A stretch of 64,000 nt of DNA from Paramecium tetraurelia (taxonomy: Eukaryota; Ciliophora; Oligohymenophorea; Peniculida; Parameciidae). The stretch is from NCBI RefSeq assembly GCF_000165425.1, contig NW_001799636.1, forward strand, positions 124,001 to 188,000. The letters run 5' to 3'. Numbering within the stretch: position 1 is the stretch's first letter; each line of letters starts with the position of its first letter. Of the stretch, positions 1 to 64,000 are shown piece after piece. The notes under the pieces are model-generated. The model ran no database searches. It worked only from the letters and a program-made list of their open reading frames with translations, and had not been told where the DNA came from. Made by a program: the position numbers and the translations under genes.

Positions 1-1
1 T

Positions 2-880
2 ATATATGTGGAGTTCACTTATGGAAGCAGTATGGACATAATTATTGTTATTGATAACTCTCCAAGATTTTGTTTCGTTAGGTATGTAGAAGATAGATTG
101 GAAATTGTTTAAATATCAGATATAGATTATGACCTGAGAACCCTAAATTCGCTAGTGCATATGGTTTCTTTTCTAATCAACCTTCAGTAGAACTGTAGGA
201 TGATGTCGTCCATTATCTGTTTGATTGATTTTGCAGAACATTTTAAGGATTGAGAGAGGATATCCCATTAGAATTATGACATATCAATTAAATTTAAGAC
301 AAGAATTAAAATTGTTTACAATATATTCCTAAATGTGGTTCTATACATTATATTTAATTCTTTACTAAGATTTTTACAATTTTTCAAAATATACAGCAAC
401 TTATTTTTCAATATACAATTAGCTAATATGGCGTCTGAGGAAATTAATATTCAAACTTTTCTATTTTAGTCTAGGTAAAGGATTTAAAAGATAAAGCGTA
501 TGGGAACAAAATTTAGATAAAAATTATTATTGCATACAAAAAATCAATAGCCATTAATAATGAGTCTAAGCGTCATATTTATAAGTAACATTAGCTTCAA
601 TCCATTTACAATTAGAGATAATAATGATAAAAATCCTCCTAGAAGAGAATTAAAGATAGATATTTATCAGATTATTGTATTTATGTATTAAAGTTGCTGT
701 AACAACCCTTTATCGATATGGGCATTTTTTAATTATGACTCTTATGAAATAAAATTCATGTATCAAAGTATATATTAGAAAAGTAGAGTGAATCATCAAA
801 TGATTCTTGACTAGCCTTTACTATAAGGGAAATTAGAGGTTTAAATCTCTGTTATTTAGCAATAAAAAGCAGTCAATTGA
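2..880 (+). CDS. partial ORF, unknown, frame interrupted
   Basis: Reading TAA/TAG as Gln, one frame is open from base 2 to a TGA at 251 and again from 254 to a TGA at 878. The 5' part runs off the window edge. The first part contains an acidic stretch ending LEIVQISDIDYDL. The second part has a hydrophobic run, near VYNIFLNVVLYIIF, that could be a membrane segment. No intron of normal size removes the TGA at 251, so this is either two fragments, a gene with an indel, or a relic. I do not recognise a family. Another frame is also open at 276-560, so the choice of frame is uncertain. Confidence 0.3.
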
Positions 881-1827
881 TTATGTTAAAATCTGATATA
901 TATATCAATTGAGGCATTATTTGCATAATCTACAAATGTTTTGTTAAATTTTATAAATACCCCAGATTAAAATTTCTCCATTGATATTGTTCTTCGCATA
1001 ATGCACGAAGTATAAAAGATAATTGTTTATATTTTTAAATTTCCTGTTACCCTCTTTTGCAACTCGACTTTATATTAAAATACAAATTATGAATCTATAT
1101 ATTATGAAAATACTTTTAAGGATAAAAGTTAGATGCCATCACTTATTTTAACAGTATTAGAATAATGTCTCCAAATCCAGGTTTTAGTTTAAACTTGGTG
1201 AAATCATTTCAGATAAGAGACCACAAATTAGAATTAATATTTAGTTAATAAAAACCCAAATTAGCATCTCAAATATAACAGTACAGAAAATTTGATTATT
1301 CATTTCTCCAAATTTATAAGGAAGAGTTGTTATATTGGTTTAGAAATAAATAATTTTTTCAAAGTGGAATTTACTAGCGTCGTCGTTAAAGTAGATAATA
1401 ATATCGTCTAAATTATAATCCAATTCAGTAAAAGGATTTTGTGGATAGTTTTTGAATTTTTTATGTAAAGCTATTTTCATGATTTATATCAAGTACATTT
1501 AAATTGCTGTATCATTTCAATATATGGATCACCTATATTCTGCCTCTTAAGTCACAAATCAATATGTAAATTTTATTAATTATCATTATATTTATCAAGT
1601 GCGTAGATTCGAAAACTTAGGTTGTATAATGTATTCTCATTGAGTCCAGTCGAAGCATTCATAAGCTTATACAAGCAGCCATTAGGAAAATATAGACAAT
1701 CATTATATTTATCTCTTTAAATAATAGGTATTTATAACTTACTCAATCTCGAAATTCTATTGTTCATTAAATTACACTTTTCCAATAAATAATTTTATCC
1801 CCTGAATTAGCTGATTGACTTTTTTAA
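881..1827. other. unassigned AT-rich stretch
   Basis: No frame stays open for long under the ciliate code and no motif is recognisable. Short protein-like pieces occur near 1130-1330, but they switch frame repeatedly. This could be the decayed or mis-assembled end of the upstream gene. I see no RNA gene here. Confidence 0.3.
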
Positions 1828-3051
1828 ATGGAGATCATAAATGTTTTGGTAAGTGTTTAATTTATGGTACCATCATTAATTTTAGAAATTAAGGCTAATT
1901 CAATAAATAGGTATTCCTCACGACCACTCTTTCAGTTCGTAGGCTTTAAAAAATAGCTTCTAAAGTTAAAGAAAAAATTGAGATAAAATTTGAATTCTAA
2001 AAGGTTCCTAAGCCATAATAAAATGAAATTTCTAAAGCGCTTTATATTTTTATGGGAATAAACTCAATCGGCAAGTAAAATTTTCAAGAAATACTACATT
2101 GAAAAACTTCCTTTCTCAAAAACTGATTTATCTAAACTGTTATAAAACACAAAAAAATTAACCAATTTATTTTTAAGTATTTTATTATATTTGATCATTC
2201 AAAATGCTTTTGTTTATAATTAATTATAGAGAATTAAAAGATGATCTTTTGAAATCAGGTGATTATTCCATATATCAAATGGCATATTTAGCCATCATAA
2301 CATTTCCTTTTGCATATTAAACAATATTATATGGCTGAAGATGAATAAAAAAATATTTAGATTTCCATTCATTATAAGAAATTTACATTGAATTCATTTA
2401 TGTGAATGTAATGATTAGTTAAATCATATTTATAATTTCCTAAACCGGAAATTCAAGGGAGATAGTATATTAATTAATAACAGTTGGTATATTTAACTTT
2501 TTAACTTTTTTCATTTAAAAGGCCAACGAAAATCCACTATTTGATTTACTATTGTAAATGAATTTGAATGGAAATTACATATATCAATTTTGTAATATTT
2601 CTAATGCTTTTGCTAAAATTTACTTTGATATAATATACAAGAAGAATGAGTTGTTTTTTTAATTTGATTCTAACTAAATTGATCCATGGTATTACCTAAT
2701 GTTGTAATTTATGCGATTTCTAATTGATATTCAAATAAATAATTATGATTCTTAATAGGAGCATAAATTACAAATACTAAACAAACTATTAGTTGAAAAA
2801 CTATCTAAATCCTTTTGGAATTTAATGTTATCAAATGAATATTTATTTTTCTGAAAATGAATTAGGCTTGCTTAATATTTTTCAATATTCATAAATTGAT
2901 TGTAGATAAGATTTTGGATTTTCTGAAAAATTGAATGAGTTCTTTTCTCTTGATGTCAATTTAATAAAATATTTAAATTTTGATTATGTTATCAAAATAG
3001 CAATAATAATTGTAAGAGATAGTATCCTAAAGCGTGTTGAAGACGTAAGTT
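1828..3051 (+). CDS. unknown protein, several frame breaks
   Basis: Coding-like plus-strand text is visible in successive frames. A basic N-terminal part contains KKYYIEKLPFSKTDL near 2085-2130. A hydrophobic helix LFLSILLYLIIQNAF follows near 2170-2210. A long clean stretch runs from about 2520 to 2850 with NPLFDLLLQMNLNGNYIYQF and IDPWYYLMLQFMRFLID. The last piece, from 2855, contains NELGLLNIFQYSQIDC. At least three one-base frame changes are needed to join these pieces, and none coincides with a good intron. Start (ATG 1828) and end are approximate. The last reading frame stays open into the kinase gene downstream, so the true stop is unclear. No family recognised. Confidence 0.35.
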
Positions 3052-3054
3052 TGA

Positions 3055-5203
3055 ATGATAATTAGATAAACAACCAAGGTATCTTAGAAATTAAGTTAAT
3101 CATTTAATCCAAATGGATTGATAGGCTAATCTTTAAGTCCAACTCAAAAAACAAATTAAAGCATGGGATTAAAAAAAGGGAATAATTTATAATAGTACCA
3201 ATAAGAATTGCTTAAATTAATGGCAAACCATAAGCAATTATAATCTGGTACTAAAAAAGCAAATCTGTCTGATATGATGACATAATAAAATGGATCTAAA
3301 CGAATATCATCAGGTGCGAGTTAACCTTAAAAATCATAAGACTCAAACAAAACTAGTTTTGTAAATTCAGCCCATTAGATTATAATAATTGTTAATCATG
3401 AAAATTAACAAATTAGATTTACAATTGACCCTCTAAAATCAACAGGATGGTTGGAGGAATATTTGAAATAAGAAGTAAAAAAGCATTCTATTCATCAATA
3501 TTCATCAACAGGATCTTAACCAGATGAAAGAAAAGTAACTTGCGGAACGGGAAATGAGTAATCAGATTTGGAAATAGTGTCTTTTCATACAGTTGATAAA
3601 AACTTGCCAATAGATTAACCAAATAAAAGTTTAGAAATTTTAAATGGATAAACACTAAATCTATAACCATTTTATGGAACACCTTAATAAAGTAAAATCA
3701 CACTTAAAGATTTTATATTTGTAAAATGCATAGGAGTTGGAGGATTTTCAAGGGTTTATATGGTGAAGAAAAAATCAAATGGAAGATTTTATGCAATGAA
3801 ATTAATAGATAAGGAATTCATTCTCCAATATAAAAAATAAGGTACAAAGTAAATCTATATAAAGGGATTGTGCAAAACGAAAGAGACATAATGACAGTGC
3901 TTGATCATCCTTTTATAATTAAATTAGAGTATGCATTTGAATCTAAAAACTTTATTGTTTTTGTATTAGAATTTTGCAGCGGTGGTGAACTATTTTGGTA
4001 ATTAAGATAAGTGAAAAGAATGACAGAAGAATAAGCTCGCTTTTATTTTGCAGAAATTTGTTTGGCTATGTTCTATTTACATTCATTATCAGTTGTTTAT
4101 AGGGATATTAAACCAGAGAATATTTTAATCGATATTGATGGCCATATCAGAATAGCCGATTTTGGTTTATCTAAGCCAAATATGACTGAAGAAGATTATG
4201 CTTATAGTTTTTGTGGGTCTCCAGAATATATGGCTCCTGAAATGTTATTGAAAGTAGGACATAATGTTTAAGTTGATCACTACTGTATGGGAGCATTGCT
4301 TTTTGAATTAGTAACCGGGTTACCTCCTTATTATTCAAGAGATACTGATGAAATATATGAATCTATCCTGAATGAAGAATTAACTTTTCCAGATAAGTTA
4401 AATTTATCACCAGCTATTAAAGTATCGTTCTTCAATATCAAAGGATTTGCTTTAAGGATTATTATGCAAATAACCATCTGAAAGATTAGGGTCAAATAAA
4501 GGATTGACTGAATTATTGACCCATGCTTGGTTTAAAGATGTTGATTTAGTGGCAATCTTACAGAAATAGGTTCCTCCTCCATTCAAACCTAATCAACTAA
4601 AATTTAATTATGACTCGAATGATTTAATGAAAGGTGAGTTAGAAACGAGAGAGAAGCTTTTGGGAAAAGCCGGTCTATCATAAGAAATAAGAATTTTTAA
4701 GGCATTTTACTTTGATGCGTAAGAATAGAAATAAATGAAAACTGAATAGGCCAAAATTTTATAATAGCACTTTATGATGGTTACTTAATAATAACTAGCT
4801 TTAAATTAAAAGTTTAAACCTCAAAGAAAAAGCACTGAACAAAAAGAGTATTAATCAAAACCTGCTTCTCCACAAACCAGGAATCAAAAATAGCAAAAAT
4901 TTACTCCAGAACAGTTTTAATCTCTTTAGAAACGAATAAAATCTTAGTAAAAGTTAGTATAATTTTAGATAATCCTCTATGAGCAATGTATAATAGATTA
5001 GTACTATTTAAAGCCCTGCTTAATCTAAGTTGTAAGGTTTGAAAAGAATTATTTCCTAAAATAATTTCTTTGCAGACAGATAAAATACATTGCCTGCTGG
5101 ATAAAAAGAAGCGAATATTGATTATCAATAATTGTTGTCAAATGTATCAACAGAGCAAATGTTACATAAACGAGTATCTTCCTTAAAATAAAGAAAAAAA
5201 TGA
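3055..5203 (+). CDS. AGC-family serine/threonine protein kinase
   Basis: Protein kinase that would phosphorylate Ser/Thr on unknown substrates. A polar N-terminus of about 210 residues precedes the catalytic domain. Visible motifs are the Gly loop GVGGFSRVY, the ATP lysine in AMKLI, the alpha-C Glu in NERDI, the catalytic loop YRDIKPEN (Tyr for His, typical of AGC kinases), DFG in ADFGLSK, and [12 protein letters not shown]-terminal extension holds FKAFYFDA and a Gln-rich tail ending KRVSSLKQRKK. Three introns fit: 3842-3864 (23 nt), 4422-4443 (22 nt) and a 22-nt one near 4935-4958. Each restores the frame. Start 3055 is the first ATG after an in-frame TGA. If a 21-nt intron at 3045-3065 is used, the start moves to 2986 or 2935. 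Upstream regulator and pathway cannot be told. Confidence 0.9.
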
Positions 5204-5227
5204 ATTACTTAAAAAATATATTAATTT

Positions 5228-7493
5228 TTTAATCTTGAATTTTCTCTTTATGAATCTGAAAAAGATTTGAATGATCTTCTTTTCAAGTACCATACAGAAT
5301 AAAATAAGATTTAGAGAAGTCTCCCCACCCTTCAATGGATATAACAATTACAACCTATAGTGAAATATCTGATGGTAATTTCCAATTAAAAAGTTTTATC
5401 CAAAATAAAATTGTTTTCTTCATTAGAAGAATAGAATATTAACATAGGAGGAGCAAATTCATTTATAAAATCATATACAAGCTCCTAATTCGATTTAGAA
5501 TCTTTGACTCCATATAGAATAAATAAATTAATTGATTGGTCTAAATATAATGAAACAAACAGGTGATGGCTAAAATTTTTCCCTTAAGTTTGGATCAAGT
5601 CTGGAATTTTCAAATGGAAATACATTAAATTTTGAATAACCATATAAACTTAATTGAGGAGAAATTAAAATTTTATGGTCAAAGCATAACAGAGCCAAAG
5701 TAAATATTATTGATGAATTAAGTTTAGAAATAAAAAAAATTAAAGAAAGAAAATGATTTAAAGGATCTACTTAACGAAATTGAAAAAAAGAATTAAATTT
5801 TGAGTGAATTCAGAAATAAAGCGGATAAACTTCAATCAATAATAAAAAATCAAATATAAAAAATCAAAATCTACCAAAGAATGCTCAATCGAAGTACACT
5901 AGAACATTATAGAAGGGGAATTGCCAGTAACAACTTAAATCAGAGAAGTAGTCATTCTGCTGTTGACTAAATAAAGAGAATAAATTGATCTTGCATTTCA
6001 ATAATATGAGGATTAATTAAAAGAATTATATTGTTAAATTGAATATTTTAAGGAACAAAATAATAACTTATCTGAGGAGAATAATAAATTACAAATTAAT
6101 TATCAAATATTCTAAATTAAAGAGGAGAATGAGGAAATCAATTGCATGAAGAATTTGAAAATTAAATCATATCAATCAAATTTTTATGAAGGAAAACCAA
6201 CACCTTAAATAATAGCGTAAATCTCCAAATATCCAAACACATTTAAAATCCATAGATGGAGAGAGCTTAGTTCATTTTAAATCAATATAGACTGATAAAG
6301 TTGGTTTAAACAATGAAATGGCTCAATAGTTTTAATATTAGATAAAGGGCTTACCTCTTAAAATATCTGATTAATAAAAGTATATATGATCATTAAGAAA
6401 TGATTCGTTTAGAAATTTTTTCTCATCTCAAAGGATAAAACTAAGTCGAATCAAGTCTAATTAAACGAGGTAACATAAAATAAAAATGGTTTAAAGAAAA
6501 GGACAAAGAAAATTTAGAACTTTATTCTTAAATAAAATACATTTATTATAAGTCATTAAATTTTTGAATATTAAAATAAGATAATAATAGTTAGGTTAAA
6601 AAGAATAAGATGAAACAATTTTTGAACTTAAGGATGAATTGTATAAAACAAAGAAATAATTGCAAGTAAAAAACACTGAAGTTAAATAATTAATTGATTA
6701 GGATAAGGCATAAGATGATAAAAACATCGAACTAAGTAAAATTAATGTATTGCTTTAATAACAATTAATTTATAAAGAATCTTATTCCTAATAACATGAA
6801 CTGAAGTAATAGCTAAATGAAAAGAGCATTCAACAAGAGAATCTTTAGTTAATACATCTAATCAAATTTGAGCTAGTAATAATTAAATTAATTAGTGGAT
6901 GAATATAATAGTTATCAATAAGAATTTATGGATTTGAAATATATTGACAGAAAAGCTTCGACAAAATGAAATATTATAAAAGTATTATTAATAATATTTA
7001 TCATTAGAACTTATCAAAACTTCAAAAAGATAACGATCGGTTGGTTTAACAAAATAAGAAGCTAATGATAGAGAATTCAAATAATAAGGATGAAAAATTA
7101 ACTTACAGGATATCTGAAGAAATTACTACAGAAGTATGATGTTCAGCTACGACTAGGGATTCTATTAATATGAAATCTTTTGTCTAAAAAGAGGAATAGG
7201 ATATTTAAAAAGAAAATAGTTTAACATTTTAGATCTGATTTAACCTTAATTAATGTCTAACTCTTTATATAATGAAGGAAACACAGATTCGATCTGTAAA
7301 ATCTAATGAGTTGTGAAAAAGATTTATCAGATTGCTGAACTTAAGTAATTAATGTTTATCATTCAATAAGCAGATGAACATCATTAGAGCCCAACAAAAA
7401 ATTGAAAGGTCATCAGTTGTCTTTTAGGAGAAAAAAGAACAATAAAATTCACAAATAGAAGTGAAAGCCAGATTTCCATAATTCTTGATATGA
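5228..7493 (+). CDS. long coiled-coil protein, frame-disrupted
   Basis: The product is almost entirely charged and Gln-rich, with heptad-like stretches such as ELKDELYKTKKQLQVKNTEV (near 6620) and KLQKDNDRLVQQNKKLMIEN (near 7020). That suggests an elongated coiled-coil structural protein. Likely introns are 26 nt at about 5562-5587 (unusual GTG start), 19-22 nt near 5895, 33 nt near 6377-6409 (contains TGA) and 23 nt near 7136-7158. Even so, one-base shifts remain near 6210, 6860 and 6955. The last is fixed by one more A in an AAAA run. It is either a pseudogene or a gene hit by homopolymer indels. Exact start and stop are unresolved. Confidence 0.5.
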
Positions 7494-7715
7494 TCTATAA
7501 GTATCAATGTTTTTTTGGTATTTGTTTTCCAATTGATGTTTATTTTTCAAGTTATGATTTCTTATGAATTTACAATTTACTCTCTCTGATGACTGATTCG
7601 ACGTACTTTTTATCAAAATACTTATTGTAAAACTCCTTCTAATCGTTTAAGCCTATTGTTTGAATGGGTTCAATGTATTATTAATATTAATTTTTAATAT
7701 TTTTTATTAAATAAG

Positions 7716-8762
7716 ATGTTTCCTAAAATATCTCTTGATTTATTTGATTTAAACTTGTTTAATCTTTAGTTTATTTTTATGGGGAATATAATTGGGTAGC
7801 AGAAGCTTATAATTTCTACATAGTATCAAAGCTTCTATCTTAGCAATCCGACAAGTAAAGATAAATGTGGTGTTGTTCCTTTTTATTATAAATACAAAAT
7901 GTCATACTTTCATTTTTAATTTTGGGTTCAGTCTCAACTTTGTTGATGAAGATAGTTACTCTGATTATTGTACACTTTATTAAGGGACTAACAATGGATT
8001 TAACTACACAGCCATAGCTAAAGATTGACTTAATAAATACAGAAATAGTTTACTTTCCTTCTTCCTCTTTATTTTCAGAGCTTGTTGGCTATTCTTGACT
8101 GTCCTATTGTTTCAATGGAGGGTTTGGCTAGAATATTGTTATAATTTTACCTTCGACCGCTTACGCTTGAGTGTAGCAGCCTTTTTAAAAACTAAAATTA
8201 AAGGAAACTTACCTCTTCCTGGCGTTCTTTCTCTTGTATTCGTTGTAAATACTATTTCATTTTTCTTTCTTCTCTAGTTGAAGTTTACTCATTAATAATT
8301 AAGGATTGTGATGATCCCTTTGAAAAATTTATCAATTCAACTGGTTTTACGTATTTCTTTTATTGTTCTTCCTATGAAGATAATAAACTTGAGTTTTCTT
8401 AACTCTCACCCTTTGATTATTATTCACTCATTATTATTTAAATTAATTTAAAGATATTTATTTTCTCTCAAATTCTGAATTTAATACCTCAATTAATCCA
8501 ATCCATCTTAAAGACATTTATATCAACACTTCAAATCAATTTAATTTTACTTTTTTTTATTTTATATTATACAAAATTTAGAACATATTAATACATACTT
8601 GATCTAAAACAAGGAATCCAGAGTCATAACTAATTCATTTCTTATAAAATGATCCTTTTGATATAAAACTAATATCTTTTCTGTTAAAAAGATTAAATTT
8701 CTAATATTAGTAGAGCAAAATAAATAATGTTACTTTATCAAATGATACTACAAAGTATATGA
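7716..8762 (+). CDS. probable membrane protein, frame-disrupted
   Basis: Hydrophobic and extracellular-looking pieces lie in different plus-strand frames. One hydrophobic segment is FLILGSVSTLLMKIVTLIIV near 7910-7975. An acidic polar stretch is NFVDEDSYSDYCTLYQGTNN. Near 8290-8400 there is CDDPFEKFINSTGFTYFFYC, with paired Cys and an N-glycosylation-type NST, followed by more hydrophobic sequence. The layout, a TM helix and then a Cys-containing luminal domain, resembles multi-gene membrane families of Paramecium, but I cannot name it. Frame changes are needed around 7930 and 8200. Boundaries are approximate. Confidence 0.35.
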
Positions 8763-9201
8763 TTTCAAATTAGGAAAACATAACACAATTAAAATATTAA
8801 GAAATATCAAAAGAAAGAATTGAACATTCAACCCTTTAATAATTAAGTTTAATTTAATCATAATTTTATTAGTCATATCCAAGTTTCTCAAACAAATATT
8901 TAAATTTCTCAAATTTATTTTAGACAACTATCCATATAATTGAAATGATGGAGATTTTAAATATTTCGATATATCGGGTATTTTTTTTTGAATTCTTTAA
9001 AAAAGATTAAATTATAAACTGAATTAAATGGATCTAACATATAAATATCAAATATATTCATATTGTTATCGCAAAACTCTTGTTAAGAGAAATTTCAACC
9101 AATAAGTTGCCAAAACTAAAGTTCCTATGTTGCAATCTAAAACTCATTATATTCTATAATTTTATTAATTACATTTCAAATAGATTTTTGGTGATAGGCA
9201 A
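8763..9201. other. AT-rich intergenic stretch
   Basis: No convincing frame on either strand. It contains a run of nine T near 8980. Nothing regulatory can be singled out. Confidence 0.4.
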
Positions 9202-9688
9202 ATGATTAATTGTTTAAATTCATAAATAGCAAAGTGGGAGGTAATAAGATAATTCATATTCAATTGAAACAATTGAACAATTTCTGATTCTTAGCAATTT
9301 TTTCTTGCTTACAATGATGAAATAATTAAGTTTGCTGTTATTTTCTGAAGCAGCAAGTAGAGGGAAGATAAATTACATTATAATAAATACAATCAACTAA
9401 TTTAGAAGTTTCCTATTCAAAGGCCCATAGCAATTTTTAAATAGAATAATGCAGTTATAATTTATAGATGCATAAATTGAATATCATTAAAGTAAGATAA
9501 TGCCTAATATAAGATCATCTTTGTACAAAGCAAATTAGTCTAAAATTATTGAATTCTCCTAAAAGAAATTACCATTAATTAAATAGTAAAATTTTTCTTA
9601 GATTTTGACTTATTAAAGAGAATAAATTGGATTCAAAGGATAGCATAGTGAGAAAACACAAAAGCGATGTTATCAAAAGCGAAATTGA
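9202..9688 (+). CDS. small basic protein, unknown
   Basis: A Gln- and Lys-rich small protein. The segment from ATG 9314 to TGA 9686 is one open frame of 124 codons with coding-like text such as MPNIRSSLYKANQSKIIEFS. Upstream text in the same frame (DNSYSIETIEQFLILSNFF) suggests that the gene really begins near ATG 9202 with one small frame change near 9240. It ends 27 bases before the convergent minus-strand gene. No family recognised. Confidence 0.5.
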
Positions 9689-9714
9689 CAACATTTACTT
9701 CATATATTAATTAA

Positions 9715-10503
9715 TCAATTTAGAGCCTTTAACTCTTATTAATTCAATAATTCATTATTCTAAGGGGAGACCTCAACTCTTTTCTTGAAGGCTCTAATAC
9801 ATGAGAACAGGGATAACCCCGAATATAATAGTGCATAATGCAAAAAGATGTATAGAAGATCTTTTGTCAACAGTATAATTTTCAACCTAAATCATGCCTT
9901 TTAACAGTTGAGTTATTGGTTCCATTTTAGCTTTGGAGGCCAATGATTTTGAATAATTTTGTAAAATTACTATTTGTTCAGCTGTTATTGGCAAAGAATC
10001 AGATAAAAATGAATATCTTTCTACCACAATTCTCATACTATACAAAATAGTCAACATCCTTCAATTATTCTGTTAAATCTACTAATCGTAGTAAAAATTA
10101 TTTTAGAATTGAAGAGTAGGATTTTCTCAAATATTATTATTTATTTCAACAGGAATTACAAGTTATGCAAAGCCTATGTTATCATTTTCTGTTGTATTTA
10201 TTTGATACGTGTTTACTGTGATTTCACATTTCGCCTCTTCTTTGTCAGGAATAATATGGATGGCTGGACAATAGATCTCATAATTTTATGGTCCAAATAT
10301 CAATTAGGATTAAAGTATTTGTATTTTTGATTTATCATTTATTTTGAAATCCTCACCATATCAATTATGTATTCTCCTTCCAATCTTTTAATAACATCAG
10401 TTTCAGATTATTATTTGCGTACTGAATTAGGAATTTACAAATATGCATTCTCAATACATTGGCAATTAATAATACTGAGCAAAGAGATAAAATAAATTAA
10501 CAT
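9715..10503 (-). CDS. secreted or single-pass membrane protein, unknown
   Basis: Minus-strand gene starting with a clear signal peptide, MLIYFISLLSIINCQC. A luminal domain follows with Cys in EIYCPAIHII and AKCEITVNTYQIN. Near the C-terminus there is one strong membrane helix, LFALCTIIFGVIPVLMY, and a short polar tail ending NQQELKALN. This is a type I membrane protein layout of about 255 residues. One-base shifts are needed near 10370, 10130 and 9775. It might be a real gene with sequence errors. Function unknown. Confidence 0.55.
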
Positions 10504-10659
10504 TTAATAAATAAATTGCAATTACTATTGTTAAGATTATTAATTGCATATTTATATAAATGAAAAAAAGTATATTAAATAGAGAATATTAAGCCTGTTA
10601 ATACAGAATATAGATTAAGTGATATTAATTATCGATTTCGCGGTAACAATTGTCAAAAT

Positions 10660-11506
10660 ATGAAAGGAAGAAAACCAAAGGAGAAGTATCTTTTGCATCA
10701 TGTGTTTTAGCATTTACAAAAGGATGTTGAATTGCCAAAAAATTGACAAAGATTTACTTAAATATGAAAACCAAAATGAATTTGATAAAGAGAAATGGAC
10801 TCCATTGCATCTAGCCTTGAGATTTAATTAAAGTAAAGCTGTGATTTATGCTAATTAATTGGATAACTCAATTTTTCAACTTTTAGCAGGATAATAAGTA
10901 CTATCATTAATGCATTTGGCTGTTCTAAAAGTAATCTTGAAATAATAGAGATTCTGATTGTAATTTATTTATTTACACTTAATTATTATATTGTTTATTC
11001 TGTAACAATTAGGAATAAAAAGTATCATTATTTTCAGAAATGTGGATGGAATTTTAATAAGGAGGTTTGCCTTTAGTTAATTTAAAATGAGCAAGAAATA
11101 TGTAAATAGATAAATAATGATATTTTTAATAGATCTTAAAGATATGGAAAAATTTCCATATGCAAAAAAAATTTAAATTCTTAATGTTTCTTAACAATCA
11201 ATTAAATACTGTGATAGCAAAGATGTGTTAATCACTATACCAACAGTATCATATTTAATTGAAATAATTTAACCCTCGTTACTTAAAATGCGTAAAAACT
11301 TAATGAAAATACTTTGAGCATAATATTTGAAGGAATCGATGTAATTATGTTGATACATTTTGATTTATTGAATAGGTTATTAAACTAAGTAAAATTAGAG
11401 TGTGTATGCGCTAAAGCTAGAACTTTATACAAGTATGGTACTGTTGTTAGCTTTGGGCTATGATAAGTTTCCTTTAAAACACATTCAATAATTAGTGTAG
11501 TAATGA
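10660..11506 (+). CDS. ankyrin-repeat protein, frame-disrupted
   Basis: The N-terminal part reads MKGRKPKEKYLLHHVFQHL. After removal of one A from the run near 10737 it continues into a canonical ankyrin repeat, KEKWTPLHLALRF, and then LSLMHLAVL. Later pieces (NAFGCSKSNLEIIEILI, LECVCAKARTLYKYG) also fit ankyrin-type helices, and a natural end KHIQQLVQQ precedes TGA 11504. Ankyrin repeats bind partner proteins; the partner is unknown. Several frame changes or unusual introns lie between 10960 and 11340, so the gene is not intact as given. Confidence 0.5.
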
Positions 11507-11646
11507 TATATTACAATTTTTTTCAATTAACAGGAAAAATGTTGCCTAAGTGAGTCATTGCGAATGAAAGGATGGAGTGAAAATGAATCTCTTACTCATT
11601 TTGACAAACAATTGAAGTTTAAAATTATTTACAATAATTATTAATT

Positions 11647-12406
11647 ATGAATAAATCACAATAAGAAGCTATTCAGAAAAACCATTATGGTAAACTAGAA
11701 TATTGGGAAAGAAGATATTCAGAGTATTGTTTATTGTTATTCTAGAAATGATAAACCATTTGAATGGTATTAAAATTATGATAACTTAAAAGACATTGTT
11801 ACATAATATATTAATCATAATAGTCGTATTCTCAATATTGGATGTGGCAATTCAAGTATCTTAAATCACCTATAAAATCATAGATATTCCTGAGGACATG
11901 TATAAGGAAGGCTATTAATGGATTGTTAATCTAGACTTTTCGAAAGCAGTTATTGAATTCATGAAGGAAAAGTTTAAATCTTACCCAGCTCATTTCTAAT
12001 GTATTGCATAGATGTATATATAGTTGTATTGGCTGATGCAAGAGAATTACCATTTCCAAATGATTAATTTGATTGTGTATTTGACAAAGGATTATTGGAT
12101 GCAGTCTTAAGTGGAGACTACTCAGCATAAAATTCTAAAAAGGTGATTAATCACATTTACAGAGCCCTAAAAAAAGAAACTGGTGTCTATATCATTATCT
12201 CTCATGGATTCCCAGAATAGAGACTTCCATATCTTAGCAAATCAGAATATAATTGGAAGGTCACTTACAGTAAAGTCTATAAACCTGATGTAAGAACAAA
12301 AAGTTTGGAATTCGATGCTTCAGATCTAAACAATTACCATTTCATATATGTTTGCAAAATGGATAGATATCAAGGATAAACTGCAGCTTAAGTCATAGGA
12401 ATTTGA
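11647..12406 (+). CDS. METTL13-type class I methyltransferase domain protein
   Basis: S-adenosylmethionine-dependent methyltransferase resembling the N-terminal domain of METTL13/EFM-type lysine methyltransferases. Motif I is ILNIGCGNS. The post-I acidic end of beta-2 is in IVNLDFS. The ADARELPFPND and CVFDKGLLDAVL segments are typical of this family. Introns fit at 11724-11745 (22 nt) and 12001-12023 (23 nt). One one-base frame break remains near 11885, between the Gly-rich motif and PEDMYKEGY. At about 235 residues it is a single-domain form, unlike two-domain METTL13. Substrate (possibly eEF1A) is inferred from family only. Confidence 0.8.
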
Positions 12407-12461
12407 TTATATTTTAAGACTTAATAAATATTCAATTTAAAAAAATCAATATTAAATAATT

Positions 12462-14090
12462 ATGATAATATTTATTTTAATTACACACATTAGTGCTTAA
12501 TGCTCTCATCCAATATTTTGCTAAGGTGACATTCTACATACAGTTTAGACACAAAAAATATTCAATGATGGGAAAACCTTTGTGGACATGACTATGAAAA
12601 AGACAGAAACCGAGATTTTAAATGTTTGGAAAACAATTGACACAAAAAATAAAGAATAAGTGACAGCTTTTGTGGCTGATAATTTTATTGAAGCAGGCAG
12701 CGATTTAGAATCTATCAGACCCAGTGACTATAAAGAGAAGCCTGATTATGTAGATAATATTAAGGTTGAAGAGTTAAAAGATTGGAGTTTAGAAATTAAT
12801 AAGATATGGTTGGAATTGTGCAAAGAATTTAAGAAAGGTATTGAAGATTCCACTTCGATACTATATGTTCCAAATCCATTCTTTGTACCAGGGGGTAGAT
12901 TTAGAGAGTTCTATTATTGGGATACAATGTGGGTTATTGATGGATTAATAATCAGTAAAATGTTCGAAAGTGCCATCAAAATGTAGGAAAATTTTGTGTA
13001 TACTATTAATAAGCTCGGTTACATACCCAACGGAGCTAGGATCTATTATAAAGGGAGAACTTAACCTCCTGTACTAGCCTAAATAACCTACAACATATAT
13101 TAAGGATTGATACAAGATGGATAGGAAGAAAGAGCCAAATAGTTTATAATTAATTCATTTGGAGCTGTAGAAAAAGAGTTCCAATACTTTTACGAGCATA
13201 GATCAATAAGAGCATGCTTGATATTTTAAAATGTTTATTGTGATGTCATGTTGTATCATTATGATTCAGACATCTACTATCCAAGACCAGAGTCATATAA
13301 TGAAGATATTTCGATAGGACATGCAAATATTCATATGTATCATGAAATCACAGCAGGAGCTGAGAGCGGTTGGGACTTTTCTACAAGATGGTTTGCAGAT
13401 TAGAAGTCATTAGAATCCATACAAACATCATATATTTTAAGTGTTGATTTAAATACCTTCATGATAATCAATATGAAAAGATTAGCTTCATTTTCTAAAG
13501 TTTTGGGATTGTAAGCCAAGCAAACCTTTTATGATACACTGAGTAAGAACACTGAAGAGATACTGTTAGACAAATTTTACAATAAAGAAACATATTAATG
13601 GAATGATTACAATTATAAGGACAAGAAGTTTAATAAGAATTTTTATGCTTCCAATTATTTTCCATTAAATTTAAAATCAAAGTCAGATAGCAATTTGATA
13701 GAAAATTTGAAACAAATGATATAATAATATCCTGGAGGAATCCCAACTTCTATCTTCAATACAGGATAATAATGGGATCTTCCAAATTCATGGCCTCCTC
13801 TTAATCAAATGATTATCTAAGGATTAATCAATAATGATTAGAAGGAACTTGCCTTATAATTATCCTAAAATGTTATCAACAATGCCTATTGTTGTTTCTA
13901 GAAATCTATCACTTAATATGGAAAAGGATACATGTTTGAGAAGTATAATGCTGCAAGCGTAGGAACATCTGGAGGAGGTGGAGAATATGAAGTATAAACA
14001 GGATTTGGATGGACCAATGGTGTAGTTATTTGGATATTAAATACATTTGGATAATAATTATTGTTACCAACATGTCCATAATAGATATGA
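12462..14090 (+). CDS. trehalase, glycoside hydrolase family 37, secreted
   Basis: Hydrolyses trehalose to two glucose. The reading frame is intact and intronless, 542 residues, with a signal peptide (MIIFILITHISAQC) that predicts a lysosomal or secreted enzyme. Both GH37 signatures are present: PGGRFREFYYWDTMW near residue 145, and QWDLPNSWPP near residue 440. PRPESYNEDI and GAESGWDFSTRW carry residues that in the family line the active site, including the catalytic acid Asp of the latter. C-terminal GGGGEYEVQTGFGWTNG is also typical. A stretch near 13200-13250 is less conserved. It could hide nothing more than divergence. Confidence 0.95.
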
Positions 14091-14110
14091 ATTATAAGAA
14101 AAAGAAATGG

Positions 14111-16056
14111 TCATAAATGTTACAAATCTGTAATCTTGGTTAATTTTTTAGCGTCTCTCTATTCTTTCTAAAGTCGCTGTTGCATACGATTATAGCGTCC
14201 TTGAAATAGTTTTGTATCATCTTTAAGTCTTTTCCATTTTATGGGTAAGAAACATTAATCTTTCGTCATGAGATTATCCATGAGCAACTTTTCATGATAT
14301 CCATTGTAGATACGCTTCACATACTCATATTTCATAATATCTGGATCATCAATGAACTCTTTCTGTTGAGATTCTTATATATGAAGAGATTCCCTTTGAG
14401 TCTATGGTTAGGATTTAATGACCATAGCCATGTTGTCTAAAGGAATGTACAGAGGATTTAATCTCTCAGATTCCAAAATCAGATCTGAAACTTTGTCAAT
14501 TTCTATAGCTTACTATAATTTTGTATTTAGAATGTGTAATGGAATTCTATTCTTTATTTAACTTGTTCTATTCACATTTTTTGAAAGTAATTTAAACTAT
14601 TCCCAAGATCCTTGAAAGTTCTTATTATCCTTCACATCTCTGTCTGTTTTCAGCAGCTGCAATTTCCCTGATTTCATCTATTCTTTTATCAATTCAAATT
14701 TAATTGTACTAAATCGAGGTTTGTGTTCCGATTAGAAACCTAATGTTTGTAATTCAGAAATCATCATTGTGCTTCTTCTCTTTAATTACATCACATATAA
14801 GGATTGTTTCCTTTGCAAACGAGAATATAAGAAATCTTCAGGTTATATTGGTTTAATCTACTATTCTAATGCTTTCTAATTTAGCTCTTAAAGACATTTA
14901 GTTCTCTTATTTTCATCATAAAATACATTTCTTACTTTATTGTTTTTCAATTCCACATAATCCTTATACTTCTTAACCTTCTCTTTAACTTATTATTTAA
15001 AATGCTCAGACACTTAATAAGCTTGCTCATTCCCAATAAATAATACAATGCCATCTCCACATAAAAATTCCTCGCATCGAAATCCACTCTTTATCAATTA
15101 AGGTTTTGGGTATTTAGAATTCCATTAATATAATCTACCAAGCTGATCAACACATGCAGCTTGACTTTAAGCTACATGAATTTTACGAATATTTGAATAC
15201 TCATTAGGCATTTGAACTTCCTTAATCTTCAATGCTTATTCAAATGTCATAGGTTGTAAACCATTCCCCCATTCATAAATGACTCCTTGCTAATTCAAAG
15301 CCAAACTATAATGATTTCCACATTAAATGTCCTGAATTCTGTCCAGATGTTTGATTTGAGTAGGAGTACTACAATATGTCTGGAATGAGTATCCTGCCAT
15401 TTACAATCCTAATTCTCCATTCTTCCCATTTCCCCATGAATATACACACCCGTTTTCATCCAACAATAACGAATGACTTATTGAACATGATATCTTCACT
15501 ACCTTATTCATTATCAGTAGCGGTTTCGACGTAGAAACTACATTAGTCTACACTCCCATTAAATGAGTAAATCCGCTTCCATATAAATCACCGTGTTAAA
15601 TGTAATAAAATCGATCATTTTATGCACATAATTATGATACTCCCTTTTAAGGCAATTGTTTTGGATCTATACATAATCCTTTAAATATTGAACAACCATA
15701 ATTAGTTTCACCCCAATAATAAAGACCTTCCCAATTGTAAGCATAGGTATATGTTTCAGCACAAGTTAGAAGATCATAATTGCAATAGAGCCTTTAAGGT
15801 TTCTTTTGTACTTCAGAGACCTCCCCTAAACCTAATTGAGCATGAGAATTATCCCCAAAAACCCATACATCATCCCTAACTATTTTACTTTTGTACCGAT
15901 TGCCAAATAGAAAAAAAGAACGGAATCCTCCGAATAGTCTAATGATAGTAGCATCAACGAGGATCTAATTCACTGAACCGTGAGGTACAAAGTCCACCAA
16001 ATCAGTACGGCCGATAAAGAAGACTACTTTTATTTGCACACACTACCATTGCTCAT
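14111..16056 (-). CDS. RCC1-repeat protein with coiled/basic C-terminus
   Basis: The N-terminal half carries RCC1-type beta-propeller repeats: VWVFGDNSHAQLGLGEV, LYYWGETNYG, VYSWGNGKNGELGL and CGNHYSLALNQQGVIYEWGNG. These fold as a propeller used for exchange-factor activity or protein and membrane binding. The C-terminal half is charged and partly helical, ending AKKLTKITDLQHL. One 23-nt intron (16024-16046) lies four codons after the start; otherwise the frame is unbroken for about 640 residues. Whether it acts on a small GTPase cannot be seen. Confidence 0.9.
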
Positions 16057-16537
16057 ATTTGGATGGGGTTGTTAATTAATTAATATTTATGAAAAATAAA
16101 TTAAGACTTATTAAAATCTTGATGGATAAAAGAAGACATATCATCAGTTTATATATTATATTATGTTCCAATGTGTTATTATTTTATCTCATTTTACATG
16201 AATTATCACATTGATATATCAAATCTATCAAGGATTGGGGTATTGAATTAAAAAATTTTGAGTACTTTTTAATGGTTTAATTCGACCTAAGTAAATGATT
16301 TTGGTAAAAATGTGTATCTGGAATTCAATATTATCAGATGATTAAATGGTTCCATGTCTATTATATACCTAAAACATATAGGAGAAATAAGGGATAAATT
16401 TATTAATATATCATCATGAATTGGGATCTTAAATTTTAATAAGAAATTTAACAATTCAAAATTCTCATGTAGAAATGAATAGAATTTATTATTAAATAAT
16501 CGCAGTCATAAAATAATATTGTATGAATGTATATTGA
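16057..16537. other. intergenic region between two minus-strand genes
   Basis: AT-rich, without a stable frame. It must hold the promoter of the RCC1 gene and the 3' flank of the coiled-coil gene upstream. No specific element recognised. Confidence 0.5.
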
Positions 16538-17834
16538 TCAGGATATTATTTTCACATTGGGAAGTATTTATTATTATTACTGTAAAAGTGTAGGCTACAT
16601 AGTTTATATGGGTTGGTCTTAAATGATGTATTATTTATGAATTGGCTATGGAGGATATGATTATGATGAATCTATTACATACTGTGTTTGAATTGGACGA
16701 GTAGTAGTGGTTTATTCAAGAATTACTCTTTAAGGAGATTGCTATTGGAGCAATATTGATTATCTTGATAATTCTATGCTGATTCGTTACTCCAAAGATT
16801 TAATCAAATCATCCTTTTGACCTATGATTGTGGCCATCTTAATATTCTCCTATTCTATAAACCTAAAATCATTGATCATTCTAGAGTAATCCTATTTTAA
16901 TCTAATTTTCTCAGGATCATCCTTAAATGACAATGACGATAATTCTGAATTAGTGAATTTGAGAGAATCTACTTCTCGTAATAAGACACTGCGTTCTTAT
17001 TCTAAGTATCTCATTTAATTGATTAGCTCATAATTCTCTTATGGCATTGGAACATGAACTACAGATTAAGGAAGTGGTTGTCTTAATCTCAGATCTAAAT
17101 CTTGGACTAAACTACTCTTTTACTAAAGCTCTATTTGTATATTATTTATTATTTGTTTCAACTCCTTAATTTTTTTCTTTTTCTTATCCAATTGGCTTTA
17201 CAATCTCTCCATTTAATAGGTATTGATAATTTGAGGTTATTGTTATTATGGTTGGCTCTATTGAACTCTTGAACTTAATTGATTTTTAATATCAAAGAGG
17301 GATTGCTTTAAATCTGATATTTATCGTTGTTATTCATCCTAGAGTTTTTAATTGTGCATTTAATCTAATTATTATTACATCTTTAATTCCATTTCCTTAA
17401 TTTCTTGTATGTGCAATTTCTCTATTTCATCCAATTTCTTCTCGTAATTCTCATTTCTATTTTACAAAATAGGTTGCTTCTCTAAGAATATTGATCAAAA
17501 TTTTACCTTTCAATACTACTTATCGAGTAACAACTTTTTATTCCTTGTCACAACATGAAACATAAGGTGTGCTAGATATACAGCAATTCTATTCTTATAT
17601 CATATGATCTTCTTTTATAAATTATGATTCTCCTTTCACTACTCTTCTCTCTCTTATTACTGTTGGTTCTGTTGTTATGATTTATGTTGCTGCTTGAATG
17701 TTAGGTACTACAACTATTGGTTATTCATATGTAGAAGCTACATAAGGAGTAGGAACATATGTTTGATAGTATGATTGAGGATGATCATATCTGTATTCGA
17801 CTGCCTTAGTTTTCTTTTCAGAGTGTTTTGACAT
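16538..17834 (-). CDS. coiled-coil protein
   Basis: Starts MSKHSEKKTKAVEYRYDHPQ and has a Tyr/Pro-rich head. A long coiled-coil region follows from about residue 115 (KKLDEIEKLHIQEIKEMEL, RLQSQLDKKKKKIKELKQII, MRYLEQERSVLLREVDSLKF). The tail is Gln/Pro-rich and ends LLQQQQQILPNVKIIS. One 25-nt intron at 17441-17465 (starts GTAAAA, ends GAG) joins the two halves and removes an in-frame TGA. Probably a structural protein of cortex, basal body or similar. That is inference from composition only. Confidence 0.75.
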
Positions 17835-17867
17835 TTAAATAAATCAACGGTTAATTAATTAAAAATT

Positions 17868-18536
17868 TCACGACATAGTAGCATTGCAAGAACAATCAAG
17901 AATTGACCAGAAGGAAGGTGGTTGGATATATTTCTTACGATTTTGCACATCTTCAAATTAACTCAATATCGATTCGCAATAGTTCATTCTCTGTTTCTGT
18001 TGGATTGCAAATCTCTTGGCATATTCAATGAATTAGGATTCTTTCTTGGTTTTGTCAATCATTAAGGCCGTCTCTTTATTAATTGCCTCAAGAATAATCA
18101 TTTTAAATTAATCATTATTTTAACATTGTATTTGTTACACTTTTTTAAGTTGTAATTAGTTTTCAAAATATCTCTCAACTTTCTTTATCTTTTTAGTCCA
18201 ATCCACTCTGAATTCGCAAACCTATCTAAACGTCTTGCCTTGTTAATTTTTTTCATATAATTGTTCATGTATGCAATTTTCCATGTGTAAACAAGCTTGC
18301 ATAATTAAGGAGACCAATAATTCTAAATCCTTTTAATTCTTATATTCAAACAATTTCTTATCAGAATGCGTTGGAGTCTTTAGCTTAAAAGTATAACTAT
18401 TCTAAAAGTCTTGTTATATTGAAGTCTTTAATTTGTCATATATCTGAATTTAAGGAGAAGGATGTTTTCGACGACCGCTGAGTCTTAGTTAGTTGATTTG
18501 AGATTCATCTTGAATTAAATTTGATATATTCTTCAT
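17868..18536 (-). CDS. unknown helical protein
   Basis: Intact, intronless minus-strand frame of 222 residues from MKNISNLIQDESQ to CSCNATMS. It is rich in Lys, Gln and Glu and predicted mostly helical, with Cys-containing helices such as LLVSLIMQACLHMENCIHEQ and WTKKIKKVERYFENQLQLKK. It lies 33 bases upstream of the coiled-coil gene on the same strand. No family recognised. Confidence 0.7.
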
Positions 18537-18626
18537 TAATTTAAATTATGTTTCCTCGAATACTAAAAACTCAAAAGTAATTGGATTGTTGTTAAACTAA
18601 GCTCATTTAGTCCATATACGTTATTC

Positions 18627-19155
18627 ATGAATAAAAATTGCTACAATTTAGCATTGGAATTGAAATAATATCTCTTGTCTGATTATTTGCTTGCTTAATT
18701 TCCAATTTTGTAATTACCAGACTATATGGAGAATACATTTGCTTTACATGTGAACATCTTGCAATAGCGTTTAGTAAATTAAATTTGATAGCTCTAGTTG
18801 AATGAGAAGAACACTCAATCCGAGAAGGACGTTGATCATCTGAGATTCTTTTTGAAGACCTATGTCTATAGTGAATTGGCAAACAAATATAATGAAAAAT
18901 ATCCTGCTGATGGTAAGGAAACATCTTAGAAAAATAGCATTTAGTGATTATTTTATAGAGAACTATCAGAACAGAGTAGAGATCATGGCTGGTGATATAA
19001 AGATTTTAGATAATGACATGCAAACTTTACAGAAGGAGGAGATTGATGAGAATACAAGAAAATTTATTAGGAAATTCATTTTTCTAAATAAAATAGGGAC
19101 TACAAATAATATTGTATAAAAATATAGTAGTTATGTGATGGCTCATGTAAGATGA
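18627..19155 (+). CDS. small helical protein, unknown
   Basis: Two introns give a clean frame of about 158 residues: 18774-18797 (24 nt, carries an in-frame TGA) and 18913-18937 (25 nt). It starts MNKNCYNLALELKQYLLSDY and contains the helix DHLRFFLKTYVYSELANKY. The order of helices loosely recalls the A domain of GINS subunits such as Sld5 (a basic helix after a short N-terminal helical pair). This is weak and I do not assert it. It is divergent from the minus-strand gene beginning at 18536. Confidence 0.65.
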
Positions 19156-19296
19156 TTCCAATAAAATAGATGAACTATTTGCATTCATTGTCATACTTAG
19201 AAATTATGCAATATAAAATCTATTGGGGAATGTAAGAGGCATTAAAATAGTTGAAAGCTTGATTGAATTGTGAATTAGGTAATTGTATAAATGTGA

Positions 19297-20177
19297 TCAT
19301 TTGAGATTGTAATTTTCATCTTAGGGTTTTTTCATTTAAGAATTCATTTTAGACATGATCGATTGATTTTTTATGGATTTTTCAAGTCTATTGATTTCTT
19401 GATTCTATTAATTCTCTAATTCTTTTCTAACATGTTAATATTTGGAGAGCATTCTATATTAATTAGTATTTAATATTACTTTTAGAGTTCTTATGATTTG
19501 CTTTTGCTTAATTCTTCTTGTACTGAGAGAATGCGTTATTACAAAGCATTCAATTCTATAATTTATTTCTATCTTAATTGTTAGATCAAATTCCTGATTT
19601 TGTTCTATCTAGTATGATTCCATTTATCAAATTCTTCCTTTTCTAAATTCAATATCCTCTATTAGATCATATGAGCCTCTTTATAACTTAAATGATTTAG
19701 GTGCTGATTACTTTTCTAACTTTGCCAATTGTTCTTCGGTCTTCCTCAGTTTTAACAATTGAGCAGAATCCTTTGGTTTTAATGGAATTGTATTTTCTAG
19801 TTCTTCAAGAAACGAAGTCAATTCTAATTCATGTCTAGATAGTATCTCATCCTTTGCAGATTTAGTTTCAAAATCAAATTACTTAAATTTCTCATCCCAA
19901 AACAAGTTAAATTGATTAAATTCGTCAAAATGAGCTTTGTCGATTTGTTGCTTTTCATCTGAATGTCTATCAACAACCTCGTGTTTTTATTAGAGATCTA
20001 AGGTTTTTGTCAATTCATTCAATTTTGTTTTGGCTAGATCCGCTTCTAAGTATTTTCCTTGTTTTTCGCAAGTCTTTTGATGATGGTATAAGATTTAGCT
20101 AGAAGTGGGTTATAGGAATACATTTATTCTTGTAGGTCAAATTGTTGAATGGGAATGTTTTGATGAGAGTTAATCAT
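19297..20177 (-). CDS. conserved coiled-coil protein (HELELTSFLEELE / YKEAHMIQ type)
   Basis: A coiled-coil protein of about 285 residues with motifs that recur in a widespread but unnamed eukaryotic family. SRHELELTSFLEELENTIP is followed by LLKLRKTEEQLAKLEK, then YKEAHMIQQRILNLEKEEFD and RQKQIIELNALQQRI. It ends KKPQDENYNLK. A 26-nt intron near 19475-19500 joins the last exon cleanly. Two one-base breaks remain, near 20090 and 19690. Function is not known to me; family recognition is from memory of the motif pattern. Confidence 0.65.
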
Positions 20178-20261
20178 TGATATTTATATATTATTAAAAT
20201 GATAATAATTGATATTATGAAGGAGAGGGTTTCAGACATTTAGAATATCTACAATAATACT

Positions 20262-23200
20262 ATGGCAATAAAACAAATTAGTAATTATTGCTATAATGTA
20301 GAGTATAGAGAGAAGCTTCGTTAAGTTTAAGAGACTGACCTAATGAGTTCACTCTATTAATTTCGTAAATTGACACAATAGGATTTAGCTCAATTCCAAG
20401 AAGGAGCAAAATAAATCTTTAAAATAATTGCACCAGGATTTGATGTACACGATAACATTAGTTAAGACACGATTTAGTAACATCACTCTCACTTCTACCA
20501 GCAAAGTGTTCATAGAGTTGTACAAGCATTTTGGTTTCGGTTAAAAAAGCGACGCTTTGTACAATGAATTACTTCACAATTCCAAGCAGCAGATATTTCT
20601 TTGTCTCATTCAACATCTGATGGATCTCACTAAGTTGGCTTTGTAGTGTGCTGTCAAAAGGTTTTTAGACATGAAACTCCTCTGTACAGGGAAGGAGATT
20701 GAAAAGTCTCCCAATCCTAGAAGAGTAGACATAATATAATTTGCATCAGTTAAGAGAAATAAAATCAATAAAGTGATGCGAAGTGAATCCAATTCTCTCC
20801 ATTAATCTGATAACAAGTAAGACCTTAGGATTGCCATCGATAAAAAAGAGAGACTCTCCATCAACGATGCTATTTCTAATTGTGATAAAAGTGAAATCAT
20901 CAAAAAAAATATAAGAAATTATGAAGAAATCAACGCTGACAACATTTCTACAACTTGCAATAGAAATATCTAAAGGCATTAAAGTTTCTAGAAGCACACA
21001 GAACAAAATACACCAAAATTACAATTCCCAAGCATTTACAAGAATACCTCCTATGTTCTTTACAAAGCTCTCAGATCTCGTAATCAATCTGTCTGTCAAA
21101 CCATTACTACTTATATTAAATAGTTGTAAGACAAAGGATTTTATGAAGAATGAATTAATAAAACTAAATTACTTTATTATGAATATTTGCTTATTATCTC
21201 TTTCCACTTAGTTTAAAGACTTCATCTATCTAATTAATAAGATCCTCAAAAATCATGAAGGAATCACCTCTGTTTCATAAAGACTCTATAAACCACCCCC
21301 TATAGTAATTATATTAGCTAATACACTTAGAAATCGGATTATCAGAAAAAATAACTAAAGCGCCCATCCAATGTATTCCAGACACAGTCACATCCTCCCA
21401 AATAATAAATTCAATAACAAATACTACCTCCAGAATAAATACTGAATTCCATAGTCACAATCGCTAGTGATGATCTTGATCCCTAATAACAACAACTTGA
21501 AGATCCTCATTTAGCATTTCAGTAAATACCTCAAACATTTTTACAGACCATGAGTTATAACCTCAAAGAACAAGGTCTAATCAATAAATTAAAGAACACA
21601 CTCAAGGATCAAATTAGCTACTTATAAGAATCCTTGAACTTTTATAATAACATTCATCAGAAATATGACATCATTCAAACTTCTAAAACCAATCTAGAAG
21701 CTAATGATAAAACGCAGAGATTAAAAGCTTGGTCATATTATAAAGCCAATCAATAAATCAAACTAATCAATGAGAAAATTGACTTATTTTCCATTCCTAT
21801 AGGCTTTAAGATTCAGCCTGACAAAATTTACAACACTACTAAAGAACAAATGAAGACCATCATTCATCAACACATTCAACAGCTCAAAATTAGTTAAGAT
21901 GCTCTTAATTCTTATAAATTTGACAATTTCTTTGATAATCAAAATGTTGAAAGGATTTTCAACTTTCTTATTTCATTCTAAGAAGCATATGAAAAATGTG
22001 AAAATACGAAGTCATTATTGATTATAGAAAACTCACTATGTGATGCTCTACATACACTCAGAATTCAATCTTAAACTTTATTTGACTAAATTAAGGCAAA
22101 GTATGAAGATTGGTATAATAAATTCTAAGAAAAGGATGGTCAATATTAAATGTTTCTCAAAATGCTTCAAATTCGTATACATCATATGCCATTCTACTAT
22201 CTGACACAAACCCCTATTTATGAATCTAAGCATCATCAAGATGTCCTCAAATATATGGATGAAATGCTCATCATCTAACAGTCTCTTAGTCAGTATTAAG
22301 ATCAAATCCCATTTATTATGAAATTCTTAAAATTAAGAAACAAATAGTTAAAAACATTAGAAATCATTATCAATTATGTAAACTCTGATTACCCATATAA
22401 TAAAAGTTTAATAATTGATGTATTCTATCTTAAGGAAGTCAAACTTTTAGATTTAGATTTAACTACATTCGATTATCTCTTATACCTTAGTACTTCAATT
22501 AAAGAATTGTAGGACACATTAATCTAAAAATAAAGATTTGTCTCATCCATAACATTACAAATATTAGATTTGTCTAAATTGAATACAGAGGAAAAAATAA
22601 TTGAAGTTAAAGAGATCAAGAAAACTTAAAAGAAGGAAGTTAAATAACATCTTTTAGATAAATAAAAATAATATTTGAAGAACCTTTCAGTGAAAAATAA
22701 AACAGAAGAATAATTTATTTAGTCAAGACTTAATAAAGAAGATGAAAAATTAAAAATTGAAAAAGAAAATAAGATAGAAAGATTAAAGGCCAAATTATTA
22801 AGGTAGACGATTGCTTAGAAATAAGAAGAGAAGAATTATGAATTTCTACTTAAAAAATACAGATATTAAGAAAACTAATCTAATTTGATAATATAAAAGG
22901 AGGAGAAAAAAAGAAAGAATTTTGATATTTTAGGATAAATGTTGTACTTAATTTTAGATGCTCGATTTAAATTATATAAAACATAATAAAAAGAAACATA
23001 TGATTAAATAATAAATTTTTATGGTTAACATATGTATTAAAAAGGAATTCCTAAGAAATTTAAATTAAGTACAATATAATAATTATACGAGAGCATATAT
23101 GAATTGTCAAAAGATTTTAGAGACCATTTCAATTAATATTTTCTAGATAAACAAGTAAAAAACTATCACAACATTGTTTAACAACAACAAAATCAACAGG

Positions 23201-24489
23201 TTAATGAACAGAGTCAATTATTTTAAGAGGCAAAATAAGTAGATTTTATTAATTTTAGTCTAACAATTTCACTAAAATTACTGAATATCATATCACATCA
23301 CAAAAGTGTTTACTCAATACAGAGATTTATAGATTTTGACATATTATAAATGCCAGACTTAGATTTCTATTCATTAAAACATTATTTGTAATGGATATAG
23401 AAAAATGCTGAAAACACATTTGATTACTTATAAAAGAACAGCGATGCTCTCTTAAGATTTGAGTGGATCCCTTTTCTAAATGGGTAGGTGAAATGTAGTG
23501 AGAAGTAATAGGAGAAGCTATTTGAATTGATTAAAAAGATAAATCACTGTTACATCTTAGAATTTGAAGTGATTAGATATATCATTAATTCATTGGCCAG
23601 AGAATTGTTTCATGAAAACACTTTTAAATTTGATTTAAGATAATTGACTAAGGATTATATTGAATAATCAACTAAACAACAACTTTAGGATAAGATGAAG
23701 TATTTTCCAAAATTAAATCAAGAGTTACTAATCCAACTAGAACCTTTCTTGTTGTATTTGGAATAGAAAGTACTTTGCAATTTAGAGGCCTATTATATCA
23801 TTTCTATAATTTAGAAAGAGACAGTATAGAACGCAGAATTAGAGTAGATAATAAAAAATAATTAGTACTTCCGTGATTCAAATGATGTGTGGAAGTTTAA
23901 ATATCAGGGAATGAGATATATTTTAGAGAAAAATGAATTTAAGAATAATAATCTAAATGAAATGATAAACGAATAGATGAGGAGAAATAGTAATATGAAA
24001 AGTAAGGGAAGTAATTAAGGTCAGTTTGGCAAAAGTTCTCTCTAGGATAAATATTAAGAATTAATGCAATTGAATAATCAAAAAAATGAAAGAATTTAAG
24101 TGAAGAAACCATTGAGTATTATATTGGAAGTGGATTATAAGGAGGATTAGAAATTCTTGGTGAGATTAGTGAATGAAAGTAATTAGAGAGTTAGTATGGA
24201 AATAAAGGAGGAGGTGGTTTCAGATGTTGTGGAGTTGATGTGTGAAAATGTTAAAGGTAAAGATAAGGGGAAGGGTAAATGGGTGATGAAAATTAACAAT
24301 GAGAAGATAAATTTTAGTTAGATTGATATTTTGAGTTATGGAATTCCAAAATGGTTTAATTTAATTATTAATGGGTAGAAAAGGGATATTAGAATGGACT
24401 AAAATATTCTATAATTAGAGAGATATTTAATGGTGAGATATAATAGTGAGAGTGAGAAGGAATTATTTAATATTTATTAATATAAATGA
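20262..24489 (+). CDS. very large helical/coiled-coil protein, unknown
   Basis: About 1390 residues. A 22-nt intron (20445-20466) joins the N-terminal exon (MAIKQISNYCYNVEYREKLR) to TRFSNITLTSTSKVFIELYK. The protein is alpha-helical throughout, with a strong central coiled coil near 22600-22950 (RLNKEDEKLKIEKENKIERL). C-terminal to this are Leu/Phe-rich helices (FLLYLEQKVLCNLEAYYIIS). Two one-base breaks occur in A-runs, near 20908 and 21355. From 21430 to the stop the frame is unbroken for over 3 kb. I recognise no domain. The length and helicity suggest a scaffold or axonemal/cortical component. Confidence 0.75.
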
Positions 24490-24716
24490 AGATTTGATTT
24501 ATTAATTAATTATATTTTTGTATTGGTTTTAATTTTTAACATTAATTCTTGAGATTTGACTTAAAGCATAGCAGTATTTTTGAAATAATATCTCTTAAAA
24601 TTCATCATTATAATATTATAATTAAATGGAATTTGTAATGTGCCTGCAGTTAATGAGTAATATGTTTATAACGGGACTGGGTGTATACATCAGCAATATT
24701 TGTAATTTTGATTATA

Positions 24717-27084
24717 ATGATTAAAGAGAATTAGAATTTGATGGCTGTGGGAGTATTATTTGGATTGTCAATTATACTTGAATTAATCGCTAATTCGAGA
24801 TTGAAGAACAACAAACTCAAAGTAATTTTGATCTACTTAAGTTTTTGTTCCAAATATTTGGGTATTTGGTTTTTGAGTAATTCTCCTGGAGCGAGCTTCT
24901 TGCTTTAAGGAATAATGTGTTAATCCTTGAAATCTAAGAACATTTTTGATCATATTTTTTTATATGAGATGATAGGATTGTTTGGTTTGATATTGAATAT
25001 ATTCAATAAAGAGAGAATTGTTATTTAGAATGCAGCAATATTAGCAATAGAATTGGTGATAGCCCTTATATTTTTGATCCAACTTTATAAGCTCATAATG
25101 CAGCATTACCCTTACAATAGATAACACAATTTCATCCAGAATTAAGTCATCATCGATTTGACTGCTAATCACAAGATTAAATAAGATTACGAGGTAACCC
25201 CAAGTTAATCTCCAAGATCAAACTTTTAGAAATTATTCTAATCTAATAATTTCATTATTATCAGAGAGAATTTAGAAATTTTGGAGAGTAATTTTGATCT
25301 CAAAATTCATTGGCTCAATGAATCTTCTCCTTAAAACATTATTTTAGTTGAATAATTTATGTAATTGCAAGTAATTTCTTCTAATTTCGGGGAGAGTGAA
25401 TAAACATACAGTTTTAAAGAATTCATGTTGAAATTCAAAGACAACTTAAAGACTCAATTTATATCTTTGCTTATTTCAAAGAGTCAAGTTTTTGATTTAG
25501 AGAATGTCACATTAAACTTAATGCCAATTCAAAACCATGACAGTCTTAACTTTATTGTTTCATTTTCATATTTAAGTCAGTTGTTAGTTAGGAGAATGCA
25601 AGATGATAGTAGTAACCAAGTATTGATGGATATCAGTCGTTCTCTATCTCATGAATTAGGCACCAATCTTAATAGTATAATGGTTTTTTCTAGTTTGGCT
25701 TTGCATGATGATGAGGTACCTGAATCTGTTAAGTAAAAGTACATTTCGCCACTAAAAATAAATAGTGAGCAACTCGGTTTAATTGTAAGTAATATAAGAG
25801 ATTACAATTTAATAAGCTTGTAATAATTCAATCTAAAATTAGAGGAATTCAACATCAATGATGAAGTCAAGTACATTGAGACTCTAATGATTGATATCAT
25901 TAAAGATAAGTAGATTAATTTGGTACATGATTATTAATTGATCAACTCTCTTATTATCAATGATCGACAAAGATTTCGATAAGTTTATTTTCAATTTTTA
26001 CATAATGCTGTTAAATATACTACTACAGGTACAATTCGTATCAAAATTGAAACTAATAGATCATAATGTTAAATATCAATCTAAGATTCTGGACCTGGAT
26101 TAGTATTATAATATTTATTATTCAATATAGTCTGAAGAAGAGATGGCCAGAATGTAGAATATTCTTATTGGAAAGAATCAATTTGTAAAGATTTCACCTC
26201 ATTCGGTTGGAAGTGGTTTGGGAATTGGCATTTCAAATAGTATCATTAAAAGATTGAATGGTCGAAATATTCCAATAATTTGTGATTAAAAGGATAAGGG
26301 AACCATTTTTACATTCTTGATCAAGAACCATCTGCATGAGATTAGCAATTACGATAACAAGAAATCTATAGAACTCAGATCAAGTAGATCAATTATTAGA
26401 CTAATTTCTGGTAATTCATATATTGAGTCACCTTTCAGTAATTCAGTTAAATTCATACTCCCATCTATCAGTCAAAGCAGTGATTCAGTAAATTATAAGA
26501 ATTCCATTGTCGAAGATGACAATGTTCTCAGATAACCTAAATTACTCTTAGTCTAGGATCAAGGATCGGTACCTATCAGTGAGGATGAATTCTTAATTAT
26601 TCAAGAACCGCGTAATCTCAGTCCGAAATTTCAATATGAAATTATTGAATGCTCCATTCAAAGTAATTGTTGTTCAAGAGTTTTGATTGTTGATGATGAG
26701 TACTTTAACATTTTAAGTCTCCAACTCTTAATGCAAAAACATAGAGCTAAATGTGATTATGCATATAATGGAAAAGAAGCACTTAATAAGATTATGTAAA
26801 AATTGGAAATAGGATGTCATATTTGTTAGAACAAATATTACAGTCTCATTTTTATTGACATCAACATGCCCATTCTAAATGGATACCAGACAGTCAAGGA
26901 AATCAAGAGTTTGATCAAGAACAAAACGATCAGAAGAGCATGGTGTGTTGCTAATACAGGATTTACAGATCTTGATACTAAGATATAGTCATTCAATTCG
27001 GGAATGGACTACTTTCTCACTAAGCCATTAGATGCAAAAAATCTTCATGAATTAATTGTTTAAATGTTTCCTCTACAAAAATGA
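24717..27084 (+). CDS. hybrid membrane histidine kinase with receiver domain
   Basis: Two-component signalling protein. Four to five hydrophobic helices occupy about residues 8-110 (VGVLFGLSIILELIA, LIFLIQLYKLIM). A linker follows, then the H box SRSLSHELGTNLN near residue 310, N box YFQFLHNAVKYT, and ATPase boxes QDSGPG and VGSGLGIGIS. A 28-nt intron (26103-26130) lies directly after SGPGL. A C-terminal receiver has the acidic pair in VLIVDDEYF, the phospho-acceptor Asp in LIFIDINMPILNGY, Thr in NTGF and Lys in FLTKPLDA. In the H box the usual Pro after the phospho-His (HExxTPL) is Asn. Start ATG 24717 precedes the first helix. Confidence 0.93.
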
Positions 27085-27429
27085 ATTACTCTTCATTATT
27101 ATTTAATTAAATGTTTATAACAGTAATTATATAATCAATTAATATTCATCTATTATCAACTATAACTCTTGAATTGCAATATAAATTGTAAATAGTACTA
27201 AAAAATAATAGCTTAGATATAAAATTGTAAAATATATAATAAATAATTATTTATTATTTTTCACTTCTTTTGAGAAATCTGCTATGCCAATACTATATAT
27301 CAATATATGCAATCTTAATATTTTGAACTAAATAAAGAAAGTACTCTAGGCATAAGAACATTATAGGACAAATACTGTGATTAAGTGTGTTCAAAAATGA
27401 TATTAGAAATTGCTTGAATAATTGAAGAG
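27085..27429. other. AT-rich intergenic stretch
   Basis: No convincing coding frame. It lies between the histidine-kinase stop and the PI4-kinase gene, so it contains that promoter. No element singled out. Confidence 0.5.
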
Positions 27430-29985
<2,556 letters not shown>

Positions 29986-30002
<17 letters not shown>

Positions 30003-30048
30003 TATTAATAATACGTATGGAATATCAAGATGATATTAAATAATACAT
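29986..30048. repeat. imperfect 31/32-bp tandem duplication
   Basis: Two adjacent copies, 29986-30016 and 30017-30048, share ATGGAATATCAA, then GATATTAA and AATAC, with one substitution and one indel. The first copy contains the PI4-kinase stop codon, so the duplication sits exactly at the gene's 3' end. Confidence 0.85.
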
Positions 30049-30085
30049 AGTGTATATATAATTTATATTATTTGAAAACGGATCT

Positions 30086-30938
30086 ATGATCACAGGAAAT
30101 TTGTTTGACTTTGTATGGGGAAGTGTTGAGTTGGCCCTGAATATTCTATTGTACTCCAGATTGAAATTGCCACAAAAAGTGATGTCTCACGGTCTATTAC
30201 GTATGTCACTCGTTCGTGAATGCAATTACAACTTTGGGGTTGATACTAAGGTACATTAGGATGTACATTAGTTCTTAGATTGTCAGATATGTTGTAGCCT
30301 CCTTACTCACTCCGAATATGGTTTCACACTTTCGTAAATCCAATAATTCTTATCACTTCATATATGGTTGCTTCATGTGCTTTGATGCCATGATTGTTGC
30401 CGATATACTTCCCATGACAGATACTATATATGCTATGATCCTCATTTTACGTTTGTTTCATCTTTTAGAAATCATACCCAAAGTTTACAAAGCCACCTTG
30501 TCGATAAAGATTCATGTGAAAAAGGCAGTAAAAGTTCAATTCAATTTGTTGAATTAACTCAATACAACAAATTCAAATATTATAATTTCTAAGAAATTAG
30601 AAGTATCTCCTCCAAATTCTTCACAAACCACAAATGCGAGTTCGCTCAATGAATTTGAGAGTACCCAAAAGAGTAAGAGGAGACCTCAATTTCCAAATGT
30701 CTATTAGATCAAAGTACAGACATCAAAAACAACGAAAATCAATATATTAATTGATGAACCTGATAAATTTGATCTACTATTTGATTAATAATTAAACATG
30801 GATAGAAGGATGAATCTATAAATCAAGCTGAATTTATGTGCTCAAGTGTATTAGAATTTGAAAAAACATTATCCCTGTGAATGGCTTCTTAGACAGATTG
30901 CTCAATATCAAGCCGAGTTATTACTATTAGATTAATGA
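30086..30938 (+). CDS. unknown protein with CxxC-like pair and polar tail
   Basis: From ATG 30086 a clean frame reads MITGNLFDFVWGSVELALN and LDCQICCSLLTHSEYGFTL. After one frame change near 30310 it continues SIKIHVKKAVKVQFN and then a low-complexity SSQTTNASSLNEFESTQKSK. It ends in a helical piece CAQVYQNLKKHYPCEWLLRQ before TGA 30936. No family recognised. A Zn-binding role for the Cys pair would be a guess. Confidence 0.5.
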
Positions 30939-30968
30939 TTTTCTTTAACCCGTTTTTTATTTTAATTA

Positions 30969-32215
30969 ATGAAATTGCTCGTGTTGCTATGCATCGTGAC
31001 TCTCACATTTGCAGATTCAAGGATTGACTTTTTCAACAAGCTCAGTCAATCTGACTTTGGAAAAACAATCTTATAAACAATTCAAGTTCAAGAGTACGTA
31101 TTTATATTCAATCCTCAGAAACAATGTCGAACGTGTGCTATAGTTTATTAGACAATTGCAAGTGGACATTAATGCAGCCTAAACTGAACACACTAACTAC
31201 TTACAAAACAGAAATGGACAAATCACATAATACATTAATGAAGCTGATTAAGCTCTTGCTAAGGCTAAATAACAAAAAGCACAAGATGAGGCATAGCGTA
31301 ATCTTATTATTTCTAATATCTAATAGTTCCTTTGAAAGAGGAGGAACTTAATGATAAGAGAGCTCAAGGTGAAACCAAATTTGCTGAAAAATAACGAAAT
31401 TTAGATCGTATTGCTGCACTCACAGCTGAAAGAGAAGAGTCAAAGAAACGCCTATGATTAAAGAAGAACCGAAATCGTTGGTTTATTGGCTGCATTGAAT
31501 TAAGGCAAGAAACTTATCCAATAAATAAAAACTGGGTCTGTCTTCACTCAATAAGAAATCTTTGCAGATATCGAACATCATCACAAGAAATTCATTCAAA
31601 GATTCCCAGACAGAAGAGGCTTCAATTCCTTGGTTTCCTTGTCCCTTGCTATGGCTCAGGATTCCACCTTAAAATCTGATCAATCTGCACTAGAGAAGGT
31701 AGTCTAAGTCATTGAAGATTTGGCTGATAGTCTATTTTAACTGTACAAATTATATTCGACATCATTTTAGATAGAAACAAGAAATGGAAGCTGATGATGC
31801 CAGAGAAGCAGCATTTTAATAAGCCATGTACTCATTCATTTTTATTATTATAACAGTGCTCGACTTGAAATAGCTAATCAATCATTAGAAGGTGCTGTTG
31901 CCTACTTACATGCTCAGATCTTGAGATTAGAACAATCACTCTTGGAATTGTAAAATGACATTGCCACTCAAGCTTAAGTATATATTCTATTATATTTTGA
32001 TTAGATGGTCGTGAACAAACAAAATGAAAAAACTGACTGGTTGAATATTCAAAGAGATGAAACTAAATCCTATGGAAAGCAAACTGAAAACAGGTATGCC
32101 ATTTTTGTAATTTCGTAGAAAATCACAATTAGACTTACTTGGAGAAACTGAAAATGTATTTTCAAAAGGCCCCTTGACTCCTGAATAGCAATCGTTCTTA
32201 TAACATTTAAAGTGA
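30969..32215 (+). CDS. trichocyst matrix protein (TMP)
   Basis: Secretory-granule structural protein that crystallises in trichocysts and expands on exocytosis. The signal peptide is MKLLVLLCIVTLTFADSRID. The family-typical phrase QSDFGKTILQTIQVQ follows. Coiled-coil segments come next (YINEADQALAKAKQQ, QGETKFAEKQRNLDRIAALT), then GFNSLVSLSLAMA with SDQSALEKVVQVIEDLADSL, and a C-terminal helical domain ending TPEQQSFLQHLK. Four introns fit: 31094-31118, 31828-31856, 31978-32004 and 32094-32118. One-base shifts are needed near 31130, 31330, 31455 and 31775. Part of a large paralogous family, so decay of one copy is plausible. Confidence 0.85.
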
Positions 32216-32224
32216 TTAATATAA

Positions 32225-34075
32225 ATGAAAATTAATAACAATATTAACAACGATACGTAAAATTCCTAGGCATAAAAGAATTTTAATCAATTTATCAAAC
32301 AAGAGGCAGACGACTTCAAGAGACAGTTCAAATTTATCGATAAAGAGAAACTTTTCATGGAACTTCAAAATTACAAAATTGAAAACAACAATCTAAAAGA
32401 GGACAATACCAAGTTACGTACGCGCATCCAACAGACCGAGGTAAGCCAACCACATATGCTCAGAAAGAGCTCCTCAATTATGAGAGACTCTGCGAGAACA
32501 TGACCGAGTAGACACCCAACAAGAAGAAGGCCAATGAGTTACTACTTATACAACTCAAAAACTAGAACAAGGACCTCCAAAAGCAACTTAAAGAACGTAC
32601 TATCTAACTTGACCACCTTAAAAAAAATACCAAAGTCACCAAATTTCAAGAGCTAGAGTGTGATCGCAAAGCCTATTTTGATGAAACTGTACGTATGCGT
32701 AAACTCATAGAAGAGAGTTAAACATAATTCTAATCCATGTAAAGGTACATCTATCTATGTCTTAATTTGATAGTAAATACAATCAAAGTCTATAACTTGA
32801 AAATGAAGTTCAAAAACTACTCAAAACTAATGAAAATCTCATTGCTGAAAATAAAGCACTTAATTAAAAAAGCCAATAATCAGATGAAATGATGCGTTAG
32901 TTACAAGTATTTTGTCGATACATTTATTTAGCAATTGTACAAAGTGAACCAATAGAAACAGTAAACTTTGGACAAAAGTATCCAAGATCTAAAAAACCAG
33001 ATCAAAAAGCTATAGACAGACAAAACCAATCTTAAATAAACTATTAAATAGATGCAGGATGCATAATACTAAAATTTCCAATAAGCAAAACCAAAAAAGG
33101 AACCTACTCCTAGACAAACCTAATTGCCAAATTTAGTTTTGGAGGAATTGCGATTCAAATTGATATATAGAGGCATTACAGTTGAATAATTTGCTGAGAT
33201 GTTAGAAGGATTGAAACAATAGGCTCGAGAATAAAATGTGACTGTTAAAGTCGATGATTTAAGACATATCTTTGCTCAGTAAATAAATTAGATTCATAAT
33301 TAGAGAGCCATTTTCATATACAGATGAGAGCAAAGTACAATCCATATTAAATTCACTTAGTGGTCATGGCAATTAATTAGTTGAGAATTTGAAATCTTTG
33401 GTTGGAAATTTTAAGACTTTTATGAATTTTCCAACTTTTGATTTTGAACAGGCCCAAACAAAAATGAAGACTCAACTCAAATAAAATGAGAAAAAGATTT
33501 AAGATTTTTGGAACAAACAAAAAATAAAGGGTGATGTAGTTAGCAAATCAGATGTTCGAAAAATGTTAAACTCTCTTTCATTAAATTGGTAGGAACCTGA
33601 AAATCTATTCTATTTTCTATAACTATTCGAGAAATCAGGAGAAGATCTGTCCCATATTCCATTGATAGATACTTATGATCCGTTTACTTTGGAAGATCCA
33701 TCATAACAACAGTAAATGACAGGACATCAGAATATGAGAATTTCGGAAGAATCAGACGAGGAATTGTTTGATAAACAGAGCCAAGATTATTCACTTGATG
33801 AGAATGCAGCTAAGAAAAGGAAGGAATAAGATTAAAATTAAGGTGCAGGATTACAAGAAGATGATCAAGAAAGGCAGAAACAAAATGAGGATGAATCGTT
33901 TGGATAAGAAGGAAATGATGTTGGGAAAAATGAACAGGATGAATATGAATATGATCATTAAGAGGAAGAATAGGAGGGACACTAAGAGAATGAATATGAA
34001 GATTAAAATCAAGAAAATGAAAATAATAAACATGAAGAATAATAAAATGAATATGAAAATGAAGAATTTGATTGA
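32225..34075 (+). CDS. coiled-coil protein with very acidic C-terminal tail
   Basis: Clean gene, about 580 residues, split by four introns: 32441-32463, 32745-32773, 32907-32931 and 33279-33303. It starts MKINNNINNDTQNSQAQ. Coiled coil covers roughly residues 25-300 (ELQNYKIENNNLKEDNTKL). A globular segment follows (VLEELRFKLIYRGITVEQFA ... VTVKVDDLRHIFAQ), weakly like a calmodulin/EF-hand-type lobe pair but without intact calcium loops. The last 90 residues are Asp/Glu/Gln/Asn-rich and end QNEYENEEFD. Likely cytoskeletal; function not known. Confidence 0.85.
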
Positions 34076-34271
34076 TTTATTTTAAAATAATAAAGAGTAC
34101 GCATTTATATTTAATTACGCATTCTCAATTAATTCAATTATTATTATAATTAATGAAGTGCGCACTTCATATTAATAAATACGCATTCGTTAATAATTTG
34201 TAAAATTTATGCGCACTCCAATGTTTACAAATACTAATTTATATATATTTGGTTAATAATTAATTCAATCC
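34076..34271. promoter_or_regulatory. CpG-motif cluster and palindrome upstream of INO1
   Basis: This short intergenic spacer holds three copies of TACGCATT (34098-34105, 34116-34123, 34180-34187). It also has a perfect 18-bp palindrome, ATGAAGTGCGCACTTCAT (34153-34170), whose core TGCGCACT recurs at 34210-34217. CpG-rich words are rare in this AT-rich DNA. Clustering in 120 bases directly before INO1 suggests factor-binding sites. The regulator is unknown. Confidence 0.5.
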
Positions 34272-35808
34272 ATGAAAGTTCAATCAACCACAACATAATA
34301 AGATGATCACTTCTTAATCGCAGACTACGATTACAAGTCAACCAACATAGAAAAGAATGGAGACAAGTACATCGCAAAACCATAAATCACAAATTTCAAA
34401 TTCAAGACAGACACTAGAATTCCAAAAGTAGGTGTTATGCTTGTAGGATGGGGTGGTAACAATGGAACAACTCTTACTGGAGGTATCTTGGCCAACAAAT
34501 TCAATATTACTTGGAATAGCAGAAGAGGAACTCATTAACCAAATTTCTATGGATCTCTTACTTAAAGCAGTGTCATTAAGATTGGTACATGCAATACTGA
34601 AGAAGTATTTGTTCCATTCAAAGATGTATTACCAATGGTCAATCCATGTGATATTGTATTTGGTGGATGGGATATCAGTTCATTGAATTTAGCTGATGCT
34701 ATGGGCAGAGCATAAGTTGTTGATTATGATTTGCAATAAAAATTGAGACCATATTTAGAGAAATTGGTTCCATTACCTTCAATCTATTATCCAGATTTCA
34801 TAGCAGCTAACTAAGGTGATAGAGCAGACAATGTCATTCCAGGAAATAATAAATTAGAACATCTTAACACCATTAGAAAGAACATTGCAGATTTCAAATA
34901 ATAAAATAATTTGGATAAAGTAATCCTCTTATGGACAGCAAATACAGAGAGATTCTGTGTTGAAGACCCAAATGTTCATGGAACAGCCGAGAAATTAATG
35001 AAATCCATAGAATCAAGTCATCCAGAAAATTAGTGCATCAACAATTTTTGCATGTGCTGCTTGTTTAGAAGGATGCTCATTCATTAATGGATCACCATAA
35101 AATACTATTGTTCCCGGAGTCATTGAATTAGCAGAAAAAGCTGGTGTCTTTGTTGCTGGAGATGATTTCAAGACTGGATAAACTAAATTTAAGACTTGTT
35201 TAGTTGAATATTTGGTTGGTGCTGGTATTAAACCAAAAGCCATCATCTCATATAACCATTTAGGAAACAATGATGGAAAGAACCTTTCATAAGAATCATG
35301 CTTCAAAAGCAAGGAAAGAAGTAAGAAGACTTGTGTTGATGATATTTTGGAATCCAATAAGGTTTTGTATCCCACAGAGGAGGAATTGAACATTGATCAC
35401 ACTATTGTTATCAAGTATTGTCCAGAAACTGGAGATAGCAAGAAGGCTATGGATGAATACATAGCTGAAATCTTCTTGGGAGGAAGATAAACCTTTGCAG
35501 TTTACAATGTCTGTGAAGATTCCTTATTGGCTGCTCCATTGATTATGGATCTCTTATTGTTATGCGAGTTATTCGAAAGAATCCAATTCTCAAAGGATTC
35601 CTCTGAATTCCAAAGATTTGATACAGTGTTGTCTTGGTTGAGTTACTTGATGAAGGCACCAAAATCAGAGAGTGGAATCACCACCATCAATGCTCTATCA
35701 AGATAGAGAGCTATGCTTGAAAATCTAGTTAAAGTATGCGCAGGATTGACAGTTGACGATAATCTTAGATTGGAAGTTAGATATGGTGCTAGTAGATTTT
35801 AATAATGA
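34272..35808 (+). CDS. INO1: inositol-3-phosphate synthase, one-base frame break
   Basis: Converts glucose 6-phosphate to inositol 3-phosphate, the first step of inositol synthesis, using NAD. The NAD-binding Gly motif is [17 protein letters not shown] near residue 60. Other family blocks are [55 protein letters not shown] and [14 protein letters not shown]. Length about 510 fits the family. The only defect is at about 35026: GAAAATTAG must read GAAATTAG to keep [11 protein letters not shown] in frame, i.e. one extra A. No intron can explain this. Intronless otherwise. Upstream spacer carries a motif cluster. Confidence 0.93.
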
Positions 35809-35937
35809 TTTTTAACTACATATTTTGTTTATATCAATTAATAGAATATAATAATACTTATCATACATCAAATTAAGATTAATGTTTATCAATTTAACAT
35901 TAATTTATAATAACGCATTTATTAATTTCTTTTAAAA

Positions 35938-36366
35938 TGAAAATGCTAGATGATATTAAGTAGTAGGTAGAGAAGGAAATGAAAAAATTTGATCCAAGAT
36001 TGGCAGGAAAGAAATATTTGAAAATAACTCAATCCATTAAGGATTCATTTCTCAAGACAGTTGTGTGTGATAAATAAAGCATTAAAGCTGTATTAAAAAA
36101 TTTGAAATAAGGCTGCCAATTCTATAGGTATCAATTATTCTTCAGCCAAAGCCATATGGGCTGAATTCAGATCCAAATCAAAAATTAAGAAAAACAAAAA
36201 AACTAATGAGCAACAAAAAACTGAATCCTCTGAAGTTATGAAAAGATGTCAATACAAAATTCTTAATGGTTGCAATAAGATTAAGAAATTATTCCTGGAA
36301 ATCAAGTCGTCTGTTGCAGAGCGTTTAAGTTCTACCTACTTGATTTCCTTGGAGTAGCATATATGA
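35938..36366 (+). CDS. small HTH-like protein
   Basis: About 140 residues. It starts MKMLDDIKQQVEKEMKKFDP and contains NKAANSIGINYSSAKAIWAE, a helix-turn-helix-like pattern (AAxxLGINYSTAKxI) that recurs in Paramecium small proteins. A Lys-rich C-terminus follows. One extra A near 36108 breaks the frame between the two halves. Possibly DNA-binding; inferred from motif shape only. Confidence 0.55.
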
Positions 36367-36381
36367 ATATTATTTAATTAA

Positions 36382-36900
36382 ATGAGTGGAGGCCCACGAG
36401 TTAACTAGTATTTCCAAAGCAATAAACGCAGAGAAGACAGTGCTCTTAAAGCTGTAAGATTAGAAACTAATATTCGAACTCCAAAAATGAGGATGCAAAA
36501 CTCAGCTGATGATTAATTTAATATACACAACTTATAGAACGTCCCTCTTTAATTAAGGTATAGTCCTTCCTTAAGAATGAAAAACCATAGAAATTCACTC
36601 AAGCCTAATGAAAACCCAAAATACCCCGAAACTTACACTAAAACAACAAGAAAAGCAATGTTAGATTCGTTCTACCATTAACTTGGAACTGATGAAGACA
36701 TTACACCTATCAAAAACGCAAAATAACGAAGACTTCAGCCAATCATTTTAACACCCTAATCTCAAACCACTAATTTTGTAAAATAGAACATATTGGTAGA
36801 AGATGAAAATATAGAGGAAGTTCATTTTCACTTTGTAAATATGCAACATTAATATAAATCTTGGATATAGAAGTTGGAAAAGAAGAATTACAGCAAATGA
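36382..36900 (+). CDS. small basic protein, unknown
   Basis: Intact, intronless frame of 172 residues beginning MSGGPRVNQYFQSNKRREDS and ending WIQKLEKKNYSK. It is Asn/Gln/Arg-rich, low in hydrophobics, and likely disordered. It starts 16 bases after the stop of the preceding gene. No family recognised. Confidence 0.7.
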
Positions 36901-36972
36901 TCCTATAAATCCTCTTGTTTTGTACTCTTACTTAATTTAATTTTATATTTATATAATATAAATTTGGAAGCA

Positions 36973-37640
36973 ATGAAATTATCAAACAGATCTTCATCAT
37001 TAACTATTTCATAAAGTGATATCTACTCTAGATTCCTTGATATGCATGAAGAATTGACCAAATCTTCATAAAACATTAACAATCTCATAGATCATAGTCT
37101 TAAACAATTAGCAAGCACAAGAGAAGCGTCCAGAATTAGTTTATCTGCCAATTCTCAAAATCAATAAGAACTCAATTCTTTTGAAGAAATGGCAATAGAA
37201 GAAGATTTGGACTCAGAAACATAGCCTTAAAAAAATGAAAGAGAACTAGTTTTAGAAAATAAAATTAAGATCTATGAATCTTCACTTATTAAATTTGAAC
37301 AAGAAAACTTGTAAAAAGATCGAGAAATTCTTAGACTCAAGAAATTGTAAGAAATCCTATTATTAACAATAGATTGAATGATTAAAATCTATAAATAACT
37401 ATGTAGAATCCAGACGAAATTTATTAAGAATAAAGTGTTATTAGATAGAAACTATAAGTTCTTGATGGCTAATTAGATTATCTGTAAGAAAAAAAGGAAA
37501 TTCGCAAGAGAATGAAAGAATGGGAAATCATTCTCAAAGAACAATCAGAAATTATAAAATCGCAGAAACTAGAAATTAGTCGATTAAAACACATAAATTC
37601 ATACTTACACAAATCTATTGAAAAATTATAAACATTGTGA
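36973..37640 (+). CDS. coiled-coil protein, small
   Basis: Starts MKLSNRSSSLTISQSDIYSR. It becomes coiled coil from about residue 85 (ENKIKIYESSLIKFEQENLQ; EKKEIRKRMKEWEIILKEQS) and ends SIEKLQTL. One base seems to be missing near 37350 (A-run GAAATCC) to keep KLQENPIINNRLND in frame. The gene ends 28 bases before the convergent AP-4 mu gene. Confidence 0.65.
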
Positions 37641-37667
37641 TAATATTATTATGTATATAAACTGAAT

Positions 37668-39112
37668 TCATATTCTACATACATAGGAACTGCTCTATGT
37701 TATATACCTTACCCATCTATGTGGATTAGTAGTATTGCCTCGTTCTTCTATTCTCAAGTATTTGATTTGCAATCTGCTCACATTAAACATTGGTATTTCA
37801 AAATTCATAGCAATAGGACCAATCTCCTTTCTTGCTGTATGAGCAGTCTGAGTTGCTTATAGAGTTAGTTTTATCTAAAATAGAACAGAATAGATATACT
37901 TTTAGTGATCTCTCTTAACCACCACACAGTTTCTTGATCTACCATTCCACAATCTTTTTATTTGAATCATACTCAGCAGTCTCCAATTAAGCATTCTTCA
38001 CTAATTCTGGATATGCATTTGCAGTTTATTTAGGAATTGGAATACGAACATTTGCATATGATGCGATGATTTTGGCATCAAAGCATGCTTTCAATTTTAT
38101 AGTGACTTCTATTTTAGATGATGAGACCTCTTCAATAATGGGAAACAGTCTAAAAGGAGCAGCATAATCTCCACTTATACGATAATTCATAACAACGAAT
38201 TAACCATCAGGTGGTTGTATACGTAAGGTTTTATTCATGTCTAATTCATTAGCATTAACACATTCATGAAAATTGCAATCATCCTTTATGTTATTAATTA
38301 TTATCATACCAAAATGACTCCTGCTGAATACTGTCCTTATTGTCTACCTATTTGCAGATCATCATTCAATGCTAATTTAAGAGGTGGATTGCCTTATAAA
38401 AATGATGTCATTTGAATCTAATATAATATTGAATAGATTACACATCCTTCAATACTCTAATTGATAACATAAGCACTAGAGTTAAATAGAACATTGAGTT
38501 TTTCATAAATATCAACAAAAATTTCATTTGCTTAATTTTTGTTTAATACCGATCGCTAAACTGCTTGACTTCCAATAGTGTTTGGAACAAAAATGTTGAA
38601 TGTTTGAATTTTTGGTCTCAGGGAATTCATGACTGAATCAGGTTAAGGCTGAATTGGGTCATTCACAATGAGTGGTTTGATTTATTCTGTAGCCATGAGT
38701 TGAGGGTAGCCAAAATCAAATGATTCATCTAGAATCTATGAAAAATAGAATATTGCTGACTTCATAGATTAGGATGAAATTCTTTCTAAGGACTTCCTCA
38801 TTGATGACTCCACAGAAGTCTTTGATCTCTTTGGCTAATCGATCCAATAATTCTAAGGACATAGCTGGTTGCAAGTTGAATCTGGACGTGCCTACAATAT
38901 ATAATCCTGTTATTAAGCATGAGAATAGAACCTCCTCTTTTGATGTGAACAAATTAGATGCAATCAACTGTAAATAGAGGATTGGCATCTCCTGAGTAGG
39001 TCTTGGCTTATCTGAAGAATGTTTCAGGTGTTGATTTGGGTAAGTCAGATCTGAAATCTCGATTGATGATGGTGTCACCTCTTGGAGATAGAATGAATAT
39101 TTATGAAAACAT
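37668..39112 (-). CDS. AP-4-type adaptor complex mu subunit
   Basis: Clathrin-adaptor mu subunit; binds tyrosine-type sorting signals on cargo at the trans-Golgi. The N-terminal longin part reads MFSQIFILSPRGDTIINRDF. Then come ELLDRLAKEIKDFCGVINEE and VLRKNFILIYEV, universal in mu chains. The signal-binding domain shows NEIFVDIYEKLNVLFNSSAY, SFLQGNPPLKLALNDDL and the end GPIAMNFEIPMFNVSRLQIK with NPHRWVRYITQSSSYVCRI. The NPHxWVR end is closest to AP-4. Frame changes are needed near 38935 and in the C-terminal half, some perhaps introns. Confidence 0.85.
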
Positions 39113-39135
39113 TATTATATATATATATATTTTTA
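39113..39135. repeat. TA dinucleotide run
   Basis: Short (TA)n-rich microsatellite in the 34-base spacer between two minus-strand genes. Its length is likely to vary and is prone to error. Confidence 0.6.
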
Positions 39136-39146
39136 TTTATAATGCA

Positions 39147-40018
39147 TCAAGCTCTTGCAAGGAACTCTTATACATTATGGACTTCGTTGATCTTCTTTAA
39201 GGCATTCTTAAATGCACTTCTGTCAACCAATCTGTCATCAAACACATATTTGATTCTCTTTTCTCTGCAAAGAATAGGAAGCCATAAGTTTGTGTATCCG
39301 AAGAGTACTCCTTCTAAAACAAAGCGTTTCAATTGTGAGTCTTAGGCAGTCAACACAGCCCATGTATTGCTCAATTTGAATGAGGTTTTGACTTGATCCA
39401 AATAATCGAATTACACAGTCGCCCAACCATGATAATCAATTGGTTATAATTCCCATACAAATTCCTTATTCTTGATGCCAGCAAAAAATTGGGACCAAAA
39501 TCCAGCATCTTTATGGTCTTACAAACTAACTACTACATCGACAATGTTCTAAGTGGATAAATACTTAGCATTTTTTTATAGGTTTGACAATAAGATGTCT
39601 TTATTCACATCCTTTAATAAGGCATTATTTGAAAGCACAAACAATAATTGGGCACTTGTTTCCACTTCTTATCCCCAGTTGTTATTTTGAATAAAAGCAA
39701 TTGCCTCTCTAGCACATTGAGCTGAAAATTGATAATTCAATTATGCTTCATCCTTCAAAGCATCCACTGCATTAAATTGTTAAGCTTCATAAGTCAAAGC
39801 ACTTGCTATCTAAGCCAATGAGAATGCTGTTAATTCATGTCCTAATTTCATATATTCTTTCTGATACCTTATGGTAATCCAGTATATCGATAAGAGGGAT
39901 TATAAAATAGGTTTGCAGAATTAAAGGTCCATCTAGCTGGGTTTATTATTAGTTTGTTAGCACTTGCAAATACTGAGGCACTCACAAACTTAGAATAATT
40001 TTTAAATAATCCTGACAT
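39147..40018 (-). CDS. helical-repeat protein, probably mitochondrial
   Basis: About 285 residues. The N-terminus MSGLFKNYSKFVSASVFASA lacks acidic residues and is amphipathic, like a mitochondrial targeting sequence. The rest is made of paired helices (AQLLFVLSNNALLKDVNKDI; NIVDVVVSLQDHKDAGFWSQ; WAVLTAQDSQLKRFVLEGVL). These recall the octotrico/heptatricopeptide-like RNA-binding helical repeats of protist mitochondria. This family assignment is inferred. One extra G near 39855 breaks the frame after TGLPQ. Confidence 0.6.
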
Positions 40019-40137
40019 TTATATTTATTAAATTCGATATCGTGTATTTTTCATAAAAACAAGAAGCATCTAATTGGGATACTATTGATTAGCCAATTTA
40101 ATAGGTCTGTTTCTGTATAATTTAAGAAATAAATGAA

Positions 40138-41901
40138 TCATTAATCATCCATTCCATCAAATAGATCTTCTTCTTCATCTGAATCTTAAACAGGTACCAT
40201 CCCCAGTTTCTAAGTTGGCTTTTGCTGCATTTACACATTTTTCATTGCATCTTACATCTTCATATCTTTAATTGCCTTATCTTTATTAGGTAATTATTGC
40301 TATTGTTAGTATCTAGCCATATTAGGATCATCATCTTCATACAATTCCTTACCTTCAAACCACTTCTTTTTGAATGCGTTAATGTCTTTATCCTATTATT
40401 TTTCAATAATTTCAGCCAAAGGATCTAATTATACTTCGATTAATTGCTATACCTGTTGCAAATTCAGCATTTCTATTTACCTTAAATGGGTCTACATCAT
40501 AGGGCGAAACATAAAATTTAACATTCTTGTACACATCCTAATAGTATTCATGATATTATTGAAGAGTAATCAACTTTGCCTTTGTATAAAATACATCAAC
40601 TATTTAATCCCAAGTCTTGCAAGCCAGGATATCTTTTCTTATACAAAAGCACATAATTCCCATATTAATAAATATTTCCAATTTATTCTTGACTACCTTC
40701 ATAATCATTTAATCAATATTAAACAATGTTACATCTAAAGGTAAAAATGCAAACCCTAGAGAGTGTACAAATCTCTTTATTATTATGACTAACATTTATC
40801 TTTAAGTTGGACTCTTTAAGTTAAGAACACCCTGAAATTTTAAGGCTAATTCTTCATCTAAAACATTAACACTATTCATAAATAAATCAGTCATTTCTGA
40901 TTCATACTTTTCATCATGTCTCACAATCAAATCGACCAATGGATCAAAGAATTGAACTATCAATTATAATGAGTAAAAGTATCCAATCAATTCGGTTGGT
41001 ATTTTAAGTAGATGTTTACTTGATCCAAAAACATAGACAAGTGGAATACAGATCAAGTATAAATAATCAGTAAGAATTCTATCTTATTTTAATTCGTAGT
41101 AACTCAGAATGGTTTTCATTGCAAAAATCATATTGCCATCGAATTGATCAGGCTTAGTCATTTGTTTAACTATTTGCTCTGTGTCCTTTATGATTTAAAC
41201 ATCAAATCTTGACATTGTTAACATTCTTGCCTTTCCCAATAGACGACTATAATCATCGCTTATTTATTTATTTTCTAAACAAAATTTCCACACTAGCTAT
41301 CTTACATCAGGTGGCAACAGTTTCTTTTAAAATAAATCAAAAATGTCTTTATTTCCCTTATTTTTATTTAGCAATAGTTGAAGTAAGTTCAATGTCAACC
41401 CCCATTTAGATTCTCTCTTTTTATATTATATTATTATATACTGTATTTCTCCTCATATCTTCTAATTTATATGTAATAATCTTTCGAACTTTATCCTTTA
41501 ACTCTATTGCCTCTTCTTAGTGATCATAAATTCGTGAAATCTCTTTAATAAGTATCGATATATTACATCTCTATAAATTTATATTTTCTTTTCATTTGGC
41601 AAATTATTCAGATAATCATTTCTAATATATTAGATCAAAAGTGTTACTCCATAGTTAAACAAAATTTGGATGTTGACAATTTGTACTTCTGAATTATGGA
41701 TTTATATTCATGAGTTTGTTTGACACTTGAGTCTACTTCATCCAGAAATTTCAGCATAACATCCAAATCAAATTTTGTAGGATTTGGTAATTCCTTTTGA
41801 TCCTACTGATATTTGCTCTCAAATTCATAAGGCTATTATGCTTAAAAGTTGCTTTGGTTTAATCGTTCCACTGCACTTTTTGCTAATGATTAATTATTCA
41901 T
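40138..41901 (-). CDS. large helical protein with acidic C-terminus, unknown
   Basis: Starts MNNQSLAKSAVERLNQSNFQ. Helical segments follow (TEQIVKQMTKPDQFDG; LIVQFFDPLVDLIVRHDEKY; CKTWDQIVDVFYTKAKLITL), then HEYYQDVYKNVKFYVSPYDV. It ends in a charged tail KKKWFEGKELYEDDDPNMAR and DSDEEEDLFDGMDDQ. An intron of about 28 nt near 40435-40462 fits. The N-terminal third needs one or two further introns or shifts near 41690 and 41450. The fold looks like an alpha-solenoid. I cannot name the family. Confidence 0.6.
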
Positions 41902-42007
41902 TTAATATATTATTGATAGGTGCAATGAGAATTTTTTATTATGTAATAAACTAAATTGTAATCATAAGTTCTACATCGAAACAATTTACATTTTTAATCA
42001 TTAAAAA

Positions 42008-42366
42008 ATGAAATCTGACTAAGATTTACAATTAGTCTAATTCCATATTATAAACAAGAACTAAAAATTCAGAATTAGATTTAAACAATAAAATGCCCAA
42101 TCAATTAAAAGAAAGTACTGATTTATAATCTGTAAGTTAAACATAAATTGTAATCTACTAAAACAAATATTGTTTAGGATTATTAAATCTTGAAATAGAA
42201 TAATATTATTTCATTTTTGGAATAAGATATTTACATTTAATTCTAGTATGTACACATGTTTAAAAAGGTAGTAAAAATAGCAATAGGAAATAGATTTTAT
42301 AAAAAGTGATTAAGAGAGAAATAGAAATTTAACGTAATATAAATAAATTTATATAAGTAAAATAAA
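42008..42366 (+). other. possible extra 5' exon of the CCCH gene
   Basis: ATG 42008 opens a frame (MKSDQDLQLVQFHIINKNQK). A 22-nt intron (42115-42136) would join it in frame to the CCCH gene. The joined text before 42367 is hydrophobic and less protein-like, so I prefer ATG 42367 as start and leave this as an alternative. Confidence 0.3.
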
Positions 42367-43912
42367 TGAATAAGCAAAGTTTATAAGAATTCAAAGTTAA
42401 TTTCTGCTAGAATACTAAATGTTAAGTAAGACAAGATCATTTTATGCCATTATAACAAATAATATAATGTCAATATTATCATAATAATAGTGATAAAAGA
42501 AGAAACAGTAATAATTATAAGCCAATATACATCTGTGATTAGAATAATGAAGGGAATGACTTTTGCAACAATATTATTGAATATCTATATCATCCTAGGA
42601 TATATGGCACTCTGCCATGCAAATTTGAAAAGTAAAAATAAAAATAATAAAAAACATCAGATCTTAGAATTGCAATGTACAACATTGTCCATTTAAGCAT
42701 GATGAAAATTAAATAAAATAAGCATTTCAATACAAGATATTCACAAAATTAAATTAGATCTTAGAGAGCAAATCAAAGGAGAATGATGTATGATATATAT
42801 TAAAATATTTAGTTATTATTTAATTCTAAAAAATACATTCAACGCATAGAGATCAATTAATTTGAAGATTTGAAGCATGAGTTTAAACAATTTAAGGAGA
42901 TTCGCATGGATTTGATCATGAATTACATTTGCGCTTTTTTGAACTCTTAAGGTGGAATCTTATATATTGGAATCACAGACAAAGGGATAATTTAAGGCAT
43001 TAAAATGACTAGAAAATAGAAGGATGACTTTTAAATTGAATTCGACAATAACCTTAGACATTTTGATCCAATTGTTCTACCAGAGTAAGTTGAATTAATG
43101 TTTGTACCAATATACAAAGATGAACTAATAATGATATAGGATTTATTTGTTATTGAGATAAAAATTAATGTTGTAGATAAAAAATAATTATATTTCACTA
43201 ATTAAAATGAAGCCTATATCAAGAGAAATGCAACAATTAATCAGTTAAAACCAAAAGAAATAAAGTAATTATATTTATTGTATGAAAGAGATTTAGTACT
43301 ACTTAAGTTAATGAGTTGATTATAAATATTGTATATATAAATTTACATAAAAATGATGCTCATAGATCCATAAACAAGGATGCTCAAAACATAAATCATG
43401 AATTAAATCTCTTAGATATCTATATAAATATTTGCATAAATTAACAATCAACAAATGTTTTATCCAACTATCATAGCTTATCACATACTACATTGAGATA
43501 TAAAGCAATAATGTATCATTTCATGTGTTAGCTTCATCAATATTTTATGTAATTGGTGGAACTTATAGTATTAAAATAGTTAAGATAATTCCTCCTCATT
43601 ATAAAGAAAATAATTAAGAACTCAGGTTATAATCCAATATTTTCATTTGATGGAAAAATTCTAGGAGAGAGAGATTCAAAAATTAAGGTCTAAAATCAAA
43701 ATTAATTGAAAAAAATAAAAAAAGATTTCTCGTCACTCAGAGAAGCATTAGAATAAGTAATTAAATTAATTAATTGGCAAAATTTTAGCCATTTAATTCT
43801 TGATTCAATTATAGATCTTAAACTTATTCATCAATTACTGGATAAATTACTAAATTAGATTTATTAAAGTAATAATTTCCAGAAAATTAAATAGATAAAA
43901 ATTCCTAATTGA
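42367..43912 (+). CDS. CCCH zinc-finger protein fused to Schlafen-type AlbA_2 domain
   Basis: The N-terminus resembles Unkempt/plant-type CCCH proteins: FKVNFCQNTKC with CQYYHNN, YICDQNNEGNDFC then EYLYHPRIYGTLPC, and NCNVQHCPFKHDEN. These fingers bind RNA in the known families. One A must be added in the A-run near 42651 to keep the third finger in frame. A 25-nt intron (about 42789-42813) then joins to an AlbA_2 (Schlafen/AAA_4) domain: FEDLKHEFKQFKEI, then ICAFLNSQGGILYIGITDKG with IIQGIKM, and FVIEIKIN. If a 20-nt intron near 43299-43318 is used the protein continues with a helical tail to TGA 43910; if not it ends at TGA 43317. The combination is unusual. Confidence 0.7.
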
Positions 43913-44063
43913 TACATAATTATTTTATTCAAATATTAGGAAGTGATAAATGAAAGATAAAGCGTATTTCACTTATAAAATAAAAAAGCTCGAAGAAATA
44001 ATTATTAATTATTTTATTGTTTAGAAAGTCATAATACTTGAGCAATGGCTGACTTATTGGGTT

Positions 44064-45470
44064 TCAGCATAATTTACTTTTGGTAAATGAAACATTAATT
44101 TTTCTGCCCATTACTTCTTTTCCGTGAAGTAAAGCTGCTCCATTCAATGCTTCTTCTAATGATGATAATCTTACTAATGCCATATGTTTTTATCTAAATG
44201 ATTAGGTATTGTATACTTATCGATGTGGATGAATTTGATAGCCTATACATTTCCAATACCTTTGAATAATTCCTTAATATAGGTATCATCTTCACACATT
44301 TTCCCTTTGATGTTACTTAAATGCAAAGTCTAACTTGGTGGGTTAATAGAGATTGATTTTGCTTAACTAAATCTAAATTATGATTGTTGTGGCATAAATA
44401 CCAAAGTCTATGGAGATTGAAAGGGTAAAGGAAATTATATTTCTTAATAGTTCGAATAAAAGATTTTAAGGTTTGGTAACCAAAAAATGCGTTAAATTGT
44501 TCAAAATGATCTAAAGCATTTTGAGCATGAAGAGAGCTTTCTTCAAATTGAACCCAATGCTGATGTCTTATGTTTAATATAGATTATGACTAAAACATTT
44601 CCAAAGTTTGACAATAAATTAAAAATGTTTAATGGTGTAATATTTTAATTAATGAGACCTCTCATATAAACTACTTTGGATGGTTGATTTTCTCTAAGAA
44701 ATTAAGGTGATACATAAGTATATGGATCTATGTCTTTACTTTTTGATTTATCTTCAACTTCAGGGATTGAAAACATGTAGGAATTAAGATATGTATTTTT
44801 TTCAGAGGAGAATGCAAGCATTATATCTTCATCTACAGGATCATGTTCACAATCATCAAATTAAATGGATTTAAAAGATGAAGATTTTTTACATGAATCT
44901 CCATCATCAATAAATTCCAGCGAAGTTTATATTTTTGAGGGCTCCCATTCATTTTTCTGTTCCTAGAGATCCTATTTATCATTAAAACTAGCTCTTGTTC
45001 TTTCATTTCCAAAGCTAGCAATACTCAAAGTGATATCTGATTATTGTTGCCATATAACAGGTTGACTGTATATTTTTGGATGATATTCTTGATCATAAAT
45101 ATTCATGGATTTTGTGGAATTCCTCTATTTCATCGCTCTATAATCTACGCCTCCTGAATTGTTATTGAGAAATGTTACATTCTGTAAAGTTGAATAATAA
45201 CTAATAGTCATAAATAAAAGTGTACACATTCATTATTGTTTAATCATACAATTAACATCCATTTAATTATTATTAAGAAAACCTTGCCTATTATAAAGTT
45301 GCCATCTCTATAAAACATTTCCATTGTTTGCCCTTCTCAAATATTAAAATTTTGTTCACCTCCCCAAAATTTGAAAAGTACCTATAGAACAAAGAATGTG
45401 GAAGTATTATTGATTAAGGATTCTAAACAATCACTAGCAATACTCTCGTACTCTCATTCTCTGATATCAT
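44064..45470 (-). CDS. PTB/hnRNP-L-like protein with three RRMs
   Basis: RNA-binding protein of the polypyrimidine-tract-binding family, expected in splicing or mRNA control. RRM1: VIVQNPQSIILPHSLFYRYF with VNKILIFEKGKQWKCFIEMA. RRM2: PSKVVYMRGLINQNITPLNI with RHQHWVQFEESSLHAQNALD. RRM3: PPSQTLHLSNI with ALVRLSSLEEALNGAALLHG, ending GRKINVSFTKSKLC. The PTB-type RRM phrasing (QNP, HLSN, VSFTKS) is clear. A polar linker of about 120 residues joins RRM1 and RRM2. Frame changes are needed near 45190, 44545, 44440 and 44180. Some may be unrecognised introns. Confidence 0.75.
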
Positions 45471-46226
45471 TAACACTAAATTAAAATATATATATTTTAT
45501 TGATTGCTATTTCTAAATTATATTTCACAGATCTAAATCCTTGATTTAGCAATTTAACTTATACATAAAAATTGGTTATTCTTCTACTTTCAATGATAGT
45601 GTGGATTATGCATAAAATATGAATTGAGAATTAATAAAGCCAAAATTAGTAAATGTTTAATAATTCAAATAAGAGAATAAGAAATTTATTTGTAAATAAG
45701 TAAGAACCTAAGGACACCCAAAAATAAACACAGAAGGATATAATTTAGAGATGAGGTTTAAATAAATTATTATTTATTATTTTCTAATCTAACTAAATCC
45801 GACCCATTTTAGATATACAAATTTTGAGCCTTACAATTTTTATTTATCTGAAATTGAGGAAATTAGCTTATTTCTAAAATTTGTGGATTACTCATTATAT
45901 GAAAAATGCTATAACTTTTTTAATTGTAGGATTCAACTAAATAGCACTTAAATGTATTAATTTTTTATTGCTGATCTTTGATTTAATACGTTCTATAAAG
46001 ATATATTAACAATTAATGTAGCAAAAGCAAATTTAGGTAATTATACATTTAATAATAGTTATTCGAAAAAATAATTTAAGAGTAATTATAGAAATGGATG
46101 TATATAATTATGCAATAATTCTATATGTGAAATATACTTCTTTATTAGATCAAAAGTACTAATAAAAAATTCAAAGGGGGATTGTTTTCCTTTTTCTTGA
46201 ATCAATTTATACATTGGTCAAAATAA
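45471..46226. other. long AT-rich intergenic region
   Basis: No stable frame on either strand under the ciliate code, no repeat array and no RNA gene seen. It includes the promoter of the minus-strand PTB-like gene and the 5' flank of the next plus-strand ORF. Confidence 0.5.
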
Positions 46227-46538
46227 ATGAATTATAAAAAAGAAGAGTGTTATTTAAAAGTAATTGAGAATTTTAGAACATCAAAGCAAAAAATGGGAAT
46301 TAGGAGATTCGCAAAAAAATTTGGTCTGATCAATTCAAAAACCAAATGTGTATAGATTAAAATATTATAAAGATGGAAAGAAATTTTATCTTCTTAGGCT
46401 GAAATTGTAGTCTTGAATAATTTTTAAATTAAAGATCAAGAAATCAAAATAAATATATCGATGCAATAACTTAGTTAAAAGCTAGCTTTTCAAAAATTAA
46501 CTTTATAATAAGTCCTAAAAAAAAATTAATAACATTGA
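46227..46538 (+). CDS. small HTH-like ORF
   Basis: Intact frame of 103 residues: MNYKKEECYLKVIENFRTSK, then GIRRFAKKFGLINSKTKCVQ, a pattern like a homeodomain-type helix-turn-helix as in transposase or Myb-like N-termini, and a Gln/Lys tail. Dropping one A from the run near 46517 would extend it by some 25 codons (LITLNTEPLLRKQSSLL). It could be a remnant of a larger gene or a mobile element. No transposase catalytic residues are visible. Confidence 0.45.
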
Positions 46539-47215
46539 ACACAGAACCTTTATTGAGAAAACAATCTAGCTTACTTGTCGGATTTGTTTGAACATTCGAA
46601 TTAAGGATGAATATAGACTATTAACTTCCTATTCGGATATCAATTAAGAGCTATTTGAAAATTTTCTAAAATGAAAAATTTTAACAATGTCACCTGACGT
46701 ATTATTTTTATCAATAATAATTGGCATTGTGAATTTATTGAATCTATAATTTCCTGTAATTTTATTAATCTTTTTGAGCAAACATCCTTTATATATAGAT
46801 ATATGTATATTGCGATAGCTATTTTTAATTGAATAATAACCAGAATTTCTGAGGTAATATCAAATATGATACTATGTTGTAAATTATTGTGTAACAAAAT
46901 GCTAACCGAATAAATTAAAATAATAATAATAGATAATTTCTAATAACAGAAAGTAATACATTTTTAAAATAATTATATGGATTTCTTTTTTTTTTTAATT
47001 TTTTATTTGATTAGTATAGAATATTTTATTTAATTTTCCAAAAAATGTCCTTAAAGTGGACAATAATATATAAAATGTTAGGTATCTCTAATTTTGAGAT
47101 TGCCAAGCTTTTTAAAATTTTTAGATTTACATAACTCTTCACAGAATGAAAGATCAATTAATTTTTTTCAATTTCATCATGTATTTTAATTGTATTTTAT
47201 TTTTATTACAACATC
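46539..47215. other. AT-rich intergenic region
   Basis: Short open pieces only. It contains a 10-12 base T run near 46985. No gene or RNA can be supported. Confidence 0.45.
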
Positions 47216-50200
47216 ATGCTTCACAGATTATTTATACTTGCAATAAGTACTTATTCACAGATCTTGTATTCAGAAAGTTTTACAAGCAATTCATTTACTA
47301 CTTCGGAAGGTATTGAATTAATTAATAGAAGAATGGGTGCTTAGTGGAGAGAATTTAATATATAGCGATTGTGGTTCAGTACGACTTTTTGGAGGGAACA
47401 ATGCCTTCGGTCATCGTACATCAGCTACAAAGTTATTTTAATTACCACCTCATCATACAGTTTCAATAACTTTAGAATTTTGGAAGTAAGTAGTTGTTTA
47501 ATCAACATTAGAATAGACACTTGGGATGACGAGAAATTTTTCATTTATTTAGATTAAATTTTAGGGTTCTAGGATATTTATGGCCATGGAGGTACTGACA
47601 TCTGTGGAAAGTCATCTGGGGAATTTGTTGTGCAAATAAATATTATGTAACCCCATAACTTTTAATCTCTCTTTATTTTAATGACATCAAATTTAGATTA
47701 ACAGCCTAATGATGTATTCAAGCTTATATATTTAGGAATCTTGGGGAATAAGAAATTTCAAATTATATATCTATCCATGTCCTTCTGGTTGCTAAATATG
47801 TGTTTCAACAGATTTGAGAGAAGATTGCATAATTTGGAACAACATTGAAAAAAGCCTTTTAAGCGTTGATTTCAATAGCTTTAACTTTGATGGATGGACA
47901 ATAGATTAAGGATATAAATTTACTAGTTATTGCTTATGTAAAGATATTAATTCAATCTTAAGCTATTCCAATGATTGGAGGGTATCTATTAACTGGGGAA
48001 AATAGTTATATGTTCAAAACTATTAATTTATCTGCCCATAGCCAGATTATTATTTAATTCAGATTTATTTTCTTAGATTCTTGGAATGCTAAACATGCGT
48101 ACTTATATATAGATAATAACGTGATTTGGACAGAAACCTATGACTTCAACAATAGATAAATTTAGGATTTATGTGGTTGGATTTATGATGATAAACCATT
48201 TAATGTTTAAATTACAATGCCTCATACAGGATCATCAATAACATTAAACTTCACTACAAATTTAAATTAGGGTCTGTAAAATGAATCATTTGGAATAAGA
48301 GACATATAAATATTTATTGGTAATTATTTGTTTACATTTTAGCCTGTCTTTTTGGTTCCTCATTTAATCAAGCTTGTGGAACAATTTGTGGAAATGGAGT
48401 TATAGAATAGTATGAAGAATGTGATGATGGCAATATATATTCTTTTGATGGATGCTTCAATTGTTAATATTCTTGTATTGAAGGATGTTCAAATTGTATT
48501 GATGGAATTTGCTTTGAATGTTCTATTGGATGGTCATTTGGTCCTAATTTTAACACATGTACTCCTATTGCTAATGATGAGAAATACTCAATATGGGAAG
48601 AGTGTGATGATCTCTTAAATTTTGAAATTTGTAAAAACGGAAAATTTATTACTCCATCAAATTGTTTATCCTACTAGTTTGGTATCTGTTTTAAGTGTTA
48701 AGTAAATTATGAATTAATCAATAACAAATGTGAAGCTGTTTGTTAAAATTAAGCAATCGTTAATGATATAGAATGTTTAGATAATAATTTATATGCTCTT
48801 GATAGATGTCATTAATGTGCTTATGATTTAGATGAAGGGTGTAGAATTTAATAAAATGGAGTTTGTATTTAATGTTTAGATGGATGGAAATTTGATATGG
48901 TAACTGATATTTGTACTCCAATTTGTGGTAATCACATTATTGAAGGACCTGAAGAATGTGATATTAATATAAATACAAAAAGTTAATTTGGATGCTAATA
49001 ATGTTATTTTGATTGCCAATATGAATGTACAGATTGTTAATTTGGAATCTGTCATGATTGCATTTCAGGGTGGAAATTAAAGAATTAATAATGCGAATCT
49101 ATTTGTGGAGATAATCAGATTTAATTTATAGATGAATGTGATGATATGAATAAAATTAGATTTGATGGTTGTTATAATTGTAGAAATGATTGTTAAAGAG
49201 AATGTTCCTATTGTTTTAAGGGTGTGTGTTTGGATTGTATTTATGGTTGGCATTTGACTGCCTATTTCACGTGCGAATTTGAATGTGGAGATTCTTAGAT
49301 TGCTTTAATCTCATAAGAGGAATGTGATGATTCTAATGATATGTAATTAGATGGATGTTTTGGATGTAAAATTGAATGCTGTCGTTATTGTACTCAATGC
49401 ATATATGGAATTTGTTATGATTGCGAATATACATTTACATTGATTAATTAAGAATGTAATTCTGTTTGTGGAGATGGATTAGTTAGTGCTGAATATGAGT
49501 AATGTGATGACATGAATAGAATACCTTATGATGGTTGTTATAATTGCAATTATTAATGTAGATAGTTTTGTAAATTATGCATTTAAGGAGTGTGTTATGA
49601 TTAATGTGAATAGGGGTATTATTAGGTTGATAATGTATGCTACCCGATTTGCGGAGATGGAATAATAGTCGAAGAAGAAGACTGCGACGATTAAAATGTT
49701 GATAAAAGTGATGGATGTTTTAATTGTTTTTTCTATTGTCCAGATCATTGTAATGTATGTGCACAAGGAAAATGTAAAGTATGTGAATAAGGATATGAAT
49801 TAAATAAGGGTTTAAATGAATGTTTCACACTTTGTGGGAATGGATTAGTTTCAATTGAAGAAGAATGTGATGATATGAATTAATAGAATGGGGATGGATG
49901 CTCTTCATTATGCACAATAGAAACAAATTATGTTTGCAAGAACTTTTTATATTCATTTACTGAATGTATATATATAAGGTACCCTAAGTTTGAAGCTTCA
50001 TTAATAAGATAGGATTACTCAATTTAATATGTTTCTTTACACTTTGACTAATAGGTTAAAATTCTAGGAAATAAAAATTTTTCAGGTTAAATTCAATTCA
50101 ATTTAGTTGGAGTTGATTTTGAACTTTATAATATCACTTTGATGATAGTTTAAGAAGTGTAATAATATTGTACCTTTGTAGAATATATGGTTGCAATATA

Positions 50201-51512
50201 AATTAATACCACGCTGTTATCTCACCCTATTCTTGAAGTAATATTAAAGGAATAATTGTACAATGAAAATGAAGCACCTTTGATTAATCAGATTGATAAG
50301 GTTAAATTAAATCTTCCCAAGTACATTGTTGATAAAAAAAAATAATCTGCTTAAGTCTTAAAAAATGTGGGAACTAATATTATGAAATCTATTGGTGGCA
50401 TGGGTATTCTCATGCTACTTATTGGTCACTCATTTGGAGGAATTATTGAAATTCTCTAATAATAGTCATATTTGAAATTCATTAATGTAGTATTTCCCCT
50501 TAATTTATTCATATATTTTGAATCAAGCAATATTATAACAGTTTAACCATTATTAGATTTCTTTCATTTTAATTCAGTAGTATTAAATATTATGAATACA
50601 GAGTTTGTAGAATCAAAAGAAAAATTCTTATTTTATGAAATCGATGCAAGTATACTTTTTAATATTTAAGCTTAAATATTCTTAAGTCTAGGCGTTATTT
50701 TCATGTATATAGGTTGTATATTTTTGATTTAAAAATTCATATCTATGTAAAATTTGCATTATTTTTATTTTGGAATTACAGTTGCTTCATATTTTGTGAA
50801 AGTTTAGAACGCATGCTTTATGATAAAAAGAAAATGTGAAAAAGTGGGTTTGATATAATTTTATATAACAAATTGTTGGGATTTACTTTTTATGTCTTTT
50901 TTATAAATTAGTTCATAATCATTTACAACAATTAAATCCGCAGGTTCCATTATTTTAGGATATTTAATCATATATGCTTGTGCTATAATAATATCTAATT
51001 ATTTCTTTAAAGACACAAAATATACTTCATTATCACGATATAATTTAAAAAAATTGGATTTATTTTTAATTTTTAAGAAATTCCTATTTGTAGGAATTTT
51101 AGTGTTGTTTCAAAGAAATTAATAGATTTAATCAATTCTATTAGCATTCGTAAGCAATTGTAGTCTAATATATTTGATTTTATTTAAATCACGTGAGAAT
51201 AAAGTTGATTATTTCAATCAAATAATAATGGAAGCTAGTGTTTTTGTCTTTTGTTCGACGATTGCATTGTATTGGGATTTAATGCAAGAATCCTTTGATT
51301 ATGATAATTAAATTCTACTTGGCTGGTTTCACATATCTATGTTGCTCTTGGTTCTAGTAATCAACTTAGGACTTTAGTTATATACCTTCTTAATGAAATT
51401 AAGAAAAACTTGGATAAAAAAAATGCAAAAACCCTAAAATTAAAGTTCAGATTAATAGAAAGATCCAATTCCATAGTATCAAATAAAGTAAATAGTTGAA
51501 TTCAAATAATGA
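47216..51512 (+). CDS. cysteine-rich surface protein with C-terminal multi-TM region
   Basis: Signal-like start MLHRLFILAISTYSQILYSE. A lectin-like N-terminal domain follows (FGGNNAFGHRTSATKLFQLP, HTVSITLEFWK, then after a 26-nt intron near 47488-47513 IDTWDDEKFFIYLD) with CPSGCQIC. From about 48360 there are at least seven repeats of the type CGDGxxxxxEECDD ... YDGCxxCxxxC ... C..C..GxCxxCexG, each about 150-200 bases. After 50370 come several membrane helices (GGMGILMLLIGHSFGG, LGVIFMYIGCIFLI, LLLVLVINLGLQLYTFL). Belongs to a large Paramecium surface-protein family; ligand unknown. A few shifts remain in the N-terminal third. Confidence 0.8.
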
Positions 51513-51634
51513 TTTCGAATGCTGATTTACTTGTATATGTATCTTTGAAATATGATATTTATCAAATACTGAAAATATGTGATTTTTTTTATATAATATA
51601 TATTTATAATAATTAAATAAATTGAATAGAATTT

Positions 51635-52236
51635 ATTAACGAATATTTTATTAAGAAAAATAATTTCAGATGTGCCTAATAATAACAGTTTTACAAAATC
51701 TTAAAATTGTTGGGAGATAAAATAAAGAAGAGATATGAATTGTAATTAATTGAATTTAATAAATATATCTTATTATCATTCTTTTATATTCCAGATACGG
51801 AATAAAGCAAAACCACTTAAAAACACAATTATTAACATGATGATATCTTCAAATAATGCTAATACACCACAAAAGGGGAGACTAATAGTCATGAAACTTA
51901 TGTTTACAATTCAAAAAGGAATTACAAAATGATGAATCCATTAAATCCTAGAATGGCAACAATTGAAAATGTTATCCAGCAAAGTATCAATACAATTTAA
52001 ACCCATTTATACAAAACCAATAGATATGGATCAGATACTACGCCCTTATATCCTCGATAGAAAATAAAACTCTAACTATGGAAAATATGTTACAATTAAA
52101 TTGGGTTGAAGGAGAACAAGAACATAAAACTATATAGGATGCGTATTCCATCAATTCCGTTTCCAGCTTAAATACTGTTATCAATAATATTTAAGAGAGT
52201 GTAAGCCACTATGAGTATGCTCGACAACCATAATGA
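51635..52236 (+). CDS. small protein, start unresolved
   Basis: One frame is open from about 51627, with KILKLLGDKIKKRYELQLIE, through ETNSHETYVYNSKRNYKMMN to near 52060. After a small frame change it continues MENMLQLNWVEGEQEHKTIQ and ends SVSHYEYARQPQ at TGA 52234. ATG 51929 is the first in-frame ATG with certain downstream coding; earlier text may be part of an upstream exon. Mostly helical, unknown function. Confidence 0.5.
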
Positions 52237-52557
52237 TCTTACCACCAATCTATATTCTGGCTACACTTCTTCAATATTGTAATGAATCACTTTTATCAAT
52301 GGGGGGTAGTTGAAATCATTCCAATCTATTTTTTATTTTTAGTCATTTTGATTAGATTTGAATTATCTCATTGATTCATTCAAGACGGTATTAGTTACAA
52401 AAGAAGCCATATAAATTGTTATTATTATTTATTATTTTAATGAAGAAATTATCAGCAATATTTTAATTTAAATTCATCATCTCGCACTAGTCTATAGTTC
52501 AATTATTCCAGGTCTATACATATTAAATTAATTAACAGAGATATAACAATTGATAAG
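52237..52557. other. AT-rich intergenic stretch
   Basis: No stable frame; contains a GGGGGG run near 52303, unusual in this DNA. Nothing else noted. Confidence 0.4.
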
Positions 52558-53117
52558 ATGGTTTATGAAAACTTTAAATGCAACTTAAGAATTTTTTTCA
52601 AAATTAATTGGAATAAGTTGGATTTGTAAGGAATTCTTAATTAAACTCAAAATATTCAACGTTAGGCTGCAAAAACTATTATTTCATTTTATAATAATTT
52701 GAGATTGAGAACCTTAAAGCGATACAAGAAATTAATAAATAATCACGAACTAAATTGTTTAGTGTTGATCAGTTTAAGCATAATAACAATTAACAATCTG
52801 TTTAATTTTTTACTTAACGACAAATTACATGATTTGAAGACAAAAGGATATATAAAATAGAGCTTGATTAAGTGCATAAAATAAATATTATTTTAAGGGT
52901 TAAATTAGATTAATAGATTTTTCAGAGCTCATAAACTATTTAAAAGAACTTTTAATAATTTTTGGCTGGAGTATTTTATATCTGTAAATAATACTCAGAT
53001 TAGAAGATGATATTATAATATTCAATTAAATAGTATTTGATTGCCAAAAAACTAATCCCATCATCCATAATTTAATAAAATATATCCAAAAATGGTAATA
53101 GAGGTTTCAATTATTGA
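52558..53117 (+). CDS. basic protein with IQ-like segment, uncertain
   Basis: ATG 52558 opens a frame of 150 codons, MVYENFKCNLRIFFKINWNK. It contains NIQRQAAKTIISFYNNLRLR, which fits an IQ calmodulin-binding motif (IQxxxR/K...), followed by a hydrophobic stretch. A 20-nt intron (52984-53003) would avoid the TGA at 53008 and extend it to TGA 53115. Downstream to 53290 other short pieces look coding, so the 3' end is unsure. Confidence 0.4.
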
Positions 53118-53516
53118 TAGGATGAAATTGAAAGGATTTGATCTATGTAAAATAGAATACAATTTAAAAAATGAGTATAAGTTACGAAATCAGAAATAAA
53201 CAGCCACTCTAAAACTTTCTAATTTACTCATATACTCAAAAAGCTTGAGTTGGCCAATGAAAAGGTGAGGTTTTAATACAAGGAAGTTTTAGATTTTATT
53301 TTTCCCTTATAGATTAATTAGTCCTTTAAATTTTTAATCTCTATATATCTAAGATAGTTTCAACCTAATAATTATTATCTACTTATTGCTCTCATGTTAA
53401 GCATATTTTAAACAATCTAATTTTGTAATTCTTCTTACTCTCTTCAATTTTAATTATCATTTAATTTTTACTGGTTACCTTAATAAATATCTTCTATTTC
53501 GCTCATTATTTAATTA
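53118..53516. other. mostly non-coding spacer
   Basis: The first 170 bases carry weak coding-like text (SNLLIYSKSLSWPMKR) that may be the end of the previous gene. The rest is T-rich, without a frame. Confidence 0.35.
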
Positions 53517-54249
53517 ATGAATCAATCTCTTATATAAATTAGGCAATAAAGAAGAATTCATTCTAACCACAAAAAATATTCAAAACCATTACCTCAAAAT
53601 GGATCTAAACGCAATACTACTCTGATTTAAGATCGATCAGTATTCATAAACGAAAGAATAAACAAAAATCTTAGAATTCAAAGGAATACTTTTGGGGAGT
53701 CAAGTTGCTATTGTGATACATGTGGTAAACGATCTAACATTATGAAAAAGATATTTCAGTTATATTAATTTCCATAAACTAAGTACCTTATTATCCAAAA
53801 TAAATAGCCAATGGAGAAAGCAAAAATAGTTTCGTAAATTTAGAAGACTTATCAATTGTATCATCTTTATTATCAGATACAGAGTAATGAAAAGAATCAA
53901 GAGAAAAAAAAAATTTACTATTAAGAAAGTACTAACTAAATAGATTGTCAATGAACAACAAATTAAACCATCGACTATTTAAAGTGCTATTTTAGAACTG
54001 AAGCAAATAATTAGAGTGGATTCAACGTAGCAATCCAAGAGAGTCAAGCAGAAAAGCAAGGATACCCAATATTAATACTCCTCTTTACTTAAAGGAAGAA
54101 GGAATTTAAGATCATTATTTTTTATTCCCTAATTTGAGAGTCCGATCAAATAATATATTATTAAAAATTCGAAACCAAATACTGTTCATCACTCTCCTAT
54201 GTAATCATTGTACGATTTCAAAATATAATCCTCTTTTAGAGGATCATGA
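53517..54249 (+). CDS. basic protein with CxC / CxxC cluster, frame-disrupted
   Basis: Starts MNQSLIQIRQQRRIHSNHKK and contains SSCYCDTCGKR, a small Cys cluster. It continues in a second frame with NGESKNSFVNLEDLSIVSSL and in a third with MKRIKRKKKFTIKKVLTKQI to the end LYDFKIQSSFRGS. Two one-base changes near 53800 and 53890 (the latter in an A9 run) are needed. Likely disordered and basic. No family recognised. Confidence 0.5.
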
Positions 54250-54402
54250 TAATATTTTAATTAAAGTTGAGTTATATACTTACTTTATAATGTAGTTAAT
54301 TTAATGATCTGGTTCAACATCAATGAACTTTACTGCTTGAACATATGTAAAACTTTGACAAGTTTCATTTTTCATTTGCATTTTATAATTATTAATAAAT
54401 TT

Positions 54403-55634
54403 ATGTAAGTACTTTAACCAATTAACGATCAATAATAACCTGTCAAAATTACATCAGACTACTTATTTCAAGAGGCTCCAATAACCAGATGTATTTATCA
54501 TCCACAATACATACGTCATTTTTGTAAAGAACCCTCTTGTTTGATGCCTTTGTGTTAAGATTGTATTTAAGTGCATCCACATTAACATTCTCGCTATAGT
54601 ATATCATTTCCTAAAAGCATTAGTTGACTCAATTGAAAGCACATTAACTTAAGTCTACAAAGGATATGCGAGTAGGGCAAATGAAATTGCTACTCACCAA
54701 ACAGGTGACATCCTGTAAATCAGACAAGACCTACACAAGTTGATTGATACTATCGTAGATGATGTGTTGAATAAAGCAGATAAGAATTACCACTACGATT
54801 TGATTGTTTAATGGAGGAATTTGATAAAGAAACTGGAGAGATTGAGAGATCCAAATAACTGTTTAAAGGAAACCATACTATATTTTGCAGATCAAGATAA
54901 TTAGAATCCTCTATTGAAATATTAAGGCGTGCCTATATAGGTGAATTATGAGGCATTGGAATAAGCGAAGTTCCATCTCCATCATCTATTCATGGTGACA
55001 TTGTAAGATGGAGAATACTTCTTTAGACCAGGAGAAAGAACAGGTGACAACCCTATAAGAAGAGTATCAAGAATGATATATGATCCTGTTTTACCCACTC
55101 ATGCAGATTACTAACCATACAATTATAGTCCTCAAAGAATGATGATTAATCAACCAATGTAGCCAATACCTTAGCCAGTTATTTATCAAACTCAGGTACT
55201 TCCTCCGGTATAAACTTAATAACCATCTATTGTGTAAATAGTTCCTTAAGTTTAACCATATACTCAAACTCCAATTCAACCATAACCAATATAATATGCA
55301 TTACCTTAACCATAACCATAACCTATTGTGATAAATAAAACTGAAGTTCCTCAACCTTTAGTTTATTATCAAGAAAGCCCAATTAAAATGGTTTCCTCAA
55401 AATAAGATCCCATAATTTAACAAAGTACAGTACCCCAAGTAGTGATTCAGCAACAAACACCTTAACCTCAGATTATTTAATATGTTTAACCTGTAGTTAG
55501 AGCACCATAGCAAGTAGTTCCAACAGTTTATACAGTTTCAAACTCTAAACCATTTGCTCCTTTATAAGTATTATAAATCATTAATTTAGTAGAGTGGAGA
55601 ATACTCACATCCATACCCTTTGGTGTAGTAGTGA
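54403..55634 (+). CDS. B-box zinc-finger protein with Pro/Gln-rich tail
   Basis: About 395 residues. A B-box-like zinc-binding segment lies near residues 28-60: RCIYHPQYIRHFCKEPSCLM followed by PLCQDCIQVHPHQH. A helical/coiled region follows (LTQVYKGYASRANEIATHQ; LIVQWRNLIKKLERLRD), then FFRPGERTGDNPIRRVSRMI and a tail of Pro-Gln-Val repeats. Introns: 54599-54623 (25 nt) and 55568-55589 (22 nt). The second gives the natural end YSHPYPLVQQ. B-boxes mediate protein interaction; partner unknown. The frame is intact. Confidence 0.8.
55290..55325 (+). repeat. PQ-coding CCATAA repeat
   Basis: Tandem CCATAA-type hexamers within the B-box gene, encoding alternating Pro and Gln. Coding in the ciliate code, since TAA is Gln. 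Confidence 0.7.
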
Positions 55635-56200
55635 TGTTATATGATCAAATTTTAATGATGTTAACTCATTTTATTTTTCTTGTTTTCAATTATGCCATTC
55701 AACCCTTCTCTTTGATAAGAAAAGTGTTAATTAACTTTGACTTTTTCTCTGAAGGTCATTTTCTCCAGTATTAATAAAAAGTCATAAGTAACGTCAACGA
55801 GACTGATTTAAACTAAAATGTATGATCGGCAATTTAATGTTTTTATCTTATCTCCATTCGATCTCTTGATTAGAAGGAGAGAACTTATAGGAAAACTTAA
55901 AAATGAATGGCAAATGATTTTCCTTTTTTAAATAAGGATCTCTTGTCCTCCTTAACTGTTGTTTTGATAATTTGTGCATTTTTTTCCTTTAAGATTAATT
56001 AACATATAATTCTAAAATGGAGACAATAAGTTAAAGTTTTGTATGGGACAGGATGGTTTTTTGAATGGATACTTAGTAGTTGAATTTGGAGGAAATAATA
56101 AGGAGGAAAGATGAAATATTGGTATAAATTTGAAATTTATCCTGGGGAATATGTAGGGATAGTTTACAAATGGGTTGGGATTGATGTTTTATGATTTTGG
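55635..56200. other. intergenic, no gene supported
   Basis: One frame stays open past the preceding stop to about 55830, but its text is T-rich and unlike protein. The remainder is AT-rich. It should hold the promoter of the large gene at 56201. Confidence 0.4.
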
Positions 56201-59200
56201 ATGTATATTGAAATATTTAATTACTATTTATTATTTGTTATGATGAGAAGATTGTTTTTGTTCATAAATTTGTATATCACAGTGGAGTTATTGATTTGTA
56301 GGGATGAGTTGGGATTAACATTGCAAATTGACAAGTCTTTTCAGATACCTCAATACAATTGTACTCTAAATATTAGCAATGAGAATTTAATGAATATGAC
56401 ATCTTTGGGTGGCTAACTTAAAATAGTAGGAACTCAATTGCTATTGAATTAAACAGTAACGTTGATTGGATTTAAACTTGTTGAATTCCAGAACATCACA
56501 ATAGACACACTAACTGACTCAATACATATCCTGGGCTCAGTTCAGCTCCAGAATGTAATTCTCCTGAGAAATTGCCAAATAAACAGTACTTATATGCAGA
56601 TCCGTGGGTCTAAAATGATAGGGATGTCATTTTAAAATAAGGCAGCATTTTAAGCTCCAATTTATGTTGACGGACTTCTGATTTAAGATTGTACTTTTTT
56701 CAGAAGTTAACTAAGTTTGCAAATGACTTAATTAAGAAACGTCATCATTGATCAGGTTAGCTTTATTAATTCGACCATATCCCCTCTCACTTACGTAAAC
56801 ACGCTCACTCTCAATAACTCGTTTGTAGTTTAAAGCATTTTGATTGCGACAGATATCTCACAAGAAATCACTATCACAAATACCTACTTCACACTCTCAA
56901 CCGGAATTTTGGCCAAGGGAGTGCTCTACACTACAATTTTCAATGTGACACTATCTCAAAGTGTTTTGATACGTCTCCATAATCAGAACTAAATCAAGTT
57001 GTCTTGCTTGAATATTTAGAGAGTATTATCTGATTCAAAGTTGATTATAGCAGAAAGTCAATATGTCTCCATATATAATAGTACAATATCTGAATTAGAG
57101 AGTAAAGCGTTATTCGCTATGAATACTCAGAATTTGTTTATTTAGTAAGTAACTATATCGAGTTTGATTGGCCCATTATTGATTTCAGTTAGCAATCAAA
57201 CAAACGTTGTCCTAAATTACTTCAATATCTCTAATAGTCCTGCAAGAAGCTTATTTTAAATGAATGGATCCTTGTCACTTTCAAAAGGCAATTTCAATTA
57301 GTTATATGGGCTACTCATTTGCTCAAAAACAATTACAGAATTAAATATTGATTAGGTGGATTTCAAATAGCTTAATAAATCTCTATTTATCTATTTAAAA
57401 GAAACATCTGTTATTCAACTTACCAATATTTTGATTGAAGATTGTGCCTCAATTTAGATGGCTAAGCTCCATACCGTAATAAATTTAATCATAAGAAATC
57501 TGACAATTAAGAATTGTAACGAGTGCAATTTCTTGACATTGAATGAATCTTCTGCAAATCTTTCTCGCATCAACGTATTTGAAATGAACAACTTCGTTAG
57601 TCCATTAATCTAGGCGAGAGAATCCGATATAAACATCAAAGGAATGTATTTGAACTCAATCACTCATAACAATAAGGAAATAATAACGATCGAAAATTGC
57701 ACCAAACTGCTATTCAATGATCTACAATTTACAAATATGGATTGCCCATTTTGTAATGGTATTATAAGTATCAGTTAAAGTAACGAGATTGAAATATCAA
57801 AGTCTTTGTTCAAAAATACTCAAACCTTTTCTGCCTTTATCAATATCCAAGATTCCAACAATTTTATAGCTAACAACAACACTTTCACCAATATTTCAGC
57901 CAAGTAAGGATCTGCATACTTTTTGTCGAATGCTGCTATTCAAATATATGGGAACCAATTTATTGACCTTTTAGCTCCAGAAGGAGGAGTGATCTATCTG
58001 AATCAAACATCGGGATTATCTCATTATATCGACCAGAATCTTTTCAATAATTGTTCTATGAAGACAAACAAACATATCTATTTATTAACTAATCAAATAG
58101 TGGAGCCTGATATATTGACTTATATAACAGGGCCTGTGTATCTTGATGTTAATAATAAGACATTTCTATTTGATGACCTGATTAAAAAGAAGGAATTTAT
58201 ATACATAGATAACTATAAGAGTGGATAACAATTAGAACTGAAAATAGCCATCCAAGACAGTGGACAAAATAGAATATGTGAAATTACGAATTCCCTCGCT
58301 ATATCAGATAAGTTATTTCAATTTGATTAATTGGAATGCCATTATGAAGTGACATACATATACTACTAAATGTAACCAATCAATGAGACTGTCTAAGTAC
58401 TCCTTGAATTTCAATCGCTCAAGTTCTACAACGATACTTTTAAATTGGCAATATTTTTGAACCTCATTATTTGTGACATAGGAGAAGAGTGGGAAAATTA
58501 ATCATGTCTTAGATGTCCAACTGGATCTTATAGTTTTGACAATTTCACTCCTTGTAAATAATGTACTACCTCGATAGAGACATGTCCTGGAGGATCAGAA
58601 TTGATTTTGAAACAAGGATATTGGAGAGCCAATAAGACTACGGATAGTATTGAATATTGTCAATCATCAGAGGCCTAATGTTTAGGTGGATCTGATGAGT
58701 TCACTTGTAGTCAAGGTTATAGTGGAGCATTGTGTAATGATTGCGATTATTATGCAGAACATTCAAATAATTCATATACTCGTGGTTTTGGAGGCAGCTG
58801 TACAATTTGTGAGAATAATGTGTTCAACATTTTCAAGATAATTTTCTCTTTTTCTTGGATCCTCATTGCCTTGTTCATATCAATTAGAGGGAGTTTAAGA
58901 TTGGTAAGAGCATAACTATCAGTTCATTATCTCAGAATGATGGGGATATTCTTTGCCACTAGATCTACCATGGTGATTGATCAAACTGAAATCCTGATTA
59001 AGCTTTTTTCCAGTTACTTTCAGTTGGTATCCATAGTACAAGTCATTGATTTTGATTTCCCTACTCCAATAGAAATCGTTGCCCAAGCAATAGGCAATCC
59101 CTTATCGACTTTGGGTTACTCAATAGAGTGTTTCCTATTGAATTCTCAATTGGAAATCGAGATTGTGTATTTGAGACAACTCTGGAACTTATTTGTGTCC

Positions 59201-60457
59201 CTCCTGTTTGTGTTTGCATTTGTATTCATATATTTTCTCATTAAACTGTGCAGATAACGCCAAATGGAAAACTCCATCAAGACAATTTTCATTACAAGTC
59301 TAATTCAAGTACAATTTTATTTTCAAGGTGACATAATTGAAGGTCTCCTGCAATTAATGTTCTGCATAAAAGCCTCAGGACAATACTACATTCAGGCTGC
59401 AACATCCTACATGTGCTATACTGAGGAATACTACCTCTATCTAAGAACGCTGATCATACCCACATTGATTTTGGTTGGAATAGTGTCACCACTGTTCTAT
59501 ATAATAAAATTATTCAGAAACAAAAACAAGTTATGGACTTGTCATCTGCGTATTCCTTATGGATATTTATATGTGGAATACAAAGACAACTATTATTACT
59601 GGGAGTTTGTGTGTTTCTTTGTCAAATCATTGTTTTATCTATTGGAAACTCTTTTGATCCAAGACATAAAGCTGATGTTCTTATTTGCCATACTCATTCT
59701 GCTTGTGTATCTAGAATTACTCAATAAGCATCAACCTTACATTGAGAAATAGTACAATTTTATCGATAAGATCTCAACATAATTGGCAATGATAACTCTA
59801 ATCTTGTCATATAGTTAAGACCACAATCCATACATTTCATTAGTGTACATTTTGTCAATCCTGTGTTCAGTACTTAACCTATTGTTTTGTACTTATATAT
59901 TCTCCAAGATCACAAGAGAATATATTTCCAGTCTAAAGTAACAGCATATCGAGAAAATTGTGAATCTTATAATTCGTTACCCTTGCTTCAAATATTGTAT
60001 CAAAAAGCCCAAGAATTACCACAACAAAAGAAAGGCTTGTTTGCTTTGGAAGAAGGTCAGAGTGTATGTGATGGAATTCATAGAGAAACTGAAATTTCAG
60101 AAATCCAACAACAGTCTTAATTAAGATTTCTAATTGCAATCAAGCACACAGCGACCGAATACTTCATCAACCAATACTTCTATCAGTCTACTCAATTCAA
60201 TGGCACCCTAATTGTTAAAATACATGTAAGAATCGATTAATATCCTAAGCAAACACAATAAGAACAATTGCCGAGTGTCCCCAGAGATAGAAAGTCGGCT
60301 GTCTAAAAAGAACTTGGATTCGAATGACTTCAACAGTGTGGTTTCAGCATATATAAATCCCGATCACAGACTTGAGGTTGAAACCCCTGAACTTCCGAAA
60401 AAGAGTACTGTATCTACAATCTTCTCTTATGTAGTTAATGGGTAGAGCCAATTGTGA
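56201..60457 (+). CDS. 1418-residue receptor-like multi-TM protein
   Basis: A single uninterrupted, intronless frame. N-terminal hydrophobic signal (MRRLFLFINLYITVELLICR; true start may be the internal Met pair). About 700 residues of Asn/Ser-rich short repeats follow with N-glycosylation sites (LNISNENLMNMTSLG; NNTFTNISA), consistent with a parallel beta-helix ectodomain. Then comes a Cys-rich region CLRCPTGSYSFDNFTPCKQC with CNDCDYYAEHSNNS. Then about eight or nine membrane helices (IIFSFSWILIALFISI; LFVSLLFVFAFVFIYFLI; LIIPTLILVGIVSPLFYIIK), and a polar cytoplasmic tail ending FSYVVNGQSQL. Probably a plasma-membrane protein; ligand and signalling unknown. Confidence 0.9.
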
Positions 60458-60605
60458 ATATGAATTACACTACTTAATATTGTTATTTAAATTGGAGTTT
60501 CTTTAGTTCTGAACAGTGTTTTGGATGAAATAGAAATTCGAATTGACTTGAAGAAGAAATATTTAAAATTGTAAATATTAAATCAGATTAATTTTATTAA
60601 TTTAT

Positions 60606-61940
60606 ATGAGCTTTTCTACAACCTGTGAGATTGATCATCCTAACAAAACTTTGCATCGCAAATTCAAGAGTTTGCATTTAAAAAAACAACAAGACCCCCT
60701 CTTAACAGATAAGCCCTTTGAAACTAGAACTCATGGCCAATTATTTGAACAAAACTTCTCTCATTATCTCAAAGGAGATCTAAATGTCTCCAGACTCATA
60801 TAAGCATTGAATTGTCCCAGGTTAACTGCAGAGAATTAATTCACTCAGAAAGAAGGAATATCAATCAAGATACGTCAGTAAACAGAATAGCGAAAGAACT
60901 TCTTAAAGAGTAAAATTCAAAAGGTGCGGAATCTAATCAAAGAGAAAGTGGCAATCAAGAAACCTCATAACGAGGAGATGCGCTAAGGCAATGCACAGAC
61001 TTTGACCATAGTGCAGACTATTCTAGACATTGCAAATCAAAAGGAAAATGCAATCAGTTACCAAGAGAAGTTGATACCCAAATCAAAGAGTCTAAAAAAT
61101 TATAGACTTAATTATGACAACGTAGAACCAATCACTAAAATGCAAAGAGATTTCATAGACACCATCCCTCCCAGACAATATTTAAAGTCTGTGTTGGAGA
61201 ACAACGCTTAATTGTATTTGCAAGAATTGCAACTAAGAGCAGAACATAGAGAAAACAATATCAACAAGCTAGTGCGTTTGAATATCCAAAATAAGAGGAA
61301 AGATTTTACTTTGTTTCATAAGGCAGCAAAAACAGACAGGAGAAATCAAGATGGCATTCTTACTATTGGAGATGTGCAACTATACGATTATCTATATAAC
61401 AATCCCAAAGGTGTTATGATTGAAAAACATCCTAAGTATATTCAAAATGTAATTGACTCGGGAGTTGATTTTCGTAAGAATTTGACACGACGACTACTCG
61501 CAGCTCGAAAACAAAAAACTCATTACAATCGAGATCCTCCTCAGAACTCTGATGACTCATGTGCTTCTTCCTTATAATCAGCCTGTGAGATTAAGTTAGA
61601 TAATTATTATGGGGAAACCAGAGAGTGGAAACGCAAACAATACTTACAATTACCCAGACGCATTAAACAATTAATTGCATTGGAAGAATTAAATTAGTAA
61701 TTACTGTTTTATCATTTAGGAAAGCCATCCACACAACAGTTAATAAGTTATAATCTTAATGACCATATTCATGATAATATTCATTTCATTCCTTTACGAT
61801 TAAATTATCATTTCTATTATCACTTTCTCTTTGATGTTATTGTAAATCTTTTGCATCAATATGTATAAACTAAATCTTCATTGACTTCTAATTTTATCAG
61901 TGATAATAGGTATACCCATAACAAAATCAATTGTTATTGA
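60606..61940 (+). CDS. basic protein, unknown
   Basis: Intact, intronless 444-residue frame from MSFSTTCEIDHPNKTLHRKF. It is Lys/Arg/Gln-rich, with helices such as KNFLKSKIQKVRNLIKEKVA and LYLQELQLRAEHRENNINKL and a segment GILTIGDVQLYDYLYNNPKG. The last 65 residues are His/Tyr/Phe-rich. An unrecognised intron there might move the stop slightly. No domain recognised. Confidence 0.75.
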
Positions 61941-61975
61941 TTTGATATTCAATAATTTTTTATTATAGTTTTGTA

Positions 61976-62846
61976 ATGAATCGACTCTTGATTACATAAA
62001 CTGGAGAATAACTAAGAAATGAAATGAAATAAACAGCCTACCAAGAAAGGGATGGAAAACAAGTTAAAAAGAAGGAATAGAGATTCCCTCAACTTGTTCG
62101 TTAACCTACCAATCTATTGATCGATACTGAGAGGGATAATATTTTGTATCAAAAGACTCTGTCGGAAGTTGCCCTTTCCAATCTCAATAGAGTAGCTAGT
62201 CTTAGTTTATTGGGCCAAAGAAGCAAAAATAAATTAGAAACTCACATCAGAGAAGAGTTGAATCTGCCCAATAACTTTTCTTATTTAAATTAGAGTCTTG
62301 ACAAGCAATTAAATAAAATTCTTTCAGATAAGGGTATGTGATAGCTTATGTTAAGATTTGAAAACCAAGAGAAAAAGACATCTTTTGACAGAATTGAAAC
62401 GAATTGATTAAAAAAGAACAACTTCCAATAATGATGATATCTCCCACTTCTCTTCATGCATCGAAGATTATGATAAAAATCAAAAGATGACTGCCATTAT
62501 CAATGCAGAAGGCAAATTGGCTTAGTTGACCAGGAGATACAAGTAAAAGGAATTAAATGATTAAAAATTAAAGTTGAACCTAAATATAAGTTTAGAGAAA
62601 ATGTAAGAACGTAAAAACATGCGAATTGATGCTATTAATCCTCTGAGTCCTGTTTAGATGAAAATAAATTCTTAAAGATAATTCGATGAAATGTTTTATG
62701 ATAATTCAGATGAAAGATTCCAGAATAGATTACAAGAGAAACATGTAAAATAAGTATGTTAGGTATGGAATCAGCATCAATTTCCAAAGTAAACAAAGCG
62801 CTGGATGTAATTCATATAAAATGCACAATAAAAGAAAAAATAATGA
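61976..62846 (+). CDS. basic coiled-coil protein, unknown
   Basis: Starts MNRLLITQTGEQLRNEMKQT. A 22-nt intron near 62334-62355 removes a TGA and joins LNKILSDK to DLKTKRKRHLLTELKRIDQK. It contains a coiled-coil piece (LAQLTRRYKQKELNDQKLKL) and ends RWMQFIQNAQQKKKQ. It starts 36 bases after the preceding gene. Function unknown. Confidence 0.7.
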
Positions 62847-63290
62847 ATTATTATAATTTCACAAAATACTAACTTATGAAAAACTTTGGTTAATCTTTAT
62901 AAATATTGGAACCATAATTTGAAAATTCCCTTTATTAAACATTTTTAAAACTAATTCAATAATTTTTCTTCTGAAATTGCCTTTTCAATACCTATTTCTT
63001 CTTCCCCAACGATTATTCTGATAATCATTAAATAAAGGAATATTTTGAATGAGCTAACTTTTAATTTAAGGATTATAAAGAAGTTGATGGATAACAGTAG
63101 CCAAAATAATCATAAGATTGCAATATGATTATTTAAAATACTTAATTCACACAGTAATTCTATTAACAATAAGTATGATATAAATTTGTTTACGAGTCAA
63201 TAAATCTTTAAATATTGTATAGTAATATAAAATATTAAAGTAAAGATACAGATTAGTGAAGGATTGATAGATTGATTGGTTAATAAGTGC
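62847..63290. other. intergenic, with weak minus-strand ORF
   Basis: On the minus strand a frame from about 63125 down to 62800 reads hydrophobic then acidic text (FLYLMIIRIIVGEEEIGIEK) but has no good start or family. I leave it unassigned. Confidence 0.3.
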
Positions 63291-64000
63291 ATGTATCCAG
63301 AGGAGAACGCATTTTTAATGGTTCATCTATTTAATTTTGTATGAGAGTCTTGTCAAAGAGAATAATTCTTCAGATTTTGAATAATTGATTTTAAACTCAG
63401 TCTTTTTATTTAGGCAGGAATAACAATTGCCAATCTTGCTGTTTATTTCAACTGTAAATGTATTTGTACAAAGCAAAGTAGATAAAGTAATAATATAAGT
63501 TATACTTAATACACCTACCTAAGGCTTTAACAATCATGCAGATGAGAGAGTATTCAAGTTCTTAAATCAAGATAAGGATTAAACATTTTTTTTAAAGGTT
63601 TTGGCAATGATGTCATTATATAAGAATCGAAAATATCAATCTATTGATGAATAGTTAATCTCTTCTAAAGCCTCTATATTATTTCGATTTTGGATAGGAC
63701 TCATAGATTCAGCATTAAATTTGGGTAGATAATTGAATCAGAGAGCAAAGCCTAGATATTTAATCATTATATTTAATATTAGTATGGATTCTTTGGAATG
63801 GTTTAAGAAAACAAGAATTATTGTAGGTGAGGATCTGTATTAAGTTATCAAAAGCAAAATGTAAATAGAGTAGTATTCTGTTAATGATGTACTTACAAAG
63901 ATTGGAGACAAAGGGAATAAATTCTATGTAATTCTCTAAGGATTGGTTGGAGTTTTTGTACGAAATGAAGATCAATTAACAATGATAAATGTTTGCAGGG
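63291..64000 (+). CDS. cyclic-nucleotide-binding-domain protein, 3' partial
   Basis: Starts MYPEENAFLMVHLFNF. A 22-nt intron (63339-63360) joins to NNSSDFEQLILNSVFLFRQE. It continues in one frame to the window edge. The last 50 residues, YSVNDVLTKIGDKGNKFYVI and LQGLVGVFVRNEDQ, match the beginning of a cNMP-binding beta-roll (xxGExGxxFYxIxxGxVxV). The upstream region contains helices without clear membrane segments. It could be a large CNB-domain protein of the type abundant in ciliates rather than a classical PKA regulatory subunit. The phosphate-binding cassette lies outside the window. Confidence 0.7.

Follow-up and report, generated by a model that had tools for sequence, protein, structure and literature searches.

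Unkempt-like CCCH fingers joined to a Schlafen-type AlbA_2 domain in a predicted Paramecium tetraurelia gene: a candidate endoribonuclease

Background

The closest described systems include Schlafen-type nucleases, of which SLFN11 (PMC9482658), SLFN13 (PMC5862951) and SAMD9 (PMC12331169) are reported to cut tRNA or rRNA. In SLFN11 the residues E209, E214 and K216 are described as essential; the D252A change is described as slightly raising the activity, the third Asp being dispensable, and the same source calls Schlafens that lack one of the essential E/E/K residues endonuclease-deficient (PMC9482658). For SLFN13 it is reported that mutation of any of the three carboxylates lowers the activity (PMC5862951). 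Regarding SAMD9, the human fragment 156-385 is described as cutting tRNA alone, and the rabbit fragment as crystallising as dimers, with a bare domain that is inactive without the SIR2 region (PMC12331169). Therefore, a lone domain of this type need not be active. Finally, PUCH of C. elegans is described as a heterotrimer of TOFU-1, TOFU-2 and SLFL-3 or -4 that acts as a piRNA-precursor nuclease (PMC10567574).

Here we analyse a gene in a window of 64,000 nucleotides of the Paramecium tetraurelia genome, "the window" meaning that whole stretch of DNA. Genes in the window are open under a code in which TAA and TAG mean Gln. Read in this ciliate code, the gene runs from the ATG at 42366 through CCCH fingers and across two predicted introns into an AlbA_2 domain (Table 1). 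Among the open-licence papers that were listed, none described, judging from its title and the opening of its abstract, CCCH fingers fused to a Schlafen domain; both terms occur in PMC3710099, where the text concerned uses them for different proteins. The reading that we prefer, to which we would give an even chance, is that the product is an endoribonuclease guided by its fingers, which needs a metal and works as a dimer of chains with a single Schlafen fold each.

Table 1. Features of the predicted gene (positions in the window)
Feature	Coordinates	Strand	Remarks
Exon 1	42366..42631	+	start codon, finger 1, finger 2 remnant, first part of finger 3
Finger 1, residues 14-39	42405..42482	+	C14, C19, H25, C35, H39
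Finger 2 remnant	42534..42569	+	C57 and C67 remain, without a third Cys and a His
Finger 3	42618..42700	+	C85-x7-C93-x4-C98-x3-H102, split by the 29-nt intron; YHPRIYGTLP ahead
Predicted intron 1	42632..42660	+	29 nt, GTA..CAG; 31 nt in the second copy (L005)
Exon 2	42661..42787	+	end of finger 3 and linker
Predicted intron 2, GTATGATATATATTAAAATATTTAG	42788..42812	+	25 nt, GTA..TAG; identical in the second copy
Exon 3	42813..43264	+	AlbA_2 domain exon
SLFN_AlbA_2 domain (PF04326), residues 149-276	42864..43247	+	Pfam 3.8e-20 and fold
Candidate active site	42864..42980	+	E149, E154, K156, D187 (exon-3 numbering E18, E23, K25, D56)
Alternatives for the C-terminal end	43265..43319	+	coding to TGA 43317-43319, or 32-nt intron 43265-43296 and then on

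Results and discussion

Gene model and second copy

The original prediction had claimed that a perfect 25-nt intron joins the fingers to the AlbA_2 domain. This proved exact at 42788-42812, and the in-frame join is kept in a second copy of the gene. Nevertheless, finger 3 can only be completed with a further intron of 29 nt at 42632-42660, which the original prediction did not have. Strings of the form GTA-N19-TAG occur 24 times in the window, against 23.3 expected from shuffles. This is no more than chance would give, so we dropped the 25-nt string as evidence in itself, and the support for intron 2 comes instead from its frame, its position and its conservation. At that frequency, we estimate a chance of about 1% that one such string occurs in the correct frame over a stretch of ~180 nt of this strand.

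The second copy (L005) is located on another contig (C16), with the same join of fingers and AlbA_2 domain and the same downstream gene beside it. Window positions 42296-43332 are 89.5% identical to it. Both introns stand at equivalent places in the two copies, with lengths of 31 nt and 25 nt in the second one; the 2-nt difference in length falls inside predicted intron 1, and the reading frames are intact. Furthermore, comparing the two copies over 843 aligned coding bases, the dN/dS of the joined exons was 0.053, whereas the other two frames gave 1.39 and 1.47. By part, the ratio was 0.085 for the fingers, 0.017 for the AlbA_2 domain and 0.20 for the linker, the last one from few sites. These ratios indicate that purifying selection acts on both the AlbA_2 and the finger parts, and the gene looks real.

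It is very improbable, in our opinion, that the locus makes two products instead, that is, a CCCH-only protein ending in ..SKENDV through the retention of intron 2 and a separate AlbA_2 protein starting at the ATG at 42783. Retention of intron 2 does lead to an immediate stop, this ATG does open the AlbA_2 frame, and the chance frequency of GTA-N19-TAG strings in the window also suits such an arrangement. However, the two frames would overlap, with no gap between the genes, while removing the 25 nt restores the frame in both copies and introns of ~25 bp are reported as typical of Paramecium (PMC5014332). In exon 2, the substitutions agree with the finger frame and not with the AlbA_2 frame, since 5 of the 6 are at third codon positions of the former, which are second positions of the latter. 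For the same reason we ruled out that exon 2 is dual coding, with the AlbA_2 frame read in addition.

Around the gene, similarity to the second copy drops upstream of 42366, and no match was found between window positions 39000-42295 and positions 1-3054 (3 kb) of L005. The downstream neighbour, at 43980-45532 on the minus strand, is a convergent RRM-like gene (RRM_5 at 0.0011, below the cut-off); it is 83.2% identical to its counterpart on C16 over 1,564 columns, in the same orientation. Divergence between the copies is low in two patches, with 6 substitutions in 42680-42873, the identical 25-nt intron included, and 0 substitutions in the 104 nt of 43125-43228. Patchy gene conversion between the copies is possible; a permutation test with 150-nt windows was borderline (256/5000). 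Further downstream, on the plus strand, a frame of 1075 aa at 48285-51509 contains nine DUF4215 stretches (E 3.5e-81) and is perhaps a large surface-type protein.

C-terminal end

The original prediction let the protein run to 43912, and we could not maintain this. Similarity to the second copy ends at 43332, and beyond this point the open frame has a mean coding score of -0.02, compared with +0.04 to +0.10 for exons 1-3, one 150-nt stretch of the extension frame scoring +0.06. No Pfam match was found in 43320-43912, and the sole other match of the extension in the genome was weak (E 0.148). Given the lack of conservation and the weak coding signal, we set the extension aside as unsupported, which is not to say disproved.

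Two ends are then left to consider. Read unspliced, 43265-43319 ends in KLMS followed by a stop, and the two substitutions in this last stretch are synonymous, but the other copy has a 1-nt shift. If 32 or 33 nt are spliced out, both copies have a common frame, but the same two substitutions become amino-acid changes. Thus, the substitution pattern favours an end at 43319, and the frame in the other copy favours the 32-nt intron. The predicted protein would have 299 residues if it ends at 43319.

AlbA_2 domain, candidate active site and fold

An AlbA_2 domain with ICAFLNSQGGILYIGITDKG had been predicted after the intron, and this is how the gene model reads. The Pfam SLFN_AlbA_2 profile matches over positions 1-117 of its 118, with E-values of 3.8e-20 in the window and 2.4e-20 in L005 and scores of 73.0 and 73.7 bits respectively, against a curated cut-off of 25.3. 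Pfam gave only one AlbA_2 match in the protein, so that the second Schlafen repeat of the animal Schlafens was not found.

A phmmer search against the PDB returned 15 sequences at E<=10, which were 14 Schlafens and Unkempt. SLFN14, SLFN12 and SLFN11 matched at E 5.5e-5 to 6.6e-4, the best stretch being the second, catalytic Schlafen repeat, and SLFN5 matched in its first repeat. In the phmmer alignment, E149, E154, K156 and D187 are aligned with E206, E211, K213 and D249 of SLFN14 (SLFN14 numbers read off the alignment). Regarding the fold, exon 3 was modelled with AlphaFold2 using 11 prokaryotic relatives, and the model had a pLDDT of 84.7 and a pTM of 0.82. All the 35 Foldseek matches of this model in the PDB at E<=0.001 belonged to Schlafens (25 chains), SAMD9 (6 chains) or DIP2311 of bacteria (4 chains). 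Their query TM-scores were 0.49-0.62 and their rmsd 3.9-9.8 A; the next match had an E-value of 0.16.

Within the 69 Mb (231 contigs) of the genome that we searched, the profile found matches to the AlbA_2 family at four places, on the window and on the contigs C16, C108 and C208. There are thus three places of this kind besides the window, one of them being the second copy. The E-x4-E-x-K pattern reads EDLKHEFK in the window and in L005, and EDETIEYK in the locus on C108 (L006).

The L006 gene (3151-4668, minus strand) is a different AlbA_2 gene, with an open stretch of 506 aa and a PF04326 match at 1.1e-19. Its domain keeps E-x4-E-Y-K and the Asp and is 27% identical to the window domain, and it is possible that its product is a partner of the window protein. 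A RING-finger frame (zf-RING_2, 1.9e-9) lies upstream of this gene on the same strand. The place on C208 (L007, ~3985-4880, minus strand) is an AlbA_2-like stretch with a partial match, beside a PGYPPQ-repeat frame, and no E..EFK motif was seen ahead of the match.

The 11 prokaryotic relatives, one of them archaeal, came from one scan of genome contigs. E-x4-E-F-K is aligned in 10 of these 11 AlbA_2 relatives, which have no known activity, although this frequency is biased because the relatives were partly chosen by the E..E.K motif. As the motif is aligned in proteins with no known activity, it is not nuclease-specific and does not prove a nuclease alone. Two scans of viral contigs gave no confirmed relative.

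In this respect we have to consider a regulator that binds RNA without catalysis, where the AlbA_2 fold would serve to bind nucleic acid or to dimerise, the RNA being selected by the fingers. SLFN5 is a precedent, as it has the fold and is called endonuclease-deficient in PMC9482658, although ssRNA cleaving by SLFN5 is mentioned in the title of PDB entry 7cux; furthermore, according to PMC5445408, the AlbA_2 domain of SAMD9 had once been interpreted as one that binds DNA. Nevertheless, the deficient Schlafens lack one of the essential residues, while the two copies and the C108 gene retain the full E/E/K set. We consider such a regulator rather unlikely.

Finger module

Three Unkempt-like CCCH fingers had been predicted. 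The likeness to Unkempt stood, and the ligands of fingers 1 and 3 are in place, but finger 2 has lost most of its own. It is degenerate in both copies, and its C57 is a Ser in L005. The pattern of finger 1, C-x10-H-x9-C-x3-H, is that of its Unkempt-like relatives with longer spacing. The Pfam search that the original prediction had proposed, which recovered the AlbA_2 domain, left the CCCH models below the cut-off: zf-CCCH_AtC3H23 scored 6.9 and 10.3 bits against 27, and no other CCCH model was reported. Searched alone against the PDB, the finger part had Unkempt 5elk as its only match, which reached E 5.3e-4 with the fingers of C16 and 0.043 with those of the window; within a longer query, the window fingers matched 5elk at E 0.73.

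Unkempt-like genes occur as a set in the genome, where PF25512 gives 23 matches at E<=1. We examined 12 multi-finger CCCH loci of this kind on 12 contigs (L013-L018 and L023-L028) and built a profile from the 11 three-finger arrays that they gave, omitting L015, which gave none. The arrays were spliced by motif, with no transcripts as a guide, and the profile depends on this choice. It matched the fingers with E 2e-8 in the window and 7.4e-9 in C16, for a nominal 40,000 sequences, whereas no shuffled sequence among 4,000, with all Cys and His left in position in half of them, did better than 0.057. When the closest pair (L014 and L016) was removed, the E-values were 1.3e-4 and 7.3e-5 respectively. 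These matches indicate that the fingers of the window and of C16 are homologous to the Unkempt-like finger arrays of the genome. However, RNA binding by the fingers may be weak or lost, given the degenerate state of finger 2 and the unusual spacing of finger 1.

Another reading is that the protein is a stress or defence enzyme that cuts tRNA or rRNA in the manner of SLFN13 or SAMD9, where degenerate fingers would aid folding, localisation or partner binding. The degenerate finger 2 is consistent with this, SLFN12, SLFN14, SLFN13 and the SAMD9 tRNase domain are all among the 35 best fold matches, and SLFN13 is described as using a CCCH zinc site for folding (PMC5862951). Actually, the finger part is under purifying selection by its dN/dS, and two of the fingers retain their ligands, both of which argue against a merely accessory role; we regard a tRNA or rRNA enzyme of this type as distinctly unlikely.

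Proposed mechanism

We return to the endoribonuclease that we prefer. Its N-terminal Unkempt-like CCCH module, with two intact fingers and a degenerate one, would bind RNA and bring the C-terminal Schlafen-type AlbA_2 domain to it. As there is one Schlafen fold per chain, the working enzyme would probably be a dimer, formed by two such chains or by one of them and a different AlbA_2 protein of the cell. E149, E154 and K156, together with D187 and a divalent metal, would then cut the RNA. We propose a dimer whose Schlafen domain is led to RNA by the fingers, following the single-fold precedents of PUCH and SAMD9.

The original prediction called the protein an RNA-targeted effector, and this is a reasonable suggestion from the sequence. 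It gains from the residues that are essential in SLFN11 and from the likeness of the fingers to Unkempt, and it is weakened by the degenerate finger and by a motif shared with uncharacterised prokaryotic proteins. We advance only tentatively the broader idea of a sequence-guided Schlafen nuclease built by one lineage of ciliates, in which Unkempt-type fingers would choose the RNA and a single-fold dimer would cut it; this is possible rather than probable. If true, the protein would process mRNA or small RNA and would stand beside PUCH and the animal Schlafens as a parallel and independent case. A small protein with RNA-reading fingers of its own and a complete Schlafen site would make it possible to ask, in a compact system, if a Schlafen domain can be directed to selected RNAs, and this in a ciliate amenable to genetic work.

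Comparison with known systems

Among prokaryotes, the AlbA_2 proteins of Vibrio, Pseudoalteromonas and Photobacterium (L035-L037) have the domain at the C-terminus, with 25-28% identity in the best segment. Like the ciliate protein, they are extended at the N-terminus and lack a long region behind the AlbA_2 domain; unlike it, their N-terminal part has no CCCH pattern by eye.

The Unkempt-like tandem CCCH proteins, those of the 12 genome loci included, have the C..YYHN..DKRR and YHPxxYxTxxC motifs in common with the ciliate fingers, which are closest to the L014 and L016 pair (E 1.1e-9 to 4.5e-8). In the window protein, however, there are only three fingers, one of them degenerate, and they are joined to an AlbA_2 domain, whereas none of the 12 contigs with the other finger arrays had an AlbA_2 match.

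The tRNase domain of SAMD9 and SAMD9L has a similar fold and is among the 35 best structure matches. The proteins differ in the rest of the chain, since Pfam gave no SAM, SIR2, NTPase, TPR or OB match in the ciliate protein.

PUCH resembles the ciliate protein in having single Schlafen folds per chain, and its potential catalytic residues are placed in TOFU-2 (PMC10567574). The word zinc does not occur in the available text of that paper, while the ciliate protein has CCCH fingers.

The Schlafen endoribonucleases SLFN11, SLFN12, SLFN13 and SLFN14 share with the ciliate protein, in the C-lobe of their second repeat, the AlbA_2 fold and E-x4-E-F-K with the following Asp. Pfam found no further domain, such as a helicase, in the ciliate protein. 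SLFN13 is described with one structural CCCH zinc site inside its core, which is not equal to the tandem fingers of the ciliate protein (PMC5862951). These Schlafens have two Schlafen folds and a bridging domain per chain, whereas the ciliate protein has one fold preceded by N-terminal tandem CCCH fingers.
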